A stretch of DNA of 64,000 nucleotides, from positions 1-64,000 of IMG/VR virus record IMGVR_UViG_3300047510_003167; one strand, 5' to 3'. The position numbers and the translations under genes were made by a program. Origin of the DNA: a virus. Below the pieces are notes generated by a model. The model was not told the origin of the DNA. It searched no databases and saw only the letters and a list, made by a program, of their open reading frames with translations. Positions 1-64,000 of the stretch are shown piece by piece; position 1 is the stretch's first letter; every line of letters begins with the position of its first letter.

Positions 1-2
1 CA

Positions 3-629
3 AACGTTGGCCCTTATGCCGAAGTCACACAAACTGCAGCAGGAACTGCAATCCGTGGAGCATCGCCCAGTTATTACGAAGCTGCGCCTAAACAAGAACT
101 TCGGCAACTTTCTCCCAACCCCAGCCCACTGGTTCGAAACGTCCCTGAACAGCTTGGCCTTGATTTACCGGGTGCTTTGCGAGTTCGTGGAGGCGTTCAA
201 CCTCAAGCAGAGCCCGGTCAGCTGTCTAAACAAGAAATTAAATACAGCGTTCTTGATCGTCCCGCGCAAGAAGAACTTGCAGGTGGTTCAGCAGGTATTG
301 GTATTTACGGCGAGGAGACAGGTTATGTACCTGGTGCAATGAGCAAAGCAACGGGTGAATATTCTGCTGCTTCTAGCCGCCAACCGTCTTATGTTCCCAA
401 GTGGATCGCTAAGCAAGAACAAACTCCTTTCTCTGGTGTGTCGACAGAAGGTTTGTTACGTGCCCAAGAAAAATCCGGTAAATCTGGTCAAACGGCAATT
501 GAACAAGAACTTGGTCGGCGGCAAAGAGCCTTGGAAAGTATTGCGGTTAGTGAAACGTTGCGGCGAGCTAATATTGAAGGACGTAATCCTCAAGAGTTCT
601 TACGTCGTCAACTTAGAGGTGGCATTTGA
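3..629 (+). CDS. Virion-region protein, 5'-truncated by window edge
   Basis: The reading frame is open from the left edge to TGA at 627-629, so the first part of the gene lies outside the window. The visible 208 residues are rich in Pro, Ser, Gln and Arg and look largely disordered; the last third (around 'RRQRALESIAVSETLRR') would form a charged helix. It heads a tightly packed plus-strand run leading into the packaging genes, so a virion or assembly role is inferred from context. I recognise no family. An ATG/GTG-initiated internal start is not needed because the upstream codons continue the same composition. Confidence 0.7.
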   Translation, partial: NVGPYAEVTQTAAGTAIRGASPSYYEAAPKQELRQLSPNPSPLVRNVPEQLGLDLPGALRVRGGVQPQAEPGQLSKQEIKYSVLDRPAQEELAGGSAGIGIYGEETGYVPGAMSKATGEYSAASSRQPSYVPKWIAKQEQTPFSGVSTEGLLRAQEKSGKSGQTAIEQELGRRQRALESIAVSETLRRANIEGRNPQEFLRRQLRGGI

Positions 630-631
630 TC

Positions 632-853
632 ATGGCTGAAGATAAAAAGAAAAAAGATAAAAAATGGATTCAAGGCATGGAGATGAAGGAAGGCGCCTTC
701 ACTGCCAAGGCAAAGCGTAAGGGCATTACCACTGCTCAACTGCAAGAAAACGTTCTTGCTAATCCAGAAAAGTACGACGAAAAAACTGTTAAACAAGCCA
801 ACCTGCGCAAGACGTTGGTAGGATTAAATGACAAGAAAAAAGTTAAGAAATAA
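632..853 (+). CDS. Small basic phage protein (73 aa)
   Basis: A 73-residue Lys-rich protein. The start is ATG at 632, two bases after the preceding TGA; a TTG in the same frame at 626 is less likely. An AGAGGTGG stretch lies just upstream. It has a basic N-terminus followed by 'KEGAFTAKAKRKG', a helical pattern I recall in many small conserved phage proteins of unknown function that sit among head genes. No catalytic motif is visible. It joins the next gene through a TAATG overlap, indicating translational coupling. Confidence 0.75.
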   Translation: MAEDKKKKDKKWIQGMEMKEGAFTAKAKRKGITTAQLQENVLANPEKYDEKTVKQANLRKTLVGLNDKKKVKK

Positions 854-1503
854 TGGCAAAAGATGCACGTCTTGATTTAGGTCGTTACGTACAAAACCCT
901 TTCAATCGTCAAGGTCAAGTCACCAAGCGTCTTGACTTTAACGAGCTGTTTCGCGCCAAGCCTACCAATGGTGGATATCCTTGGAACCCATCGCGGTTTA
1001 CAGAGGAGGACCTAACTAAGCGCATGATGACGCGCAAACAAACTTTAAACCCTAGTTTAAATTTCATTAGTAACTCTCCGTTTTTTGATAACAACAATGA
1101 AGTTACTCCTCAGTATGAGATGTTTGAGGGCTTGGGACGCTTTGACCGTCCTGTTGATTATGACTTTGAGGAAGGTCGTCCAAACACTGCTCAACGTCCA
1201 CAACAGCAACCAGATTTTAATCCGCAGTGGGTTGAGGCATACAAACTTAGTCCGACTTTAAATCCAGGCAAAGTTGCTAAAAATCCAATGCCACGTATGA
1301 AGAACCCTGATCCAAACGGTTATCTGATGGCCATGGCTGAAAGACGAGCCAAGAACGAGGCCGAGGGCAATTCTTCTGTTGCACAGCTTCTTAGTCAACA
1401 AGGTTCTGTAAATAACAAAGTTGTTAAAAAAGAAGAAAGCGAAGGAGAGGAAACTGCTACAGATTCAGAAACTAATGTTTCTCCCGGCAAAACCGTAAGT
1501 TAA
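853..1503 (+). CDS. Unknown virion-region protein (216 aa)
   Basis: The gene begins with ATG at 853, sharing a base with the previous TAA. The 216-residue product is hydrophilic, rich in Asn, Pro and Arg, with a strongly acidic/Lys-rich C-terminus (residues ~190-216). It has no membrane segment and no recognisable motif. Many 'NP' and 'FNP' turns suggest an extended, disordered structural or minor virion protein. Function is unknown. Confidence 0.7.
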   Translation: MAKDARLDLGRYVQNPFNRQGQVTKRLDFNELFRAKPTNGGYPWNPSRFTEEDLTKRMMTRKQTLNPSLNFISNSPFFDNNNEVTPQYEMFEGLGRFDRPVDYDFEEGRPNTAQRPQQQPDFNPQWVEAYKLSPTLNPGKVAKNPMPRMKNPDPNGYLMAMAERRAKNEAEGNSSVAQLLSQQGSVNNKVVKKEESEGEETATDSETNVSPGKTVS

Positions 1504-1510
1504 TCTTCGA

Positions 1511-1516
1511 TAAAAT
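1511..1516 (+). promoter_or_regulatory. Candidate -10 box TAAAAT
   Basis: TAAAAT 26 bases before the ATG at 1537, in an AT-rich gap. No -35 hexamer is apparent. It belongs to a recurring class of lone -10-like boxes in this window. Confidence 0.35.
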
Positions 1517-1536
1517 AAAAGAACTGAGAGCAAAAT

Positions 1537-2091
1537 ATGTTACCCACCGTTGCAAAACAGTTAGGCAATTTATTAAAAAGCCAAACGTCTCGCCAGTCTG
1601 CTGTAGCAGCTTTGCCCGGTGCAGGAGTTAACGCGGCTCTTGGTGCAGTTATTGGCGGCCCACAAGCCGCTGTTGGATATGCAGCTGGAGATTTTCTTCT
1701 TAATTATCCCCTTGTTGGTTTAGCGCGTAAATATTTCCCTGGCTCAACAGCAACACTTACTTCTGCCGCTGGTAAAACAACAAAACAGTATATGCCTTCA
1801 AAGGTGGAGCAGGGTGTTAATTTTGGCGCTTCTCTTCTTTCTGCTCCTGTTACTGACATTGTTACTGGTGGGGCACTACTTCCAACTCCTCAAGTAATGC
1901 CTACAAATATGTCACAAGAACAGCAAGAATACGCTCAACTTGTTCAACGGCAACAGATTAATAATTTACAAACACAAGCGTTATCCCCTGGAACCATGTA
2001 TCAGATGCAGGGAATTGAACATACAGCTTTTCATTATCCTGGGGTCACCTTACCGCCTGACGTGCTTCGTCAAATGCAGGAGGGAGCATGA
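1537..2091 (+). CDS. Gly/Ala-rich putative internal virion protein (184 aa)
   Basis: The 184-residue protein has a long small-residue hydrophobic stretch (~residues 22-65, many Ala/Gly with GxxxG spacing) of the glycine-zipper type. A Gln-rich polar segment (~125-150) and a short C-terminal region follow. Such proteins in phage head-to-tail blocks may be ejected and insert into the host envelope; that role is inferred. The stop overlaps the next ATG by four bases (ATGA), so the two are probably co-translated. Confidence 0.7.
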   Translation: MLPTVAKQLGNLLKSQTSRQSAVAALPGAGVNAALGAVIGGPQAAVGYAAGDFLLNYPLVGLARKYFPGSTATLTSAAGKTTKQYMPSKVEQGVNFGASLLSAPVTDIVTGGALLPTPQVMPTNMSQEQQEYAQLVQRQQINNLQTQALSPGTMYQMQGIEHTAFHYPGVTLPPDVLRQMQEGA

Positions 2092-3035
2092 ACGTTATTG
2101 GAAAAGTAGGAAGCATTGTTCAAAACGTTAAAAAAGGTTTTAAAACTGCTGATCAAATTCAAGCTGATTTAATTGCACAACAAAAAGAAAAAGGTGTTGG
2201 CTATGGCCAAAGTGTTTTAGATCCGCGTTTTAAACAGGAAATTGCAAAAGCGGGAATCACTGCTCGTGAAACGCCAGCTCAATTCCTAGGTGCTTATGCG
2301 TCTCGTGCAACAATTGATGTTGCAAACGATGGAACTCGTACGTATTGGTGGCGTTACAATCATCCACTTGCCATTGCGCAAAAAGGATTAGAGCAAGGAA
2401 TAAACCGCGACTTAATTCAATCTCCTACGGCCAGAGCAGCAGTTGCTTTAGGTGTTGCAGTACCAGCTATCGCTGCCGCTGGTACTTACGACATCACAAA
2501 TCCGGAAGAACAATTTCGTCCCAAGGGATACTCTCAAACTTATGCTGAGAAAGGCTCTCAAGATCGCCGTCAAACTTCTCAACCTGTTCAAGAATTATTT
2601 GAACGTTTCTTCCTTGGCCGTACTGGAGATCCGCTTAAGTATGAAACTGCGAAACAAGATATTCCTTCTTTAACGCCTCAACGTTACGCAAATTATCAAA
2701 ATTTTTTGTACAACGAAAAAGGTTTATTAGGCCTGGGAATTATTAAAGCAACTCCTGAAAATCTTGAAGGTAAACCTGAATTAAGAATGTTAGGTTTTCC
2801 TGCAACTATTCCAATGGCAGGAGGTTTTGCCGGAGGAACGGTTGCTGCAACGGTTGCTGGTCGAACAGGGACAACTCCAAGACAGCGTGCAGTGCGTGCA
2901 ATGGTTGGTGGTTTAACAGGTTCTATTGGTGGTGTTGCAGGAGGCAATGTAGTTAACGAAGTAATTGCGTCTGCAAATCGCCCACAACTTCCAACTATTC
3001 AGGAGTATCAAAGTACATCTCCTGATAGAATTTAA
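2088..3035 (+). CDS. Putative internal virion protein with glycine zipper (315 aa)
   Basis: Start ATG at 2088 has a strong Shine-Dalgarno (AGGAGGG) and overlaps the previous stop. The N-terminal ~100 residues are helical and charged. Residues ~105-130 form a hydrophobic Ala/Val segment. Residues ~235-300 are a Gly/Ala-rich stretch with repeated GG and AGG. The two low-complexity hydrophobic blocks separated by a soluble middle suggest a membrane-interacting ejection protein, by analogy with its neighbours. No enzyme motif is visible. Confidence 0.7.
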   Translation: MNVIGKVGSIVQNVKKGFKTADQIQADLIAQQKEKGVGYGQSVLDPRFKQEIAKAGITARETPAQFLGAYASRATIDVANDGTRTYWWRYNHPLAIAQKGLEQGINRDLIQSPTARAAVALGVAVPAIAAAGTYDITNPEEQFRPKGYSQTYAEKGSQDRRQTSQPVQELFERFFLGRTGDPLKYETAKQDIPSLTPQRYANYQNFLYNEKGLLGLGIIKATPENLEGKPELRMLGFPATIPMAGGFAGGTVAATVAGRTGTTPRQRAVRAMVGGLTGSIGGVAGGNVVNEVIASANRPQLPTIQEYQSTSPDRI

Positions 3036-3056
3036 AAATAATACAAGTTAAGTAAT

Positions 3057-3881
3057 ATGGCTGACGGCCAAGCTGGTATTGTTCCATATCAAACGGGTTT
3101 AGGCGGTTCTTTTGAGCGCCTCATGAACCGTGCTCGTTATTACGGTCCTGATGTAGCCCAGAAGGCCTCTAAGCTGCCCCTTGGTCGTTACGCAACTCTT
3201 GGTGCCGCTGGTCTTGGTGCGGCAACTACTGCAGCCAGTGGCAATCTTCTTGGCGCCGCTGGTGAATTTGGTGGTGGCTTGGCTGGTGGTGCTTTAGGTG
3301 GTGTTGCTGCAGGAGCTGCGCTTAAAGCAGCAGGTGGTGTAATTCCCCCCGCAGGCCCTCTTGGCATTGCACTGAAGATTGGCCTTCCTCTTGCGGGCGC
3401 CATGCTTGGTGGTGGGGCTGGCAAAGCTATTGCAGGCGGCGCTGGACAGGCCGCACAAGAAGCAGGCGCTTCTCCTTCTGGTCCCGATATTGCAATCGCT
3501 GGTGTTCCTTTGACTGCCGCTGCACGTGAGCGTCAAATGCGTGAGCGCGATCGTGAGCAAGCCATGAAAGATTTAAGTGTTCTCGGTGGTGCTCAACAAG
3601 CTCTTGATAAAGACATGCTTGATTTCTCTTTGAAAAAGAGTGTTGAGCAACAAAAAGCCATGCTCCCCATTATGGAGCAAATCAATCGCGCTAATTTGGT
3701 CAACGCACAAGCAATGCTTGCTAGTCAAACTTCTGCTTATCAGCAACTTGGTCGCCAAGCAGGAATGTTTAAGTTAGCTGGTGGCGCTCAGGCAGAAGCT
3801 GGTGCAACTCTTCGTACTGCAATTAGTGCTAATCCGTATTTGGGCGCAACCCTTTCGGCTCCCAATATTAATTTTGGTTGA
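3057..3881 (+). CDS. Gly/Ala-rich putative virion protein with coiled coil (274 aa)
   Basis: Residues ~48-145 are almost wholly Gly, Ala and Leu in glycine-zipper spacing. Residues ~150-235 are Gln/Arg/Met-rich and predicted helical (possible coiled coil). The start codon lacks a clear Shine-Dalgarno, with only AAGTTAAG upstream. The design (long hydrophobic zipper plus coiled coil) matches the adjoining genes at 1537, 2088 and 4371. This implies a set of related pore-like or core proteins; that inference is not supported by a named family. Confidence 0.7.
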   Translation: MADGQAGIVPYQTGLGGSFERLMNRARYYGPDVAQKASKLPLGRYATLGAAGLGAATTAASGNLLGAAGEFGGGLAGGALGGVAAGAALKAAGGVIPPAGPLGIALKIGLPLAGAMLGGGAGKAIAGGAGQAAQEAGASPSGPDIAIAGVPLTAAARERQMRERDREQAMKDLSVLGGAQQALDKDMLDFSLKKSVEQQKAMLPIMEQINRANLVNAQAMLASQTSAYQQLGRQAGMFKLAGGAQAEAGATLRTAISANPYLGATLSAPNINFG

Positions 3882-3883
3882 TC

Positions 3884-4357
3884 ATGGCGGCAAATTATTT
3901 TTCTAAAGCTCCTAAGTTTAATCCTGCAGCCTTTACGCAGGGTGCCAATCTTGGCATGTGGGGTAAAAGTAATTTAGATCCAGCTTCTCCGGTAAAGCCG
4001 TTTGTTGTTCCTGAAGGTGTTAATCCAAACGACGCCTATGTTTTAGAAAAACTATTTCCCTCTACAAATCCAGAACAGGCTTGGGAAATGGATAAAAAAC
4101 GCCTGGAATACATGGATCAATTGCAAAGAAGTCAGGCGCAATATCGTCAAAAGTTAGGTGAAGAAAGTACCGGTAAAGCCGTGTTATATCAATCACTTGC
4201 AAACCTTGGCCCCATGATTGCGCAAGCAATGAATCCAGGGTATTTAATTGAAGGCGCCTCACGAATTACTGGTGCAGCAAACGAAGCTTTTAGGTCTGTG
4301 CCTTCAATGAACGTTCAGTCTCCTGGTTATAACGTAGCACAGTTTAAATACTTCTAA
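3884..4357 (+). CDS. Unknown virion-region protein (157 aa)
   Basis: ATG at 3884 is chosen over an in-frame TTG at 3878, because the previous TGA ends at 3881 and the TGATCATGG junction matches the one at 632. The 157 residues are polar with a helical Gln/Arg region (~65-95) and end in an aromatic Phe-Lys-Tyr-Phe. No family is recognised. Tight spacing places it in the same structural operon. Confidence 0.7.
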   Translation: MAANYFSKAPKFNPAAFTQGANLGMWGKSNLDPASPVKPFVVPEGVNPNDAYVLEKLFPSTNPEQAWEMDKKRLEYMDQLQRSQAQYRQKLGEESTGKAVLYQSLANLGPMIAQAMNPGYLIEGASRITGAANEAFRSVPSMNVQSPGYNVAQFKYF

Positions 4358-4370
4358 AAGAGATATTTAA

Positions 4371-4952
4371 ATGTATAGCTCATATTTTGGATCTAATTCA
4401 ACGCCACTTTCTTTTGGTACTACAGACGCTTTTTCGAGTAAACTTAATTTATCACCTAGTTCATCTGGTTCGTCAGGAGGGGGAGGCGGAATGTTACCAG
4501 CGATTGCAGGAGGTTTAATCAGTGCCGGGGGAGGTTTACTCAGCGGCATGTTTGGTAATAGGACGCAAGCCAATATTGCCAATGCGCAAATGAAAGCGCA
4601 GGCTGATTCCCTGAAACAAGGAATTCTTTTCCAAAGGGATGCAGCCAAAGCCAATATGGGCCTTGGAATGTTCGGCCAAATTTTTGGCTCTACAACTGCT
4701 CCGGATCTTGAGTTTGGTCGCCAAGCCGCTGCAGAGCGTATGCGTCTTGGTGAATTTGCGCCTAAAGAGTTGGGTCTTGGTAGAGAGCAGGCCCGTTGGC
4801 AAGCAGCATTTGAAAATTCTGCAGATGTAAAAGAGAATTCACGAAGAGAAAGACTTGGTAGAATGCAAGAACGTATTGCGGAACTACGTGCAACTCCAAC
4901 TGGTATGTTTGGACGTATTGCACAAGCTCCCATTGAATCGTTGATGGTGTAA
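4371..4952 (+). CDS. Putative virion protein with Gly-rich membrane-like segment (193 aa)
   Basis: A Ser/Gly-rich N-terminus (residues ~25-42) precedes a hydrophobic glycine-zipper segment (~42-62). A long amphipathic helix (~65-110) and a charged Arg/Glu C-terminal half follow. An AAAGAGA purine stretch lies before the ATG. The pattern of a short hydrophobic zipper followed by a long helix is typical of ejected core proteins, but no specific homologue is recognised. Confidence 0.7.
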   Translation: MYSSYFGSNSTPLSFGTTDAFSSKLNLSPSSSGSSGGGGGMLPAIAGGLISAGGGLLSGMFGNRTQANIANAQMKAQADSLKQGILFQRDAAKANMGLGMFGQIFGSTTAPDLEFGRQAAAERMRLGEFAPKELGLGREQARWQAAFENSADVKENSRRERLGRMQERIAELRATPTGMFGRIAQAPIESLMV

Positions 4953-4954
4953 TC

Positions 4955-5842
4955 ATGGGCTCTAAAAAAGTAAAATATAAAGCTCCGGTAATTCCTAAAG
5001 ACGATAGTTTTGCGAATTTTCTTAAATATTCGCAAGAAATGCAATCAAAAGCAGATGCAACTGCTGCGCAAGAAAAAGCGGAAGTCAAGGCAGCTGAACA
5101 AGCACGTACTTCTGCAGGCGCTGCTAGCTATTCGAGTTTGGCAAGTGGCCTTGAATCGCAGCTTCGTCAAAATTTAATTAATTACACAGACGCTACTTCG
5201 CAACTTCGTGATTACGCAGCTAAGTATAACCTGGCACCACCAGAGCAAGATGTAGCTCGTTTTACCGATATTTATACAAAAGAGCTTCTTCCTGGCCGCA
5301 GGCAAACTGGAATTACTTCTGCGTATGAAGAAATTTTAGGCCGTCAAGCAACTACAGAAGAACAACAAAAAGCAACTGAACGTTTTAATCAAGGCTACTA
5401 TTCTTCTGTTGAAGATCTTCGTAATTCTCTTTATAAAGGTCAAGAATATCAAGATAAATTTAATCAAAGCTATCTTGATAACTATTACGACACAATGTAT
5501 GGCAAGCAGACTACTGATGCTGCTGGTAAAAAAACAGGTCAACGAACTTTTAAATTCTCTTCTAATCTTTTGCCAACAATGGCAGAAGGAACTGAAAAAC
5601 GTGCTGGTGTTGTTACACCAAATTTTGGTGAGTCTTTTACAGGTACTGCCGCTGAGATTGAAGAGCAGCAGCAAAATATTCGTGATACCCGCCAGTATCT
5701 TTATAGTGCTGGTTTAACAAATCTTCAAGGTGAAATTGATAAAGAAACTCAGAAATTAAAAAATGAAGGTACCAAAGAAGTAGCACGGATTGGAGCCGCC
5801 GGTTCTCTGTATTCCAATCTTGTGGGCAGTTTTAGTTTTTAA
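4955..5842 (+). CDS. Helical virion-region protein with DUF4214-like segment (295 aa)
   Basis: The 295-residue product is mostly helical. Residues ~110-185 contain a 'YEEILGR' segment followed by a spaced 'G-Y-S-S-V-E-D-L' and 'S-Y-L-D-N-Y-Y'. This resembles the DUF4214/phycobilisome-linker-like repeat seen in cyanobacterial and phage proteins. The N-terminus is a basic tail and the centre (~35-60) a Gln/Ala/Glu coiled coil. Its position at the end of the first gene run suggests a minor virion protein. Confidence 0.7.
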   Translation: MGSKKVKYKAPVIPKDDSFANFLKYSQEMQSKADATAAQEKAEVKAAEQARTSAGAASYSSLASGLESQLRQNLINYTDATSQLRDYAAKYNLAPPEQDVARFTDIYTKELLPGRRQTGITSAYEEILGRQATTEEQQKATERFNQGYYSSVEDLRNSLYKGQEYQDKFNQSYLDNYYDTMYGKQTTDAAGKKTGQRTFKFSSNLLPTMAEGTEKRAGVVTPNFGESFTGTAAEIEEQQQNIRDTRQYLYSAGLTNLQGEIDKETQKLKNEGTKEVARIGAAGSLYSNLVGSFSF

Positions 5843-5850
5843 ACTAAGAT

Positions 5851-5859
5851 TGCTATAAT
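5851..5859 (+). promoter_or_regulatory. Candidate extended -10 promoter (TGCTATAAT)
   Basis: TG, one base, then a perfect TATAAT, 24 bases before the ATG at 5883. No -35 box stands out. It is one of the best matches to the -10 consensus in the window. Confidence 0.5.
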
Positions 5860-5882
5860 TACTTTAGTTATTAATTAACGAC

Positions 5883-6047
5883 ATGACTGGTACCGCTCCC
5901 GCCGACGACTATTTTGATATCAATAAGTTCCAGGCACTTCTTGAGCGTCTGGAAGGCTCCAAGGGTCGTCAACAGCGTCAGAAGTCTTTGGAAGGCCGCC
6001 GCGACATCTATGCTCAGGGTCTTGCTTCGATGATGAGCAATTTCTAA
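5883..6047 (+). CDS. Small phage protein, DD-FD motif (54 aa)
   Basis: A 54-residue protein with a short polar N-terminus, the motif 'DDYFDINKF' at residues 8-16, and a basic Gln/Arg helix. The downstream neighbour at 6073 starts with the same plan ('DDWFDLDKY'), so the two look like ancient duplicates or share a binding motif. There is no Shine-Dalgarno. A promoter-like box lies upstream. Function unknown; proximity to the terminase genes hints at assembly. Confidence 0.7.
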   Translation: MTGTAPADDYFDINKFQALLERLEGSKGRQQRQKSLEGRRDIYAQGLASMMSNF

Positions 6048-6072
6048 TTTTTTCTTGTAATATTTATAAGCC

Positions 6073-6321
6073 ATGACCAGCAGTGTTCCTACAGGCCAAA
6101 CCGATGTTGATGATTGGTTTGATCTAGACAAATATCGCCAAGCTGCTGGCGTGGCTTACGAATTTTCCAAGAAAAAAATGGAGACTGCGGGTGAACAAGA
6201 ACGTGAAACCATCGGAAAAGGAGCTGAAGAGCAACGAACTTCCGGTGCCCAAGCCCAGCGTTTCGCCCAAGAAGACGAAGCTCGTGACTACGGTCAGGCC
6301 CAACGAGCTTATCGATATTGA
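6073..6321 (+). CDS. Small phage protein, DD-FD motif (82 aa)
   Basis: An 82-residue acidic/Gln-rich helical protein that shares the N-terminal 'DD-aromatic-FD' motif (residues 13-20) with the 54-residue product just upstream. Its 3' part overlaps the reading frame of the next gene by up to 131 bases in the +1 frame. A TAATATTTATAA box lies just upstream of the start. I do not recognise a family. Confidence 0.65.
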   Translation: MTSSVPTGQTDVDDWFDLDKYRQAAGVAYEFSKKKMETAGEQERETIGKGAEEQRTSGAQAQRFAQEDEARDYGQAQRAYRY

Positions 6322-6808
6322 AGTATTTGACACCTGGGTCGATAATTTAGACAGCTCTACCCAAGAGTCTTTCTGCAGCTTTGCTGCAGATAATTATTCT
6401 GTAATTGAAACTTTTTTATACGCCAGGTTTCTTGGTTACGAAGGAAGTATTGTTGCGTGTGATCTTTGGGTAAAACAAAACTATAAAAAGCCCGATCACC
6501 GGAAAACACTTCTTTACGAAATTGACGAGATGCAAGAAGACATCCGTAAATTACGTGAAGATGTTGAAAATGGAATCGTTAAACGCGATGCAGGAGTAGC
6601 ACGTATTGCGTCCATGCAAAAAGAATTACGTGGCACTATTGCACAAATTGAAACTTTTACTTCTGCCAGGGACCGCAAAGGTTTGTTAATGGCTGGCGCA
6701 GATAGGGCCATTCGTGAGTTAATGTTCATCTTCAAAGACGATCCTATTGAGATCCCCTTGGAAGAAGCAACCATGAGCGTATGGGCCAGAATGCAGTTGG
6801 AAGAATAG
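6191..6808 (+). CDS. Candidate terminase small subunit (up to 205 aa)
   Basis: The protein sits two small genes before the large terminase, where small terminase subunits usually lie. It has a helical central domain (~55-100) and a charged coiled-coil-like stretch (~105-150) compatible with an oligomeric DNA-recognition protein. The GTG at 6191 gives a Lys/Pro-rich N-terminus that overlaps the previous gene by 131 bases. An in-frame GTG near 6287 would cut the overlap to about 35 bases and may be the true start. The function is inferred from position. Confidence 0.5.
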   Translation: MNKNVKPSEKELKSNELPVPKPSVSPKKTKLVTTVRPNELIDIEVFDTWVDNLDSSTQESFCSFAADNYSVIETFLYARFLGYEGSIVACDLWVKQNYKKPDHRKTLLYEIDEMQEDIRKLREDVENGIVKRDAGVARIASMQKELRGTIAQIETFTSARDRKGLLMAGADRAIRELMFIFKDDPIEIPLEEATMSVWARMQLEE

Positions 6809-6814
6809 TCGTTT

Positions 6815-6820
6815 TAAAAT
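6815..6820 (+). promoter_or_regulatory. Candidate -10 box TAAAAT
   Basis: TAAAAT in GTTTTAAAATTAGT, 23 bases before ATG 6843. The same CTTAAAATTA/TTTAAAATTA core recurs at 15621 and 27535. Confidence 0.35.
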
Positions 6821-6842
6821 TAGTACAACAAACATTTGAATT

Positions 6843-7112
6843 ATGGGCGCCGGAAAATCCAACATGCGTTTTGCGGGTGATTCTGTAAAACGTCAAAATG
6901 CAGGCCGTCGTCCTCTTCCGGAGAACGCTTCTCCTATGGCCCAAGAGCGTGCTCCGGGCTTGGAAGCAACGCCTCCTGGTGCTGATATCAGCCAGGGTCG
7001 CCTGCCCCGCATGGAGCAGTTCATGCAGAGTAAAGGATCCCCTGAGTATGAACAAGTTATGGAACGCATTCGTGGCATGAATGCACTGAAAAACACAGGA
7101 TCAAAATTCTGA
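6843..7112 (+). CDS. Small phage protein (89 aa)
   Basis: An 89-residue protein with a Gly/Arg/Pro-rich disordered first half and a short helical C-terminus (residues ~60-82). Its stop TGA overlaps the next ATG (ATGA-like junction at 7112). It has no recognisable domain. It is transcribed with the terminase genes. Confidence 0.7.
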   Translation: MGAGKSNMRFAGDSVKRQNAGRRPLPENASPMAQERAPGLEATPPGADISQGRLPRMEQFMQSKGSPEYEQVMERIRGMNALKNTGSKF

Positions 7113-7276
7113 TGTCTAAAAACAAAATGCCAGCTGAACTTCTTGCTCACTTCAAGAAGAAAGAAGCCAAGAACGAAGATGGCTCTGAAATGAGCGACAA
7201 TGAAAAAAGGAAAGCTGCATTAGATAAAGCACGTAAATATCAAGATCAAAAAAAGAAAAAGCCTGAAGAAAAATAA
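7112..7276 (+). CDS. Small Lys-rich phage protein (54 aa)
   Basis: A 54-residue charged protein beginning 'MSKNKMPAELLAHFKKKEA' and followed by an acidic 'EMSDNEKRKAALDKARK' helix. I recall short proteins of this pattern ('PA-LL-FK-KEAK', 'MSDNEK') being widespread near phage terminase genes, with unknown function. Start overlaps the end of the previous gene by one base. Confidence 0.75.
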   Translation: MSKNKMPAELLAHFKKKEAKNEDGSEMSDNEKRKAALDKARKYQDQKKKKPEEK

Positions 7277-7278
7277 GT

Positions 7279-7306
7279 TAGTATTCAGTAACGTTCTGAA
7301 TAACTA
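7279..7306 (+). promoter_or_regulatory. Stem-loop directly before the terL start codon
   Basis: TATTCAG (7282-7288) pairs perfectly with CTGAATA (7296-7302) around a 7-base loop. TAG/CTA extends the stem after a bulged A. The stem ends two bases before the GTG start at 7309 and there is no Shine-Dalgarno. Confidence 0.6.
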
Positions 7307-7308
7307 CC

Positions 7309-8835
7309 GTGCCTTCTTATCAGCACCTTGCGTATCGACGCAATGCCCGTGCAGCGGCGCGTAATCAGATTCTTAAACAACCTAAAAATCTTGCGGATCT
7401 TCAACGCGCTAGAGAAGATTTTGGTTTCTTTTGTGAGTTTGTAGCAGATAAGCCCCCAGCTAAACATCACCAGGAATGGAACCGACATTTTGTTACGGGC
7501 GAAGATAGTACTTGTTTAATTAAAATTGCTGGTCCCAACATTGACCTATTAGCTCCCCGTGGCTCAGCTAAAAGCACAGTACTTGGTTTGTTAACTGCAT
7601 GGGCAATTGGTGTGCATACAGAAGCTAAGTTGCCTTTACAAATTTTGTACTTGTCGTACACCGTTGATATTGCAAGATCTAAGTCGGCAACCATTAAACG
7701 AATCATTGAAAGCAAACGCTATCAAGAAGTATTTCCAACGGTACGCCTTTTAAAAAACGTAACCAGTAATGAGTATTGGTCTATTGATCATAAATTTGCT
7801 GGAATTGATGTTACTGGTGATGAACAATTCACTCTCTGCGCGGCAGGCTTGAAAGGTTCCGTGACTTCAAAACGTTCTCACCTCGTCATGATTGATGACG
7901 CTATTAAATCAGCTGCTGATATTGCAAACCCTGACATCAGGAAAATGATGCAGGACAACTGGAACGCAGTGATCGCACCCACCATGTTTGAAGGAGCCAG
8001 GGCTATTTGCCTGGGTACTCGTTTCAGGCATGATGACATTCACGCAACAACTTTCAACGAACAAAACAATTGGATGCAAATTATTCTTTCTGCAATCATT
8101 AATGATCCTGTTACAGGTGAAGAAGAGTCTTATTGGCCAGATATGTGGTCACTCGAATATTTAAAAGAAAAGAAACGACAAGCACCCATTGCTTTTTCTT
8201 TTCAGTACATGAATCAAATCATCAGGCAAAACGAACTTTCGCTTGCGCCTGAACTTATTGTTAAAGCCGAAATTGCTACTGAATTTGATACGTTAGGGAT
8301 TGGAGTTGATTTGTCGGCAGGCGTCAAAGAAAAGAATGACTACACCGTAATGGTTCTTGGCGGACGAATTGAAGATCGCATTCATATTATTGATTACAGA
8401 CGTATCCGCGTCATGGGTAATCTTGAAAAATTAGATGCCATGAAAGAACTGCTTAACGACTGGTCTATTCTTGGAAAAGATGACAACGGTAATTATTTCC
8501 CAACTTATTCAACGTGTGATATTTGGTCTGAAGCTGTACAGTATCAGGCTTCCCTGGAAGCAGACTTTAAACGAGTTTGTTTAAATGATGAAGGTTTATA
8601 CAATTTGCTCTGGCATCCAGTCAAAGGATTCAGAGCAGATAAGTTAGCTCGTTTCAGGGGAATTATTGGTATGTTTGAAGATCGCAAAATTATTTTTAAT
8701 CGATATCGTAATTTTACAAATATGTTTGAAGAGTTGACTAACTTTGGTGTCAGCAGTCATGACGACACGGTTGACGCGTTAGTATGGTTGGTAACAGGCC
8801 TTATGCGAAAAGGACAACTCCATCTTGATTATTAA
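7309..8835 (+). CDS. terL: Terminase large subunit
   Basis: The ATP-driven packaging motor and headful/end-generating nuclease of the phage, acting at the portal vertex. The 508-residue length is usual for TerL. The ATPase domain shows a Walker A 'PRGSAKST' (83-90), Walker B 'VMIDD' (193-197) and a coupling motif 'LGTR' (235-238). The RNase H-like nuclease domain shows 'GVDLSAG' (332-338) and a C-terminal 'HDDTVDA' (484-490) supplying metal-binding Asp residues. The start is GTG at 7309, immediately behind a stem-loop and without a Shine-Dalgarno. The portal gene follows after three small genes. Confidence 0.95.
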   Translation: MPSYQHLAYRRNARAAARNQILKQPKNLADLQRAREDFGFFCEFVADKPPAKHHQEWNRHFVTGEDSTCLIKIAGPNIDLLAPRGSAKSTVLGLLTAWAIGVHTEAKLPLQILYLSYTVDIARSKSATIKRIIESKRYQEVFPTVRLLKNVTSNEYWSIDHKFAGIDVTGDEQFTLCAAGLKGSVTSKRSHLVMIDDAIKSAADIANPDIRKMMQDNWNAVIAPTMFEGARAICLGTRFRHDDIHATTFNEQNNWMQIILSAIINDPVTGEEESYWPDMWSLEYLKEKKRQAPIAFSFQYMNQIIRQNELSLAPELIVKAEIATEFDTLGIGVDLSAGVKEKNDYTVMVLGGRIEDRIHIIDYRRIRVMGNLEKLDAMKELLNDWSILGKDDNGNYFPTYSTCDIWSEAVQYQASLEADFKRVCLNDEGLYNLLWHPVKGFRADKLARFRGIIGMFEDRKIIFNRYRNFTNMFEELTNFGVSSHDDTVDALVWLVTGLMRKGQLHLDY

Positions 8836-8839
8836 AGTC

Positions 8840-8845
8840 TAAAAT
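8840..8845 (+). promoter_or_regulatory. Candidate -10 box TAAAAT
   Basis: Found in GTCTAAAATAAGAAAAAA, 20 bases before the GTG at 8866. The same TAAAATAAGAAAAAA string occurs at 38013 before the largest fibre gene, arguing for a shared promoter type. Confidence 0.45.
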
Positions 8846-8865
8846 AAGAAAAAAGCATTTTACAA

Positions 8866-9159
8866 GTGGGCTCTGAATTTTTAGCCCTGATACTAACCGC
8901 AAGCATCTCCGCAATTAGCGGAGGCAGCTGGGTTGCTAGCAGGATCTTAAACCGATCACACGAACGTGTACAACAAGTACACACACTGTTAAACGCACAA
9001 GAAAATAGGTTGGACACTTTGGAAAATCAATTAAACCGTTTACCTCTCGAGTACGTATTGAAGGTTGATTTTTTGAGGGAAATTAAAGAAATGCATGACA
9101 ATTTTAAGCAGATCAATAATAAGCTTGATAAGCTAATGGAAAAGATTTTGAGCAAATGA
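8866..9159 (+). CDS. Single-pass membrane protein with coiled coil (97 aa)
   Basis: Starts with GTG at 8866. Residues ~5-25 form one hydrophobic membrane segment, followed by a long heptad-like helix (~35-92, rich in Leu, Asn, Glu, Lys). This is the layout of phage holin/spanin or injection-associated membrane proteins, but no specific family is recognised. It ends in an ATGA overlap with the next gene. Confidence 0.7.
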   Translation: MGSEFLALILTASISAISGGSWVASRILNRSHERVQQVHTLLNAQENRLDTLENQLNRLPLEYVLKVDFLREIKEMHDNFKQINNKLDKLMEKILSK

Positions 9160-9341
9160 GTGATTACGTTTTAGAAGTTCAGGAAGACAATGACGGAGAA
9201 GCGTTCATTGTTTTACCAGACGAACTAATAGAGCACCTTGGCTGGCAAGAAGGAGACATTCTTGATTGGGACGTAAGAGGAGAGAAGATTTTTCTCAGCA
9301 AGGTTAACGACCCTTCCGGTTATCAAGTAATAGAAGAGTAA
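9156..9341 (+). CDS. AbrB/MazE-like small protein (61 aa)
   Basis: The segment 'VLPDELIEHLGWQEGDILDW' (residues ~19-38) fits the SpoVT/AbrB swapped-hairpin signature: 'lP-e-l--lG---Gd-l' followed by a beta strand. Such domains bind DNA as dimers in transition regulators and antitoxins. No toxin gene is adjacent, so here it is more likely a small phage regulator. It is translationally coupled to the membrane protein upstream by a four-base overlap. Confidence 0.6.
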   Translation: MSDYVLEVQEDNDGEAFIVLPDELIEHLGWQEGDILDWDVRGEKIFLSKVNDPSGYQVIEE

Positions 9342-9367
9342 AATAAAAATAAGCAATATTCAGTTGT

Positions 9368-9697
9368 ATGTTTTATACAGGGCAACGGGTAACAGGCGGT
9401 CTTCCTACAGGCCTTGGAAACGAAGGTGGACTGACCGCTGGTAGTCCCGGCTATTTTCCTTCGGATCGGGAAATACAGGATCGGTTGTATCGCTACGGGA
9501 TGGACAATACTCCCGCTGGTCGAAGCATGAAAGAACGTATAGAACAATTACAAAAAACTTTTCCAGCTAATTTACGCTCCGCTGCAATCCCTGGTGGAAT
9601 GCCTGCCATGGGTAACGCAGGTTTCTTTTATGGTCCCCAGGCGGGTCAAGTTTCCCCTGAGGTACCAGTAGGTTTTCAGAACAAATACGTTTCTTAA
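9368..9697 (+). CDS. Small Gly/Pro-rich virion-region protein (109 aa)
   Basis: A 109-residue protein rich in Gly, Pro and aromatic residues, with one helical stretch ('AGRSMKERIEQLQ', ~residues 50-63). It precedes the portal gene. A TAAAAT box overlaps the preceding stop codon (9339-9344). No family recognised. Confidence 0.7.
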   Translation: MFYTGQRVTGGLPTGLGNEGGLTAGSPGYFPSDREIQDRLYRYGMDNTPAGRSMKERIEQLQKTFPANLRSAAIPGGMPAMGNAGFFYGPQAGQVSPEVPVGFQNKYVS

Positions 9698-9703
9698 ATC
9701 CTC

Positions 9704-9712
9704 TGCTAAACT
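9704..9712 (+). promoter_or_regulatory. Candidate extended -10 promoter before portal (TGCTAAACT)
   Basis: TG-C-TAAACT lies 29 bases before the portal ATG. CTGCT (9703-9707) can pair with AGCAG further downstream, giving a small stem in the leader. Confidence 0.4.
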
Positions 9713-9740
9713 GACAACAACAAGAGCAGGCAAATAGTTA

Positions 9741-12059
9741 ATGGCTGTTGACGCTAAGGCTAGGCTTAAGGAGATTATTGATTCGTATCTTGAAAAAGAT
9801 GGCGGAACAATGATTGACACTGGCGTCGTGGCAGCCCACCTCGCCCAGATGCGTTTATTTGGCATCCGCCAAGGTGTTGAATTTTTTCCTGCTCAAGACA
9901 ACTTTGGAAATCAAAGAAAAGACTTTATTGATCGTGTTGTTAAATACAACCAACTTGACACCCGCTTAGATTCCATCTGGGACTATTTCCTTTGTGATGG
10001 CCAGGGACTTTTTTACATTCGTCCAACTCAATCCAATTATCGGCTTTATTACTTTCGTCAGCACGAATATCGCACCTATTACAACATTGATGGCGAGCTT
10101 GATGAAGTTGTAATCATCTATAGCTACAAAGTTCGTAAAGGCCTTGGGTTCCAGCAAGACATTGAAGCTGGTAATTTAACTGGTCAAGCTGGCATGGGCC
10201 AGCAAGGAACCAAGCGTTATATTCGTCTTTCCATCAAACGTAAGACTATTGAGGAAACTCATTCCGAAGGCGAAATCTCATTTGATACGCAGTATCAAGC
10301 AGTACCTGGTAAAACTAAAACGTTTAAAAACACACTTGGTTTCATTCCTTGTGTTGAGATCTTCAATAACCCCAAAGGCTTTTCAACTGAAGGTGTTGGT
10401 GAATTTGATGCGTTAGCAAATCACATTTGCACGCATGACGACATGGTTCGCACCATGCGCAAGAACGTTCAGTTTTTTGGCAACCCAACTCTTCTTTCTT
10501 CTCGTCCCAAGACAGATTTGATGGAGTCTGGAACCGAAACTACGGTTCAACGTCCCTCCATTGCAGCAAACTCAGGATTCACCAGCATGAATCCCCTGAG
10601 TCGCTCAACCTTTAAGTCGGATCCTATTAGTCGTGGTGTAGACGGACAGATTCGTGTTCCACGCGTTATTGCAAACCTGGAACCAAACGATCGTGTTGGT
10701 TACATTGTTCCCGACGCAATTACCGGTGACCAGAACTCATTTGCTCGTCAGTATCGCGAAGAAATTCGCACCGCTCTTGGTGGCGTAGACGAATTATCAA
10801 TTTCGGCAGGCGTTACTGCAACTGAGTATAAGTCACTGTTTGGACGTGTCTCTGCTACATCAAAGAAAAAAGCAATTGCTATTTACACATACGGTATTTC
10901 TCGTTGTCTTGAGTTAATTCTTTATCAAGAAGAACGTTTGTTCCGAGAAACGCTTGCCGCCGCAGCTGGAATTGAAAAGCCCCTGGAACTTCCAGAGAAT
11001 GCTTCGTTTGAAGAAGCCAGTATGTATGAAGAAGCAATGAGCATGTTTGAGAATCAGGTAAAGCAATTAATGCTTGCTTGTCTCAAAACTCAACAGGTTC
11101 CTCCTGGCGTCTTAGGTTTAATTCCCGATGGGGATGTAACTGTTTTATGGCGTTGGATGGGACCTGTTTATGAAGATTCCACGCAAGACATTCTGAACAA
11201 TTCTATTGTTGTAAGGAACCTTCAGGAATTAGGTGTTGATAGCATTGAAGCACTGAAATACCTCTTCCCGTCAAAAACGGATGAGGAAAGAGCCGAGATG
11301 TTATCTGGGTTCCCCTTCAGGATGGTGAATGAATTACAGAGTGCTTACTCTCAATTCGCTCGCCTTGTGGGAGGCATGATGCAGACCCCCCACCCGCAAG
11401 CACCGGATTTACCGATGGCTGCGGATCCGAGATTGGATTTAACACCCTATCTGTATCGAACTTTAGAAGCTCTACAAAAGGAGATGAGTTATGCAGGACG
11501 CTACCGTCCAATCGATCCCACAGACGAGCCAAGCACCAGTGGCCGTAGCCCCCAGCAGCTACGTGGTGCCAGCACAGGCGCCCAGCAGCTACCAAGCTCC
11601 GGCACCCCAGGCTTATCAGGTGGGTACGAGTTACCCCCAAGCGGTACCTCAGGCAGCCCCCAGCTACCAATCAGCCCCTACTCAGTACGCCCCCCAATCC
11701 CAACCGGCGGCGGACTCGGCGGCGAATCCATGGGAATCGGCGTTCAACAAGGTGGTGAACCTGCTGAGCGCACCAGTCCAATCCCCGTTCCAGGGTCAAC
11801 CCTCAGCGAATCCGACACAGTTTACCCCGGCGAACTACGGTCTGGGCAGCAACCAAGTTACGCAACAATCGGCAGCGCCGACCTCGTATCCCAGCCAGGG
11901 TTACTCGCCCAACTCTTCCCCAACCTACTTAACGGGCTCCTCGGCGGCAGAAATGCACCAGGAAGTGAATACGGCGATCGCGGATTACCTGGAACTGAGC
12001 AACGAAAGCCGTCAGGTGATCGACGCGTTCGGGGTAGAGGCTCCCGCAATCCTAAATAA
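9741..12059 (+). CDS. Portal protein with overprinted C-terminal extension
   Basis: Forms the dodecameric portal ring through which DNA is packaged and ejected. The 772-residue product has the mixed alpha/beta portal body over residues ~1-580, rich in long helices and loops, and lies between terminase and scaffold/capsid genes, as usual. Residues ~584-772 are a Ser/Pro/Gly-rich low-complexity tail. The whole of that tail is encoded by the same DNA as the N-terminal part of the scaffold gene (11491 onward) in another frame. The tail may be a late addition by overprinting or may be non-essential. The portal call rests on position, size and overall sequence character. Confidence 0.85.
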   Translation: MAVDAKARLKEIIDSYLEKDGGTMIDTGVVAAHLAQMRLFGIRQGVEFFPAQDNFGNQRKDFIDRVVKYNQLDTRLDSIWDYFLCDGQGLFYIRPTQSNYRLYYFRQHEYRTYYNIDGELDEVVIIYSYKVRKGLGFQQDIEAGNLTGQAGMGQQGTKRYIRLSIKRKTIEETHSEGEISFDTQYQAVPGKTKTFKNTLGFIPCVEIFNNPKGFSTEGVGEFDALANHICTHDDMVRTMRKNVQFFGNPTLLSSRPKTDLMESGTETTVQRPSIAANSGFTSMNPLSRSTFKSDPISRGVDGQIRVPRVIANLEPNDRVGYIVPDAITGDQNSFARQYREEIRTALGGVDELSISAGVTATEYKSLFGRVSATSKKKAIAIYTYGISRCLELILYQEERLFRETLAAAAGIEKPLELPENASFEEASMYEEAMSMFENQVKQLMLACLKTQQVPPGVLGLIPDGDVTVLWRWMGPVYEDSTQDILNNSIVVRNLQELGVDSIEALKYLFPSKTDEERAEMLSGFPFRMVNELQSAYSQFARLVGGMMQTPHPQAPDLPMAADPRLDLTPYLYRTLEALQKEMSYAGRYRPIDPTDEPSTSGRSPQQLRGASTGAQQLPSSGTPGLSGGYELPPSGTSGSPQLPISPYSVRPPIPTGGGLGGESMGIGVQQGGEPAERTSPIPVPGSTLSESDTVYPGELRSGQQPSYATIGSADLVSQPGLLAQLFPNLLNGLLGGRNAPGSEYGDRGLPGTEQRKPSGDRRVRGRGSRNPK

Positions 12060-12483
12060 CTATGCTCTCCAACTGGAAGGCATGCTGGATAGCGCAGTTG
12101 CCTGGGGCAATCAAGCCGCTGGTCTGATCACTGGTTATGCTGATTTTGCGGTTAATGAGCACCAGGAGAACCTGGCTTACAACGAGATCCTGACCAACCC
12201 CGACGTTCTTAGCGATTACACGCTGAAGTTCTTTGGTCCCGAAGGTCCCTATCCTGTGTACGAAAGCGAAGAGCAGCTGGAAACCCGTGGCTATCCCACT
12301 GGCTCCATCGAGCCCCAAATGGGCCAATTCCCTGCTCCTCCCGCTTCTGCTGCTCCTCAGCAGCCTGAGAACTTCTGGGGCAGCTTCAACGAGCTGATGG
12401 CCCGTGATCCTCAAAACGCTTGGCGCGTGCTTAACCAAGCCCAACCCCAAACCGTTGCTAACAAACTGTTTGTGATGGAGTGA
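11491..12483 (+). CDS. Capsid scaffold/assembly protein
   Basis: A 330-residue protein between portal and capsid genes, the standard position for the scaffold that directs procapsid assembly. Residues ~1-140 are Gln/Pro/Ser/Ala-rich and disordered. Residues ~150-240 form an amphipathic helical domain, and the C-terminus (~290-330) is a helix that could contact the capsid shell. A strong AAAGGAG Shine-Dalgarno seven bases before ATG 11491 supports initiation inside the portal gene. In the overlap the codons are unusually rich in GCG, TCG and CCG, whereas after 12060 the usage returns to GCT/CGT-type codons. That shift is consistent with a second coding constraint. Confidence 0.8.
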   Translation: MQDATVQSIPQTSQAPVAVAPSSYVVPAQAPSSYQAPAPQAYQVGTSYPQAVPQAAPSYQSAPTQYAPQSQPAADSAANPWESAFNKVVNLLSAPVQSPFQGQPSANPTQFTPANYGLGSNQVTQQSAAPTSYPSQGYSPNSSPTYLTGSSAAEMHQEVNTAIADYLELSNESRQVIDAFGVEAPAILNNYALQLEGMLDSAVAWGNQAAGLITGYADFAVNEHQENLAYNEILTNPDVLSDYTLKFFGPEGPYPVYESEEQLETRGYPTGSIEPQMGQFPAPPASAAPQQPENFWGSFNELMARDPQNAWRVLNQAQPQTVANKLFVME

Positions 12484-12487
12484 GGCC

Positions 12488-13036
12488 ATGCGTCCTCTTC
12501 TTAAATATGGTGTACCTGCCGCTGCTGGTTTAGCAGCTGGTGGGTACGCCCTTTCCCAGGGTGAAGATCCTGGTTCTGCTGCTCTTGCAGGACTTGCGGG
12601 CGGAGCTGGTGCCAGGGGCGGCTTGCTTGCTGGACGCCTAGCTGGCAAGTATGCTCCTGCTGTTGCCGAGCTTATTCAATCTCGTGCGTTAACTCCAGCA
12701 GGGAATGCACTTGGTAATCTTGCACGTAGTCTTCCAGATGAAGCGGTGCAAGGTAAACGGATGGCTGCAATTAACAAAGTTGCTTCTGGTCTTGAAGCTG
12801 CAGAGCAAGGCATTGCTTCTCCTGGTATGGGCCGAGCTGTTCAATCAGTTTCTGCAGGTCTTGCTGCACCTGGTGCCGCAGGACTTGCGGGTCTTGGTGG
12901 TATTGCTGCTGGTGCAATTCCCGGTGCATTAGGTGTACCCGGTTTCCAGCAGGGCATGCCCGTTGATCCGGAATCTTACGGCTCTAGTAATTCAGCTGGA
13001 GCACGCTATAAAACGCCCACTACGCAGTATGTGTAA
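12488..13036 (+). CDS. Ala/Gly-rich putative capsid-associated protein (182 aa)
   Basis: The 182-residue product has Ala/Gly-rich hydrophobic segments at ~9-50 and ~115-150 with glycine-zipper spacing, separated by a polar helix. GAGTGAGG precedes the ATG. It sits directly before the major capsid gene. Composition resembles the zipper-rich proteins in the first 5 kb, so it may also be an internal or membrane-active virion protein. Confidence 0.7.
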   Translation: MRPLLKYGVPAAAGLAAGGYALSQGEDPGSAALAGLAGGAGARGGLLAGRLAGKYAPAVAELIQSRALTPAGNALGNLARSLPDEAVQGKRMAAINKVASGLEAAEQGIASPGMGRAVQSVSAGLAAPGAAGLAGLGGIAAGAIPGALGVPGFQQGMPVDPESYGSSNSAGARYKTPTTQYV

Positions 13037-13053
13037 TTAAATAAATTACCAAC

Positions 13054-13142
13054 TGCTAAAATTTGTGTTAGATAAGACATATAAATGTCTGAATCTTTCA
13101 CCCGATAAAAACACTTCCTGAGATACTGGAGGATAAAACAAA
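13054..13142 (+). promoter_or_regulatory. Major capsid gene leader: promoter, hairpin and tiny upstream ORF
   Basis: An extended -10 box (TGCTAAAAT, 13054-13062) is followed by a perfect hairpin, AGACAT/ATGTCT around ATAA (13075-13090). An ATG inside the hairpin (13085) opens a seven-codon frame that ends at 13108. A good Shine-Dalgarno (GGAGGA) then precedes the capsid GTG. The TATAAATG in the hairpin also resembles a T4-type late promoter. Confidence 0.5.
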
Positions 13143-14303
13143 GTGTTCATTGATAACGACTTTCCAAAGATTCTAGGCGCGGAACTTTACCGTCCTCACC
13201 CCGCCTATATTGCTGAAATGGCGGTTGAGCCCGTGGTGGTTCATGACTTTACCCGTCAGCCCGGTCAAACCGTTCAGCTTGATCGCTACAAGTTCTGGGG
13301 AACCCCCGGTACCAAGGACAGCCGTGAGCGTATTGCCGACCAAACGATCGGTACCGCTAACAGCCGTAACATCACCAAGGAGAAAGTCCTGGTGGTGCTT
13401 AAGGAGTACACCGGTCCTGCGGACCCGGGCGATCCGACCCAGCCCAGCACCTTCAAGATTGCTCGCGAAACCCTGATTACCGCTCAGCGTCTTCTGCTGG
13501 ACACCGGTAACCTCAACATGTTCCACCAGTCCATCGGCAGCCTGACGCTGCTTGATGACTATCGCCGGTGGCGTGACCGCGTCTTTATTGACGAACTGGC
13601 CAAAGCCGAAGCCAATGGTGCCGCCAGCACCACTCAAGGCGGTTACTACTTCGCTGGTGGTAAAACCAAAGATTCCCAGGGTCGTGTTTCTTACACCACT
13701 GGTGAGTATGGCGCTCAAGTTCAGCAGTTCCAGGTGCGTACCGACCTGCTGACCGTTGTTAAGGACCTGCGTAAGCGCAACGTGCCGACCTATTCCGATG
13801 GTCTGTATCGTTGCATCTGCGATCCCACCTTCATGATGCACCTGCGTCGTGATCCTGACTTCCGTGAGATTGCCCGTTACGCTGGTAACCCTGGTCAAGG
13901 CATGTACATGGGCAACCCCATGATGCCTAACAACGCCAGCTTCTACATGGGTCCTCAAGCTGGTCAGGGCTATTTCCTGGCTGGTGAGCCCGTGATGCCG
14001 ACCGGCGTCCAGTTTGAAGGTGTTAAGTTCTTCGAGTCGACCAACTTCCCGACCAAGAACGTTAACGCTTCTTTCAACGCTTCTACCTACTCTTCTCAAG
14101 AAGTTGCCCAAGGTTACTTCTTTGGTCCTCAGGCCATTGGTGTTGGTATCGGCGGCCCGAACGCTCAAGTCCTCATTAACAATAACGATGACTTCAGCCG
14201 TTTCATCATCCTCATCTGGCAACTGTACGCTGGCTTCGAGATTCTGAACAAGGACTTCGTGACCACCGCCTTCAGCTTTGTGTCCGATGATGGCGACATC
14301 TGA
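13143..14303 (+). CDS. Major capsid protein
   Basis: The 386-residue shell protein of the head. The overall look is that of HK97-fold phage capsid proteins of the N4 gp56-like group. An N-terminal arm precedes a helical 'TLITAQRLLLDTGNL' region (~110-125), a central domain and a C-terminal beta-rich part ending in acidic residues. Starts with GTG at 13143 behind GGAGGA. Codon use is strongly biased (CGT, GGT, CTG, AAC/TTC), as expected for the most expressed gene, and differs from the AT-rich neighbours. The identity is inferred from position after scaffold, size and codon bias as well as sequence. Confidence 0.85.
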   Translation: MFIDNDFPKILGAELYRPHPAYIAEMAVEPVVVHDFTRQPGQTVQLDRYKFWGTPGTKDSRERIADQTIGTANSRNITKEKVLVVLKEYTGPADPGDPTQPSTFKIARETLITAQRLLLDTGNLNMFHQSIGSLTLLDDYRRWRDRVFIDELAKAEANGAASTTQGGYYFAGGKTKDSQGRVSYTTGEYGAQVQQFQVRTDLLTVVKDLRKRNVPTYSDGLYRCICDPTFMMHLRRDPDFREIARYAGNPGQGMYMGNPMMPNNASFYMGPQAGQGYFLAGEPVMPTGVQFEGVKFFESTNFPTKNVNASFNASTYSSQEVAQGYFFGPQAIGVGIGGPNAQVLINNNDDFSRFIILIWQLYAGFEILNKDFVTTAFSFVSDDGDI

Positions 14304-14327
14304 TTTTAAATAAAAACGGAGAAATAA

Positions 14328-15122
14328 ATGACTTATCTGTCTTCTAAGAAAATCTACCCCGGTAACTGGGCAGAGCCTCTGAACGGTTGGTACAAGAATA
14401 TTGATACCGACTCCAGCGGCACCAATGATGGTTCCAAGGGCGGCCCCACTTCGGTGCTGGCTACCCCTGGCTACCGCTATTTCCAACAGCGTGGTTACGT
14501 CCCCGTGACCTGGGCCTCTGGTGAGCAAACCACCAAGGGTCAGACCATGAGCGTGATCGTTCCTTCCCCTTACCGGAACGACGACACCCGTACCGATATC
14601 ACCGGCATGGTTGTGAGTGGCAACACCACCACCCCCATTTACGTGTATCGCGCAGCCATCTCGGTTGCCTCCGGCTGGGGCGACGGTCGCGTTGCCTCCG
14701 GTGTGTATGCCTCCACCGGTAACACCATCACCTTCGCAACTGGCCTGGTTTCCAATGCTGGTGTTGGCGAAGCTGTTGCTCAAGCCAACCTGACCTCCAC
14801 CGTTTCCGGTGGTGTGGACCTCGTCTACTTTGCTGGCGGTTCCCAGGGTCTGAGCGCTGCGCCCTTCATCACCGCTACTGGTGCTGCTGGTGTCGCTGCA
14901 AACACCATCTACAAGACCCTGACTGGTGCTGCAACCTACAGCGTGCTGTCCCGCGATACCGTGACCGGTACCGTTGCTTCTGGCGGTGTGTTCATCTCTG
15001 ATGCTGACGCAGCTGCAGGCCGCACCGGTTACCTGGTTGTGGAAGTGTGCTACATCCAGCCTGATGAAGCTCCTGGCTACGAGGACATCGACGGCTATCT
15101 GCTTGGTCGCACTGTTAGCTGA
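14328..15122 (+). CDS. Abundant virion protein, possible head decoration protein (264 aa)
   Basis: Follows the capsid gene by 24 bases with a good CGGAGA Shine-Dalgarno and the same optimised codon use, so it is likely made in large amounts. The 264 residues are beta-rich with many Thr, Ser, Gly and Val. The fold suggests a jelly-roll or immunoglobulin-like decoration or head-tail protein. No named family is recognised. Confidence 0.7.
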   Translation: MTYLSSKKIYPGNWAEPLNGWYKNIDTDSSGTNDGSKGGPTSVLATPGYRYFQQRGYVPVTWASGEQTTKGQTMSVIVPSPYRNDDTRTDITGMVVSGNTTTPIYVYRAAISVASGWGDGRVASGVYASTGNTITFATGLVSNAGVGEAVAQANLTSTVSGGVDLVYFAGGSQGLSAAPFITATGAAGVAANTIYKTLTGAATYSVLSRDTVTGTVASGGVFISDADAAAGRTGYLVVEVCYIQPDEAPGYEDIDGYLLGRTVS

Positions 15123-15132
15123 TTGAGGTAAA

Positions 15133-15159
15133 CTAAGACCAGATAACTTCTGGTCTTAG
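15133..15159 (+). promoter_or_regulatory. Perfect 10-bp stem-loop one base before a start codon
   Basis: CTAAGACCAG and CTGGTCTTAG form a perfect inverted repeat around ATAACTT, ending one base before ATG 15161. No T-run follows on the plus strand, so it is not a classical terminator. The TAAACT at 15129-15134 overlaps it and could be a -10 box, making the repeat an operator alternative. Confidence 0.65.
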
Positions 15160-15160
15160 C

Positions 15161-15574
15161 ATGCTCCTTTATCAACACAAAAAAACTGGCGCACGCGTCA
15201 AAATTGTAAGCGAATGGGATAACGGCGATTGGTTCATGGTCGAAGATCAGGACGGTCGCCTTTATACCGCTTACAAAAACGAATTGACTCCTGATGAGCA
15301 AGCAACCAAAAAGGTTCAAACTCTCCAGGTAAAAGATAAAGCAGCAAAAGAAGAGCCTCGCACGTTTCCTCCTGAAACGCGCTTGAACATTAATACGGCA
15401 ACTGCTCAAATGATTGCCGATCACATCAAGGGCATTGGTTTAAAAACCGCTCGTGAAGTGAAGGATTTACAGATGTCTCTGTCGGGTGAAAGATTCGCGA
15501 ATCTAGAGCAGTTAAAACAAATCAAGAGGGTTGATTGGGAAGCTGTTATTGCAGCAGATTTAATCCGTGTTTGA
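15161..15574 (+). CDS. Helix-hairpin-helix protein, possible head-tail adaptor (137 aa)
   Basis: The N-terminal ~45 residues form a small beta barrel-like domain ('GARVKIVSEWDNGDWFMV'). Residues ~72-137 match the ComEA-type helix-hairpin-helix pattern ('LNINTATAQMIADHIKGIG'), a non-sequence-specific DNA-binding motif. Its position among head-completion genes suggests contact with packaged DNA at the portal. The start has no Shine-Dalgarno and abuts the stem-loop at 15133-15159. A terminator follows the gene. Confidence 0.7.
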   Translation: MLLYQHKKTGARVKIVSEWDNGDWFMVEDQDGRLYTAYKNELTPDEQATKKVQTLQVKDKAAKEEPRTFPPETRLNINTATAQMIADHIKGIGLKTAREVKDLQMSLSGERFANLEQLKQIKRVDWEAVIAADLIRV

Positions 15575-15590
15575 TACTCATCTCCTAAAC

Positions 15591-15616
15591 GCCCCTGGGA
15601 AACCGGGGGTTTTTTA
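15591..15616 (+). terminator. Rho-independent terminator
   Basis: CCCC(T)GG pairs with CCGGGG around GAAA and is followed by TTTTTT. It closes the head-gene transcript after the HhH gene. Confidence 0.85.
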
Positions 15617-15620
15617 GTCT

Positions 15621-15626
15621 TAAAAT
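15621..15626 (+). promoter_or_regulatory. Candidate -10 box TAAAAT just after terminator
   Basis: CTTAAAATTA 18 bases before ATG 15644, immediately downstream of a terminator, as expected for a fresh transcription start. Confidence 0.45.
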
Positions 15627-15643
15627 TAAAAATAAAAAGTAAT

Positions 15644-16342
15644 ATGGCGGGCTTAATCCCACTAGGTTCAGTTATTGATCCAAGCAAAGATATTTTTGCA
15701 ACAACGGGTGCCCACCTGGATTTACGCGTAATCCCTCAGTTTGGCGCACAGAAAGGGAAAAAGATTGACCCCAAATCAGCCAAGAGTCTGCTGCAGAATG
15801 TTTTAGTTGGCCAAGACAGGAAACCCTTGGTTCAACAACAAGGTAATGATTGGAAATGGAATTTTCCACTTACTTCAGGTTTTGGTCCACGCTCAGCTCC
15901 AACTGCAGGAGCCTCTTCTTATCATGAAGGAATTGACGTTGGCTTGGGTGCTGGGACTCAACTGACATACAAGGGGTCAGGCTCTTTTCAACCTAATAAG
16001 GGTTACGGGAGCTTGATGACCACAGACGCGCAGGGCCAGCCGTATGAGCTTAGGTTTCTGCATACGCAACCAGGGAAAGCAACTTCTGTAGCAAGTACCG
16101 GCACCCAGACACCACAGACAAGTGCTCAGGTGAATCCAGATGATTCGGCAAATAAACTTCTTCAACTCTTGTTTGGAGAAAAAGAAAAACCTTCTTTGTC
16201 TCAACAAATTATTGGACAAGTTCTTGAGGCAAAGTTAGCTAACAGGGGTCAAAGTTTTCTGGGTAATTACACATCTTTGATGGGTGCTAATCCATACGAA
16301 GAATTTTTACTGGATCCCGCCAAGGCTGGAATCTACGGTTGA
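15644..16342 (+). CDS. Degenerate M23 (LytM-like) peptidase domain virion protein (232 aa)
   Basis: Residues ~78-142 resemble M23 zinc endopeptidases, which cut peptidoglycan cross-bridges. There is a 'SGFGPRSAP' strand, 'HEGIDVG' giving the H94-D98 zinc ligands, and 'LRFLH' ending at H140, the expected second His of the HxH motif. The first His of HxH is replaced by Phe138, so catalysis is doubtful. The C-terminal ~80 residues are a separate helical region. It is probably a tail- or capsid-borne wall-interacting protein. Confidence 0.6.
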   Translation: MAGLIPLGSVIDPSKDIFATTGAHLDLRVIPQFGAQKGKKIDPKSAKSLLQNVLVGQDRKPLVQQQGNDWKWNFPLTSGFGPRSAPTAGASSYHEGIDVGLGAGTQLTYKGSGSFQPNKGYGSLMTTDAQGQPYELRFLHTQPGKATSVASTGTQTPQTSAQVNPDDSANKLLQLLFGEKEKPSLSQQIIGQVLEAKLANRGQSFLGNYTSLMGANPYEEFLLDPAKAGIYG

Positions 16343-16353
16343 TTATCTGCTTT

Positions 16354-16359
16354 TATAAT
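16354..16359 (+). promoter_or_regulatory. Candidate -10 box TATAAT
   Basis: Perfect TATAAT 22 bases before the GTG at 16382; GAGGGA lies between as Shine-Dalgarno. Confidence 0.45.
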
Positions 16360-16381
16360 TAAAAAATGAGGGAATTCAAAA

Positions 16382-16843
16382 GTGCATTTATCTGACTTTG
16401 ATAAGAGTAGGGTCAGGTATCACCTGGGCTATTTCACTGTGTCGGTTCCTGCGGGTGATTACGCTCGCCTGGAAGAAGCAATGAATACAGTTCCGGATTC
16501 CTTTTTTTACGACAAAATTGTAATTCAACTTGGCCGTTGTGATACCGCTGAAAAGAAAACAGAAGTCGCAACGTCTCCTTCCACTCGTTTAGAAAGTATT
16601 GCTGGGGACGTTGATCGTACAATTAGATCAAGTAATGCCAAAGAAGCATTAAAAGTTTGGGACGAAATTTACCTATACGAAACCAATCGTCTGGCAAATA
16701 TTCTTTACGTTCCCAACTACAAAGATCCATTCCAGGCTCGTTATAGATACGAACGCTCTGGTGCAGAATTTATCCAGGCACTACCTGGGCCTGCCGATAC
16801 CGCAGTTGGATCCCGTCTTTATTTACATGAGGTTTGGCGCTAA
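16382..16843 (+). CDS. Putative neck/head-completion protein (153 aa)
   Basis: Starts with GTG at 16382 behind a GAGGGA Shine-Dalgarno. The first ~50 residues form a compact domain ('RYHLGYFTVSVPAGDYARLEEAM'), and the remainder is helical with conserved-looking aromatic residues. Size and location between capsid and tail-region genes fit a head-tail connector. That assignment is by context only. It joins the next gene by a TAATG overlap. Confidence 0.6.
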   Translation: MHLSDFDKSRVRYHLGYFTVSVPAGDYARLEEAMNTVPDSFFYDKIVIQLGRCDTAEKKTEVATSPSTRLESIAGDVDRTIRSSNAKEALKVWDEIYLYETNRLANILYVPNYKDPFQARYRYERSGAEFIQALPGPADTAVGSRLYLHEVWR

Positions 16844-17748
16844 TGGCTAACGGAAAATGGGTAAATGTTCCTGGTAAGGGTCGTCGCTTTTTAACAAGTG
16901 AGGGCGAATATCGCTATGGCGATCCCAACGCACCTTTGGCTCCTGCGGCAAGTGCAGTTAAAAGCTTTTTTGGCGGAATTTTAAACGCACAACCGCGCTT
17001 TTCTCCAGAGCAGATGCGTGGTTTAACTGCTCCTGGCCTGTCGTCCTCCGCTGGTGCAGCCGCAGGTCCATCCAAGGGACAGCAACGTCCTGATGGTAAG
17101 TTCTACACAGGCTCTCGATATGGCTGGCAATCAGGTTCTTCTGCTGCCCGTGCCGGTTTATTGGGCTCTGAAGTTGTGGGTGATGCAGCCTTTGGTGGTG
17201 CCCGCTCTCCCATGGGACCCCCGATTCCTGGGCGTATTGCCAACGCCCCCAGTCCCTTAGCCCTTCCTTTACCAACCTCCGGAAGCTCTTTTGCCACTGA
17301 TGGTTCGCCCGCAGATCGTGCATATCAACAAGAAGCTTCTCGTGTCGCCCAATTGACCGCACAAGATCCTGAACTTCAGCGTTACGAAAAAGCACGTAGT
17401 GCTGCCAAGACTCAAGAGGAGATGAACGCAGCTCGTGACATCGGCATGCAGATTTGGCAGCAAAAGTATGGCGGCACTCCCATGGGACAACCTGGTGGTG
17501 CGGTTGGTTCTTTTAATCCCTTGATGCAAAAAACCTTTGGCTATCAGGCGGGCATGTCTCCGAATCAGATTGCACAGACGATTACTAACCCTGCAGATAT
17601 TCCGGTTGCCCCTGGTGAGGCTCCGTATCAAACAGGTGATTTTGGCACACGCGTGGGAGTTACCGGTTATGATCCGGTCAAGTATGGAATCACGCCTGAA
17701 ATGATTGAGCAACTTAAAGCTCAGTCCCTGGCACAAGCTCGAAAATAA
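16843..17748 (+). CDS. Low-complexity virion-region protein (301 aa)
   Basis: ATG at 16843 shares a base with the previous TAA and is preferred to a TTG at 16834. The product is rich in Pro, Gly, Ala and Gln, apparently disordered except for short helices (~165-205 and the last 20 residues). No domain is recognised. It may be a disordered head or tail linker. Confidence 0.65.
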   Translation: MANGKWVNVPGKGRRFLTSEGEYRYGDPNAPLAPAASAVKSFFGGILNAQPRFSPEQMRGLTAPGLSSSAGAAAGPSKGQQRPDGKFYTGSRYGWQSGSSAARAGLLGSEVVGDAAFGGARSPMGPPIPGRIANAPSPLALPLPTSGSSFATDGSPADRAYQQEASRVAQLTAQDPELQRYEKARSAAKTQEEMNAARDIGMQIWQQKYGGTPMGQPGGAVGSFNPLMQKTFGYQAGMSPNQIAQTITNPADIPVAPGEAPYQTGDFGTRVGVTGYDPVKYGITPEMIEQLKAQSLAQARK

Positions 17749-17753
17749 CCAGT

Positions 17754-18011
17754 TGTTAAACTAGGTTTACTTGGCACCACACTTCGTGGGTAAGTCCACC
17801 TGCTGGATAACAGATCTTTTGATCTACGGAGGCCAGCGTTGTTGCTTTAAACCAATGATTCTTTGCCCTAATTTTCTTCGTCGCCTTGTTGCCAAACTTA
17901 GTGTGATTCTCGCACTTCAAGCTGTGTTTACTCCCGCACTCAGGGCCGCGTCAAATTGGGTAGGAGCATGAGAAAGAGCCAAAAAAAGAAGAAGTAAAAA
18001 CATCAAAGCCC
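17754..18011 (+). promoter_or_regulatory. Structured leader before the GH104 lysin gene
   Basis: A 263-base gap with an extended -10 box (TGTTAAACT, 17754-17762). A GTGG/CCAC hairpin follows (17786-17799). A nested stem then comes: GCTGG (17802-17806) with CCAGC (17833-17837), enclosing AGATC/GATCT around TTTT. The open frames here (a TTG-started 66-codon frame on plus, a start-less frame on minus) have no convincing protein character. The stretch is best read as a long 5' leader. Confidence 0.45.
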
Positions 18012-18722
18012 ATGAACGAAAGAGAGTTTTTAAAGCAATTTAGAAACAGTCCCGAAGGTAAAAAACTTCTGGAGACTATTTCTTTTGCTGAAGGAACTCG
18101 CCGTTCTAATCCCACCGACTCTTATCGAGTCATGTTTGGTGGTGGACTTGCGCCTAGCCTTAAGGCACACCCGGACAAAGTGATTTCCAGCCCCGGAGGT
18201 TACTCAAGCGCTGCAGCAGGTCGTTACCAGTTCCTCCCAGGAACCTGGCAATCACAAGCGTCTCGCCTAGGTTTGTCTGGCTTTGGACCTGAAGAGCAAG
18301 ATATTGCCGCTCTGTCATTGGCAAGAAATCGTTTAATGCCTATTGGTGGTTTATCTGTTCTTCAAAAAGAGGGTCTAAGTTCCAGGGTTGCTGCCAAACT
18401 TTCTCCCGAATGGGCCTCGTTTCCTACGGAGTCAGGTCGTAGTTACTATGGTCAACCAGTAAAATCTTTATCAGAATTACAAAAGGTTTACCAATCAACT
18501 TCAGGGCCTACACCTGCAACTACCGCTCCGGCCCCCACCCCATCTCAACAAAAAGCAGCTAAAGGAAATTCCTTAGCTCAAGAGCTTATTGAACAACTGA
18601 TTAAATCTCGAATTCCCGCCATATTACAACAAAGAAGTAGCTTGGCATCTCCTGACGAATTGGTCTCTTTCTCTAATTCGATGATGCCATTACCTGATGA
18701 CTATTTAAACATGTTTGTCTAA
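18012..18722 (+). CDS. GH104 lytic transglycosylase (lambda R-like endolysin)
   Basis: Residues ~18-165 match the lambda gpR family. The features are 'SFAEGT' with catalytic Glu27, 'HPDKVI', 'AAGRYQFLPGTW', 'LGLSGFGPEEQD' and 'EWASFPTESG' followed by 'YYGQ'. These enzymes cleave the glycan strand between MurNAc and GlcNAc, forming a 1,6-anhydro product. A C-terminal extension (~165-236) with a Pro/Thr linker and a helical tail is not part of the catalytic domain and may anchor it in the virion or wall. The gene overlaps its downstream neighbour by one base. Confidence 0.88.
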   Translation: MNEREFLKQFRNSPEGKKLLETISFAEGTRRSNPTDSYRVMFGGGLAPSLKAHPDKVISSPGGYSSAAAGRYQFLPGTWQSQASRLGLSGFGPEEQDIAALSLARNRLMPIGGLSVLQKEGLSSRVAAKLSPEWASFPTESGRSYYGQPVKSLSELQKVYQSTSGPTPATTAPAPTPSQQKAAKGNSLAQELIEQLIKSRIPAILQQRSSLASPDELVSFSNSMMPLPDDYLNMFV

Positions 18723-19039
18723 TGGCATCCCTCAGAAATAGGTCCGATTACGTTGACGATTACACCCCAGGGGAGGCCTCAAGCCTCCTTGGGGGAAGTC
18801 GCTATACAGCCTTCACTTCTCTCCCTGGAAGCCTGGGAAATCTCTCAGGTGAGAACAAAAGGAGTTTAATCGGACGTATTTTTGATCGGTTAAGCGCCTT
18901 TGAGTCTGCCGAACAATCTCCCGGCGATAACTTCCAAAGATTTTTATCTTTGTATCAAAATCCCGACAAACTAGCCGAAAGCAAGATGAAAGTTCCTGTA
19001 GGCTTCAATCAGGCCTACGGGCTTTCGTCAATGTTTTAA
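18722..19039 (+). CDS. Small virion-region protein (105 aa)
   Basis: Starts at the A of the preceding TAA. The 105-residue product is polar with a 'FDRLSAFESAEQSPGDNFQRF' helical region and ends in 'GLSSMF'. It is co-translated with the GH104 gene, so a function linked to lysis or virion placement is possible. No family is recognised. Confidence 0.7.
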   Translation: MASLRNRSDYVDDYTPGEASSLLGGSRYTAFTSLPGSLGNLSGENKRSLIGRIFDRLSAFESAEQSPGDNFQRFLSLYQNPDKLAESKMKVPVGFNQAYGLSSMF

Positions 19040-19109
19040 TTTAAATTCGTTCCATTAGAATGTCAGTATTGAAAGAAGGTCCTAATAAGGGCTAAAAGGG
19101 GATTTGTAA

Positions 19110-19892
19110 ATGGCATCGACTTCTACCAATAAGCAACCTGTTTTTACAGACCGCCCGTTGTTTGACGTTGTGCGTGTTACGACGCAAACCGTTGGTAGCG
19201 CTACCACCAACACCTTGTTTGTTCAAGGTGGCCAAGCGCCGTCCATCTTGGTTGACATGGACGCAACCTTGAGTGATGACAACAATAATGGTGGTGTCGT
19301 TGATTCCATTACGATTACTCGTAACGACTTTTACCGTGATGCAGACTATACGGTGAATGCAGCAACTTCTGGCACTGCTATTTCTATCATTAGCGGTCAG
19401 ATTGTTAATGTTCAATCGACAGGCGTTTTAACAGGTTCGGGAGCAGCTAGCGGTGTCGGGTACTACACGTATACTGGATCTTCTGCTCTTGCGGGCATTA
19501 ACACGGCTTTACATTATTCTGGTGGTATTGCCAGTGGTTTTGTCTTTAACGGCATTGGTTATGGCAACCAGCCTGCGGTAACTTTTGTTTTCTATCACAC
19601 TCGTAACACCACCACGCCCATCCCTGGTTCTGGTGACTACCGCATTGTGTTTGCAAAGACTGTTGGTGCAAATGTCCAGACAGTTGACTGCAGCGATTTA
19701 ATGCCTCAACTGGCAGCACCAATTGTGCAAGCAGGTAATACCACTGGCCTTGGTGAGACTGCACCCCTTCGCAATAAAGGTATTTACCTGGAGCGAGGCG
19801 ATCGTATTTATGTGGGTGTTTTCCCGGATGCTCCTAACGCTGCTGGATATGCCCCTGGTGCCCACGTAATTGCTCAGGGCGGTTTCTTCTAA
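19110..19892 (+). CDS. Beta-rich virion structural protein (260 aa)
   Basis: Has a good AAGGGG Shine-Dalgarno. The 260 residues are rich in Thr, Val and Gly with alternating hydrophobic strands. This is typical of tail or capsid structural proteins with jelly-roll folds. It ends 3 bases before the next structural gene. No family recognised. Confidence 0.7.
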   Translation: MASTSTNKQPVFTDRPLFDVVRVTTQTVGSATTNTLFVQGGQAPSILVDMDATLSDDNNNGGVVDSITITRNDFYRDADYTVNAATSGTAISIISGQIVNVQSTGVLTGSGAASGVGYYTYTGSSALAGINTALHYSGGIASGFVFNGIGYGNQPAVTFVFYHTRNTTTPIPGSGDYRIVFAKTVGANVQTVDCSDLMPQLAAPIVQAGNTTGLGETAPLRNKGIYLERGDRIYVGVFPDAPNAAGYAPGAHVIAQGGFF

Positions 19893-19895
19893 ACC

Positions 19896-21536
19896 ATGGC
19901 AGCAAAGCGTGGAAACACGTTTGGAAATTTTGGCGCAACAACAATTAGTGCGCCTAAGGGTGTTGTGCCAATTACCACGGAGTTTTCCAAGGGAAGCGTC
20001 CCTGATTCGATCTATACAATTGACCGCGAATCTGCTTGGTCCCGCTGGAGAAGAGGTTACGAGTTAGCCACCGCTTCGTCATATGACAACGAATACGAAT
20101 ATTCTTTTACTTACAACATTCCATTACCGCCGGGCGTAACGCCCATCACCGGAAACCTGCCTACTATTCCAGGTGTTTTTAAAGGGTTCCCAACAAGCAG
20201 CAAAGAGTTTGGCATGCACTGGGCCGGGGTTCGTGTTGCGGGCAGCCTGCGCATGGACAATATTCAATTTGCTAAAGGCTCAACGAACAGGTACTGGTTA
20301 GACGCTCATATGGAAGATTATGAGAACGTCGGTTTATTTTTTGATAATGAATTTGAAGTAGCATCTGCACCTGCATATATTGAATCTGTTACTGAAGATG
20401 ATGATTTTTGGTATGTAAAAATTGGTGGAAATTGGAGTCCATCTAATCCCTTGCCCCCTCCGCTCTATGTTCCTATCCCCGGCATCCCTGGTGGACTGAA
20501 GGCAATTAATGGCGAAATTCTGGAAGATCGAATCATTACCAAGGGTGGTGTTCCTATTACCAGGGATTCAATTGATCCGACAACTCAAAAACGCTATGGA
20601 TATGTACAGGCCGTTCTTGCGGACACCAATCCATTCACAGGTGTTTTAAAGCTGCGTAAAAGAGGATCTGTTGAATCAACACCTGATCGCACCTTTATTA
20701 CACCTGCAACCAGGCCGCCTTCAGTTGGTCGTTTCTTTATGACAGGAACACGTTATTGCTGTTCGTGTCAAGATTTCAACCGACGCGATTACGCGTTCAT
20801 GACTAATTTAAACAGCAGAAAAAATCGTTATTTTCCGCGTTCAAACATCGCATCTGTGAAGCCCGGACGCTACGAAGAAATGAAAGATCGTTCAGGTCTC
20901 ATCGATAACAGCGCAATGACATCTGCGACAACAAATCGCAATATGGCTGTTATTTCACCTGCACCAGAATATAATTTACCCCCTTCAATTACACCTAATT
21001 CAACAACAAAACAAGGGGCTACCAGAGATAATCCAGGTGTGTTTAGAGACTTTGGTTCGACTTATTTACGGGGTACGGCAGATCCATCTTTGCCGGGATC
21101 GAGTGCAGACGGTATACCCGAGTATGGCGATTATGCATCCACTGGAAATGTAATTACGTCTTTAACTGATTATTGGACACCTTTGCTAGACGAAACACGT
21201 TATTGCAAACATATCTATGCCATGAAGTTTAAAGAGGGAGTCTTCCCTCCAGAGCCCTCTGACTTCCCTGTGGCCCAAGACAGCATGGCCGAATGGGAGC
21301 AGAAACTTGTACGTGATACCGAAGAAAAACGAGTTGACGGAAGAATTAAACTTACTCAGAATGCCTTGGCATATATGGACGTACCTCCATACAACTGTCA
21401 GTCGCCCATGATGATGCCGATGATGCAAAAATTGTTTAATATTCCATCAAGCTTTGTTCGCATGCAAGGTTTTATCATGTACGACAAAGATGGAACACCA
21501 TACACTCCTTCGCTGGGGCAAAGACCTTCTGCCTAG
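19896..21536 (+). CDS. Structural protein with split SWIM-like zinc-finger motif (546 aa)
   Basis: The 546-residue protein follows the previous structural gene by 3 bases. Its N-terminal half is beta-rich with Pro-rich loops. Residues 288-293 read C-C-S-C-Q-D followed by Phe. Residues 437-439 read C-K-H, followed by 'IYAM'. Together 'CxCxDF...CxHIxAM' is the full ligand set and flanking pattern of a SWIM zinc finger, but about 145 residues separate the halves instead of the usual few. The inserted stretch is polar and loop-rich. The role is probably virion structure; the metal site is inferred. Confidence 0.6.
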   Translation: MAAKRGNTFGNFGATTISAPKGVVPITTEFSKGSVPDSIYTIDRESAWSRWRRGYELATASSYDNEYEYSFTYNIPLPPGVTPITGNLPTIPGVFKGFPTSSKEFGMHWAGVRVAGSLRMDNIQFAKGSTNRYWLDAHMEDYENVGLFFDNEFEVASAPAYIESVTEDDDFWYVKIGGNWSPSNPLPPPLYVPIPGIPGGLKAINGEILEDRIITKGGVPITRDSIDPTTQKRYGYVQAVLADTNPFTGVLKLRKRGSVESTPDRTFITPATRPPSVGRFFMTGTRYCCSCQDFNRRDYAFMTNLNSRKNRYFPRSNIASVKPGRYEEMKDRSGLIDNSAMTSATTNRNMAVISPAPEYNLPPSITPNSTTKQGATRDNPGVFRDFGSTYLRGTADPSLPGSSADGIPEYGDYASTGNVITSLTDYWTPLLDETRYCKHIYAMKFKEGVFPPEPSDFPVAQDSMAEWEQKLVRDTEEKRVDGRIKLTQNALAYMDVPPYNCQSPMMMPMMQKLFNIPSSFVRMQGFIMYDKDGTPYTPSLGQRPSA

Positions 21537-21545
21537 TTGTTAAGT

Positions 21546-21551
21546 TAAAAT
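21546..21551 (+). promoter_or_regulatory. Candidate -10 box TAAAAT
   Basis: GTTAAAATACAT 28 bases before the collagen-like fibre ATG. No -35 box seen. Confidence 0.35.
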
Positions 21552-21578
21552 ACATAAAGCGGAAAAGAATAAAAACAA

Positions 21579-24233
21579 ATGCTGCTCCTAACTTCAGTCT
21601 CAGACCAAGTACAGCTAGTTACCAGTGCTTCAGGTCTGGTTGAAGTTCATGTTTCGTATGCAGATAATCTCTCGGGTGTTGTTACCCCTGGAAGATTAAA
21701 CACACAAATTACGACCTCTGGTTCTTCTGTTATTGTTACTGCGCCAGCCGCAAATACTCAAAGAAACGTACGAAATATTAGCGCTCGAAATGAAACTGGT
21801 GGGACCAGGACGCTTACGGTCAATCATTTTGACGGTTCATTAACCAATACACTTTGGAATGGTGCGTTAGAAAATAACGAAGAGTTGGTTTTCACTCAAG
21901 AGGGTGAATGGTTCGTTTACGACGAGACAGGGCTTTCCAAGGTCTATAACATGATCGGGGCTACCGGCCCAGCTGGAAGTCCTGGTGGAGCTACAGGTGC
22001 AACCGGTATTGGTATTACGGGTGCGACAGGAGCAACAGGTGTTGGCACTACTGGTGCCACTGGTCCAACTGGGGTTGGAATAACAGGTGCCACTGGCCCT
22101 CAAGGAGCTACCGGCGTAGGAACCACTGGAGCTACTGGTATTGGCATCACAGGTGCTACAGGGGCTACGGGTGCCACTGGCGTTGGTGTCACTGGTGCTA
22201 CAGGGGTGGCTGGGGTAACTGGAGCAACTGGTGTTGGTATTACCGGCGTCACAGGGGCTACAGGTGCCACAGGTGCGGGAGTTACAGGAGCTACAGGTGT
22301 AAGTGGCGTGAGCGGTGCCACGGGGGCCACTGGTGCCGGTGTTACGGGAGCTACCGGGGTGCAAGGAGCGACAGGCGCGTTGGGAGCTACTGGTGCTACA
22401 GGGGCTGGCGTTTCTGGGGCAACAGGTGCTACTGGCCCAGCAGGTGTGTCCGCAGCAGGTCGTACATATTGGTTTCACTCCACGACAAGTGACATTAGTC
22501 CTTACGAAGAATTAATCGCAGATTTTCCTTCTTCTTTGGCAACTGATGACATGAGTGCCACTGTTGATAGCACCAGTGGTGAAGTTTTAATTGTTGGTCA
22601 CGTAACACCATCTGGTGATCCTGGCCTAGAAGTTTTTCCTCCAGGAAACTATACGTTTAATGTTTATCGTTACGTTGATACAACCAGTGGTGTAAGTGAG
22701 ATTGTTTTTCGGGTTTACAAAGTAGATACATTAAGTGGCAATGCAGAAACCGAATTATTTAATATCACCACAAATGAAATCAATGACACAGTTGCAACTT
22801 TTCAAAGCATTGCGTATACCCTTCCAACCCCTCAAAACGTTTTAGTAACAGATCGGATCGTTGTTAAAGCATATGCAAAAACAACGTATTCCGGAAATGT
22901 TGAAGTTCACTTTGTGCATGACGGCCCAACAACCGCTTCTTATGTACAAACAGCAATTGCCGCTGGAGCCGTTGGAGAAACTGGTGCGACAGGCGCTACA
23001 GGCGTAGGTGTCACGGGTGCTACAGGTGCCACTGGAGTTGGTATCACAGGTGCGACTGGCGCTACGGGAGCAGGAACAACTGGTGCCACAGGAGCTACGG
23101 GTGTCATTGGAGTCAGTGGGGCCACGGGTGCTATCGGTGCAACAGGAGCTACTGGCGTCGGCATCACCGGTGCGACGGGCGCTACTGGAGTAGGCATTAC
23201 GGGTGCGACGGGAGCAACAGGTATTGGTATCACGGGTGCAACGGGCGCTACTGGAGTAGGCATTACAGGTGCCACTGGAGTCGCTGGAGTTACAGGTGCG
23301 ACAGGAGCAACAGGCGTCGGTATTACTGGTGCAACTGGTGTAATTGGCGTCAGCGGAGCCACTGGAGCCACTGGTATAGGTATTACTGGTGCTACGGGGG
23401 TAATTGGCGTCAGTGGAGCTACCGGCGCAACAGGTGTAACTGGAGCTACGGGTGCCGGGGTAACTGGTGCGACAGGTGTAAGTGGGGTTGATGGTGCTAC
23501 AGGAGCTACGGGTGTAGGTATAACTGGTGCAACGGGAGCTACTGGCGTCGGCATCACCGGTGCTACAGGCGTTACAGGCGCCACAGGAGTTGGAGTCACG
23601 GGGGCCACCGGAGTCGTTGGTGTTACCGGAGCCACCGGAGTCACTGGAGCAACCGGTATTGGAGTTACTGGTGCCACTGGCGTAGTTGGCGTTAGCGGTG
23701 CTACCGGCGCCACTGGCGTAGCTGGTATTGATGGAGTTACCGGTGCTACGGGAGCTACTGGCGTTGGAGTGACTGGAGCTACCGGTGCTACAGGTGTTGC
23801 TGGTGTTGACGGAGTTACGGGCGCCACAGGCGTTACAGGTGCAACCGGTGTTGGCATCACAGGTGCCACAGGCGCCACGGGTGTTACAGGTCCCCAGGGT
23901 TCCGCTGCTCCTAAATCCATTACAATTATCAACCCAGGTGCAGCAGAAAAACTACCTCTGTTCTTTAATACAGAGTCAATTACATTCACAAAAATATGCT
24001 CCATTGTTGCTGGAACATCTCCTAGTGTTAGCTTTTCAATTAGATACGGTAGTAATTTTTCCGCTGCAGGAACAGAAGTTGTAACTGGAGGCATGACAGC
24101 TAACAACACAACAACAGGTGTTCATACAACCACTTTTAACAACGCAACAGTTGCAAGCGGAAACTTTGTATGGTTAACAACTACGGCATCATCTGGTCCC
24201 ACAACTACTTTTAATGTCACGTTAATTTTCTGA
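21579..24233 (+). CDS. Collagen-like fibre protein (884 aa)
   Basis: A probable host-recognition or surface fibre. An N-terminal beta domain (~1-124) is followed by a first Gly-X-Y tract (~125-290), a globular jelly-roll-like domain (~291-463), a longer Gly-X-Y tract (~464-774) and a C-terminal beta domain (~775-884). Nearly all triplets are GAT, GVT, GIT or GVG with Thr in the third position and very few Pro. Stability would therefore come from Thr-rich triple helix rather than hydroxyproline. Collagen-like phage fibres trimerise through their end domains. Antisense frames through the repeats encode Pro-rich shadows and are not genes. Confidence 0.88.
21955..22445 (+). repeat. First Gly-Ala-Thr triplet tract
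   Basis: Tandem nine-base-type units encoding G-A-T and G-V/I-T triplets inside the fibre gene. Synonymous positions vary freely, so the repeat is kept at protein level, not by recent DNA duplication. Confidence 0.85.
22969..23902 (+). repeat. Second, longer Gly-Ala-Thr triplet tract
   Basis: About 930 bases of Gly-X-Y codons in the same fibre gene. Several blocks share a longer period of the form [11 protein letters not shown], with occasional 'GVIGVSGAT' and 'GVDGAT' variants. Confidence 0.85.
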
Positions 24234-24234
24234 T

Positions 24235-24822
24235 ATGGCCATTGAATTTATTGGAGCAAGTGGTGTTGCTGCTACAACAATGACACTTCCAGCTCACGTG
24301 TCCGGAGATATTATTGTTATGTTTGCGTATAGAAACGGTAGCAACACTGCACCTACACTTCCAGCTACATGGTCTGGCATAGGAGCTACTGGGGGTAACA
24401 CAAACTCATCTAGACTTGCTTACAAATTTGTAACCAGCGGAAACACTCCATCTAATACCTGGACAAACGCAACGCACTTAGTTGCACACGTTTATAGAGG
24501 ATGTTCAAATATAGGCGCTTTTGCTGGTAGCAGCCAAGCAGCTTCAACAACAATTACCTATCCTGCATTAAGCATGCAGAACACAAACGGACGAAGTATT
24601 GTTGCTGGTTTTGCTGGTCATCGTACTGCTACGAACGTTGAATTAGCACCGGCGGGCATGACGAACAGAGCATTTATTGGTGCCGGTCCAGAGTCTGCAG
24701 GACACGATACAAATACTGGTGTTACAAGTTGGTCTGCCACAAACGTAACAGTAAACACATCAGCGGCTTCTAGAAGCTGGACTTTAGAGCTAAAAAGCGA
24801 CGGCGTCTCAATCATCAGCTAG
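24235..24822 (+). CDS. Beta-sandwich fibre-associated protein (195 aa)
   Basis: Starts 2 bases after the collagen-like gene. The 195 residues begin 'MAIEFIGASGVAATTMTLP' and alternate short strands with Gly/Ser/Thr loops. This matches the small fibre-tip or lectin-like proteins often encoded beside phage fibres. It is likely to be attached to the fibre or to recognise a surface sugar. That function is inferred. Confidence 0.65.
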   Translation: MAIEFIGASGVAATTMTLPAHVSGDIIVMFAYRNGSNTAPTLPATWSGIGATGGNTNSSRLAYKFVTSGNTPSNTWTNATHLVAHVYRGCSNIGAFAGSSQAASTTITYPALSMQNTNGRSIVAGFAGHRTATNVELAPAGMTNRAFIGAGPESAGHDTNTGVTSWSATNVTVNTSAASRSWTLELKSDGVSIIS

Positions 24823-24844
24823 AGTTTAAAAAAACAAATCTGAA

Positions 24845-25948
24845 ATGCGCCTTCATTTGATTGGGTTGTTTCACACAAAATCAACCGCTGCATATTCCCA
24901 CTGTGCCTTTACTGGAAAAGCTTTGCGCTTTCCCAAGATGATGCAAGGCCAAGGCTACGAAGTAATTGAATACTCAAATGAAGGAAGTGAAGCAAATGCA
25001 ACAAAACATATCCCTATTCTTACGGAAGAAGAGTTTGACTCAATATACGGAAAGAGAAAAAACACTGATTTCTATGGTGACGATGCAACAGTTGGTAGCG
25101 AAGGGCATCAACTCTTTGAAAAGAAATTAATTCCCCATTTAAAAGAACACCTGGAAAAAGAAGACATTATTTGCCACCCTTTTGGGCATGCACATCAAGG
25201 ATTAATGGACATCTTTCCTTCTCATCAACATGTTGAGACAGGAATTGGGTATCCAACTTTGATGCCAAATAGTTTTCGAATTTTTGAATCTTATGCCTGG
25301 ATGCATTACCATCAAGGCAAAGAAAATCGTGCAGGAAAAAATTATGAATGGGTTATTCCCAATTATTTTGATACTGATGATTGGAAACCAAAATACAAAC
25401 ACGGAGAATATTTAGCATTCTTAGGACGCATTTGTTCACCCAAAGGGTTAGATACAATTAAAGAAATTGCCAACCACAGTCCTTGGCCAATCATTCTTCA
25501 CGGACAGGGTGACGCATCCCCCTGGAAGCACCCAAACATTGAGTATCGTGGTCCAATTTCAGGACGTGAACGGTCAGAGTTTCTAGCCAATGCCCGTGCA
25601 GCATTGATGCCAACGGTATTCACTGAACCGTTTGGCGGCAGTGGCGTTGAAGCAATGCTGTGCGGTACCCCACTTATCGCTGTTGATTATGGTGCCTTTG
25701 CGGAGACAGTTGTTTCGGGTGTCACTGGATTTCGTTGCCATACTCTGCAAGATTGGCTAGATGCTATTGAAGATGTTGAAGATCTAGACCGCCGTCAAAT
25801 CGCAAAAATTGCCAAGCAACGTTATTCGTTAGAAGCTTGTGGAATCAAGTACGACAAGGCGTTCCAACAGCTTAATGATCTATGGCGTAAGGGCTGGTAC
25901 GAACTGCGTAATATGCCCGACCGTAGCATCCGCCCTCAGCCAAAGTAA
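24845..25948 (+). CDS. Glycosyltransferase, GT4 family
   Basis: A 367-residue two-Rossmann-domain enzyme that transfers a sugar from a nucleotide donor. The C-terminal domain has 'YLAFLGRICSPKGLDT' (~197-212) and 'PTVFTEPFGGSGVEAMLCGTPLI' with the E-x7-E signature (~258-280). The N-terminal half is divergent, perhaps because the acceptor is unusual. It follows fibre genes, so it may glycosylate virion fibres or a host surface glycan. Its 3' end overlaps the convergent methyltransferase gene by 77 bases. Confidence 0.85.
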   Translation: MRLHLIGLFHTKSTAAYSHCAFTGKALRFPKMMQGQGYEVIEYSNEGSEANATKHIPILTEEEFDSIYGKRKNTDFYGDDATVGSEGHQLFEKKLIPHLKEHLEKEDIICHPFGHAHQGLMDIFPSHQHVETGIGYPTLMPNSFRIFESYAWMHYHQGKENRAGKNYEWVIPNYFDTDDWKPKYKHGEYLAFLGRICSPKGLDTIKEIANHSPWPIILHGQGDASPWKHPNIEYRGPISGRERSEFLANARAALMPTVFTEPFGGSGVEAMLCGTPLIAVDYGAFAETVVSGVTGFRCHTLQDWLDAIEDVEDLDRRQIAKIAKQRYSLEACGIKYDKAFQQLNDLWRKGWYELRNMPDRSIRPQPK

Positions 25949-26453
25949 CCACGTCTCCTTTGGTACTTAACCAATAATCCAAATTAAATTGCGTAAGTTC
26001 ATGCGGGTGACCTGGATGGGGCGGAATGTCAATCCATTCGAAAATACGGAGTACCTTTCCAGCCTTTAAAGCATTGTCGATAATTAATGCAGGGTTTTCT
26101 ACATGCTGAAGGCAGTTGTAAATCCAAACTTCATCCCAACCAGTTTCAACAATCTCTTCGCCCTTTAATTGCCAGTATTCAATGTTCTTTGACGCGTAAC
26201 GATCTACGGTCCACTTGGGATAAGGCAAAGGATCAACAACTTTTCCTTTCTTTAGATTGATAGCTTTCAACAACAAAGAAACGGGTCCACCACCGATATC
26301 CAAAATAGATTTGTTTTCAACATCAAAAGAATAATGATTTCTTTTGAGTCCTAAAAAGCGTGAATAAACTAATTGCTTTTGCTCTTCGTCAATCGTATTA
26401 CAGCAATCTCCCCAGTAAGCCAGCTCAAATTCGTGGTCCTGTTCGGTACTCAT
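25872..26453 (-). CDS. SAM-dependent methyltransferase
   Basis: A 193-residue class I methyltransferase. Motif I 'ILDIGGGP' (~50-57) binds AdoMet, 'VVDPLPYP' follows at the acidic motif II strand, and 'WIYNCLQHVENP' (~110-121) is the motif IV region. The substrate is not clear. A sugar or small-molecule target is plausible because it converges on a glycosyltransferase gene. The 77-base tail-to-tail overlap is unusual but both frames are well supported. Confidence 0.8.
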   Translation of the reverse strand: MSTEQDHEFELAYWGDCCNTIDEEQKQLVYSRFLGLKRNHYSFDVENKSILDIGGGPVSLLLKAINLKKGKVVDPLPYPKWTVDRYASKNIEYWQLKGEEIVETGWDEVWIYNCLQHVENPALIIDNALKAGKVLRIFEWIDIPPHPGHPHELTQFNLDYWLSTKGDVVTLAEGGCYGRAYYAVRTSPYAIDH

Positions 26454-26507
26454 ACCTAGCTTTGTCTGTTTGCCTATATTAACCTGATTAAAAGAGGAAT
26501 GAATTCA

Positions 26508-26738
26508 ATGGACGAAATTAAATTCGGAGATGTTGTAGAGAGCACGTTTGTTCTTTCCCAGCGTCAGCTGGAAACACGTCAAGCAGGTTTTAGTCCTATT
26601 TCCTATCAAGGTGTACCCATTACTTATCACGCTGGGGATGTAGTCAATCTTCCTTACGAAGCGACTGAGCGATCTACAATTGAAGCAGTGGGGCTGGCCT
26701 GGGCCGCCTATGCACAAGGCATTGTGCCAGAAGATTAA
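26508..26738 (+). CDS. Small acidic phage protein (76 aa)
   Basis: ATG at 26508 is preferred to the ATG at 26499 because AGAGGAA is properly spaced from the former and too close to the latter. The 76 residues include 'GDVVESTFVLSQRQLETRQAGFSPI' and a helical C-terminus. No family recognised. Divergent from the methyltransferase gene. Confidence 0.65.
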   Translation: MDEIKFGDVVESTFVLSQRQLETRQAGFSPISYQGVPITYHAGDVVNLPYEATERSTIEAVGLAWAAYAQGIVPED

Positions 26739-26755
26739 TTAATCTATACTTAAAT

Positions 26756-26773
26756 TGAGTCCAATAAGACTCA
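26756..26773 (+). other. Stem-loop in intergenic gap
   Basis: TGAGTC/GACTCA perfect 6-bp stem with loop CAATAA, followed by an AT-rich TTAAGCTTTTATTT. It could be a weak terminator for the gene at 26508. A TATACT box (26745-26750) lies just upstream. Confidence 0.45.
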
Positions 26774-26836
26774 TTAAGCTTTTATTTAGATGCCACAGTG
26801 CGTTGATAAGCTGTAGGCACTGATCCCCGTAAGGCT

Positions 26837-27265
26837 ATGGACAGCATCAATGCTCCTCCTGCGGATCAACTGATTGTTGATCATTACTTTCAACTATTAA
26901 CAACACCTCGTTTCAAGAAAGCTGCTTGGCTTTATGGAATGATTTCGACTTATGGCATAAAGCCAGAAGAAATAAAAGGATTCACCTGGAACGAAAACAA
27001 TACAATTAACGTCTTCACAAAGAAAAAAGCTGTACGCCCACTGCACCCTCAGTGGGTTTCTTTGTTTCAACTAAAGAAAAAGCAACCCTCAAATACTGAA
27101 GGTTGCTTAGATAAAATGATTGCTTGTTTGTATTCGTTCATTTCTTCTCCCTCGTCACGCTTAAATCTTACTGATTTAGTTTTAGCGTATCGAATGAGAA
27201 AGAAATTTTACGCACCCATCAAGAAGCAACCAGTTCAGAAGGAACTTTGCTCAGTTGCTTCCTGA
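26837..27265 (+). CDS. Truncated tyrosine-recombinase-like protein, catalytic Arg replaced
   Basis: The 142 residues resemble the start of the catalytic domain of cyanobacterial-type integrases. 'WLYGMISTYGIKPEEIKGFTW' (31-51) aligns with the usual 'tG-R--E' helix, then 'NTINVFTKKKAVRPLHPQW' with the beta hairpin. The first catalytic Arg is Lys42 here, and the His/Arg/Tyr-bearing C-terminal part is missing. Strand exchange is therefore unlikely, and the protein is either a decayed integrase or a DNA-binding derivative. The 3' end overlaps the convergent excisionase-like gene by 47 bases. Confidence 0.55.
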   Translation: MDSINAPPADQLIVDHYFQLLTTPRFKKAAWLYGMISTYGIKPEEIKGFTWNENNTINVFTKKKAVRPLHPQWVSLFQLKKKQPSNTEGCLDKMIACLYSFISSPSSRLNLTDLVLAYRMRKKFYAPIKKQPVQKELCSVAS

Positions 27266-27437
27266 CAGCAGCAACGTTCCAACGGTATCCATCCCTAGAG
27301 CGAGTCTCGGGGAAAGCTGCGTAGTGCGGGCCGAGCTTCAAGAAGCCTTTGTCGCGCATCTTGAAAAGCATTTTGCGGTCAATGCCCAGAAGCTCTTCTG
27401 CTTTCTGGACAGAAACCCATCCGTTTGTCGCTGCCAT
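27219..27437 (-). CDS. Excisionase/MerR-like helix-turn-helix protein (72 aa)
   Basis: A winged-helix pattern, 'WVSVQKAEELLGIDRKMLFKMRDKGFL' (~7-33), similar to Xis and MerR-type DNA-binding domains, with a basic C-terminus. It is small enough to be a recombination directionality factor or repressor. It converges on the integrase-like fragment, so the two resemble an int-xis pair left from a temperate ancestor. Confidence 0.65.
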   Translation of the reverse strand: MAATNGWVSVQKAEELLGIDRKMLFKMRDKGFLKLGPHYAAFPETRSRDGYRWNVAAVRKQLSKVPSELVAS

Positions 27438-27534
27438 GGTTTAAAACTGGCTTACATCAGTACGTTATCGGTCGCAAAGAAGCTGTCAACGTGATTAAAC
27501 AAAACTTAATCTGTTTGTTTTGGATGACCACTCT

Positions 27535-27540
27535 TAAAAT
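27535..27540 (+). promoter_or_regulatory. Candidate -10 box TAAAAT
   Basis: CTCTTAAAATTAGTTAAC, 22 bases before ATG 27562. Core identical to the boxes at 6815 and 15621. Confidence 0.4.
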
Positions 27541-27561
27541 TAGTTAACAGCCATTAGGTCT

Positions 27562-27924
27562 ATGTTCAGCAGCGCTAATGAACCGCTCGCTCTACTGATT
27601 GAACTAACACCAAAACTGGCTAAGAAACGTTTTAGAGAAGAGATCTATAAAGATTGGGATTATAAATGTGGATATTGCAATGCCCCGGCAACCAGTTTAG
27701 ATCACATTGTGCCGCGATTTAAATCAGGAACAAGTAATCGTAATAACTTAATACCGGCCTGTCAACGATGCAACAGCAACAAAGGAACAACTCCGATAGA
27801 AACCTGGTATTCTCAACAAGATTTTTTTTGTCAAGTTAGAATGGAAAGAATAAAAAACTGGATGATGCAAGAAGTTGCAGATATTTTTTTATACCAAAAA
27901 GAACATTTAAAAGAGGCTATTTAA
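27562..27924 (+). CDS. HNH endonuclease (120 aa)
   Basis: The zinc-binding HNH fold is clear: 'CGYC' at 36-39, 'LDHIVPRFKSG' at 46-56 with the catalytic Asp-His, 'NRNNLIPAC' and 'RCNSNKG' closing the second CxxC. It is a free-standing phage HNH nuclease, either a homing enzyme or a packaging/recombination nuclease. It follows an integrase-like remnant and precedes a large virion gene by one base. Confidence 0.88.
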   Translation: MFSSANEPLALLIELTPKLAKKRFREEIYKDWDYKCGYCNAPATSLDHIVPRFKSGTSNRNNLIPACQRCNSNKGTTPIETWYSQQDFFCQVRMERIKNWMMQEVADIFLYQKEHLKEAI

Positions 27925-27925
27925 C

Positions 27926-30595
27926 ATGGGATTAACATATACTCCGGGATCGGGATGGAATTTAAATTATGATGCTGTTCAATCTTTAATAAACCTTGAT
28001 CCATATCGACAAAAATCTTTTATGTTTCGAATCGTCAAGGATGGCGATTGGAAGGGTAATTGGATTATAACAATTCCTTCATATAAATTAGATGCAAGTG
28101 GAAATAGAACTTATTATTCAGATTCCGAATTGCAACAAAGAGCAATTGATCATGTTCGGTCTTTAGGTGTAAATAAGTCTCAAAACTGGGAAGCAAAACA
28201 TGTTCAGTATCTTGAATCAGCACCCGCTAGTTCGCTTAATTCACTTGGAACTACCTATTTTCAAAAAGAAGCAGAAAACAATACAATTACAGCTTCAAAT
28301 AATATTGCGACAACTAACAACGCTGCTTACGACAAAGTTTTACAAGTAGCAACATCAACCCGTGGAGGTGATTACACTACGCAAAGAGAGATCGTAAGAA
28401 GTCTTGGTAACATTAATCCTGAACTTAAATCTGCACTTGAAAATTCTTTTAAAACTTTTTATCTAACAGAGAAATTACAGCAGTGGGACACCGCTCTTGG
28501 CGCTCAACCGCCATATGGAGCGTTTGATCCAAACTACTACAAAACCCAAAATCCAGGTGTACAACAAGCCTGGCAAGCTGCTGTTAATAATGATGATCTT
28601 GATATTACTGCCAGATATGGCGAGAATGGCTATTATCTGCAGCACTATACATCACAAGGAAGACCTGCAGGTTTGCGAGGTAATGCAGCAGAAACAACTG
28701 TTGCTGCACAAAACTATGTAGAAAATAAACCAACAGATGCTGATTTACAAGCATTAAGAACCCTTCAGTTGGGCATAAATACTGAAAGCATTTCACAAAG
28801 ATTGCTTGCAGTGCCAGAAGTTTCTGCGGAATGGGAAAAAGCAAAAAGTGGCGATGCATATTGGGCCTCTTTAGGAAAACAATATTATTTAGACACAAAT
28901 AAACCAGATGAGTTTGCAGCACTTTTTCGTTTATCTAATCGAGAGCAAGACAAACAAGTCAGTTTTAATTACAACTTAAATACCGGTGCAGGCGTCACTG
29001 AATTGGAGGATGCTTTAAATACGGCTGTAGGAGAAAAAGCACTTATTGATACTAAAAAATTTGGTGCATTAACTCAAAACGTGTTAAAAGACACGATTGA
29101 GGAAATGAAAAAAGCTAAGGCAAATGAACAGTTCCTTAGTTTTATGAGTGGTTTTGGTGGTTTCCAGGAGATTGTAGATATCAACAAAACTTTAACCGAT
29201 TCAATTTTGGGTGATAGTGGAGTAGGGGGAGTCTTATCATTTGTTTCTGGCGACCAAGGAGAAAGCTCCCTGGAAAAAAGTCTGCAAAACATTACTGGTA
29301 TTAGAAATTCAGCGACATACAATTGGCAACAGTGGTTTGATACCGCTTTAAAAAATAAATACGATAAGGAAATTGAATTAGGTTATACAAAAGAAGAAGC
29401 GCAACAAACTATTAAAATTGAAGCACAATTTGCAAGAGATTTTATTGATAAGTATTTGATTCCCAGATTTAATACTGCACGTTCAATGAATGAATTTGTA
29501 GAATATTTAGATGTTAGGCAATCAGAAAAAAACCCATTTCAAACACAAGATTTACTCGATGCAACATCATTGGTTGCCGATTTACGTGCTCGACAATACA
29601 TTGATCAAATAAAAGCTACAAACCCTAGATATTTTAATTCTGACTTTTACTTCAATCCCAGTGGAGATCGAGCAAGGGAAGATCGGTATTTATCACAAAC
29701 TGCAGAAGTAAACGCTGATTGGGAAGCGGCTAAAAGAGGTGATCCCTACTGGGCGCAACAAGCTTATCGTTTTGGAATAGATGTAAACAATAAAGATTCT
29801 TTTGCACGAATGCACTTTCAGGTGAAAGGACAAGGAAAAGGCTATGACGCTGCAGATGACATCTTGAATGCAAGTAAAGTAAGCAGTCAAATTTATGATG
29901 TCATTTTACCCGCTTTAAAAGAAGAAGTCTTAAAACAAGGAACTATCTTTGGTCAATTTATTAAGCCAGAAGAGTTTGCAGATGAGATGTTAAAAGGTCT
30001 GGATCCCAACAACAAAGGAACGTGGCAAGAAGTGTTAGATCAATATGGACTTAGCGAATTCAAAGGCGATATTAATGGCTTGCGTACTTATGTTATTGAA
30101 GCTCTTCAAACAGGTTCGGCCCAGCAAATTCGAGAACAAATTAAATACTTAAACGAAAAGCGCAAACGACCTACCCAGGAACTGCTTGGCATCACATACA
30201 TTGAAAGAGCAGAAGATTACACTGGAACAGCCAAAGCGGAAACCGAACTCTATAAAACATTTCAATCTGCTGGATACAAAGGAACAGAAGATGAGTTTTA
30301 CGAAAACTTTTTTCCTGATTTAGATAGATCCGAAATGAGTGCTTTAACAAAAGCAGGAACAGGAGAAACGTTTGAATTAACTGGTTTAAATTTCAATACG
30401 ACAGACCCCTTTGAAGCCATGGGAAATATTGAAAGATTTTTCCCAGATGATGAAGGAGAGACTGTCAATTCCTCCACCGGTAGTTCTTCTGATTTTTTCA
30501 GCTTAAGATTAGATGATGACGAAGAAGGTTACACCAAATCAAAAGCTGGTAGTGATTTTCTTGGTGAGTTTACATCTATGTTTAAAGGATTGTGA
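27926..30595 (+). CDS. Large putative internal virion protein with internal repeats (889 aa)
   Basis: The 889-residue hydrophilic helical protein has no transglycosylase or protease motif that I can see. Residues ~190-250 include 'FDPNYYKTQNPGV' and a later 'HYTSQGRPAGLRG', the D-YY-NP-V ... HY---G form of DUF4214-like surface repeats. Two segments are paralogous, 'AEWEKAKSGDAYWASLGKQYYLD' (~306) and 'ADWEAAKRGDPYWAQQAYRFGID' (~596), each followed by an Asn-Lys-Asp/Glu turn and Phe-Ala-x-x-Phe. The C-terminus is acidic. Its size would suit an ejected core protein or tail component. Confidence 0.65.
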   Translation: MGLTYTPGSGWNLNYDAVQSLINLDPYRQKSFMFRIVKDGDWKGNWIITIPSYKLDASGNRTYYSDSELQQRAIDHVRSLGVNKSQNWEAKHVQYLESAPASSLNSLGTTYFQKEAENNTITASNNIATTNNAAYDKVLQVATSTRGGDYTTQREIVRSLGNINPELKSALENSFKTFYLTEKLQQWDTALGAQPPYGAFDPNYYKTQNPGVQQAWQAAVNNDDLDITARYGENGYYLQHYTSQGRPAGLRGNAAETTVAAQNYVENKPTDADLQALRTLQLGINTESISQRLLAVPEVSAEWEKAKSGDAYWASLGKQYYLDTNKPDEFAALFRLSNREQDKQVSFNYNLNTGAGVTELEDALNTAVGEKALIDTKKFGALTQNVLKDTIEEMKKAKANEQFLSFMSGFGGFQEIVDINKTLTDSILGDSGVGGVLSFVSGDQGESSLEKSLQNITGIRNSATYNWQQWFDTALKNKYDKEIELGYTKEEAQQTIKIEAQFARDFIDKYLIPRFNTARSMNEFVEYLDVRQSEKNPFQTQDLLDATSLVADLRARQYIDQIKATNPRYFNSDFYFNPSGDRAREDRYLSQTAEVNADWEAAKRGDPYWAQQAYRFGIDVNNKDSFARMHFQVKGQGKGYDAADDILNASKVSSQIYDVILPALKEEVLKQGTIFGQFIKPEEFADEMLKGLDPNNKGTWQEVLDQYGLSEFKGDINGLRTYVIEALQTGSAQQIREQIKYLNEKRKRPTQELLGITYIERAEDYTGTAKAETELYKTFQSAGYKGTEDEFYENFFPDLDRSEMSALTKAGTGETFELTGLNFNTTDPFEAMGNIERFFPDDEGETVNSSTGSSSDFFSLRLDDDEEGYTKSKAGSDFLGEFTSMFKGL

Positions 30596-30894
30596 TGGCT
30601 GATAAACGGAAAAAAGCTGCATCTGCTGCCAAATTGGCAAAAGACAAGATGGCCTGTAATAAACCAAGGAAGACCCCTGGTCACCCCACCAAGTCACACG
30701 TTGTTAAAGCATGTGACAACGGCAAAGAAAAAATTATCCGTTTTGGCCAGCAAGGCGTAGAAGGTGCTGGTAAAAATCCTCAAACGGCAAAGGATAAGGC
30801 GAGAAAGCGATCTTATTACGCACGCCACAATGCCCAAGATCCCAACCCAGACAAAATGTCCGCCAGATGGTGGTCGCACCGCGTAAAATGGTGA
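30595..30894 (+). CDS. Small basic phage protein, Arg/Lys-rich (99 aa)
   Basis: ATG at 30595 overlaps the previous TGA. The 99 residues are strongly basic, with 'KSHVVKACDNGKEKIIRFGQQG' and a C-terminal 'ARKRSYYARHN' ... 'MSARWWSHRVKW'. I recall this ending ('F-ARH---...KMS--YWA-KVKW') as a conserved small phage protein of unknown function. It may bind DNA or the virion interior. Confidence 0.75.
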   Translation: MADKRKKAASAAKLAKDKMACNKPRKTPGHPTKSHVVKACDNGKEKIIRFGQQGVEGAGKNPQTAKDKARKRSYYARHNAQDPNPDKMSARWWSHRVKW

Positions 30895-30912
30895 GGCCTT
30901 CAAATCAATCTC

Positions 30913-31035
30913 ATGGCAAAGCCCAAAGGAACAACCACTATCCGCCTGGAATCCAAGCCCAAAGCTACCAAGCAAGGTAACGGACGTAACTCCAAACCTT
31001 CCCACGGACGTAAATTAAAGCGCGGCCAAGGCTGA
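30913..31035 (+). CDS. Very small basic protein (40 aa)
   Basis: A 40-residue Lys/Gly/Arg-rich protein starting at ATG 30913 and ending at TGA 31035. It is coded with the same basic composition as its neighbour. Too short for family recognition; possibly nucleic-acid binding. No good Shine-Dalgarno. Confidence 0.55.
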   Translation: MAKPKGTTTIRLESKPKATKQGNGRNSKPSHGRKLKRGQG

Positions 31036-31050
31036 TTGTTACATAATTTG

Positions 31051-31080
31051 TGTATATTGGGGATAGCAATAGTTATCCCC
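31051..31080 (+). promoter_or_regulatory. Extended -10 promoter and 5'-terminal hairpin abutting the GH24 start
   Basis: TGTATATT (31051-31058) is an extended -10 box. The stem GGGGATA/TATCCCC (31059-31080, loop GCAATAGT) begins at the -10 edge and ends directly at ATG 31081, so the transcript could begin with this hairpin. An alternative TATTG/CAATA pairing competes with it. There is no Shine-Dalgarno. Confidence 0.55.
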
Positions 31081-31740
31081 ATGGCTGATTTCAGCTGCGC
31101 ACTTAACCTCATTCGTAAGTATGAAGGTTTTAACGAAAAGGCGTACGCCGATCCGCTTACTGGTGGAGAACCTTACACCATTGGATTTGGCACTCAGTTT
31201 TACCCTGACGGCTCTCCGGTAAAGCGGGGACAATGCTGTACAAAAGAAAAAGCACTGGAATATTTGTTTCACGAAGTTCAAGTCATTGACTCACAACTTC
31301 AAAAACTCAACATGGGGCTTGATGACTCCATGCGTCAAGCATTAATTTCTTTTGTTCACTCTGTAGGCTGGGAGCCTTTTCTTTACAGCGGAGTCATTGA
31401 TGCCGTTGATTGCGAAGATTGGGCGATGGCCGCACAGGAAATTAACCGCTGGATCTTCAATGAGGAACATAAAGTCATTGGTGGTTTATTGGATCGTCGC
31501 AGGGATGAATCAAATCTCTTTCTCCTGGAAGTAGACGCCAACCCCTGGGTGTCAACTGAAATTCTTCTGACTGCCTTCAGGAATTATTCAGCTGCTCCTC
31601 ATCAAGTGCGAGCCATTCGTGTCTTGGAAGAAAAAATCAATCCTTACGTGTTGTCAGAATTTGCCAACGATTACCGCATTGACGATAATCCGTGGATTGA
31701 ATACCCCAGCGAAGAGCTTGACTCTTTATTTAATGTGTAG
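31081..31740 (+). CDS. GH24 lysozyme (T4-type muramidase)
   Basis: Hydrolyses the MurNAc-GlcNAc bond of peptidoglycan. The catalytic triad of T4 lysozyme is visible as Glu15 ('KYEGF'), Asp24 ('YADP') and Thr33 ('YTIGFGT'), with 'ALISFVHSVGWEPF' as the typical central helix. The ~145-residue catalytic domain is followed by an acidic, helical C-terminal extension to 219 residues with no signal peptide. ATG 31081 is preferred over a TTG at 31036, which would translate the promoter and hairpin. It is the second of three clear murein hydrolases here. Confidence 0.88.
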   Translation: MADFSCALNLIRKYEGFNEKAYADPLTGGEPYTIGFGTQFYPDGSPVKRGQCCTKEKALEYLFHEVQVIDSQLQKLNMGLDDSMRQALISFVHSVGWEPFLYSGVIDAVDCEDWAMAAQEINRWIFNEEHKVIGGLLDRRRDESNLFLLEVDANPWVSTEILLTAFRNYSAAPHQVRAIRVLEEKINPYVLSEFANDYRIDDNPWIEYPSEELDSLFNV

Positions 31741-31766
31741 ACTTAGAATACATTGAGTGAAGCAAG

Positions 31767-32066
31767 ATGAATGCGATGGATCGTTCAGTTGAGCCTCGGG
31801 AATTTGAACTTCCTTTAGAGCTTCAATTCTCCATGCGCAAAGCCGAGCTTCAAGCCAATGAAATGTGCTGGGAAGAACTCCACGCCGCACTCCTTAACCT
31901 GTACTACCAGCGGTTAATGGAGTGGCAGGCGGTTCGCGAAATCTTGGCAGATGAAAATATCGAGTTGAGTTTTGACGTTCCTACCGACTTGGAATTAGCA
32001 GAACTCGCCGCCGCCTGTATGGGCGACGACGAGGAGAATGACGAAGAAGAATATCAACCCTTCTAG
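31767..32066 (+). CDS. NblA-like protein (99 aa)
   Basis: Residues 12-60 follow the NblA pattern: 'FELPLELQFSMRKAELQ' aligns with the usual 'fELsLEqQFs-R-fe-q', then 'EELHAALLNLYYQRLM' with the 'L--LY-QmM' helix. NblA is the cyanobacterial adaptor that brings Clp protease to phycobilisomes for degradation, and some cyanophages encode it. This protein carries an extra acidic C-terminus (~62-99), longer than the ~60-residue host form. TTAGAAT lies upstream as a possible -10. Assignment is by pattern recognition. Confidence 0.6.
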   Translation: MNAMDRSVEPREFELPLELQFSMRKAELQANEMCWEELHAALLNLYYQRLMEWQAVREILADENIELSFDVPTDLELAELAAACMGDDEENDEEEYQPF

Positions 32067-32545
32067 ATTCCTTCGTCGAAAGCAACTAAGCGCTCAAGGT
32101 ACCACTGAGCTTTTTGCAACGACTCGGTACCGCCCTTAAGGCGTTCACGCCACAGATATTTAACGCAGTTGCCCTTGAGATAACCGCGATATTCTTCAGC
32201 CGTAAGCTGGGCTTCAATCGCTTCAATGCATTCAATTCCGCCATCAAGATAATGAGGCGGATGATTAACAAGATCAGGTTGAAGTTGTGGGGCGGCAGGG
32301 GTAGTTAGCCAGGGAACCGGGCAAACACCATCTTTGCAACCGTCTTCTTCTACCGGCTTAAACCACGACGCTTGCGTGACTGCTCCAGCATCTCCTCCTT
32401 GGGTCCCGCCAGGGCCAGCACTAATGCTTTGGGACGGGGTGATGCCCCCATTTCCATCCCCTGTTCCATCGACGGAATGTAACCCGTCATTCCGGGCCGT
32501 GCGCCCTCGAGTTCCAGATTCTTCCTGGGACGATCTTGCTGACAT
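32063..32545 (-). CDS. DUF3310 protein
   Basis: The C-terminal 65 residues match the phage DUF3310 pattern: 'VNHPPHYLDGGIECIEAIEAQL', 'YLKGNCVKYLWRERLKGG' and 'ESLQKAQWYLERL'. The function of the domain is unknown; it is often near nucleotide-metabolism genes. The N-terminal ~75 residues are low-complexity and lie over the reading frame of the gene at 32350-32694. The true start could therefore be downstream, although I find no good ATG/GTG there. Tail-to-tail four-base overlap with the NblA-like gene. Confidence 0.75.
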   Translation of the reverse strand: MSARSSQEESGTRGRTARNDGLHSVDGTGDGNGGITPSQSISAGPGGTQGGDAGAVTQASWFKPVEEDGCKDGVCPVPWLTTPAAPQLQPDLVNHPPHYLDGGIECIEAIEAQLTAEEYRGYLKGNCVKYLWRERLKGGTESLQKAQWYLERLVAFDEGI

Positions 32546-32694
32546 GCGACGAGTCCACGATTGTACTGATCGTACAATGGTACATCATTTTCTTCGTTGT
32601 CCAGCGGAGCGCCAAACATTTCTTCAGTTAAGCAACGACACTTAACTTCATCTTGTACAAAACTATCTAAAAACCCCAGTGCATCGCCATGCAT
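32350..32694 (-). CDS. Unknown phage protein overlapping DUF3310 gene (114 aa)
   Basis: Starts with ATG at 32694. The 114-residue product has an acidic helical N-terminus ('GFLDSFVQDEVKCRCLTEEMFG') and a Met/Pro/Gly-rich middle. The 3' 196 bases overlap the 5' part of the DUF3310 frame. It is the more protein-like of the two frames in that region. Confidence 0.6.
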   Translation of the reverse strand: MHGDALGFLDSFVQDEVKCRCLTEEMFGAPLDNEENDVPLYDQYNRGLVACQQDRPRKNLELEGARPGMTGYIPSMEQGMEMGASPRPKALVLALAGPKEEMLEQSRKRRGLSR

Positions 32695-32732
32695 AATATC
32701 TGGACTTGTATTATCTCATTTACAATATTATC

Positions 32733-33107
32733 ATGGCAGATTTGTACCGCTCTACATACGATCCTCGGCAGCTCTCTGGTACTTCAGGGGCCGAACTTTC
32801 GGACTTGAATCCGGCCCAGGCGTATGACACAGACCTTAGGCGTGTAGAAGAAAAATCCAGGGGTGCAACAGAGTCTGTAAATGACGATCAGCTGCGTAAA
32901 GCAAAGTTCTTTGCAGCGGCAAAATCCGCTGGAAAGTTTAAACAAAAAGCTCAGATAGACGAACCAACTATTCGTGGAAGAACTCCACGTAATGAAGCGG
33001 TGCTGGATGGAACAAACCTCCCAAGCATGGGAGATGAGTTTGGCACCGTAGGCTCAACAAATTATGCAAACAAACCGTTGCCAAACTTTGGGCGACCCTT
33101 TGTTTAA
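32733..33107 (+). CDS. Small virion-type protein (124 aa)
   Basis: ATG at 32733 is chosen over TTG 32706. The 124 residues are polar with basic helices ('DDQLRKAKFFAAAKSAGKFKQKA') and 'PTIRGRTPRNEAVL'. It sits alone on the plus strand inside a minus-strand region. No Shine-Dalgarno is seen; an AATATTAT box precedes it. Function unknown. Confidence 0.6.
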   Translation: MADLYRSTYDPRQLSGTSGAELSDLNPAQAYDTDLRRVEEKSRGATESVNDDQLRKAKFFAAAKSAGKFKQKAQIDEPTIRGRTPRNEAVLDGTNLPSMGDEFGTVGSTNYANKPLPNFGRPFV

Positions 33108-33319
33108 TATTCTTGTTGACTGTAATATTCAAGGTCCAAAGAATCTTGAAGTTGATCAAAAACTTCTGCAATCATATTGAGAACCCATTGAACATTGTCA
33201 GACCTGTAATTAGACAGGTTTTTAGAAAGCTCTGCATTTTCTAAATGAATTACAGAACGAATTAAGACATTCAAAATGTCTAGGCGTTGTTCAATATCTT
33301 GGGAAGTTACGGTATTCAT
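33104..33319 (-). CDS. Small helical phage protein (71 aa)
   Basis: A 71-residue acidic helical protein, translationally coupled to the dCTP deaminase gene by a four-base overlap (ATGA type). No motif recognised. It overlaps the end of the convergent gene by four bases. Confidence 0.65.
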   Translation of the reverse strand: MNTVTSQDIEQRLDILNVLIRSVIHLENAELSKNLSNYRSDNVQWVLNMIAEVFDQLQDSLDLEYYSQQEY

Positions 33320-33903
33320 GCTTTGGAGAAAACAATTTCTTTCTTTTGGTTTTGATATTTACCTTTACGGTCCTGGTAGGACACTTCGCAGGGATTACCT
33401 CGGTAGAAAAGAAGTTGAGTAATACCTTCGTTCGCGTAGATGCGATTGAATAAACCAGTACAGTTACTGATTTCCAACGTCAGGTAACCTTCCCACATGC
33501 TTTCGGCGGGCGTGATGTTCACGAGGATTCCTGAACGAGCGTAAGTTGACTTGCCAACAGCAACCACGCTCACGTCACGGGGAAGTTTAAGTCGCTCCTG
33601 GGCCACACCCAGACAATAGCCGTAGGGAGGAAGGATGAAATACTGACCCTTTTCGTCTTCGTGAAGCTCAGCCGGAGTCAGGATCGAAGGGTCAAAATCT
33701 TTTGGATCACAGTCACCGGCCTGGATACGACCAAAGATTAAACATTCTTTAGGCGACAAACGAATGTCGTACCCATATGAGCTAAGCCCATAGCTCAGGA
33801 TGCGCCTGCCATCTTCTTTACTGACCAAAGCCCCCTGGAAAGGCGAGATCATCTCTTCGTTTTCCGCGAGTTCTTTAATTTCCCAGTCAGCAAGAAGGCT
33901 CAT
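33316..33903 (-). CDS. dcd: dCTP deaminase
   Basis: Converts dCTP to dUTP for the dTMP pathway, increasing thymidylate for phage DNA synthesis. The 195-residue length is typical. Signature segments are 'SSYGYDIRLS' (~41-50), 'GKSTYARSGILVNITPAESMWEG' (~116-138) with the base/water-activating Glu region, and 'ANEGITQLLF'. The protein is expected to be trimeric. It lies first before a 71-residue partner in a minus operon with a Dam-like protein upstream. Confidence 0.92.
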   Translation of the reverse strand: MSLLADWEIKELAENEEMISPFQGALVSKEDGRRILSYGLSSYGYDIRLSPKECLIFGRIQAGDCDPKDFDPSILTPAELHEDEKGQYFILPPYGYCLGVAQERLKLPRDVSVVAVGKSTYARSGILVNITPAESMWEGYLTLEISNCTGLFNRIYANEGITQLLFYRGNPCEVSYQDRKGKYQNQKKEIVFSKA

Positions 33904-33934
33904 AATTTCACTGAATCCAGTTCAATATACCAAA

Positions 33935-34522
33935 TCAGCAAAGGACTCGGCCTTTTTCTGAATAAATGTCAACAAAGTTTTGAATGGCTCCCTCAGTATT
34001 TTTCATCGGAGGAAGATACACCAATAACGAGGTGCAGGTCTTATGTTTGCCGATTCCCTGACTTGTGTTTTTTATCAGGTTTGGGGCAGTGCGCAAGATA
34101 CATACAGGAAAATCAAAGATTTGCTGTTCGTACCGGATCATGTCAGGGCAATTCGTAAAGTAAAGGCCCTGGTCTACCTGGCGGTTAAACCAAAACTTAA
34201 ACAACTTACGAAACCACACCGCATGAGAAGAAACCAAAGAAGGTGACGAAGACCGCGTCATCTTCCACTTGTCGCTTTTCTTGTCCCAAAAGTAGGCCCC
34301 ACTTGGAGGAAACAAATACACACGTCCGTACCACTCCTGTGCGTTTAATCCATCGTCCAGGGGAGTGTAAAATTTTTCAGCTTGAACAAACGTATTTGCA
34401 ACCTTGGAACTGGCAACATCAAGTTCAATGCCCCCAAGTAAACCGTGCGCAGCGGCAACCAAGTCCTTATTGGTGATCAGTTCTAAGTCTTCTTTACGGC
34501 TATAAATGCTTGGAATAGCCAT
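33935..34522 (-). CDS. Dam-like DNA adenine methyltransferase family protein, altered motif IV
   Basis: The layout 'ELDVASSKVAN' (33-43), 'FYTPLDDGLNAQEWYGRVYLFPPSG' (51-75) follows the phage Dam (PF05869) pattern 'lDpcA ... dGL...W.g-v--NPPY'. The normally essential N/D-P-P-Y catalytic tetrad is Phe71-Pro-Pro-Ser-Gly here. Loss of both the first Asn/Asp and the aromatic residue makes N6-methylation unlikely. The protein may bind DNA without modifying it or act on another target. It overlaps its upstream neighbour by one base. Confidence 0.65.
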   Translation of the reverse strand: MAIPSIYSRKEDLELITNKDLVAAAHGLLGGIELDVASSKVANTFVQAEKFYTPLDDGLNAQEWYGRVYLFPPSGAYFWDKKSDKWKMTRSSSPSLVSSHAVWFRKLFKFWFNRQVDQGLYFTNCPDMIRYEQQIFDFPVCILRTAPNLIKNTSQGIGKHKTCTSLLVYLPPMKNTEGAIQNFVDIYSEKGRVLC

Positions 34523-34908
34523 TATTCCTCTGCCTTCTTGTTGTAATCAACTTGGCAGTACCTAAATCCTTCGCTGTCTTTAATAATGTAACCAGCAGCT
34601 TCCAGGGGATTAATTTTTTGTGCGGCTTCTAAGATGCGACGGAAGCTTTCGGCTGTGTCACCATCACTCGCAGATTCACACTCTTGCTGCGCTGCATACA
34701 AATCTTCAAGTGTCCAGTAAGCCATTGAGTTATTTCCGTTTTCTGGTTGGAAGACCATCACACCGGGCCCCCTCAGATCCCAAAATTGGCAATACTGCTT
34801 GCCCATGTCGCCAAGCGTAAGGCGAACCACAGCATCAAGCATCTTTGCTTTCATCTCATCTGCATCGGGACCAAGAGTCTTGGCGATCAGCTTCTCACGT
34901 CTGCTCAT
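34522..34908 (-). CDS. Unknown early-type phage protein (128 aa)
   Basis: The 128 residues start with a basic 'MSRREKLIAKTLG' and include 'MAYWTLEDLYAAQQECESA', suggesting a compact alpha/beta protein. It overlaps both neighbours (ATGA/TAATG junctions), so is part of the regulator to dCTP deaminase operon. Not recognised. Confidence 0.65.
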   Translation of the reverse strand: MSRREKLIAKTLGPDADEMKAKMLDAVVRLTLGDMGKQYCQFWDLRGPGVMVFQPENGNNSMAYWTLEDLYAAQQECESASDGDTAESFRRILEAAQKINPLEAAGYIIKDSEGFRYCQVDYNKKAEE

Positions 34909-35363
34909 GGCTCAACCAACTTTTGTTTAATTAAAGCCTCTAGCATCTTAGGTAAAGGCTTGTAGATAACAACAAGCTTACCAAGATTTCCACGCTTTTT
35001 GACAAGCTTTCCTTTTTCATCACGAAGTTTGTCAAATTCTCCGGCGCGTATCAAATACTCTGCAACGCAACGCAATCGTCTCTTCAGAGGAAGTTCAGCT
35101 TGGGGGAATCGACCACAAATTGTTTCAGGACGCATATCTCTAAAAGCAATCCGCAGTCGATTGGCAAGAGTCATTGAAGAATGGGGGTCTTCTTCTTCAT
35201 AATTTCTTAAGTTTTCCAGGTACCGGCGTAATACCAAATCATCAAAAGAACCTTCGGGTGGAAGGAAGGACTGCACCTGTCGAATCAAGGATTCAGGCAA
35301 CAACTCTTCGTGGTTATCAACAGTGACAAGTGTGATGTCTAAACCATGGAAACGACTAGGCAT
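34905..35363 (-). CDS. Basic unknown protein (152 aa)
   Basis: ATG at 35363 lies inside the end of the upstream regulator gene behind a GGGGG-rich ribosome-binding stretch. A longer frame reaching 35414 is less likely. The product is Leu/Arg/Lys-rich with helical 'RLRIAFRDMRPETICGRF' and 'LRCVAEYLIRAG'. Such basic helical proteins near regulators may bind DNA. No family. Confidence 0.65.
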   Translation of the reverse strand: MPSRFHGLDITLVTVDNHEELLPESLIRQVQSFLPPEGSFDDLVLRRYLENLRNYEEEDPHSSMTLANRLRIAFRDMRPETICGRFPQAELPLKRRLRCVAEYLIRAGEFDKLRDEKGKLVKKRGNLGKLVVIYKPLPKMLEALIKQKLVEP

Positions 35364-35775
35364 GTTCCGACCGCCCCCTATCGGATGAAACATAGAAAGG
35401 CTTGGACACTTCAAAGTCTCGTTTTTCCAGCTTCCGATTTTTTACAAATTCTTGAACCAGTGTATTCCACGGAATACGGATAATTGCTTTTCGAACTGAA
35501 CAAGGACTGATATTGACGTAATGCAGACCCTCCACCCATCCCTTCTCTGGGTTCTTTTTGCCAACGCTGATCCAGTTCCGAATTGTTTGGTCGCTTATCC
35601 CAAGGCGAGTCGCACATTCTTCCGTGGAAATATACTCGTCAGCAAATGCGTCAGGATGAAGAGAGGCATCTGGCGCATTTTGAGCAGTGTTACGCCAAAT
35701 AGAAGAAAGGATATTTTTAATTCCCTTCAGCTCATGAGCTACATCTTCCAATCCTTTTCGGATTCCGTAAGCCAT
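35356..35775 (-). CDS. MerR/Xis-like helix-turn-helix regulator (139 aa)
   Basis: Residues ~48-70 read 'YISTEECATRLGISDQTIRNWIS', a MerR/excisionase-type helix-turn-helix. The N-terminus is a short amphipathic helix and the C-terminus is basic. It is the promoter-proximal gene of the minus operon that ends at 33104, so it may be an early regulator. The divergent gene at 35832 shares its upstream region. Confidence 0.75.
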   Translation of the reverse strand: MAYGIRKGLEDVAHELKGIKNILSSIWRNTAQNAPDASLHPDAFADEYISTEECATRLGISDQTIRNWISVGKKNPEKGWVEGLHYVNISPCSVRKAIIRIPWNTLVQEFVKNRKLEKRDFEVSKPFYVSSDRGRSEHA

Positions 35776-35831
35776 ACGTCGACACTTTTTGTTTAGATGC
35801 TAAGGTATGGGAAAAGATTTTGCACGGTTAA

Positions 35832-36167
35832 ATGGAAAATCAAATTCCGCCCAGTAACGTTCCTTCTCCCCTGGAAAACTTAGAAGGACAGCAACTGACA
35901 CTGCCCCCGAACATCACGCCGCAACAACTGGAACAATTGAAGGCTCGTGCCAGGGAGGCAGCCATCCGCATGACCCTGGAACAAAACCAAGCACAAGTCC
36001 CAGTCCCTTCTCAGGTTCCACCAAGGGTTGTTTATGTGCGGCGTAATTTGACAGTCGCAGAACTTTTAGTTGTATTTGTGATTTCCTGCGGGATTGTTAC
36101 AGGTCTTCAAGCAGGTTGGAGCCTTGCAACTAACCTTGTTCCGCGCATTGAAATCAAGCTGAAATAG
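35832..36167 (+). CDS. Single-pass membrane protein (111 aa)
   Basis: A Pro/Gln-rich N-terminus (~1-70) precedes one membrane helix ('VAELLVVFVISCGIVTGLQAG', ~75-95) and a short basic tail. It would place the N-terminal part on one side of the membrane, as in some phage lysis-modulating or superinfection proteins. No family recognised. Confidence 0.65.
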   Translation: MENQIPPSNVPSPLENLEGQQLTLPPNITPQQLEQLKARAREAAIRMTLEQNQAQVPVPSQVPPRVVYVRRNLTVAELLVVFVISCGIVTGLQAGWSLATNLVPRIEIKLK

Positions 36168-36184
36168 CTTGGACACATTGCGAT

Positions 36185-36190
36185 TATAAT
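36185..36190 (+). promoter_or_regulatory. Candidate -10 box TATAAT
   Basis: Perfect TATAAT in GATTATAATTCAAT, 30 bases before the fibre GTG at 36220. Confidence 0.45.
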
Positions 36191-36219
36191 TCAATTTAAG
36201 GCCTTTTGTGATTGAGTAG

Positions 36220-37992
36220 GTGGCTAATAGGAGAATATCTGAACTGCCCGAATTGCTCGGAGCAGATATTGCGGATCAAGATCTGCTGACGATTGTTCAC
36301 GTATTTGAAGTTGACCCTACTCTCAAGAACAAAAAACTTACAATTTCCGGTTTTAATTCTTATTTAAGAACTAAGTATATTCCTGTTACCGGCGGCATAT
36401 TAACCGGTGACGTTGTAGTAAACGGCAACTTACAAGTCACTGGTGCCACCTCTGTAACAACTATTACAGGCACCAGTGTTGCAACGTTTAACTCGGTAAT
36501 CGTTCAGACCAACCTTCAAGCACTTGGCACTATTAGTGGCCAAACAATTACTGGCGTTCAAGTTCACGCCGAAACGGGCATCTTTAACTCGCAGGTCTTT
36601 TCTCCTGTTGTTACTGGTAATACCGGACGTTTTACCAATATTACCGGTGTAAGTGGTACGTTCACGTCCCAGTTATCAGGCGCCACAATCACTGGTAATA
36701 CAGGGCAATTTACAAATTTAACCGGAGTTGCGGGTACATTTACCTCTACGTTATCCGGCGCTAGCGTTACTGGAAATATTGGAAACTTCACAACCATTAC
36801 AGGTGCAACCGGAGTTTTTACCGGCACCTTATCTGGAACGACAGTAACCGGTAATACGGGCCAATTTACAGCTGTCACTGGAAGTACCGCAAACTTTACT
36901 TCTGTAACAGGTGTTAGCGGTGTATTTACATCACAACTTTCTGGTGCTGTCATTACTGGAAACACCGGTAGATTTACAAGCATTACTGGTGTCACAGGAG
37001 TATTTACGACTGTTGTTTCCGGTGCTACCGTCACTGGCAACACGGGTCAATTTACAAATTTGACTGGTGTTTCGGCAGGTTTTACCACTGTTACGGGTAT
37101 TACTGTTACCGGGACCACGGCTAATTTTGTATCCGGAACGTTTACCACACAACTCTCCGGTTTATTAATAACTGGAAATACGGCTCAGTTCACAACACTT
37201 ACTGGAGCTACTGCTGGATTTACCACCGTTACGGGCGTAACTGTTACGGGGACCACGGCTAATTTTGTTTCAGGTGTATTTACAACTCAGCTCTCAGGTA
37301 CGTCCATAACTGGACAGACGGCTAACTTTTCAAACATTACGGGCGTTAGTGGGACATTCACTACCACTGTCAGCGGAGCGACTGTTACCGGAAACACGGG
37401 ACGCTTTAGCACCCTTACGGGAAACACTGCTGGTTTCACAACCGTTACTGGTGTAACTGTTACAGGAACAACGGCTAATTTTACGTCAGGTGTATTTACA
37501 ACTCAATTATCAGGCACCTTGGTTACTGGTAATACAATTACTGCAACCAGTGGTGTCTTTCAGTTCTTAACGGCAGTAAACCAAGCGTTTGGCGGAAACC
37601 TTACCTTTTCAGGTAATACATTTACCCTTGGATCTGGTTATTTCAGCTCTGGGATTAGTGTCACTGGAACAGTCAGCGGCGAAACAATTACTGGAACCAG
37701 TGGTGTATTTACCACAGTTACTGGTACAAGTGGAGTATTTACAACCATTACCGGTGGAACGGTTAACTTCACTTCCGTAAATGCTGTAAGCGGAATCTTT
37801 GTAACCGTTACCGGAACGGATGGAAATTTCAATACAGTTACGGGTAATTCTGGACGTTTTACCAATATCACAGGCAGCACTTTAAACATCACAACCCCCT
37901 CTGGAGCAACTCCAGCTATTGTTTGTTCAGGCGTTGTGTCTGGCAGCACAAGTGGATTTGTTATCCAAGGCCCGCTAATTATCCTTCCTTAA
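36220..37992 (+). CDS. Repetitive tail fibre protein (590 aa)
   Basis: Begins with GTG at 36220. The N-terminus 'RISELPELLGADIADQDLLTIV' followed by 'DPTLKNKKLTISGF' is a fibre-attachment module that I recall from cyanophage tail proteins. Residues ~60-560 are imperfect ~18-25-residue repeats with 'TGNTGRFT-ITGVSGTF' and 'SGATVTG' cores, almost all Thr, Gly, Ser and Val, as in triple beta-helix fibres. A short C-terminal strand closes it. The next gene shares this repeat type. Confidence 0.8.
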   Translation: MANRRISELPELLGADIADQDLLTIVHVFEVDPTLKNKKLTISGFNSYLRTKYIPVTGGILTGDVVVNGNLQVTGATSVTTITGTSVATFNSVIVQTNLQALGTISGQTITGVQVHAETGIFNSQVFSPVVTGNTGRFTNITGVSGTFTSQLSGATITGNTGQFTNLTGVAGTFTSTLSGASVTGNIGNFTTITGATGVFTGTLSGTTVTGNTGQFTAVTGSTANFTSVTGVSGVFTSQLSGAVITGNTGRFTSITGVTGVFTTVVSGATVTGNTGQFTNLTGVSAGFTTVTGITVTGTTANFVSGTFTTQLSGLLITGNTAQFTTLTGATAGFTTVTGVTVTGTTANFVSGVFTTQLSGTSITGQTANFSNITGVSGTFTTTVSGATVTGNTGRFSTLTGNTAGFTTVTGVTVTGTTANFTSGVFTTQLSGTLVTGNTITATSGVFQFLTAVNQAFGGNLTFSGNTFTLGSGYFSSGISVTGTVSGETITGTSGVFTTVTGTSGVFTTITGGTVNFTSVNAVSGIFVTVTGTDGNFNTVTGNSGRFTNITGSTLNITTPSGATPAIVCSGVVSGSTSGFVIQGPLIILP

Positions 37993-38012
37993 GATTAATC
38001 GCTTAGTTAAAG

Positions 38013-38018
38013 TAAAAT
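38013..38018 (+). promoter_or_regulatory. Candidate -10 box TAAAAT
   Basis: AGTAAAATAAGAAAAAAA, 18 bases before ATG 38036; shares its 15-base core with the site at 8840. Confidence 0.4.
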
Positions 38019-38035
38019 AAGAAAAAAAGATTGCC

Positions 38036-41000
38036 ATGCCATACGGAACTATTAAGGTTGACAATATTGTTTTTACCAACTCGGGCATTGATCAAACCAT
38101 TGGAGTCTCTGGTCTTGTCCAATCAATCTCTGGTAATTTAACTGCGACCGGCACTATTTCCGGCAATGTGGTTCGCGGTACCACCGTAAGTGGTGCAACG
38201 GTTACGGGTGGAGCTGGTCAATTCACCACCATTACGGGCGGCGTTTTAAGCGTAACTTCCGGTGTGTTTGCCCCAGGTACATCTGGCGCCCCCTCAATTA
38301 GTTTTTCTAGCGACAGCAATACTGGATTCTGGTCCCCCGCTGGAGATACCGTTGCTATTAGCACGGGCGGCTCTGAGCGTATTCGTATTGACAGCGCTGG
38401 TGATTTAGGTGTTGGCACCACAGATCCAACAAGTCGTTTAACCGTCAGGGCCGATGCTGCCTCTGGTCCTAATACTATTATTCGGGTAGAAAATCGAGCT
38501 GTTTCAGCTGGTGTTACTACGCAAAATATTAAGGTTGAAGGTATTTTTGACTATAACAACGGCACGTCTGATGCTTCTGCAGGCGCTATTGTTTTTGGTA
38601 AAGACGGTACTTATACAACTGCAACTACAAATAACGATAGTTATTTAGCTTTTGAAACTGCAACCGATAACTCTTCTACTGAAAAACTACGGATCGACAG
38701 CTCCGGCCGCCTGTTGGTGGGGGCAAGTGCAGGCGTTGCCGTTGGCTCAACGTCTCAAGCTGTTTTTCAAGCCACTGCAGGAACTACAGGCAATCTTAGT
38801 GCATCAATTTATAGCGCCGTAAACAGCGCAACTTGGGGTGCTGTTATTGCATTGGGACATGGAAGGGCAACTACATCTGGCATTCTTTTAGCAGATGATT
38901 TAATTGGACAAATTAGATTTGCAGGTGCAGACGGAACTGACCTAGAGTCTCTTGCCGGCTCAATTTCTGCCTTCGTGGACGGCACCCCTGGCGCCAACGA
39001 CATGCCAGGCAGGCTGATTTTTAGCACCACAGCAGACGGCGCAGCCAGCCCCACTGAGCGGATGCGGATTGACAGCGCCGGAAACGTGGGTATTGGGGCA
39101 ACAACTTTTACCTTTGGAACAGGCTCAGGATTACTTATTCAAAGAGATTCAGTTGCAACAGTTAGAGTATTTAGCAACAGTAATGGAAAAGCCCTTGAAT
39201 TAACTGCCAATGCGACGGGAGGATTGGTAAGTGCGCGTGGAACAGGCTCTGCATTAGTTTTTGAAAGCGATGCCACCGAACGCGCCCGCATCGACTCCTC
39301 AGGCCGCCTGCTGGTGGGGCTATCTAGCGGCGCTGCACTTGTTCATATTGGAAATAGTGTTGACAATTTATTTATGGACCGCAACGAGTCGGTTGCTGGC
39401 GGTCCAAACGCTTCTTTTAGAAAATCACGGGGCACTTCAGGCGCCCCAACTATTGTTAATGACGGGGACTTTACAGGGGCACTGCAGTTCAGGGGGTACG
39501 ACGGAGCGGCTTACATAACAAATGCAACTATTCGTGGCGAAGTAGACGGCACTCCCGGCACCAACGACATGCCTGGCCGCCTTGTCTTCTCCACCACTGC
39601 AGATGGTGCCGCCAGCCCCACGGAGCGCCTGCGCCTGGACTCAAGTGGCCGCTTAGGTCTGGGGACTAGTAGCCCTCAGGCGTTGCTTGAAGTATCCAGT
39701 GCAACCGGAGCAAATCCTCCAACTCCCACAGAGATACGGATTAGGACATCCACGAGTGCTGCTACATGGTCCACTACAGATCCGTGGGGAAGATTGTCCT
39801 TCTATAGCGCGGATGCAACTGCCGGCGGCGCTAGAATACATTCCTCGATAGAAACTATTGCGGCGAATAGCACCGGACAGTCATCCGATCTTGTATTTAA
39901 GACAAGTCCCGATAGTGGCAGCTCTCTTGATGAAAGAGTAAGAATTTCCCAGACAGGGCGCGTGGGGATTGGCACTACTAGCCCTAGCCAACTGCTGCAA
40001 GTCAATGGCAATGCACTAATTGGTGCAACTCCCACAACACAGTACAGCAACCTTACAGTTGTTGGTACGTCAGGAATCCAAGCCGCCGCACCATTATTTA
40101 ACCTAACAAACGTCGCTGGTACTACTCGATTTGCTTATATTCAGCATACTGGAACAGGCGGAGATTTTTTTCTATTAAACCAAGAAGCTGGTGCGTTGCG
40201 ATTTGGCACAAACAACGCCGAACGTGCCCGCATCGACAGCCTCGGCAGGTTGCTGGTGGGTACAAGTACAAGTGTAGCAACAAGTGCACTAAATGCTGGC
40301 CTGCAAATAAGTAACTTGGCGACAGGCAACGGTGCATCAATATCAATTGCTAGGTATAGCAATGACGCAGGCGCAAGTGAATTTATTTTTGGCAAAAGCA
40401 GAAGTGGCATCAATGCTAGTCCTGGGGGGATCATTCAAAACGGAGATACTCTTGGAGTGATCCGATGGGTAGGAGACAATGGTACAGACCTGTCTAGCAG
40501 CGCCGCAACTATTTTGGCTGCAGTTGATGGAGAGCCTGGCACTGCAGGAGATCTTACAGATATCCCTGCACGCCTAGTTTTTACCACGTCACCAGATGGC
40601 GCCGCCGGCCCCACCGAGCGGATGCGGATTGACAGTGCGGGCACCACAACGCTTACTTCTGCTTCAGCAACGGCGCCCTTTATTTCTAAAATCAGCACCA
40701 GCGAAGTCGCCCGCATCGACTCTTCAGGCCGCCTGCTGGTGGGGACTAGTACCCCGTCCAGTGGAGCGCTCGGTAGCGGGAGCCTAGAGGTTTACTCACA
40801 ATCTTCGCTGGAGAACACGCATGTTCTCTTGCATCACAACAGCAACTCAGGATCGCGTTTTGCCAATCTTGAGTTTCTGAAGACGCATAACAACGCCGTC
40901 GTATTGACCGGCAATACGTTGGGCAGGCTTCGTTGGTCTGGCTATGACGGGACATCTGCTGTGACTGCGGCCCTTATTGAATCGGCTGTAGACGGCACCC

Positions 41001-42973
41001 CCGGCACCAACGACATGCCAGGGCGGCTGGTATTCAGCACCACCGCCGATGGTGCCGCTAGCCCCACTGAGCGGATGCGGATTGACTCTTCCGGACGCAT
41101 TGGCTTCAATAACACAAACCTCGGTGGAGCAAGTGGCAACTACCGTTTTGGAGGAATCATCTCTGGTGCAGCTAGTTCAAGTGGAATTTTATACACACCA
41201 ACAATACAGCCTGATGCAACAACTACTGCGAGTTTATTTCAAACTCAACCTTCAACTGCTAGCAATGGCGCTGTTCCTTATGCAATAACTAATCTTTTTC
41301 ACTACCAAACAGTACAGGGGACATTCAACGTTGATAGTACAGTAACCAATCAATATGGTTTTGGCGTAAACAGTTCTTTAACAGGGGCTACAAATAACTT
41401 CGGTTTTTACAGCAATCTTTCTAGTGCTGCAGGGCGATGGAATTTTTATGCTGCAAGTACTGCTGATAGTTATTTTGCCAGCAATAATTTCATCTTCGCT
41501 AATGGCGGCACCGAACGCGCCCGCATCGACAGCTCCGGCAGGCTGCTGGTGGGGACGTCTAGTTCTATTACTACAAACATAGACGGATTAAGCTATGGAT
41601 CAATAAAAAGCCAACTTGCAGGCATCGACGGAAATAACGGTACACAGCTTATTGCTCAATACTCAAACGTTACTGCATTTTCACCAACACTTGCATTGGC
41701 AAGAAGCGTAGCTGCAACGGTAGGAGCTCACACTGCGGTAACAGGCGGTGTCCCCATCGGTCGAGTTAGTGCCGCCGGATCTGATGGCACAACTTTTATT
41801 GAAGGCGGGCGGATTGATTTTGTTGCAGACGCTCTATTTACTACAAATTCCGCTCCCACTCGTTTAGTGTTTTTCACCACCGCCAACGGCGCCAGCTCGC
41901 CCACTGAGCGGATGCGGATTGACAGTGCGGGGCGTGTGGGCATTGGGACGAATAACCCTGGCAAAACTCTCCATGTAGCCGGAGATGCGCGTATTGGCGC
42001 TGCAGACTCAAACGATTGCAGCATTGAACTTGGAGAAGGGGCAACGGGGAATCGTGCCGCATTTATTGATTTTGTTAGTGATACAACTTATACAGATTTT
42101 GGACTGCGTATTCGCAGGAATAATGGTGGGGCCAATACCGATTCAAATATTAACCATCGGGGGACAGGCTCTCTTGTCCTAAACGCGTTGGATGCTGGAT
42201 CTGTGAGCGTTAGCTCTAACGGCTCCGAACGCGCACGCATTGACTCCTCAGGCCGCCTGCTGGTGGGCGCGAGTACAAGTGTTAGCCAATTTGGGGTTGC
42301 TCCTCAAATCCAGTCAACTGGTACATCAGGAGCAGGTGGTTACTTAGGTCTGACTGTTTTTAATACTGCTGTTGACTCTGCCCCAAATCTGGTTCTTGGC
42401 CATTCCAAGGGAGCAACTGTTGGCACATATACCGCCTCCGTTGCGGAAGACCTGTTAGGAGAAATTACTTTTACGGCAGCCAACGGTACTGATATGCGCC
42501 GTGGCGCATCAATCGGTGCTTGGGCAGATGCAGGCTGGGGCACAAATGATCATCCTGCGCGATTAGTTTTTTCCACAACCTTTGACGCTGGTTCTGGCCC
42601 CACCGAAGCCTTCCGCATCACCAACGACCGGGTGCATTGCTACAACCAAGCCGCACCAGCCGCTGTCGATACCACCGCCACGCTGACCGTCGCCAACCTC
42701 AAGACCGGCATTATCACCAGCACCACCGCCGCAGCCGTCACGATGACGCTGCCCACCGGCACCGACACACAAGCAGGATTCAGTGGCACCTACGACAACA
42801 TGACGTTCGAATGGAGCGTTATCAACACAGGCGCCACCAATGCCGTCACCGTGCAAGGCAACACCGGCCACACCTTAGTTGGTACAGGTACCGTTGCAGC
42901 TAGCAGCTCTGGTCGTTTTGCCTCACGACGCACGGCAGCTAATACGTTCGTAACCTATCGGCTTTCCAGCTGA
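38036..42973 (+). CDS. Giant modular tail fibre protein (1645 aa)
   Basis: A host-recognition fibre of 1645 residues. The N-terminus 'TIKVDNIVFTNSGIDQTIGVSG' is an attachment module typical of cyanophage fibres. About ten modules follow, each ~80-150 residues, built from the anchors 'ERARIDSSGRLLVG' and 'PGRLVFSTTADGAASPTERMRID' with variable inserts between. The C-terminal ~110 residues ('TLTVANLKTGIITSTTAAAVTM' ... 'VTVQGNTGHTLVGTGTV') form a terminal beta domain. No intramolecular chaperone protease (S74) motif is evident. The anchor DNA is GC-rich and near-identical between copies. Confidence 0.85.
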   Translation: MPYGTIKVDNIVFTNSGIDQTIGVSGLVQSISGNLTATGTISGNVVRGTTVSGATVTGGAGQFTTITGGVLSVTSGVFAPGTSGAPSISFSSDSNTGFWSPAGDTVAISTGGSERIRIDSAGDLGVGTTDPTSRLTVRADAASGPNTIIRVENRAVSAGVTTQNIKVEGIFDYNNGTSDASAGAIVFGKDGTYTTATTNNDSYLAFETATDNSSTEKLRIDSSGRLLVGASAGVAVGSTSQAVFQATAGTTGNLSASIYSAVNSATWGAVIALGHGRATTSGILLADDLIGQIRFAGADGTDLESLAGSISAFVDGTPGANDMPGRLIFSTTADGAASPTERMRIDSAGNVGIGATTFTFGTGSGLLIQRDSVATVRVFSNSNGKALELTANATGGLVSARGTGSALVFESDATERARIDSSGRLLVGLSSGAALVHIGNSVDNLFMDRNESVAGGPNASFRKSRGTSGAPTIVNDGDFTGALQFRGYDGAAYITNATIRGEVDGTPGTNDMPGRLVFSTTADGAASPTERLRLDSSGRLGLGTSSPQALLEVSSATGANPPTPTEIRIRTSTSAATWSTTDPWGRLSFYSADATAGGARIHSSIETIAANSTGQSSDLVFKTSPDSGSSLDERVRISQTGRVGIGTTSPSQLLQVNGNALIGATPTTQYSNLTVVGTSGIQAAAPLFNLTNVAGTTRFAYIQHTGTGGDFFLLNQEAGALRFGTNNAERARIDSLGRLLVGTSTSVATSALNAGLQISNLATGNGASISIARYSNDAGASEFIFGKSRSGINASPGGIIQNGDTLGVIRWVGDNGTDLSSSAATILAAVDGEPGTAGDLTDIPARLVFTTSPDGAAGPTERMRIDSAGTTTLTSASATAPFISKISTSEVARIDSSGRLLVGTSTPSSGALGSGSLEVYSQSSLENTHVLLHHNSNSGSRFANLEFLKTHNNAVVLTGNTLGRLRWSGYDGTSAVTAALIESAVDGTPGTNDMPGRLVFSTTADGAASPTERMRIDSSGRIGFNNTNLGGASGNYRFGGIISGAASSSGILYTPTIQPDATTTASLFQTQPSTASNGAVPYAITNLFHYQTVQGTFNVDSTVTNQYGFGVNSSLTGATNNFGFYSNLSSAAGRWNFYAASTADSYFASNNFIFANGGTERARIDSSGRLLVGTSSSITTNIDGLSYGSIKSQLAGIDGNNGTQLIAQYSNVTAFSPTLALARSVAATVGAHTAVTGGVPIGRVSAAGSDGTTFIEGGRIDFVADALFTTNSAPTRLVFFTTANGASSPTERMRIDSAGRVGIGTNNPGKTLHVAGDARIGAADSNDCSIELGEGATGNRAAFIDFVSDTTYTDFGLRIRRNNGGANTDSNINHRGTGSLVLNALDAGSVSVSSNGSERARIDSSGRLLVGASTSVSQFGVAPQIQSTGTSGAGGYLGLTVFNTAVDSAPNLVLGHSKGATVGTYTASVAEDLLGEITFTAANGTDMRRGASIGAWADAGWGTNDHPARLVFSTTFDAGSGPTEAFRITNDRVHCYNQAAPAAVDTTATLTVANLKTGIITSTTAAAVTMTLPTGTDTQAGFSGTYDNMTFEWSVINTGATNAVTVQGNTGHTLVGTGTVAASSSGRFASRRTAANTFVTYRLSS
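38692..42265 (+). repeat. Dispersed anchor repeats in the giant fibre gene
   Basis: Type A units, encoding 'RIDSSGRLLVG', lie near 38692, 39276, 40214, 40708, 41516 and 42228. Type B units, encoding 'GTPGTNDMPGRLVFSTTADGA' variants, lie near 38975, 39541, 40530, 40984 and 41850. Nucleotide identity between units is high and their GC exceeds that of the sequence between. Confidence 0.8.
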
Positions 42974-43029
42974 TAGGTATTACTCTCTAAATTTCCCTGG
43001 TAGAATACAAAAAACTTAATTGATGAATT

Positions 43030-43350
43030 ATGGCTGACACTTACACTTGGGGTATTGCCAATCTGGAACGTCACGTTTCTGATGGCGCTGTTTATACCGC
43101 TCATTGGACCCTTAATGCAGAGCGTGTTACTGGTGGAGAACTTTACACCGCCAGCTCCTATGGTTCCGTTGGTTTCTCTGATCCTGATCCGGATGACTTT
43201 ACGCCGTACGAAGATTTGACTTCTAGCCAAGTTATTGGTTGGGTTCAAGATGCTCTTGGTGCCGATAAAGTAGTTGAAATGGAAGACTCGTTAAGCAGCC
43301 GCCTGGATGATGAGGTAACCCCTACCAGCGAATCCGGTATTCCTTGGTAA
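43030..43350 (+). CDS. Small phage protein, possible tail-fibre associated (106 aa)
   Basis: Begins 'MADTYTWGIANLERHVSDGAVYTAHW' with a beta-hairpin character, an acidic 'DPDPDDFTPYEDLTSSQVIGWV' region and a helical C-terminus. I recall the form 'TY-W-I--L-R---DG-V---HW' as a conserved small phage protein with unknown function. A TAGAAT box lies at 43001. Confidence 0.7.
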   Translation: MADTYTWGIANLERHVSDGAVYTAHWTLNAERVTGGELYTASSYGSVGFSDPDPDDFTPYEDLTSSQVIGWVQDALGADKVVEMEDSLSSRLDDEVTPTSESGIPW

Positions 43351-43355
43351 ATAAT

Positions 43356-43364
43356 TGCTATACT
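43356..43364 (+). promoter_or_regulatory. Candidate extended -10 promoter (TGCTATACT)
   Basis: TG-C-TATACT, 22 bases before ATG 43386. It would drive a 63-residue gene and the lysin behind it. Confidence 0.5.
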
Positions 43365-43385
43365 TTTTGAAGTTATTTATTTAAC

Positions 43386-43577
43386 ATGGCTTGCAAGAAA
43401 AGCGAACTGGTTTCTGCCATTAATTCTTTTGGCTCTGCCCGTGCATCTGGCGATGGTAATTTGATTGCTTTTGCCGCTAACCTTATCGGTTCTCTTGTTG
43501 AAACCCTTGAGTTTGAACCTGAAGCAGAAGAAGGAACGATTGAAGTTAAGGACGCTGAAGTTGTTGAAGAAGGTTGA
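43386..43577 (+). CDS. Small acidic phage protein (63 aa)
   Basis: A 63-residue protein with a helical N-terminus and a Glu-rich C-terminus. It directly precedes the structured lysin leader. Its ATG is preceded by no clear Shine-Dalgarno. No family recognised. Confidence 0.6.
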   Translation: MACKKSELVSAINSFGSARASGDGNLIAFAANLIGSLVETLEFEPEAEEGTIEVKDAEVVEEG

Positions 43578-43578
43578 A

Positions 43579-43619
43579 TTAGTACACCTGACCTAAAGTT
43601 GTACTAACAGCTTTAGGTC
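43579..43619 (+). promoter_or_regulatory. Pseudoknot-capable leader of the two-domain lysin gene
   Basis: Two perfect stems interlock. TTAGTAC (43579-43585) pairs with GTACTAA (43601-43607), and GACCTAAAG (43590-43598) pairs with CTTTAGGTC (43611-43619). The connecting loops are 4, 2 and 3 bases. The second stem ends one base before ATG 43621 and there is no Shine-Dalgarno. The stems either coexist as an H-type pseudoknot or are mutually exclusive hairpins. Confidence 0.65.
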
Positions 43620-43620
43620 G

Positions 43621-44733
43621 ATGACTATAAAACTGACTGACGCAGCAAAGTTCTATAAAGAACTTCAACATCAAAAGGATGCTTGGAATTGGCTCCAGGG
43701 TCAGGTGCCTCCTGAAACCCTGGAGTCTTTTAGCGTCAAATATCGCAGCGAACCAAAACCCAGCGAAGAATATCCCAATACCTGGGACGGTGTTTTAGCT
43801 GCAGGGAAAGCAATGGGTGCTAAGTATCCAGAATGTGTTGCAGCGCAGTGGGCCCTGGAAAGTGGTTGGGGTAAACATACGAGCGGTAAACACAATTACT
43901 TTGGTTTAAAGGGGTCTGGCACATCAACCACAACACAAGAGTTTATTAATGGTCAGTGGATTACAATCACCGCTGACTTTATTGATTTTCCTGACCTATC
44001 TACGTGTGTTGATTATCTTGTATCGCGCTGGTACAAAGACTACAAAACTTACAAAGGTGTAAATCGAGCAACCAGTCGAAATAACTGTGCAGAACTTTTA
44101 GTTCAAGAAGGTTATGCAACGGATCCAGACTATGCAACAAAATTAATTCAAATTATGGACAAACAACTCCAAACTCCTGGAGGTGATTCCACTGCAGTTA
44201 CGTCTTCTAAAACCCTTACCGTTCCTTACTTTTATCAACTAGACAATCAATCAGGCACTGGTTATCGCGAGTGTTTTTCTTCTTCTTGTGCAATGATTGC
44301 CGCTTATTACGGCAAAGTAAAAACAGATGATGAATACAACAAAATTAGGGCTAAATATGGTGACACTACAGATGCAAATGCGCAGCTAAAAACACTGCAA
44401 GCCCTGGGACTTAACGCCAAATTTATTACCAACGGTAATTCTGCTTTATTAGAAAACGAGATTCGTAATAACAGACCTGTTGCTGTTGGTTGGTTACATC
44501 AAGGAAATGTAAGTGCTCCCACAGGCGGCGGTCATTGGACTTGTTGTATTGGTTTCACAGAAACTGAATTTGTACACAACGACTCAAATGGGGAAGCGAA
44601 TATGGTCAATGGAGGGTACGTAAGCAATGCAGCATCCCGCGGAAAAGGTGTCAAATACAGTAAAAAGAATTGGTTACCACGTTGGGAGTGCGACGGTAAA
44701 AACACAGGTTGGGCAATTTTAGTTTCTAAATGA
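43621..44733 (+). CDS. Two-domain endolysin: glucosaminidase plus C39-like peptidase
   Basis: Residues ~50-185 match the FlgJ/GH73 glucosaminidase pattern ('AAQWALESGWGKHTSGKHNYFGLKG', catalytic Glu80). Residues ~198-370 match a C39-like papain-fold peptidase: 'QLDNQSGTGYRECFSSSCAM' with nucleophile Cys219, 'GGGHWTCCIGF' with His305, and 'VHND' with Asp321. The first would cut the glycan strand and the second a peptide bond, so the product can open the wall at two points. No signal peptide. The next small gene overlaps by four bases, and a holin candidate converges from the minus strand. Confidence 0.88.
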   Translation: MTIKLTDAAKFYKELQHQKDAWNWLQGQVPPETLESFSVKYRSEPKPSEEYPNTWDGVLAAGKAMGAKYPECVAAQWALESGWGKHTSGKHNYFGLKGSGTSTTTQEFINGQWITITADFIDFPDLSTCVDYLVSRWYKDYKTYKGVNRATSRNNCAELLVQEGYATDPDYATKLIQIMDKQLQTPGGDSTAVTSSKTLTVPYFYQLDNQSGTGYRECFSSSCAMIAAYYGKVKTDDEYNKIRAKYGDTTDANAQLKTLQALGLNAKFITNGNSALLENEIRNNRPVAVGWLHQGNVSAPTGGGHWTCCIGFTETEFVHNDSNGEANMVNGGYVSNAASRGKGVKYSKKNWLPRWECDGKNTGWAILVSK

Positions 44734-44891
44734 AAAAGAATCGAGATCCGCGTATTCGCGTTAATGTTTGTTGGGAAGTTGCGGACGAAAAAAAATGCGC
44801 AACCCTCGATAAAAACGAGGCTTACGCATTGAAACAATGGGTAGAAGAAAATAACGGATGCGTTTGGTGGTTCCAGGGATTACCTGATTAA
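44730..44891 (+). CDS. Very small protein coupled to endolysin (53 aa)
   Basis: ATG at 44730 overlaps the endolysin stop (ATGA). The 53 residues include three Trp and a 'VCWEVADEKKCATLDKNEAYALKQW' stretch; no membrane segment. It may be an endolysin partner or regulator, based only on coupling. Confidence 0.65.
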   Translation: MKKNRDPRIRVNVCWEVADEKKCATLDKNEAYALKQWVEENNGCVWWFQGLPD

Positions 44892-45056
44892 TCAGCGTTG
44901 CTTAGCCCGACCAATAACCAAAGCACAAATTTCGATCAATTTATAAACCTTACCGACAAACTTATCGTCAGAAGGAGTAGGAGTAAGCGCACAAATAGCA
45001 GAAGCAGCTGCGTGAATAGCAAGAGCAACTTCTAAATAACGACCAAGGTGAGCCAT
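44892..45056 (-). CDS. Candidate holin-like small membrane protein (54 aa)
   Basis: A 54-residue protein with two hydrophobic stretches ('YLEVALAIHAAASAICALT' ~7-25 and 'KLIEICALVIG' ~39-49) separated by a short 'PTPSDDK' loop. The end is basic ('GRAKQR'). I recall the 'ALAIHA-AS-I-ALTPTP--D---K-YK-IE--AL' pattern in cyanophage genomes beside lysins. Two helices and a basic tail fit a class II-type holin. It ends one base past the stop of the convergent lysin-coupled gene. Confidence 0.55.
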   Translation of the reverse strand: MAHLGRYLEVALAIHAAASAICALTPTPSDDKFVGKVYKLIEICALVIGRAKQR

Positions 45057-45073
45057 GAGTAATACCTTTTTTC

Positions 45074-45349
45074 TTATTCTATATCTTGTGATTTATACCA
45101 AAAGAAAGATTTGTGCTCATCACTAATTTGCCATTCGGAATCTTCATGCTTGATGAACCATTTTTTCCAAACTTGAAACTGTTTATCTGCCAAGACTGAT
45201 TCACAGCACAACGAAATTGAATCCCCAGGTGGGATCTCCAACATCCATTGACGTACTTGACGTATAGCTAATGCTTGTGTTTTGGAGCCAACTTTACCGG
45301 TCAAACTCCCAGCCAGGAGGCGGGCCCTGACGTTTTTTCGTTCGTTCAT
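45074..45349 (-). CDS. Unknown phage protein (about 91 aa)
   Basis: The frame is open far upstream, but the ATG at 45349 is the best start because it trims the overlap with the gene ending at 45294 to 56 bases. A Lys/Arg-rich N-terminus is followed by 'VRQWMLEIPPGDSISLCCESVL', with several Trp near the C-terminus. It is part of a minus operon of small genes. No family. Confidence 0.55.
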   Translation of the reverse strand: MNERKNVRARLLAGSLTGKVGSKTQALAIRQVRQWMLEIPPGDSISLCCESVLADKQFQVWKKWFIKHEDSEWQISDEHKSFFWYKSQDIE

Positions 45350-45521
45350 CCAGTCGTTTATTTGCCTTGCAGATTTGCTGACAGCTAAGCTCGCAAGCCA
45401 CACGCACCCGTTCTTCGTACGAATCCAAGGGATCAACCTCATCCTCAAACGGAACTTCTGGGGCAAAAAAATCGTCCCAATCTTTTTGCGACGTTGTAAA
45501 TTCAATCCCACCTTTAGTCAT
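45294..45521 (-). CDS. Small acidic protein (75 aa)
   Basis: ATG 45521 shares a base with the stop of the preceding small gene. The product has an acidic N-terminal half and a C-terminal helix ('RVRVACELSCQQICKANKRLDERTKKR') ending in 'PPPGWEFDR'. No family recognised. Confidence 0.65.
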   Translation of the reverse strand: MTKGGIEFTTSQKDWDDFFAPEVPFEDEVDPLDSYEERVRVACELSCQQICKANKRLDERTKKRQGPPPGWEFDR

Positions 45522-45655
45522 TACACGTCATAGATACGGCAGCTCTGCGCCCAAGGCGTAGCTTCACAATAAAGTTTAAAAGCAGTAGACGAATTATGCT
45601 TACTATTTTTTTGTTTTAAAAACATAAGCTTACAAATAGTTAAGAAATACTTCAT
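45521..45655 (-). CDS. Very small protein (44 aa)
   Basis: A 44-residue protein read from ATG 45655, overlapping the stop of the structural gene upstream (ATGA) and the start of the next gene (TAATG). Both junctions are strong evidence that it is real. It ends 'YCEATPWAQSCRIYDV', a form that I recall in small cyanophage proteins. Confidence 0.65.
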   Translation of the reverse strand: MKYFLTICKLMFLKQKNSKHNSSTAFKLYCEATPWAQSCRIYDV

Positions 45656-46551
45656 GACCTAGTAATTAAAGGTACAAAAATCTCAGGTAGTGCATCGCCA
45701 GGGCTTCTTTCTCTTTGCCAAGCTTCAGTCCATTCAGATAATGAATGTTCGTGAATTGAATTGAAATCATATTCATTACCTGGCTCCAGGATAAATTTAT
45801 CTTGGGATTCAGGAATCGGCACACCAATTAACCAAGTAGAGTTTTCTGAAATAGTTACGGTATTTCCAGAGTTAATTGTGGCTACAGAAACAGTGTAACC
45901 ATTTGTAAAACTTGGAAGCGTGTAATTTGTATTGAAATCAGGACCGATGACAATAGTGTTACCCAAGTCAATGTTGGACTCAAGAGTTAAGAAACTACTG
46001 TCAAGGTCTTCAAGTAAAAGAAGGATTTCAGTAAGCGGAACCTCAATAACAAGACCCAACGAATAATCAAGGGGTTCGTTACGTGTACTGGATACACAAA
46101 ACAGATAGTTGCCGGGTTCTAGTGAGTAGTAGAAATCATCGCCTTTATTCAAAGCGTATGGGTTGAATTCGTTATATAAATCAGATTGGGCTCCAGCAAC
46201 CTTACCAAGATACGGATAATAAAGTTCTCCACTGATTCCCGCAAACTGACCGCTGTCAGCCTGGAAGATCATTCGACCTTGAATGGGTGTGTGATTTAAA
46301 TCGTACGCAGAGAGCTGAATGTAATTAGGACGCGGACCACCTTTGCGGGTAATGATCCAGGCAGGAACTTGTAAATTGATTTGATACCAATGGTTCATGG
46401 TGCCGCCACCATAACCATTAAGACCAACTACATATTCAGGACCAAGACTTCCGGTGAGGTAGCGCAGCGACGTTTCACTAAACGAACCAAGCAATTGTGG
46501 ATTTGCTTGGGTGCGTTGACGCTGAGAAGATTGAGCGCTACCCCTGGTCAT
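45652..46551 (-). CDS. Putative structural protein, beta-rich (299 aa)
   Basis: A 299-residue protein with a Ser/Gln-rich N-terminus, then mainly beta strands with Gly/Asn loops ('YLTGSLGPEYVVGLNGYGGGTMNHWYQ'). A 'GNTVTISENSTWLIGVP' strand near residue 230 looks like a fibre or cell-surface binding fold. It is the main protein of the minus operon 47243-44892. It could be a receptor-binding component. No family recognised. Confidence 0.6.
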   Translation of the reverse strand: MTRGSAQSSQRQRTQANPQLLGSFSETSLRYLTGSLGPEYVVGLNGYGGGTMNHWYQINLQVPAWIITRKGGPRPNYIQLSAYDLNHTPIQGRMIFQADSGQFAGISGELYYPYLGKVAGAQSDLYNEFNPYALNKGDDFYYSLEPGNYLFCVSSTRNEPLDYSLGLVIEVPLTEILLLLEDLDSSFLTLESNIDLGNTIVIGPDFNTNYTLPSFTNGYTVSVATINSGNTVTISENSTWLIGVPIPESQDKFILEPGNEYDFNSIHEHSLSEWTEAWQRERSPGDALPEIFVPLITRS

Positions 46552-47243
46552 TAGATATCAATATTATCGTTTTCTTCATTGTACTCGGGGGCATCCTTAG
46601 CATATTGCGGATTGGTAATGGGCATTTTGTAAGTATTTTTCACAACTTCATCCAGGGATTTTTTCTCCCTGAGCTGCTTGCCCACCAGCATTAACTTCTC
46701 TGCATTGAACTTGGTAACAAGTGGATACACCTTTGACGGAGGGTAGGTTCTGTTCCAGGTAGACACCATATGTAACGGATTGGCACAGGCATTGTTCCCG
46801 CACAACCTTGTCACCAAGAGGTCGCCCACGTCCCCCCAAGCGCACTGGTACACCGCCTTGTGGACGTTGACGTTATCGGACAACCTGCCGGTGTACTTGG
46901 CCCTGTAGGAGGGCATGCAGATCCTTTTAGGCGTACCACCAGAAGCGTTTTTAATTTCCCAGCAGTCTCCCGGCTCACCAATCTCAACCATGTTCCACAG
47001 GTTGTGGCACTTGGCCTTGTAGTCGAAATGTAGGTAGTTGACATCAAACCCACAGACGTTGCTCAGGATCTTCTTGGCGCACTCGTAGCACCAATGGTGA
47101 ACTGAGTCTCGAATGAGATGACCGTGAACGCAAGGGTATCCCTGATAGTACCCATGTTCTGCAAGTTGCGACTCATTGAGACTTTCAATGAGATTGACAT
47201 GCCTAAAGCTTGTCTGCAACAGGGTTTTGGGATTTGGTTTCAT
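46551..47243 (-). CDS. HNH endonuclease, HNH_3-like (230 aa)
   Basis: ATG 47243, with GGTGG just upstream, is preferred to a GTG at 47279. Zinc-binding Cys pairs ('CVHGH' and 'CYECAKK') occupy the N-terminal third. The core reads 'VHKAVYQCAWGDVGDLLVTRLCGNNACANPLHMVS', the HNH_3 pattern (His, then '-R-LC-N--C-NP-H'). This is the form found in free-standing homing endonucleases. It is coupled by TAATG to the structural gene downstream, so it may have inserted at an operon head. Confidence 0.75.
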   Translation of the reverse strand: MKPNPKTLLQTSFRHVNLIESLNESQLAEHGYYQGYPCVHGHLIRDSVHHWCYECAKKILSNVCGFDVNYLHFDYKAKCHNLWNMVEIGEPGDCWEIKNASGGTPKRICMPSYRAKYTGRLSDNVNVHKAVYQCAWGDVGDLLVTRLCGNNACANPLHMVSTWNRTYPPSKVYPLVTKFNAEKLMLVGKQLREKKSLDEVVKNTYKMPITNPQYAKDAPEYNEENDNIDI

Positions 47244-47297
47244 TACCACCAGGGCTTGGCTATGGGTCAATCCTGGCACGAGTGAGTGCAGACTTTC

Positions 47298-47398
47298 AGA
47301 CTTTGGGGGCCTTTTTAAAAACTTTCCCTAGAAAGGCGACAAGATTGCCAAAGTTGTCGCCTTCTTAGAAGGGTTTTATAAAAGGGACCCCAAAGTCT
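47298..47398. repeat. 101-base imperfect inverted repeat (possible MITE-like element or large RNA hairpin)
   Basis: AGACTTTGGGG (47298-47308) pairs perfectly with CCCCAAAGTCT (47388-47398). Inside, CCTTTTTAAAAAC pairs with GTTTTATAAAAGG in 11 of 13 positions. The core AAGGCGACAA (47333-47342) pairs perfectly with TTGTCGCCTT (47354-47363). Confidence 0.75.
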
Positions 47399-47402
47399 GC
47401 AA

Positions 47403-47531
47403 TCTCTGCACCAACATTTGAGTCTCACCTTAAGACCCCTTCCCCTGCAAAGGATCTCATTTCAATACAAGTAAGACTCACTTCAAACTCTGCACGATCT
47501 CTGCACCAACAAATGAGTCTCACTTTAAGAC
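47403..47531. repeat. Direct repeats in the 47280-47585 gap
   Basis: Two 34-base copies (47403-47436 and 47498-47531) differ at three positions. Partial copies of GACTCACTTCAA and CTCTGCAC lie between. With the inverted repeat, this fills a 306-base gap that has no gene. Confidence 0.8.
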
Positions 47532-47542
47532 AACATCCCAAC

Positions 47543-47567
47543 AAAAAACCCCCGCTCGTAGCAGGGG
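47543..47567 (-). terminator. Rho-independent terminator for the glycosyltransferase gene
   Basis: Read on the minus strand: CCCCTGC, loop, GCGGGGG, then six T. Lies 19 bases downstream of the gene ending at 47586. Confidence 0.8.
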
Positions 47568-47585
47568 CTTCTGTCTCCTGGTAAA

Positions 47586-48842
47586 TCAGGCCGGAACCAG
47601 CTCTTTAGCACCCTTCTTCCGGCGCGTCCTGCTCTTGGTGCGCTTCGGCTCCTTGATCTCAGCCTTCACCGACACCTCCTGGAAGACGCCATCAAACTGA
47701 GCAGCGACCGTATCCCAGTCGAACTGAGGATCCGTCACGCGTTTGTAGCAGGCATCAGCGGTGCGCTGCAGCTCCTCACGGTCGTGGTAAAGCTCATTAA
47801 GGATCTCAGTGAGATGTTCATGAGACGGACAGGGCATTTCCCGTGAGTAGTTCACGTCTACATCAACGTGGTCGCAACGGATCAGCTTGCCATATCCCTC
47901 AAAAATTTCCTTGCAAGACGTATGATCAGGCACCACCTGGGCGACACCACAGGCAGCATGTTCAAAGTTGACCAGGCCCCAGCCCTCCCCTTTGCAGGTA
48001 TTGACGCCAACGTCGGCGCAGTTGTAGATGGTGTTGAGCAGCTCCACCTCAACCGCCGGGGGATTATGCGTATTGCCCGTCATGATGATGCGATTGTTTG
48101 GGTCAATACCCCTCCGCCCCATCTCCCTGGCGAAGACCTGCATGACATCCCAACCTTGATCTTTCATCCCCATGTGGAGATAGAGCATCGCTTCTGGCTT
48201 ATCTTTTGCAAATTCAGCAAAGCCCGCAATGGTGATGTCAATCCGCTTACGGAACTGATTGCGGTTTGCGTTCAGCACAATGAAAGCATCCTCCCGCAAC
48301 CCCAGCTCTTTCCGCGCTTGAAGTTTGTCCTTGGGATAAAACTGACCTTTAGTGACGCCATGGGGGATCACATCAATCGGACGACGAATGCCACCCGCAA
48401 TAAATTCATGCGCACCAAAGTCCGTGTATGAGATCACTGCATCCCAGGCATTGGCAGTATCAGCCAAACACCCAGTCCAGGCGTAGCTATCCATGGGGGA
48501 GTAGCCCACAAATTTAAATTTCTTCTGCTCATGCAGATCCTGGATGCGCCGGTACTGTTCATTAATGATCCACATGTCATTAATGGTGAAGACAATGTCC
48601 GGCTTCTCATTTTCTACAACTTCCCGAATGCGGTCCTCAGCAAAAGGCGCCGTCTGAAAACGGTTGGTCGCCGGATAAATCTTGTACTCATCTTGCAAGG
48701 GATCAGGATCCCCGTGGTAGTTACACCCCAATACCACTACTTCATACTTATCTTTAATTCGTGCAAGAACATTTTCCGTTACACGGCTAAAGCCTGTGCG
48801 AGCAATAATGTCACCCACCCAGAGCAGCTTTTGTTTCGTCAT
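47586..48842 (-). CDS. Glycosyltransferase, GT4 family (418 aa)
   Basis: The N-terminal 'LLWVGDIIARTGFSRVTENVL' contains the Gly-rich donor/acceptor loop. The C-terminal domain has 'FIVLNANRNQFRKRIDITIAGF' (~187-208) and 'KGEGWGLVNFEHAACGVAQVV', with the E-x7-E signature (~284-304). A Lys/Arg-rich tail (~395-418) is unusual and may bind nucleic acid or membrane. It may act on a surface glycan with the glycan genes at 54-58 kb. Confidence 0.85.
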   Translation of the reverse strand: MTKQKLLWVGDIIARTGFSRVTENVLARIKDKYEVVVLGCNYHGDPDPLQDEYKIYPATNRFQTAPFAEDRIREVVENEKPDIVFTINDMWIINEQYRRIQDLHEQKKFKFVGYSPMDSYAWTGCLADTANAWDAVISYTDFGAHEFIAGGIRRPIDVIPHGVTKGQFYPKDKLQARKELGLREDAFIVLNANRNQFRKRIDITIAGFAEFAKDKPEAMLYLHMGMKDQGWDVMQVFAREMGRRGIDPNNRIIMTGNTHNPPAVEVELLNTIYNCADVGVNTCKGEGWGLVNFEHAACGVAQVVPDHTSCKEIFEGYGKLIRCDHVDVDVNYSREMPCPSHEHLTEILNELYHDREELQRTADACYKRVTDPQFDWDTVAAQFDGVFQEVSVKAEIKEPKRTKSRTRRKKGAKELVPA

Positions 48843-48936
48843 TCAGATAGTGAATTCTCAATTAACTATACATAAATAACAAACAACTTGAACCTCAGTC
48901 TTTTGTGTAGTAAACTTTTTAATTTAGAGTTCCGTC
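48843..48936. promoter_or_regulatory. Divergent intergenic region
   Basis: Between the minus glycosyltransferase and the plus HNH gene. A TAAACT (48909-48914) faces right; TATAGT read on the minus strand faces left. No operator repeat is obvious. Confidence 0.35.
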
Positions 48937-49473
48937 ATGCCCGCCCCTCTTTTATTAGAAATTACTCTTTTTGATATTCAAAACCGTCAAGGTCTAATGA
49001 CAAAACACGTTTTATACAATACCTGGAGAGGGATGATTGAAAGATGTAAAAATCCAAAGTCTCCTAATTATAAACGCTATGGAGGGCAAGGGATTTCTGT
49101 TTATCTTGAATGGCAAGATAAATCTAGACATCCTGTTTACAAACGTTGGAGCAAAGGTTTTTGTTGTTTTTTAAACTACATTGAAAAGTTTTTAGGAGAA
49201 AAACCCAAAGGCTTTTCTCTTGATCGCCTTGATAGCAATGGTAATTATTCTCCGGGTAATTTAAGATGGGCCAGTCCTTCCTTGCAAAAGAAAAATCAAA
49301 CCGTTTCAAACCTTACAGGTTATAAGTATGTTTATAAAGTAGCAAATTCAGCTTCTTGGCAAGGCGAATACAAGAATGGAAACTTAAGAGTTTACGTTGG
49401 TTGTTTTAAAACCAAAGAGCAGGCTTATTTTTCTGTTTTAGCTCATCGTTTAGAGAAAATGTGGCCTTTCTAA
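48937..49473 (+). CDS. HNH homing endonuclease with AP2-like DNA-binding domain (178 aa)
   Basis: The N-terminal part carries the homing-endonuclease pattern 'YNTWRGMIERCKNPKSPNYKRYGG', then 'FSLDRLDSNGNYSPGNLRWAS' (~87-107), the HNH region with Asp/Asn metal ligands. The C-terminal ~60 residues ('GYKYVYKV' ... 'WQGEYKNGNLRVYVGCFKTKEQA') look like an AP2-type DNA-binding domain. AT-rich codon use differs from its neighbours, as in mobile nucleases. Four-base tail overlap with speD. Confidence 0.85.
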   Translation: MPAPLLLEITLFDIQNRQGLMTKHVLYNTWRGMIERCKNPKSPNYKRYGGQGISVYLEWQDKSRHPVYKRWSKGFCCFLNYIEKFLGEKPKGFSLDRLDSNGNYSPGNLRWASPSLQKKNQTVSNLTGYKYVYKVANSASWQGEYKNGNLRVYVGCFKTKEQAYFSVLAHRLEKMWPF

Positions 49474-49820
49474 TTTCTAAATACTTTTCTTTGTATTTCT
49501 TTTTCTTCCGAGTCTCTTGCTTTGAGTTTGTTTTTTAAAAATTCAGCAGCTTTATGAGAATTGGTCGTATCACCACACGTGTACAAATCAATAGCACAGT
49601 ATCCTTCGCAGGGCCATGAATGCAAAGAGCAATGCGACTCCGCCAGTAGTGCCAACAACGTCACTCCTTGCGGCTTAAATTTCTCACCGATAATCCGAAT
49701 GATGGTTGCGTTTGACATCTGGAGTGCCACCTCCATCAGTCGTTGAAGCTCCTCATAGTCATCAAGAAGCTTCTTGTCGCAACCATACAAATCTAAGATT
49801 AAGTGCCGACCATTACTCAT
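49470..49820 (-). CDS. speD: S-adenosylmethionine decarboxylase proenzyme
   Basis: Makes the aminopropyl donor for spermidine. The self-cleavage site is 'AESHCSLHSWP' with Ser62 becoming the pyruvoyl group, followed by 'GYCAIDLYTCGD'. At 116 residues it is the short prokaryotic class. speD is a well-known auxiliary gene of cyanophages. The gene lies at the end of the replication operon, overlapping the primase-helicase gene by eight bases. Confidence 0.93.
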   Translation of the reverse strand: MSNGRHLILDLYGCDKKLLDDYEELQRLMEVALQMSNATIIRIIGEKFKPQGVTLLALLAESHCSLHSWPCEGYCAIDLYTCGDTTNSHKAAEFLKNKLKARDSEEKEIQRKVFRN

Positions 49821-52464
49821 TCACTTGTTTTAAATCATCTTCCATTCTCGCATTATCATTCGTCAATAATTCAGCGCCATAAAATTCTTTATATTCATCT
49901 TTATTGGAAGCGACCTCCACCAAGCTGGGATAGTTCTCGTACTTAGGACTGGACGACCGTACGGCAATGTTGAACACCTTGAGTCCACGCGTTGTTCGCT
50001 TGGAATAGACATTCATCCCCAACTGGTTGATGCAGATGTCCAGCAGCAGGGGTTCAAATCGATTCCTCGACATGATGCCCACATTACATTCACGACAGAA
50101 CTCGGCATAACTTGCATACAGCCATGTGTCACTATTGGCATAAACATTCGATCCACCCGACGGTGCAAACTTGGTAAAACCAATCGCCGTCATGATGCCT
50201 GGATCAAAGATAGTTTTGTGATCCATCCAATCCAGCAGTGGGTTCGACCTGAGGTTCTGCAGCTTGGCATATTTCTTGAAGAACGACACGCGCTTCTCGG
50301 TTTCCATTAGGTAGGAACGCATGTCCTCCTCCGACATATCCAACAACCAATTCACCAGCCCTGGGAGCAAAGGCGCAAACTCACCCTGCGGCTCCCCTTT
50401 GGAATTGAACTTAATCAACTCCTTCTGTTCATTAGGACCACCAGTGAACGGACGATCAAATGGAATGGTCAAACGACGACGTGCCAAACCAGACGTGTAG
50501 TCCGTCGATTGAATAGCTTCGTTTGCTGTAATGATCACAACACCCTTGAATTGAAAAGGCTCCTGATTCTCATTCTGATATTTGCGTTCACTACGGATCC
50601 AGTCATTACCCGTAATTGCTTTCAACCGAGAAACCGATCCGCCCCACCGATCAGCATCCTGGAACAGCAGCAGCTTCTTACCCATGTATCCAGCAGCTTC
50701 AAAGCGGTTCTTCTCCAGGTTCTCAAAGTCCGTCGAATAGACGTTCTTCTTACCAACCAGTGCCACCGCCAAGTTTGCGTAGGTGGACTTACCAGATTTC
50801 CCTGGGCCGACAATCTCCACAAACTTTTGCATTTCGTAACGACCCAGCAGCGTTGCCCGCAGCCAGGCCCTCAACACCTGGGTGCGATCCCAGCTATCCC
50901 GTTGCACATGCTTCAACCACTTAACAATTTCTTCACAAGTTGCAGACGGATCATACGGGTACGGCATCTGCTGCACCAAGTAGAAGTCCCGCTTGAACGG
51001 CAGCAGCTCCCGCGTCTCAACATTCAACACCCCATTGGTAAACAGCAGGAACTGGTTGCCTTCATACCAATCTTTAAAGTGAAGTGTCGATTGAAGCTGA
51101 TCGTGAACATCATTGATCAGTTTTGTGGTAAAGCCTGAGAGCAGGCTGCCCCTCATCATCGACAGCTTGGCGCGAATATCACCTAAGATTTCGACCTTCG
51201 TGAGGGGGGACCAGAGGCCACGCGCCTCTGACTCGTACATAAAAAATTGACCATGCCGTATGCTATACACTAAATTCCCCTGGTACAGCCCAAGCAAGGC
51301 ATCCGTAATTACATCAGATGAAACATTCCGTGGCTTGTAGTCTTCCTCTTTCCCTTTTTGTTTTGATTGCTGTTTTACCGCAGGCTTCTGTTGCTGCGTC
51401 CACATATTCTCGGCAACCTTACCAACCGGTTCCAGAGCTTGAGATAAAGCCATTTCCATTTCCTCGTCAAATTGAGCCTGTAATTGAGCCGCCCGCTCTA
51501 ATGTCTCATCATCAACATTCAACGCACGGTAGTCCTGTGAAGGACGCCAGCCATTTTCCTGGGCAATGTGAATGAGGGAGCCCATGCCCCTGCCACCACC
51601 TTTACTAAAGGAACGCCACCGCCTCTGGCATTCACCATCCCTATACTTTTCCGACTGCTTAGACCATTCTTCCCACACATCAAGCAGCGATTCATCCAGT
51701 GAGTGAAGCGCCTGACCGACCGTGATCCAAATGTCGTAGTCATCTGCAGCCTCTGGGGGCAACGACCAAGTTGCTTCCTCCGCCAGTTTCATGTCACGCT
51801 CAAGTGACACCTCTGACTGAACAACGAACGTAGGACCAACAATCCGGGTGGTTTCCTTTGATGGAATCCCCTGCTTAACATTCTTATTAATGATTGCGTT
51901 CAGCAACCATTCCGGAAATTCAGGCAGCTCATCAACCCACTCAAACCCCTGGTCAACATCCGTAAAGTAACCGTCCGTTTCTGGGTGCAGACCCATTAGC
52001 ACACCCTGGTGCCGCTTCCAAAGAATCTCCAGTTTTTCTTTATCACCTTCCGCGTGCCACGTGTATTTATTACGGGCAAAATGCTTGTGGCTATCCCTGC
52101 TGAGTTTGTAAAGTTTCCTTTCCCTTCCTTCTTTACCGCTTTTAATTGTCAGTGTTTTTGGCAGGGCCTTAACGAATTCAACTCCAGCGAGTGACTCGAT
52201 GAGGTCATAGACGGTAGGGCCATCAACATCGACCCAGACCAAACCATAAGGCAGATTGAAGACAGGCCCACCAATGAGGCCAACAGCTTTACAGGATCCA
52301 CTTACAATCTCCTCTTCAATTTCACGAATACTAAACGGCTTACCCTGCCAGCCTGCAATGTAAGGATCCTTGTTACCACCCAAGGGAGTCAGGGGCCAAT
52401 CTGCAGACAAATAATCGAGCCGTATTTCTCCCGGCTGAAGAGCTAACTGATTCCGACTCGTCAT
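49813..52464 (-). CDS. Primase-helicase (prim-pol plus D5-type SF3 helicase)
   Basis: The 883-residue protein lays primers and unwinds DNA at the phage fork. The N-terminal prim-pol-like domain has 'GLVWVDVDG' (74-82) with paired Asp metal ligands. A PriCT-like region at ~225-290 includes 'WITVGQAL'. The C-terminal D5_N/SF3 helicase has Walker A 'GPGKSGKST' (~551-559), 'KLLLFQDADRWGG' as Walker B and a sensor segment 'VVIITANEAIQSTDY'. A Gln/Lys linker (~345-370) joins the halves. No separate DNA polymerase is in the window, so it probably lies outside. Confidence 0.9.
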   Translation of the reverse strand: MTSRNQLALQPGEIRLDYLSADWPLTPLGGNKDPYIAGWQGKPFSIREIEEEIVSGSCKAVGLIGGPVFNLPYGLVWVDVDGPTVYDLIESLAGVEFVKALPKTLTIKSGKEGRERKLYKLSRDSHKHFARNKYTWHAEGDKEKLEILWKRHQGVLMGLHPETDGYFTDVDQGFEWVDELPEFPEWLLNAIINKNVKQGIPSKETTRIVGPTFVVQSEVSLERDMKLAEEATWSLPPEAADDYDIWITVGQALHSLDESLLDVWEEWSKQSEKYRDGECQRRWRSFSKGGGRGMGSLIHIAQENGWRPSQDYRALNVDDETLERAAQLQAQFDEEMEMALSQALEPVGKVAENMWTQQQKPAVKQQSKQKGKEEDYKPRNVSSDVITDALLGLYQGNLVYSIRHGQFFMYESEARGLWSPLTKVEILGDIRAKLSMMRGSLLSGFTTKLINDVHDQLQSTLHFKDWYEGNQFLLFTNGVLNVETRELLPFKRDFYLVQQMPYPYDPSATCEEIVKWLKHVQRDSWDRTQVLRAWLRATLLGRYEMQKFVEIVGPGKSGKSTYANLAVALVGKKNVYSTDFENLEKNRFEAAGYMGKKLLLFQDADRWGGSVSRLKAITGNDWIRSERKYQNENQEPFQFKGVVIITANEAIQSTDYTSGLARRRLTIPFDRPFTGGPNEQKELIKFNSKGEPQGEFAPLLPGLVNWLLDMSEEDMRSYLMETEKRVSFFKKYAKLQNLRSNPLLDWMDHKTIFDPGIMTAIGFTKFAPSGGSNVYANSDTWLYASYAEFCRECNVGIMSRNRFEPLLLDICINQLGMNVYSKRTTRGLKVFNIAVRSSSPKYENYPSLVEVASNKDEYKEFYGAELLTNDNARMEDDLKQVNE

Positions 52465-52646
52465 ACCAGCTGGGACTCCTTGACCTCTACTTTAAACTGT
52501 CGCTCAGGGAACGAAGCGTTTTTTACAATCCAAAAAATGTGTTCATGCATGGGAGTGGGAAGACAAAACAAGTCCCCATCAGCCGCATCATGCATGCGAC
52601 CCATGAGACTATTGGCCCACTCCCCAGGGAAAATATGGATTTCCAT
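52461..52646 (-). CDS. Small phage protein (61 aa)
   Basis: A 61-residue protein coupled to the primase-helicase gene by a four-base overlap. It is Met/His-rich with 'MHDAADGDLFCLPTPMHEHIFW'. No family recognised. Confidence 0.65.
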   Translation of the reverse strand: MEIHIFPGEWANSLMGRMHDAADGDLFCLPTPMHEHIFWIVKNASFPERQFKVEVKESQLV

Positions 52647-52717
52647 GGGGGCTTCTGTTTGGTGTTTTCTTATCCTACGGTCACCAATCCAAAAGGATCG
52701 TGATCTTTTTCTGTAAA

Positions 52718-52879
52718 TCAGTAAGTCTTATTGGACTCATCTGCAACAGCTCTTCTTTTGTCGATCAACTTTTCATAAATATTTACAGCCTGTTCTCCAG
52801 TGCTCAAGGCACAGTCTGCAGCCACAGACCAGGCCACGCGCTTAAAATGTTTTTCAGAATCAATTTTATTTTTATTCAC
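52718..52879 (-). CDS. Very small phage protein (53 aa)
   Basis: Read from GTG at 52879 to TGA at 52718. The 53 residues form a helix with 'HFKRVAWSVAADCALSTGEQAVNIYEKLIDKRRAV', typical of a small soluble phage protein. There is no Shine-Dalgarno. It is divergent from the gene at 52923, and the -10 box of that gene lies between them. Confidence 0.55.
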   Translation of the reverse strand: MNKNKIDSEKHFKRVAWSVAADCALSTGEQAVNIYEKLIDKRRAVADESNKTY

Positions 52880-52893
52880 AAGTATGTTAAAGC

Positions 52894-52899
52894 TAAAAT
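52894..52899 (+). promoter_or_regulatory. Candidate -10 box TAAAAT
   Basis: GCTAAAATTAATC, 24 bases before ATG 52923. Confidence 0.4.
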
Positions 52900-52922
52900 T
52901 AATCTAAGCCATCAAAATAAAC

Positions 52923-53162
52923 ATGGAATTCGCCGGTAAATACGCAGGCAAAGGCTCTGAGCGTGGTCAAACCCAACGTGCCGCTGGCATGGCTCGTGCC
53001 GCTGAAAACAAAGCCGCTGCCAAAGCTCGCGTCGAAGAAAAGAAATCTTCTATCGCTGCCCGCAAAGCTGAAGCTGCCAAGACCCGTCCCGCACCCAAGG
53101 GCTCCAAAGCCACTGGTACCGCTAAGTCTGCAGCCGGTCGTGCTAAGCGTCCCGCTAAATAA
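52923..53162 (+). CDS. Histone H1-like basic protein (79 aa)
   Basis: 79 residues with about half Ala and Lys, and 'KSSIAARKAEAAKTRPAPKGSKATGTAKSAAGRAKRP'. This resembles the tails of histone H1 and bacterial H1-like nucleoid proteins. It is GC-rich with optimised codons, so probably abundant. It may compact phage or host DNA. Tail overlap of eight bases with the convergent nuclease gene. Confidence 0.7.
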   Translation: MEFAGKYAGKGSERGQTQRAAGMARAAENKAAAKARVEEKKSSIAARKAEAAKTRPAPKGSKATGTAKSAAGRAKRPAK

Positions 53163-53973
53163 GATCAGGATCTGATTGACCAAACTCGTCAATCTGGTTG
53201 TAATACTCTTCAACGATCTGCAGCCAATCTCCCTGGAGGCTATCCAAAAACCTCCGGGAGATTTTAAATACTTGTGTGCGTAATGGCGTTGACACAAGGA
53301 TGGCGGCCTGCTGGACCCTCATCCCAAGTGTTTGCTCAATTGCCAGGTCATACGCAGCAAGTTGTTTGCAGGTTTTTTTAAATTTCAAATGCCCGCCAAG
53401 GAGATCTCTCCATTCCGGAGAGCCTTTCTCCAGGTGACTAGGCCACTTCCTGCTGTACGGCTTAACACTTGTCTTCAAGTCGGCAAGGGTTAATTTATTG
53501 TTTGCAACACCGATGATGTCAGGGGCACCAGCCCAGGCCCTACCTTTTTCATCACATCCCCACACCCTGGCGACTTCATCAGAGCCGATCGTGTAATTAA
53601 ACTTTTCCAGCACCGGGGATTCAGCCCACAACACCTCCTGGAACTGATCCAGAATTGACGGCATCCCCGCCCAGAACTCCTTATATTCGTCCTTAATATC
53701 AGGAGATTTATTCCCTTTTAGGTACTGCTCCATCCCGTAGTGGATTGCTGTACCCCTTTCGGCAGCTTGCTCCTTCACTCCAGGGTTTGCTTTGGACCAC
53801 ATCTCCAACTTTTTCTTGTTGGCTTCCGATGCAGTTTCTGAAATGATTGTGGTTACTGACGGAGCAGGACCCGTCGGCAGAGGTGTGACATAATGACGTT
53901 TGCCATTAAGTGTAATTCGTGCCGGACTTTGATTCAGCTTTTCAAGGCTGTGGTGCCACTGCTTTAATGTCAA
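53155..53973 (-). CDS. PD-(D/E)XK exonuclease, RecB/Cas4-like fold
   Basis: The catalytic core includes 'RGTAIHYGMEQYL' (~73-85), 'GAPDIIG' (~148-154) with the metal-binding Asp, 'LTLADLKTS' (~160-168) giving the D-L-K version of the E/D-x-K motif, and 'KQLAAYDLAIEQ' (~208-219). This is the nuclease fold of phage recombination and repair exonucleases. It is next to the primase-helicase block. A strong hairpin sits inside the coding strand at 53226-53263. Confidence 0.8.
   Translation of the reverse strand: MTLKQWHHSLEKLNQSPARITLNGKRHYVTPLPTGPAPSVTTIISETASEANKKKLEMWSKANPGVKEQAAERGTAIHYGMEQYLKGNKSPDIKDEYKEFWAGMPSILDQFQEVLWAESPVLEKFNYTIGSDEVARVWGCDEKGRAWAGAPDIIGVANNKLTLADLKTSVKPYSRKWPSHLEKGSPEWRDLLGGHLKFKKTCKQLAAYDLAIEQTLGMRVQQAAILVSTPLRTQVFKISRRFLDSLQGDWLQIVEEYYNQIDEFGQSDPDLI
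53226..53263. repeat. 13-bp hairpin inside the nuclease coding region
   Basis: AATCTCCC-GGAGG pairs with CCTCC-GGGAGATT with a single bulged T; the loop is 11 bases. It is much stronger than expected by chance inside a gene. Confidence 0.6.
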
Positions 53974-54036
53974 TGCGTATTACAGGCCTTAAACCTGATG
54001 TATTACATATATTTTAACGTAATATAAAAAGAAACC

Positions 54037-54150
54037 ATGCAAGACTACGATCCCCTCGGTGACTTAATGGCCGTAATCGTCGGCGCACTTATCTTCACCA
54101 TCGTTGTAGACGTTATATTAATTGCGTCAGATCCCAGTGTTTTCCAGTGA
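54037..54150 (+). CDS. Very small membrane protein (37 aa)
   Basis: A 37-residue protein with one membrane helix ('LMAVIVGALIFTIVVDVILIAS', ~10-31), starting at ATG 54037. It shares a base with the next ATG (TGATG). Membrane microprotein of unknown function. Divergent from the nuclease gene. Confidence 0.6.
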   Translation: MQDYDPLGDLMAVIVGALIFTIVVDVILIASDPSVFQ

Positions 54151-54302
54151 TGGCAGCAAATCTGACTCGTTTCTATTTCAATGAATTCCCCTCTTCTGTC
54201 GAAGAGGGAAAAGCTTTTGTTGATATCGAAACACTTGAGGCAGATGAATATGAAATTGACTTGAAGGACCAAGAAGTCGACTACACCCGCATTGATTTTT
54301 AA
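54150..54302 (+). CDS. Very small acidic protein (50 aa)
   Basis: 50 residues from ATG 54150 with 'VEEGKAFVDIETLEADEYEIDLKD'. It is overlapped by the previous stop and lies three bases before the glycosyltransferase start. Function unknown. Confidence 0.6.
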   Translation: MAANLTRFYFNEFPSSVEEGKAFVDIETLEADEYEIDLKDQEVDYTRIDF

Positions 54303-54305
54303 TAC

Positions 54306-55145
54306 ATGACTACCAAGACTGTTGCCATCCTTTCCCTCTGGCGCGATAGCGAATCGTACATTGAACGGTCCCTTGCACAGTTTGATGCGCTCCAAGAAAC
54401 CTTGCTTGGCCAAGGTATTGCAACGGTCTACGGCTTCTTTGAGAATGATTCCAAGGACAACACTGCCCACATCCTCCAATCCTGGTTGAAAAACCAAATT
54501 GGTTTCGTCGTATCCGAACGAATCGATGCCCCCCGCTGGGGAAGTGTTGCATCCCTAGAACGTGTTCGGTATCAGGCACGGTACCGCAATGCCGCACTTG
54601 ATCTTCTTGATAATTATCACTACGACTATCTGTTGGTTGCCGATAGTGACATCTATTGGACACCCGATCTAGTCATGGGAATGATAGAAAAGTTGGACGA
54701 TAATCCCTCCTATGGAATGATTTCCCCCAACACGACGCAAAATGTTCCTGATTTTATTGGTGGCACCGACAAAGAATCCTATTTCGACAGCTGGTCACTC
54801 CTTGATTTAGACGGTAATCAGTGCATGACGTTTGCAGCCAACCCCTTCTTGCGTTCAGAAGACCGCAAACTTTGGGACGCCAAAAAACCAGTATCCTGCA
54901 ACAGCGCTTTCGGATCCATCGCCCTGGTTAAATCAGAAGCCCTCGATGCGGGAGATGTCTACTGGAGTGTGGTTGATGGCGTTGAGCACTGGGAATTTTG
55001 TAGGCGAATTCGTGAGGCAGGCTTTGAAGTTATTGCCGACCCCACCCTTAGTGCCAAGGTGATCCACAAAGAGGACGTTGTCCCCCACCCAGAGATTGTT
55101 GAGCTTCACCGGCAACGCCTCAGTACATTCTTAAACAATCGTTAA
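54306..55145 (+). CDS. Glycosyltransferase, GT2-like/CAP59-like (279 aa)
   Basis: 'YGFFENDSKDNTAHIL' (~41-56) is the N-terminal nucleotide-sugar segment. 'LLVADSDIYW' (~113-122) contains the D-x-D metal motif. 'NPFLRSEDRKLWDAKKP' and 'GVEHWEFCRRIREAG' shape the acceptor region. The enzyme resembles the CAP59 mannosyltransferase-type fold. A similar enzyme occurs at 57367, and both flank GDP-sugar genes. Its tail overlaps the convergent gmd gene by 15 bases. Confidence 0.8.
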   Translation: MTTKTVAILSLWRDSESYIERSLAQFDALQETLLGQGIATVYGFFENDSKDNTAHILQSWLKNQIGFVVSERIDAPRWGSVASLERVRYQARYRNAALDLLDNYHYDYLLVADSDIYWTPDLVMGMIEKLDDNPSYGMISPNTTQNVPDFIGGTDKESYFDSWSLLDLDGNQCMTFAANPFLRSEDRKLWDAKKPVSCNSAFGSIALVKSEALDAGDVYWSVVDGVEHWEFCRRIREAGFEVIADPTLSAKVIHKEDVVPHPEIVELHRQRLSTFLNNR

Positions 55146-56153
55146 ATCATACGCCACCATTTCTTCGACGAGGTTCTCAAGGCTGGTCGTAGGCTCCCAG
55201 CCCAAACAATTTTTTGCCTTGGAAGCATCCCCAAGAAGCGTATCTACCTCCGCCGGACGGTAGTATTCCGGATTAATTTGAATCACAGTTTTATTCAAAG
55301 CCCGGCTGTAACCAATTTCAGTTACCCCTTCGCCAATCCAAACAAGATCCAGATCCAAGTAGTCGGAAGCCATTTCGCAAAACCGACGCACACTTGTCTG
55401 TTTCCCTGTAGCCACAACGTAATCACTGGGCGTATCCTGCTGGAGCATCAGGTACATTGCTTCGACATAGTCACGGGCATGACCCCAATCCCTTAGGGCA
55501 TCCAGGTTGCCAAGCTCCAACACCTCCTGTTTACCCTTCATCACTGACACCAAACCCTTGGTGATCTTTTTTGTAACAAACTCTTCACCACGCACCGGAC
55601 TTTCGTGGTTGAAAAGGATGCCATTGCATCCAAACAACCCATAGCTTTCACGGTAATTAACCGTCAACCAATAGCCAAACAACTTGGCAACCCCATAGGG
55701 ACTGCGTGGATGGAAATAAGTTTCTTCATTTTGCGGAACCTGCCGCACCTTGCCAAACATTTCAGAAGTCGATGCTTGGTAGAAAGCAGGAACAACGGGT
55801 GCATTACGGCAAGCTTCAAGAATATTTAAGACTCCAAGGGCATTGGTATGTGCTGTGCTACCAGGAGACTTAAAGCTGACGCCGACATGGCTCTGGGCAG
55901 CCAAGTTGTACACCTCGGTCGGTAAGTAGTTTGCAACCAGTCGCCCCAGCGAGGTGGCATCAGTCATATCCGAGTATTCCAAGGTCAATTTCTTGGGAAT
56001 TTCTCCACCAAAAATCCACTTCAGCTTGGAAGTATGGTTGGGATTTGCATTGTTTCGCACCAATCCCAGCACGTCATATCCTTTATCGACCAGCAATTTC
56101 GCCAGGTAAGCACCATCTTGTCCGGTAATGCCTGTGACTAATGCTCTTGCCAT
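55131..56153 (-). CDS. gmd: GDP-mannose 4,6-dehydratase
   Basis: Converts GDP-mannose to GDP-4-keto-6-deoxymannose with NADP. The Rossmann motif 'TGITGQDGAYL' (7-17), 'NLAAQSHVG', 'QASTSEMFG' and 'YGVAKLFGYW' (active-site Tyr-x-x-x-Lys) are all present. The region 'ALRDWGHARDYVEAM' is typical for this family. The 340 residues match usual length. It is adjacent to and divergent from the ColD-like gene, implying a two-step deoxysugar pathway. Confidence 0.93.
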   Translation of the reverse strand: MARALVTGITGQDGAYLAKLLVDKGYDVLGLVRNNANPNHTSKLKWIFGGEIPKKLTLEYSDMTDATSLGRLVANYLPTEVYNLAAQSHVGVSFKSPGSTAHTNALGVLNILEACRNAPVVPAFYQASTSEMFGKVRQVPQNEETYFHPRSPYGVAKLFGYWLTVNYRESYGLFGCNGILFNHESPVRGEEFVTKKITKGLVSVMKGKQEVLELGNLDALRDWGHARDYVEAMYLMLQQDTPSDYVVATGKQTSVRRFCEMASDYLDLDLVWIGEGVTEIGYSRALNKTVIQINPEYYRPAEVDTLLGDASKAKNCLGWEPTTSLENLVEEMVAYDLTIV

Positions 56154-56203
56154 TTAGATTTATGCTTATACTTTTACTATAACCATAATTGAAAGCAAAA
56201 GAA

Positions 56204-57379
56204 ATGACGAAATTTGATTGGCCCCTCCAAAAGAACACCATCGGCTGGAGCGAAAAGATGGCCTTAATTAAATTTCTTCTAACCAGTGACCGGTTTACAA
56301 ATGGACCCAAGTGCAAAGAGTTTGAACAAGCGTGGTCCCGATGGGAAGGCTGTCAGTACTCCCTGTTCGTAAGCAGTGGCTCAACTGCTAACACCCTTTT
56401 GCTTGACGCTGTTCACGAAAAGTATTTTTCTCAGACCCCCAAATTAAAAATCTTGGCGCCAGCCATCAACTGGGCAACCAACATCTCAACATTCCGCCAG
56501 CAAGGACACGACATATCCTTCTATGACATCGACTACAAAACCTATTCACCAACCGTAGAATCCATCAACCACCATAAAAATGTACTGGACTTTACGCCAG
56601 ACATTATTTATGTCACGCACATCATGGGGATTGCCGCCGATCTTGCGGTGTTTAAACAAGAGTGGCCCGATGCAATCATCCTTGAAGACTGCTGCGAATC
56701 GCATGGAGCCAAAACTCTTACCAATCGAAAGGTAGGCACCGAAGGACTTGGCTCAACCTTTTCCTTCTACTTTGGACACCACATGACCACCGTTGAGGGT
56801 GGCATGGTTTGCACCGATGACGAAGAGTTGTACAACTTAATGCGAGCCAAACGCTCCCATGGAATGTCCAGGGAAATGATCTCACCCTACAAGGAGCGAG
56901 AAGAAGCACTGGCTCCGTCCATTGATCCGATGTTTCTGTTTCCAACCCTTGGTTACAACTTCAGAAACACAGAGCTTGGCGCTGTGCTTGGCCTTTGCCA
57001 ACTCCCAAAGCTTGATCATTACAACAAACGTCGCGCTGAAAACTATGAAGCCTTCGTTCATTACCTGTCCAACCACCCCTGGATCCAATACTTCCCCAAA
57101 GTTTGTGGTAATAGTGCCATGACCCTTCCGTTTCATTGCCATACTGAATGGCAACGAGATGAGCTAAAAATTCTTTTTACCCAAATGGGTATTGAAACTC
57201 GGCCTTTTCTTGTAGGCAACCTGCTCAAACAACCGTTCATGCAGTGGTACAAAAAGGACTGCCCATTACCCAATAGTGAACGTATCCACACACACTCTTT
57301 TTACATAGGCAACAACCACTTTGTTACCATTGAAGATATCAAGAACATGGCAACGGTAGCCCACCAATGCGCATCTTAA
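56204..57379 (+). CDS. ColD-like PLP enzyme (GDP-4-keto-6-deoxymannose 3-dehydratase candidate)
   Basis: ATG at 56204 is preferred over TTG 56189. The 391 residues have the DegT/DnrJ/EryC1 fold with 'SGSTANTLLLDAV' and 'LEDCCESHGAK'. At the position of the usual PLP-binding Lys the sequence is 'FSFYFGHHMTTVEGG' with His192/193, as in E. coli ColD where His188 replaces Lys. ColD removes the C3 hydroxyl of GDP-4-keto-6-deoxymannose, the product of gmd next door. Substrate assignment is by homology and context. The gene ends inside a 13-base overlap with the next glycosyltransferase. Confidence 0.82.
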   Translation: MTKFDWPLQKNTIGWSEKMALIKFLLTSDRFTNGPKCKEFEQAWSRWEGCQYSLFVSSGSTANTLLLDAVHEKYFSQTPKLKILAPAINWATNISTFRQQGHDISFYDIDYKTYSPTVESINHHKNVLDFTPDIIYVTHIMGIAADLAVFKQEWPDAIILEDCCESHGAKTLTNRKVGTEGLGSTFSFYFGHHMTTVEGGMVCTDDEELYNLMRAKRSHGMSREMISPYKEREEALAPSIDPMFLFPTLGYNFRNTELGAVLGLCQLPKLDHYNKRRAENYEAFVHYLSNHPWIQYFPKVCGNSAMTLPFHCHTEWQRDELKILFTQMGIETRPFLVGNLLKQPFMQWYKKDCPLPNSERIHTHSFYIGNNHFVTIEDIKNMATVAHQCAS

Positions 57380-58092
57380 TTTCGACCATCATTCGCAATC
57401 GCGAATCACACGTAGCACGGTGGGCGGATCAGCTTTGCACCTTGACCGAACTGAATCCAACTATTCAATTTGATTTATCTGTTTTTGAGAATGACTCTAC
57501 AGACAAGACCAAACAACTCCTGGAAGCAGCAGAAGACCAGCTCCTTGACCATTTCTCATCTGTCTTAATTGAGACTCAAGATTTGAATTGGCCGTACTTC
57601 AATTCCATCAAAGAAGAAGAACGTGTTGGCTTCCTTGCCAGAGCACGCAACTTCACCCTTGATGTCATCGAAGAACTTGAGGGCCTAGATCAATATGACA
57701 AGATTGTTTGTGTTGAGCCTGACATTGAGTACGAACCAGCCGAACTAAGCAACCTCCTGTACACCAAAGATGACATTGCTTCCGGGTACAGCGTGCTCCC
57801 CGAAGGCAATAACTGGATCTACGACTGCTGGGCAACACGCATCCACCACGCAGACGAAGAGTTCACTGGGCCTGGCCTGGAGGAAATGCCTGAGCGTTTG
57901 CCCGTAGCATCAACCTTTAATTGTTTCTGCGTTTATAAAGCAGAACCTTTCAAGAAAGGACTCCGCTTTTCCGGCACCAACCCATTAACCAAGCGCTGGG
58001 ACTGCGATACCACAAACATCTGTTTATCTTTTCGGCAATCCGGATATAACAAGATCGGTCTCTACAACATCCCTGTAGTTCATTGCAGTTGA
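57367..58092 (+). CDS. Glycosyltransferase, GT2-like (241 aa)
   Basis: Starts 13 bases before the end of the ColD-like gene. 'DLSVFENDSTDKTKQLL' (~35-51) is the nucleotide-sugar segment and 'IVCVEPDIEYEP' (~118-129) contains the metal-binding acid pair. The C-terminal 'NPLTKRWDCDTTNICLSFRQSGY' resembles the acceptor loops of the enzyme at 54306. A likely role is transfer of the deoxysugar made by gmd and the ColD-like enzyme. Confidence 0.75.
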   Translation: MRILISTIIRNRESHVARWADQLCTLTELNPTIQFDLSVFENDSTDKTKQLLEAAEDQLLDHFSSVLIETQDLNWPYFNSIKEEERVGFLARARNFTLDVIEELEGLDQYDKIVCVEPDIEYEPAELSNLLYTKDDIASGYSVLPEGNNWIYDCWATRIHHADEEFTGPGLEEMPERLPVASTFNCFCVYKAEPFKKGLRFSGTNPLTKRWDCDTTNICLSFRQSGYNKIGLYNIPVVHCS

Positions 58093-58134
58093 TAATTACA
58101 ACAGTTGCTTTTACCTTGTGTTTACAACTGCGGT

Positions 58135-58140
58135 TATACT
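58135..58140 (+). promoter_or_regulatory. Candidate -10 box TATACT
   Basis: GGTTATACTAAGG, 23 bases before ATG 58163. Confidence 0.35.
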
Positions 58141-58162
58141 AAGGAAACCAAAAGATTCTGAA

Positions 58163-58369
58163 ATGGCATTATCTTCTCAAGTTAAAGAAGCTGTCAATCA
58201 ATCAGCCAGTGCCTTGCGTGAGGGCCTTGCTTTTGCCGCACGCACTGAACACCCTGTTGTAATTAGCACGATTACCGACATCTTGGTACGGCTTGAATCA
58301 CTTGAGTCCATGGAAGAAATCATGGAAAAGTTTGGCAAACCCCGCGACCTTCCTTCATTCTTTGGCTGA
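58163..58369 (+). CDS. Small helical phage protein (68 aa)
   Basis: A 68-residue protein with helices 'QVKEAVNQSASALREGLAFAA' and 'TITDILVRLESLESMEEIMEKFG', and a 'PRDLPSFFG' end. ATG 58163 is used; an upstream TTG/GTG frame to 58118 would cross the promoter box. No family recognised. Confidence 0.65.
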   Translation: MALSSQVKEAVNQSASALREGLAFAARTEHPVVISTITDILVRLESLESMEEIMEKFGKPRDLPSFFG

Positions 58370-58535
58370 CTTTAAAGTTCCAAGCGACCAACAACGCCTT
58401 GAGAATTACTTCTGGGAACTAGAACGTCTTATCCCTAATCCGGGAAAAGACTGGGCCAAGGCTGCGAAACCATGCAAGTGGGCAAAGATACTAAAAGAAA
58501 AAGCCAATCGCAAGGGAGGCGAGCCCGGTAAATGA
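58362..58535 (+). CDS. Small basic protein (57 aa)
   Basis: TTG at 58362 overlaps the previous stop by eight bases and gives 57 residues ('DQQRLENYFWELERLIPNP' then 'KWAKILKEKANRKGG'). A longer upstream frame would read across the previous gene. Function unknown. Confidence 0.5.
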   Translation: MADFKVPSDQQRLENYFWELERLIPNPGKDWAKAAKPCKWAKILKEKANRKGGEPGK

Positions 58536-58564
58536 TTTTGTGCTATTGTAAGGAAAGCACAAAA
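58536..58564 (+). promoter_or_regulatory. Stem-loop before the endonuclease VII-like gene
   Basis: TTTTGTGC pairs with GCACAAAA (8 bp) around a 13-base loop holding AAGGA; it ends eight bases before ATG 58573. The only Shine-Dalgarno-like sequence lies in the loop. Confidence 0.5.
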
Positions 58565-58572
58565 CACCTCTA

Positions 58573-59181
58573 ATGCAAAAACTGTGTCGTGAATGCGGTA
58601 TTAGAAAACCGCACGAAAATTTTCAAAATAAAGGAGTTACATCTTCTGGCAATATAAAAAGAAGTAGTGTTTGTAAAGAGTGCAGCTCTATTCTTAATCG
58701 TCGTTTTAAACTTTTGTATGGCGTAGATGGACAAAAACAGTGTTCCAAATGCGCTCATTATTTAGATTGGGATTGTTTTAGAAAAAGAAAACAAGATGGC
58801 AAAACGTATTTACACTCTTCTTGTAAAACTTGCAACAAAATAAAATGGGACAAATGGGTAGAAAATAATAAAGAGCATTATCAAAAAATTAAAAAACAAG
58901 GTCAAAATATATTTCATCATGAACACAAGAAATACGAACGAAGAGGCATTACAAAAGAACAATATGAATTTGTTTTTAAATTACAAGAGGGAGTTTGCGC
59001 AATTTGCCAAGAATTACCTAAAGATAATCAATCTTTAGCAATGGATCACAACCATAAAACCAATGAATTTAGAGGATTACTGTGCAAAGAATGTAATAGA
59101 GCTCTGGGCTTGTTTGGTGATAATATAGATGTATTGACAAACGCAGTCATTTATCTTAAAGAACGAGGCAGCTATGGCTGA
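58573..59181 (+). CDS. Recombination endonuclease VII-like HNH protein (202 aa)
   Basis: Residues ~130-195 match the endonuclease VII pattern: 'GVCAICQELPKDNQSLAMDHNHKTNEFRGLLCKECNRALGLFGDN' with CxxC...DH...H...CxxC. T4 gp49 cuts Holliday junctions and branched DNA during packaging. The N-terminal ~90 residues add three CxxC zinc pairs ('CRECG', 'CKECS', 'CSKCA', 'CKTCN'), unusual for gp49. AT-rich codon use hints at an acquired nuclease gene. The end overlaps the next gene by eight bases. Confidence 0.85.
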   Translation: MQKLCRECGIRKPHENFQNKGVTSSGNIKRSSVCKECSSILNRRFKLLYGVDGQKQCSKCAHYLDWDCFRKRKQDGKTYLHSSCKTCNKIKWDKWVENNKEHYQKIKKQGQNIFHHEHKKYERRGITKEQYEFVFKLQEGVCAICQELPKDNQSLAMDHNHKTNEFRGLLCKECNRALGLFGDNIDVLTNAVIYLKERGSYG

Positions 59182-59482
59182 AGATAAAAGCAAGTACACA
59201 AAACCTGACTTACGTGAACGTATTAAAAATCGCGTAATGCGCGAAGGCCGGGGTGGAAAACCAGGGGAATGGTCGTAGCCGTGAGGCTAAATAACTTCGG
59301 CACGTAAAGCTCAACTGGTTGCTCAGCAATATAAAGAAGCCGGTGGCGGATATAAAGGCGGCAAGGGTGAGAAGCAAAAGTCTTTAGAGAAGTGGGGAGA
59401 AGAAAAGTGGCAGACCAAGGATGAATACGAGAAGCGCTCCAAAGCTAAGTCTGCAGCCAAAAAATATAAGGAGAATAAGTAA
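59174..59482 (+). CDS. DUF5872-like protein interrupted by a stop-containing 21-nt gap (candidate ribosome bypass)
   Basis: ATG 59174 opens 34 codons ending 'GGKPGEWS', then UAG. After a 21-nt gap the sequence repeats UCG and continues in frame as 'ARKAQLVAQQYKEAGGGYKGGKGEKQKSLEKWGEEKWQTK' for 60 residues to TAA 59480. From memory, intact members of this small conserved phage family (DUF5872-like) read '..GKPGQWSARKAQLVAQ-YK-AGGGYKG...W..e.W.T', so the two halves join exactly at Trp-Ser|Ala-Arg-Lys. The gap holds UAG, UGA and UAA in frame. No ATG, GTG or TTG exists in the second half, so it is expressed only if the gap is skipped or removed. It overlaps both neighbours, supporting a living gene. 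Confidence 0.65.
59273..59299 (+). other. Candidate take-off/landing element: UCG-UAG hairpin-UCG
   Basis: UCG at 59273-59275 is followed by UAG (59276-59278), which opens the stem UAGCC/GGCUA (59276-59280 with 59285-59289) capped by a GUGA tetraloop. AUAACU follows to the second UCG at 59297-59299. The take-off and landing codons are identical. Confidence 0.55.
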
Positions 59483-60192
59483 TGGACGCTCGTCAACAAG
59501 CTCAAAGCTTTTTAAAAACTTTTAATTTACAAGAAGCAAAAGATAAAATTATTCGTTCGTCACAGCTTTCAATAAATAGCGGCGGATATGAATTACCTGG
59601 AGCAACTTGGCGACAGCTTACCAATCAAATAGAAAAAGAAGAAAAACAAATACCTTTAGTTGCAAAAAATAAAATAGTTGAAAAACAATCTTTAAATCTA
59701 TTAAAACAACAAAATCTTCAACAAAAAATACAAGCAAATAAAGAAGATTTAAGAGCACAAGCCCATAAAGCTTTATCGACTAATCCGGCTGTTAAGTTAA
59801 ACACTAATCAAGTTATTAGCGATAGTTGGCTTCCCGGTCAAGCCAGTGCAGCAGCTCATTCTTACAAAGAAGATGTTTTGTCTTATGCATTAGAAGCTTC
59901 TAGAATTAGAAATATGCCAATTCAAAAAGCTGTTCAAGAAGCTGTTCAAAATGTCTCCCCTTCTTCTTATTTAGGAAACGTGCCTTTAAATGCTGGAGAA
60001 ACTACTCAGATAGCAACAGCCGCAAGTAATCCTTATTTTCAAAGGCTTGTAGAATCAGATGAGTTAGGGTATAGCCCAAGAGAAGCCCTGGAAATTTATA
60101 GTAAAACAGATCCAAAATTTTTATACGGAGCAGATAATTTGCGTACGCAAATTAAAAAAGAAGATTTTGACGATGAATGGGAAATGTATTAA
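59482..60192 (+). CDS. Helical phage protein (236 aa)
   Basis: ATG 59482 overlaps the previous TAA and has AAGGAG upstream. The 236 residues are Gln/Lys/Glu-rich with coiled-coil potential (~50-110) and an acidic end 'DFDDEWEMY'. The gene separates the first two thirds of the DUF5872-like protein from its likely C-terminal piece. TAATG overlap with the next gene. Function unknown. Confidence 0.65.
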   Translation: MDARQQAQSFLKTFNLQEAKDKIIRSSQLSINSGGYELPGATWRQLTNQIEKEEKQIPLVAKNKIVEKQSLNLLKQQNLQQKIQANKEDLRAQAHKALSTNPAVKLNTNQVISDSWLPGQASAAAHSYKEDVLSYALEASRIRNMPIQKAVQEAVQNVSPSSYLGNVPLNAGETTQIATAASNPYFQRLVESDELGYSPREALEIYSKTDPKFLYGADNLRTQIKKEDFDDEWEMY

Positions 60193-60401
60193 TGGCTGAC
60201 AAAGCAATTCAACCTGGGTATACCAAGCGTTACTTACCAGAAAAAGCGTGGGCTTCTTTATCGAAAGAAGAACGGGAGGAAACTGATCGCAAGAAACGAG
60301 AAGGTAGCAGGCAAGGAAAACAATTTATTCCTAATACGGAAACCGCCAAGAAAGCTGGTAAGGCTGCACGAGCTGCAAAGCATTATAAAAAGAAAAAGTA
60401 A
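60192..60401 (+). CDS. DUF5872-like C-terminal domain as separate gene (69 aa)
   Basis: The 69 residues 'KRYLPEKAWASLSKEEREETDRKKREGS' followed by 'GKQFIPNTETAKKAGKAAR' look like the C-terminal part of the same family whose N-terminal and middle parts lie at 59174-59482. In intact relatives, as I remember them, this 'RYLP-KAW--L---E---T-RKK--G--GKQF' region follows the 'W--E-W-T' segment directly. The family is therefore split here by insertion of the gene at 59482. ATG 60192 is shared with the preceding stop. Confidence 0.65.
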   Translation: MADKAIQPGYTKRYLPEKAWASLSKEEREETDRKKREGSRQGKQFIPNTETAKKAGKAARAAKHYKKKK

Positions 60402-60415
60402 TATAGAATACATTC

Positions 60416-60489
60416 GCTCTCTGTAAACCCAGAGAACAGGTATGGACACTCCCGTCACATGATCCCGGCTTGAGCAACCGGGATTTTTT
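60416..60489 (+). ncRNA. Candidate small noncoding RNA
   Basis: A TAGAAT -10 box (60404-60409) is followed by a TCTCTG/CAGAGA hairpin (60418-60435) and, 27 bases later, a strong terminator, with no start codon or frame of note. The transcript would be about 74 bases. The box also ends the preceding gene's region, so a leader or trailer is possible instead. Confidence 0.4.
60462..60489 (+). terminator. Rho-independent terminator
   Basis: ATCCCGG (60462-60468) pairs with CCGGGAT (60478-60484), followed by six T. Confidence 0.88.
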
Positions 60490-60660
60490 GTTATGTTAGA
60501 TTTGATATAGGTCAAAACTTTGCTTGGATACGCCTGGTTAACTCACAGCCCGATTGTCGGTACGTCAAGCACTTTTGATCCATCCCACCCCTATTGCTCT
60601 GTCGGTAGGGTGCAGCCAGCCTGCTGGTTTGCGTAACACCCCCTAAGCCTATCTCTCATT
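60490..60660. other. Noncoding stretch with weak stems
   Basis: The 60402-60836 gap (435 bases) has no large gene. This part shows CACCCCTA/TAGGGTG and CAGCCAG/CTGGTTTG pairings. No tRNA, repeat or frame beyond a few codons is seen. Confidence 0.4.
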
Positions 60661-60771
60661 ATGGATTCATTCGCTATTCGCGAATGGCAAATGGATTTAG
60701 AGATGAAGCTCAAACCTGGGGGTCACTCGGTCGGTAGTCCATTGGTAAGGACAGGGCGACAAGCTACGTAG
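60661..60771 (+). CDS. Possible 36-aa peptide overlapping the tRNA-like element
   Basis: ATG 60661 opens a 36-codon frame ('MDSFAIREWQMDLEMKLK' then Gly-rich). Its 3' half coincides with the tRNA-like sequence. No clear Shine-Dalgarno. The frame may be chance. Confidence 0.25.
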   Translation: MDSFAIREWQMDLEMKLKPGGHSVGSPLVRTGRQAT

Positions 60772-60799
60772 ATAGTTGGTTCGATTCCAACACGACCGA
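60727..60799 (+). tRNA. tRNA-like element, anticodon arm not foldable
   Basis: TCGGTCG (60727-60733) pairs with CGACCGA (60793-60799). A D-arm GTCC/GGAC encloses ATTGGTAA with the GG pair, and a perfect T-arm GTTGG/CCAAC encloses TTCGATT. The spacing between D-arm and T-arm is 21 bases, correct for an anticodon arm plus short variable loop, but those bases do not form a 5-bp stem with a 7-base loop. It is either a degenerate tRNA or a tRNA mimic. No CCA is encoded. Confidence 0.5.
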
Positions 60800-60836
60800 T
60801 TTATATTGTTATATTTATAAGAGCTTTAATAGTTAT

Positions 60837-61085
60837 TTGCCTAACAGCAGAGCAAAACTTCAAGAGAATCGAAACAAACTCCTGGAGTATAAAAAAACTT
60901 TAAAGTGTGAACACTGTGGAATAAACGACCACAGAATCCTTGAGTTCCATCATGTTGGAACTAAGGATCACAACATATCAACAATGGTTAATTACGGATA
61001 CGCCTGGCGGCGCATCCAAGAGGAAATAGAAAAGTGTATTGCTTTATGCTGCAACTGCCACAGGCTTGAGCACTGGAGCGATTAA
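60837..61085 (+). CDS. Small HNH endonuclease-like protein (82 aa)
   Basis: A TTG start at 60837 follows the tRNA-like element by 38 bases. 'CEHCGINDHRILEFHHV' (~24-40) and 'CIALCCNCHRLEHW' (~65-78) give the CxxC-HH-CxxC-H layout of a compact HNH nuclease. Its location beside a tRNA-like sequence is typical for homing nucleases. Tail overlap of four bases with the next gene. Confidence 0.75.
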   Translation: MPNSRAKLQENRNKLLEYKKTLKCEHCGINDHRILEFHHVGTKDHNISTMVNYGYAWRRIQEEIEKCIALCCNCHRLEHWSD

Positions 61086-61633
61086 GAATTTCGGAGCGTA
61101 GCTTTGATAAACCAAGCAGCTTTAAACGCCTGACCAACAAGATCAGCCATGTAGTTCTGGATGTCAACAGCACCAACCTTGGCAGCAACAGGCTCAAGCT
61201 TTTTGGCTTTCATGCCCAGCTCCTCAAGGTTCTTGTAGTACGTAGCAAGTTGCTCGGTACCCTTGTAGCTGGTGACTTTCTGGATGCCAGGAGACATGTC
61301 GGTCAACCCACAGCCACACATCGGCATAAGGTAGTCCATGGACCTGATAAACTCACCTAGCGTGTCGAACTGGGTCAGATGAGCCTCGTATTGGTCTTTA
61401 AGGAACCCATGCACCCCGAGGAAGTTCGCCCCCTCGTAGTTCAGGTGAATGAGATGGGACTGTGTCTCAAGTTCCTTGATGTAAGCGCAGAGGGCAATGC
61501 ACTGCTGAATGAAGGACCCGACATCACCATTCTTTGATTTAGCCGGACCCTTAGGCTTGTCCTGGGGCTGAGGTACAGCTTGCATTTGGGGAGCCTCAGC
61601 AGACTGAGCCTGTTGTGGTGCAGGGGTATACAT
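61082..61633 (-). CDS. Dps/ferritin-like protein (183 aa)
   Basis: After a Pro/Gln-rich N-terminus (~1-33), the four-helix bundle shows 'LETQSHLIHLNYEGANFLGVHGFLKDQY' and 'FDTLGEFIRSMDYLMPM'. Dps ferroxidase ligands align at His63, His75, Asp90 and Glu94 with the correct 12, 15 and 4-residue spacings. The remaining ligand (Asp67 in E. coli Dps) falls on Lys79, with Asp80 adjacent. It would bind iron or DNA and protect against oxidative damage. Dps-like proteins are not routine in phages. Confidence 0.7.
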   Translation of the reverse strand: MYTPAPQQAQSAEAPQMQAVPQPQDKPKGPAKSKNGDVGSFIQQCIALCAYIKELETQSHLIHLNYEGANFLGVHGFLKDQYEAHLTQFDTLGEFIRSMDYLMPMCGCGLTDMSPGIQKVTSYKGTEQLATYYKNLEELGMKAKKLEPVAAKVGAVDIQNYMADLVGQAFKAAWFIKATLRNS

Positions 61634-61659
61634 AAGTCTTGATCAGTAGTTCTAGTTTA

Positions 61660-62979
61660 TCAGCGGCTAACCTCTTCCCAATCCATAGAAGCAAGGATAT
61701 CAGAACCTGCTTGAGCAGAGCTGCAAGCCAACGTAAGTTCTTCAGGAGTACTGGTGAAGCTATTACGCACCAATTGAAATTTAAACAAAGCTTCTTTTAA
61801 AATATCAATAACGCTTGATCCTTGGTTTGAACCAGTTGTGTAGCCACCAGCCAACACACGACCAGAGCCTTGAGTAAAAGAAGTACCACTGATGTTGTAT
61901 TCAACAGAAGAATCATCTCCCAAATTAGCCCATGTCCCGCCAGACGTTGTGCCTCCAGCAATGATTTTCCAGTTGTAATTTGAGTTGTTTGTAATTCCCA
62001 TGATTGATAAAGCAGTTAAGATAACCACTGCATCAAGGCGAGTTGATTTAAGACGAATAGAAACAACAGGATATTCCGTAGAAATATTTGTTAAATCATA
62101 CGGTGATGCAACAGGAGTACCAATAGAAGACTGTGCTCCACGCAATTCATAACCACCTTCTGAAATTACTGTTGAACAAACTTGCTTTAATGTGCTACTA
62201 CTTGCAGTTGTATCAAGATTTGTAATTTCATATCGCAAAGGAAGCGATGCAGTAGTGATATACGTTGATGTAATTAAATTGGCGTGATGGAAAGAATGGC
62301 AGTGAACTAATTCACCATTGATTACAAACCCAGCACGTACCGTGCCCAAGCCTAACCATTCAATATCAAACCAAAGGATTTGAGCCTTGGTAATATCTAA
62401 AGTAAATCCTGAAGGACCCTTGCCGTCAAGTTTATCAATATTCCAATTTTCTTGAACAGCAATTGTTTCAACAGGACTACCAGTTACAGAGCTTCTTTCT
62501 ACAAAAGAAGGTGAAGATGTACCACTTACTTCAAGGTAAACACCATTTGCTGATCCATAGTAACCAACTCTTTGACGCAAGTTGGCTTTACCAGAAGCCA
62601 TTACAAATGTACTCATAATCTGCAGGGATTTCCCTGGTTGATAAGAGCAGACTTTTGTAGTTTCTCTTATAACTTGAGCACCAGAAGCTGTAGTTACGTT
62701 TAAATTAATTAAGCCTTCACCACTGCTAAACGCATATGTACCACCAGTCCCTGTTGATGTAGCCCACAATCCATTATCACGATATCGATGACTGGAGTCA
62801 AAAAGAGTTAAAGGACTTGAAATACGTAAACGTCCAAATGCATCACCAGCTGTTGAAGTTGGTTTTATAGCAACAGAATAACCACTAGCTGTAATTACTT
62901 CTAATGGATTACCACTAGTTGTTTGTACTTTGATTACTTCATACAGATTAGTATCCGCCGGATCTCTATATAAAGGCAT
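61660..62979 (-). CDS. Large virion structural protein (439 aa)
   Basis: The 439 residues are beta-rich with 'AFGRLRISSPLTLFDSSHRYRDNGLW' near residue 50 and a 'FDIEWLGLGTVRAGFVINGE' strand pair. I recall this 'GR-R-S-P-TLF-S---Y' form in marine phage structural proteins of unknown role. A helical C-terminus follows. It is probably a tail or surface protein. Confidence 0.7.
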   Translation of the reverse strand: MPLYRDPADTNLYEVIKVQTTSGNPLEVITASGYSVAIKPTSTAGDAFGRLRISSPLTLFDSSHRYRDNGLWATSTGTGGTYAFSSGEGLINLNVTTASGAQVIRETTKVCSYQPGKSLQIMSTFVMASGKANLRQRVGYYGSANGVYLEVSGTSSPSFVERSSVTGSPVETIAVQENWNIDKLDGKGPSGFTLDITKAQILWFDIEWLGLGTVRAGFVINGELVHCHSFHHANLITSTYITTASLPLRYEITNLDTTASSSTLKQVCSTVISEGGYELRGAQSSIGTPVASPYDLTNISTEYPVVSIRLKSTRLDAVVILTALSIMGITNNSNYNWKIIAGGTTSGGTWANLGDDSSVEYNISGTSFTQGSGRVLAGGYTTGSNQGSSVIDILKEALFKFQLVRNSFTSTPEELTLACSSAQAGSDILASMDWEEVSR

Positions 62980-63024
62980 TGTCTTTTATGTTTTATTTCT
63001 TAATTCTATGACGTACTTTTTAGC

Positions 63025-63240
63025 TTAAAAATAGCCAAGCAATTCTTCTGCATGTTTGTGTTGAGCAAGCGTATATGCATACCTTTCTCTAAGCACTTCC
63101 ATAAACCCTTCCGCTATTTCTTTGGCGGACAACCCTTCTTCAAACTCAGTGAGAGTGTCGTGAAAATATTCTTTGATCCTTTCTTTGGTAAAGACAGGAG
63201 CTTTAAAAACAGAAGGCAAGTTGTTAATAGAGTTTGTCAT
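63025..63240 (-). CDS. Small acidic protein (71 aa)
   Basis: ATG 63240 is chosen over a longer frame to 63264. The 71 residues form two helices ('KERIKEYFHDTLTEFEEGL', 'EIAEGFMEVLRERYAYTL'). It is co-directional with its neighbours. Function unknown. Confidence 0.65.
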   Translation of the reverse strand: MTNSINNLPSVFKAPVFTKERIKEYFHDTLTEFEEGLSAKEIAEGFMEVLRERYAYTLAQHKHAEELLGYF

Positions 63241-63282
63241 TTGTTTTAAATAAATAGCGCCCACTGACGTGAGCGCAGGACA

Positions 63283-63558
63283 TCAAACAGCAAGTGCTTT
63301 TTCTTTTTCGTACTTTTCAATTGCATCAAGTGCATTAAAGTACTGATCACGGCAATAGGGACCAGCTTCGCTCAAGCAAAACCGTTCCCACAATCCTGTA
63401 TAGCAATGATTAGTGGGTTTGTAGATTTGATACATGTGTTCAGCAAAGTCCGCTTTGCGTTGTTCATATGCAACGTCCCAGTTTTTTAGTTGCTCTTTGA
63501 GCCAAGGAGTATCAAAAGCTCCAGTCGTATTAAGTTTCTTAGCCAGATCTTCAGTCAT
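63283..63558 (-). CDS. Small phage protein (91 aa)
   Basis: ATG 63558 lies inside the end of the upstream gene (eight-base overlap). The 91 residues contain a Cys-rich 'HCYTGLWERFCLSEAGPYC' region and helical ends. No family recognised. Confidence 0.65.
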   Translation of the reverse strand: MTEDLAKKLNTTGAFDTPWLKEQLKNWDVAYEQRKADFAEHMYQIYKPTNHCYTGLWERFCLSEAGPYCRDQYFNALDAIEKYEKEKALAV

Positions 63559-63754
63559 TGGCTGGACCTTCAATTGCAGTAATGCTAGTAAAAACGTTTT
63601 TAATCTTGGGGCTAGCTTCCAAAATTAAATCGTCAATTTCATCTTGCAATCGAATGGCTAAGTCTTGAGAGGTAATGCCTTCAAAAGGATTGTGCTCAAT
63701 TTCAATATCGACCGCAAATGATACGGTCAACGTTGGAGTAAAAACTTTCTCCAT
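63551..63754 (-). CDS. Small phage protein (67 aa)
   Basis: 67 residues with a beta-strand N-terminal half and an acidic helical segment ('TSQDLAIRLQDEIDDLILEA'). It is coupled to the gene downstream. Unknown function. Confidence 0.65.
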   Translation of the reverse strand: MEKVFTPTLTVSFAVDIEIEHNPFEGITSQDLAIRLQDEIDDLILEASPKIKNVFTSITAIEGPAND

Positions 63755-63788
63755 TGGTGGAACGAGGGAACCTTAACAGGATAGCAGT

Positions 63789-64000
63789 TTATTTTTCCAG
63801 CAACCGCTCAAGGGAATGAGTCTTAGCATTTTCATAATATCCAAGCCGCTCTTGGATAACGTTGTAATAATTAATAGAAGCATCAACCATTTCTTCTGCA
63901 GTCATTTGCGACGACAGGTTTTCATTTGAGATCATGGCGGCAGTAAGCACGGTTACGCCCCACTCAAGCTTGGAACCAATGATGGCAGAAAGAGGTGTAC
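63789..64000 (-). CDS. Phage protein, 5'-truncated by window edge
   Basis: The minus-strand frame is open from the right edge to TAA at 63789. The visible 70 residues are helical ('IGSKLEWGVTVLTAAMISNENL', then 'AEEMVDASINYYNVIQERLGYYENA'). No family is recognised, and the start is outside the window. Confidence 0.65.
   Translation of the reverse strand, partial: TPLSAIIGSKLEWGVTVLTAAMISNENLSSQMTAEEMVDASINYYNVIQERLGYYENAKTHSLERLLEK

Follow-up and report, generated by a model that had tools for sequence, protein, structure and literature searches.

A conserved hairpin flush with the endolysin start codon overlaps a predicted promoter in S-EIVl-like Synechococcus phages

The window analysed here covers 64 kb from the start of a virus record of 72,471 bases and carries an endolysin gene (the lysin, 43621-44733, + strand). 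Its 370-aa product has glucosaminidase and C39-like/C70 peptidase domains (PF01832, 1e-20; PF13529, 1.3e-8; phrog_10051, 4e-156) and shares 67% identity with a protein of Synechococcus phage S-EIVl (KJ410740), which originates from a high-arctic lake. Upstream, on the same strand, lie a tail-fibre region and then two small genes. The lysin leader extends from the stop codon of the upstream gene (43575-43577) to the ATG at 43621; it holds two overlapping inverted repeats and, as the first-pass annotation had stated, no Shine-Dalgarno sequence. The window also encodes a second endolysin of the Phage_lysozyme type (31081-31740, + strand; PF00959, 1.8e-19; phrog_7, 7e-28) and a 137-aa HHH-motif protein (15161-15574, + strand; PF12836, 1.5e-5, under the curated cut-off). 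A 23-nt stretch with 96% identity is shared by the second lysin (31157-31179) and a DUF7936 gene (43127-43149; TGGE-YT peptide), and is perhaps the reason why the S-EIVl gene at the matching place is annotated 'lysozyme'. Elsewhere in the window, an intergenic 54-nt inverted repeat with 1-nt spacing (47294-47402) adjoins a 43-nt direct repeat (47402-47539).

The first-pass annotation had described two perfect interlocking stems of 7 and 9 bp in the lysin leader, ending one base before the ATG. Both stems are present, and they are longer than described: the first (S1) has 8 bp and the second (S2) extends to 14. The 9-bp core of S2 (43590-43619, + strand) pairs 43590-43598 with 43611-43619 and does end one base before the ATG. 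It is continued by an upper part, 43599-43602 paired with 43607-43610, which consists of a U-G wobble and UGU/ACA and is closed by an ACUA tetraloop (43603-43606). At the base, the wobble U43589-G43620 completes the full-length helix (43589-43620), which is thus flush with the ATG. The folding energy of S2 (ΔG -19.4 kcal/mol) compares with a shuffle mean of -6.2 (z -5.83), none of 200 dinucleotide shuffles folded as well, and in the nested ensemble S2 had a probability of 0.999 and S1 of about 0. As no U tract follows S2, the start codon coming next, it is not a classical terminator, and the terminator scan does not list it. Rfam gave no family at or above gathering for the leader (the best chance match, E 4.4, lies elsewhere), and a covariance-model search found no second copy of S2 in the 72-kb record.

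Relatives of the leader were collected through related lysins from IMG/VR and by two gene-blind pattern scans, and 56 distinct leaders match the covariance model of S2. In alignment A1 (23 leaders, MAFFT), nine pairs of S2 show double changes, the covariation score is 0.335 against 0.222 in shuffled alignments, with 0 of 500 shuffles reaching S2, and every shifted register in a slid-register control is far worse than the register of S2 itself. The 56-leader alignment A4, which was fitted to the model, has 43 double-change cells against 11.4 when shuffled, and the same helix was recovered by MAFFT and RNAalifold from 33 leaders outside the model training, aligned separately (A5). The compared sequences are related and hence non-independent, which the slid-register control and the non-homologous hairpins described below offset only in part. 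In the gene-blind scans, hairpin-plus-ATG matches preceded lysin homologues in 14 of 14 cases and no other genes, and these lysins include ones with a different C-terminal half and different upstream genes. Across hairpin leaders, 0-4 nt separate the end of the helix from the AUG, and the spacing of the arms differs by several bases among relatives. Over four alignments, the stems contain 80 G-U and 17 A-C combinations; since a G-U would read A-C on the opposite strand, the excess of G-U points to selection on the sense-strand RNA. Hence, comparison across relatives shows S2 to be a conserved RNA hairpin in lysin leaders.

The conservation of S2 is not universal. The lysin hairpin of S-EIVl itself is weaker (model score 33 bits), and 37 distinct leaders among the many lysin relatives concerned lack it, a few of them having a weaker or slightly displaced form, which makes the hairpin dispensable for those phages. 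A Shine-Dalgarno sequence and the hairpin are not clean alternatives, the contrast being weak (1 of 54 hairpin leaders vs 7 of 37 hairpin-less ones). Upstream of the lysin in L007 and L008, only the 3′ arm GCTTTAGGT remains and the 5′ side is swapped for other sequence, as if by recombination within the hairpin.

The other stem, S1 (43579-43607, + strand), in which TTAGTACA (43579-43586) would pair with TGTACTAA (43600-43607), is a sequence match and not a conserved structure. Alone it reaches -5.6 kcal/mol, 14 kcal/mol weaker than S2, and it could form only at the expense of the uppermost 4 bp of S2, with a loop of 3 nt having to span 8 bp. Covariation across relatives, which had been proposed as a check of both stems, strongly favours S2 and is absent for S1, of which 45.8% of cells pair in A1 vs a shuffled mean of 49.5%. 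The close relative L002 keeps TTAGTACA and has lost its pairing partner, and the loop UGUACUAAC persists without the partner in L023, L272 and L300; S1 is found essentially in the window sequence alone.

When the window was searched for further genes starting at the base of a helix, two held up by comparison. Directly before the second endolysin ATG (31081) lies the hairpin GGGGATAGC-AATA-GTTATCCCC (31059-31080, + strand), in whose alignment (A2) 96.3% of cells are paired and 37 cells carry double changes, against 10.9 in shuffles (0 of 500 reaching this). Before the HHH ATG (15161) lies CTAAGACCAGA-TAACT-TCTGGTCTTAG (15133-15159, + strand), with 98.6% of cells paired in A3 and 16 double-change cells against 3.2 (0 of 500 shuffles). 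These two hairpins stand 0-1 nt from the ATG in the window and their sequences are unrelated. In addition, a group of marine lysin relatives (L310, L311, L313-L317, L321, L323, L328) carries a non-homologous, longer hairpin of ~18 bp that is flush with a GTG and has TAAAAT in its loop. By comparison, then, the layout is preserved across these genes and the sequence is not. Among all genes of S-EIVl, there are three flush hairpins vs 0.85 expected at the threshold used, an excess so small that the device would concern few genes.

The hairpins coincide with hexamers that resemble a -10 element. In the lysin leader, the predicted -10-like hexamer TAAAGT (43594-43599, + strand) lies inside the 5′ arm of S2, 21 nt before the ATG, and reads TARAGT in relatives, where it is found 20-22 nt from the start codon; it is present in all 54 distinct hairpin leaders (TAGAGT in 35, TAAAGT in 12, plus other matches) and in 22 of the 37 hairpin-less ones. 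From its position, transcription is predicted to start at A43606 (+ strand), 7 nt past the hexamer, which would give a 15-nt leader, AACAGCUUUAGGUCG, without the 5′ arm. Before the second endolysin, TATATT (31053-31058, + strand) abuts the hairpin, with a predicted start at A31065 inside the 5′ arm; TATATT or TATGAT occurs in 36 of 37 distinct leaders, 22-23 nt from the start codon. Before the HHH gene, TAAACT (15129-15134, + strand) overlaps the start of the 5′ arm, with a predicted start at A15141, and is present in 34 of 35 distinct leaders, mostly at 23 nt (26 in the window) and at the foot of the arm. The TAAAAT in the loop of the marine hairpin is 22 nt from its start codon. Thus, in all four hairpin types the hexamer ends ~20-26 nt before the start codon, be it inside the arm, beside it or in the loop.

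As a promoter element, TARAGT is a modest -10 match, and no recognisable -35 accompanies the predicted lysin promoter; the hexamer could be a different element if the phage has its own late sigma factor. Its T, A, A and T are invariant and the pair of its last T stays U-G (UG 46, UA 10, C-G never), which fits a sequence constraint beyond pairing, pairing itself explaining part of the conservation as TARAGT lies within a paired arm. Similar hexamers stand before genes without a hairpin, such as TATACT (43359-43364, + strand), 21 nt before the ATG of the gene upstream of the lysin (43386), and TAGAAT (43001-43006, + strand), 23 nt before the ATG of the gene at 43030. Hexamers of this type are concentrated in S-EIVl at 20-24 nt upstream of annotated starts (26, vs 4.7 per 5-nt bin at greater distances); composition-matched control patterns are also raised there (11 and 14 vs about 5), so A+T content accounts for part of this peak. 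This suggests that these phages often put a promoter ~22 nt before a gene, with leaders of ~15 nt.

Directly 5′ of the lysin hairpin lies a further conserved element, GTACACCT (43582-43589, + strand; RTWSACYT in the family), of which only the last base is paired, in the closing U-G. Its T, A and C are nearly invariant (A1, A5), it stands at the same place in L002-L340, and neither a -10 nor a Shine-Dalgarno element accounts for it. An earlier placement of the lysin promoter in this flank (RTWSACC) was no better than shuffles (median p 0.52) and was replaced by TARAGT. An alternative register of the flank, pairing UUGACCU with AGGUCGA, is possible in some sequences only and was rejected, L290, L331 and L340 having the 3′ arm GGCCAAU with no matching change in the flank (A5).

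Three other start regions are recorded here. The terminase gene was considered as a further case, and its hairpin is weak and inconstant, so it is not claimed; at 7275-7309 and in L421-L500, a box 15-30 nt upstream of the GTG, reading TTAGTATTCAGTAA or nearly so, is strongly conserved and resembles the promoter-like boxes of the hairpin leaders. A TGTATAGT- or GTATACT-like box stands ~21-22 nt before the ATG of a glycosyltransferase gene (48842, - strand) and in L022, L064, L090 and L092, mostly without a hairpin, a flush one being found in L090 and S-EIVl. At 60413 (- strand), a 51-aa reading frame begins 2 nt past a 9-bp hairpin.

From the hairpins, their covariation, their flush position and the position of the hexamers, all of them established by sequence comparison, we consider it probable that in S-EIVl-like Synechococcus phages S2 is a start-codon-occluding hairpin laid over the lysin's own promoter, which silences read-through mRNA in the manner of T4 gene e. 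Read-through transcripts from the upstream tail-fibre genes would carry both arms of S2, and the 14-bp helix ending at the AUG would block entry of the 30S subunit. Polymerase using the promoter with the -10 element TAAAGT would start ~7 nt downstream, at A43606, and the resulting RNA, with its 15-nt leader and without the 5′ arm, would present an open AUG. Synthesis of the lysin would therefore depend on the firing of its own promoter and would not follow from read-through, and the second endolysin and the HHH gene would follow the same design with unrelated sequences. Little or nothing of the 5′ arm would remain in transcripts begun 7 nt past the hexamer, and the modelled median cost of opening positions -12 to +12 drops for the lysin from 17.9 to 5.1 kcal/mol (15.8 to 5.0 for that of the window), for the second lysin from 16.2 to 7.6 and for the HHH gene from 18.4 to 4.5. 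With this lower cost after truncation, read-through RNA should translate poorly and own-promoter RNA freely. Hence, control of lysin translation by a structure in the leader, as the first-pass annotation had supposed, is also our best reading, by a route other than the one it proposed.

The principle is already known from T4-like phages. In T4 gene e, an inhibitory structure in the long early transcripts lowers lysozyme synthesis about 100-fold, and late promoters inside the 5′ strand of this structure give RNA without it (PMC3014915); the same logic applies to I-TevI (PMC2988022) and likewise to soc and 49 (PMC3014915, PMC2988022). Common to gene e and the lysin are a conserved RNA helix at the translation start of long transcripts and the recurrence of similar structures in related phages; a longer transcription unit around the lysis gene and a promoter in the DNA of the 5′ strand, whose short transcripts would lack this strand, are predicted for the lysin. 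However, the gene e structure sequesters the Shine-Dalgarno and/or the AUG and uses the T4 late promoter TATAAATA, whereas the S-EIVl-like lysin has no Shine-Dalgarno, a helix that ends at the AUG and a promoter-like box TAnAnT; unlike in T4, both endolysins of one genome bear hairpins, which are unrelated. As the hexamers found (TARAGT, TATATT/TATGAT, TAAACT, TAAAAT) do not match TATAAATA, the lysin hairpin can be said to work like that of gene e, and not to be a homologous member. A transcript start inside the repeat, which the first-pass annotation had named as refuting its proposal, is what the sequence suggests here; it does not speak against regulation, since the hairpin of gene e works with two classes of transcript, with and without it. 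The transposase leaders of IS10 and IS50 also fold only on read-through mRNA, RNA from their own promoters lacking the hairpin; this is the same logic in a different biology, likened by description and not by sequence.

Of the other explanations, the one that survives best, though unlikely, is that the hairpin aids initiation by bringing the AUG closer to a ribosome-binding site, or to a terminating ribosome, that lies upstream, as in a split site or in translational coupling. In its favour, some 12 nt separate the stem from the upstream stop codon (43575-43577) and several relatives are spaced alike, a purine-rich stretch lies near the stem in HHH leaders, and there is a precedent in T4 genes 25 and 38, whose hairpins also stand directly before the start codon and raise initiation. 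However, these split-ribosome-site hairpins need a Shine-Dalgarno 5′ of the hairpin (PMC3014915), and none is conserved there before either lysin; moreover, the upstream gene and the spacing vary among relatives, and the helix reaches right up to the AUG, the place that the 30S subunit has to occupy. In Aeromonas phage 25, a stable hairpin lies just upstream of the seg43(25) initiation site without sequestering it (PMC2988022); it resembles the lysin hairpin in position and differs in that its ribosome-binding site follows the stem. Somewhat less likely still is an RNA processing or stability element, either a nuclease site or a barrier hairpin, that parts the lysin mRNA from the upstream mRNA and lies before the AUG incidentally. 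A conserved sense-strand intergenic hairpin without a U tract would suit such an element, but the flush position survives sequence change and even replacement by a non-homologous hairpin, and three unrelated hairpins stand at a start codon and over a -10-like box. The overlap of the inverted repeat with the predicted promoter would also be expected of a DNA palindrome serving as the operator through which a protein would govern the lysin promoter; this we regard as improbable, given the excess of G-U over A-C combinations, the variable arm spacing and the wholly different arm sequences between genes. Least credible is the pseudoknot or two-state switch of the first-pass annotation, in which S1 and S2, both perfect in the window sequence, would coexist or compete to set lysin translation: S1 has neither the covariation nor the stability for it, and its halves are kept separately in relatives.

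Whether the silencing of read-through mRNA is a general device of S-EIVl-like cyanophages is evenly balanced in our judgement: it would have been re-invented repeatedly, with promoter-embedded hairpins gating start codons that have no Shine-Dalgarno, and many genes would each be preceded, at 20-24 nt, by a promoter of their own, the two endolysins and a few more being deaf to read-through. Searches of the open-licence literature gave no case of such use on start codons without a Shine-Dalgarno, on both endolysins of one genome and by hairpins that arose separately. The covarying hairpin families can also aid promoter annotation and the correction of start codons. The timing of lysis in cyanophages is poorly known, and the proposed mechanism, if true, would provide a concrete rule for the two lysins of a freshwater phage group that is widespread: read-through RNA would stay silent, and own-promoter RNA would be translated. 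The principle of T4 lysozyme, known from T4-like phages and their genes with a Shine-Dalgarno, would also be extended to unrelated phages without such sites, the non-homologous marine hairpin being evidence of its independent re-invention.
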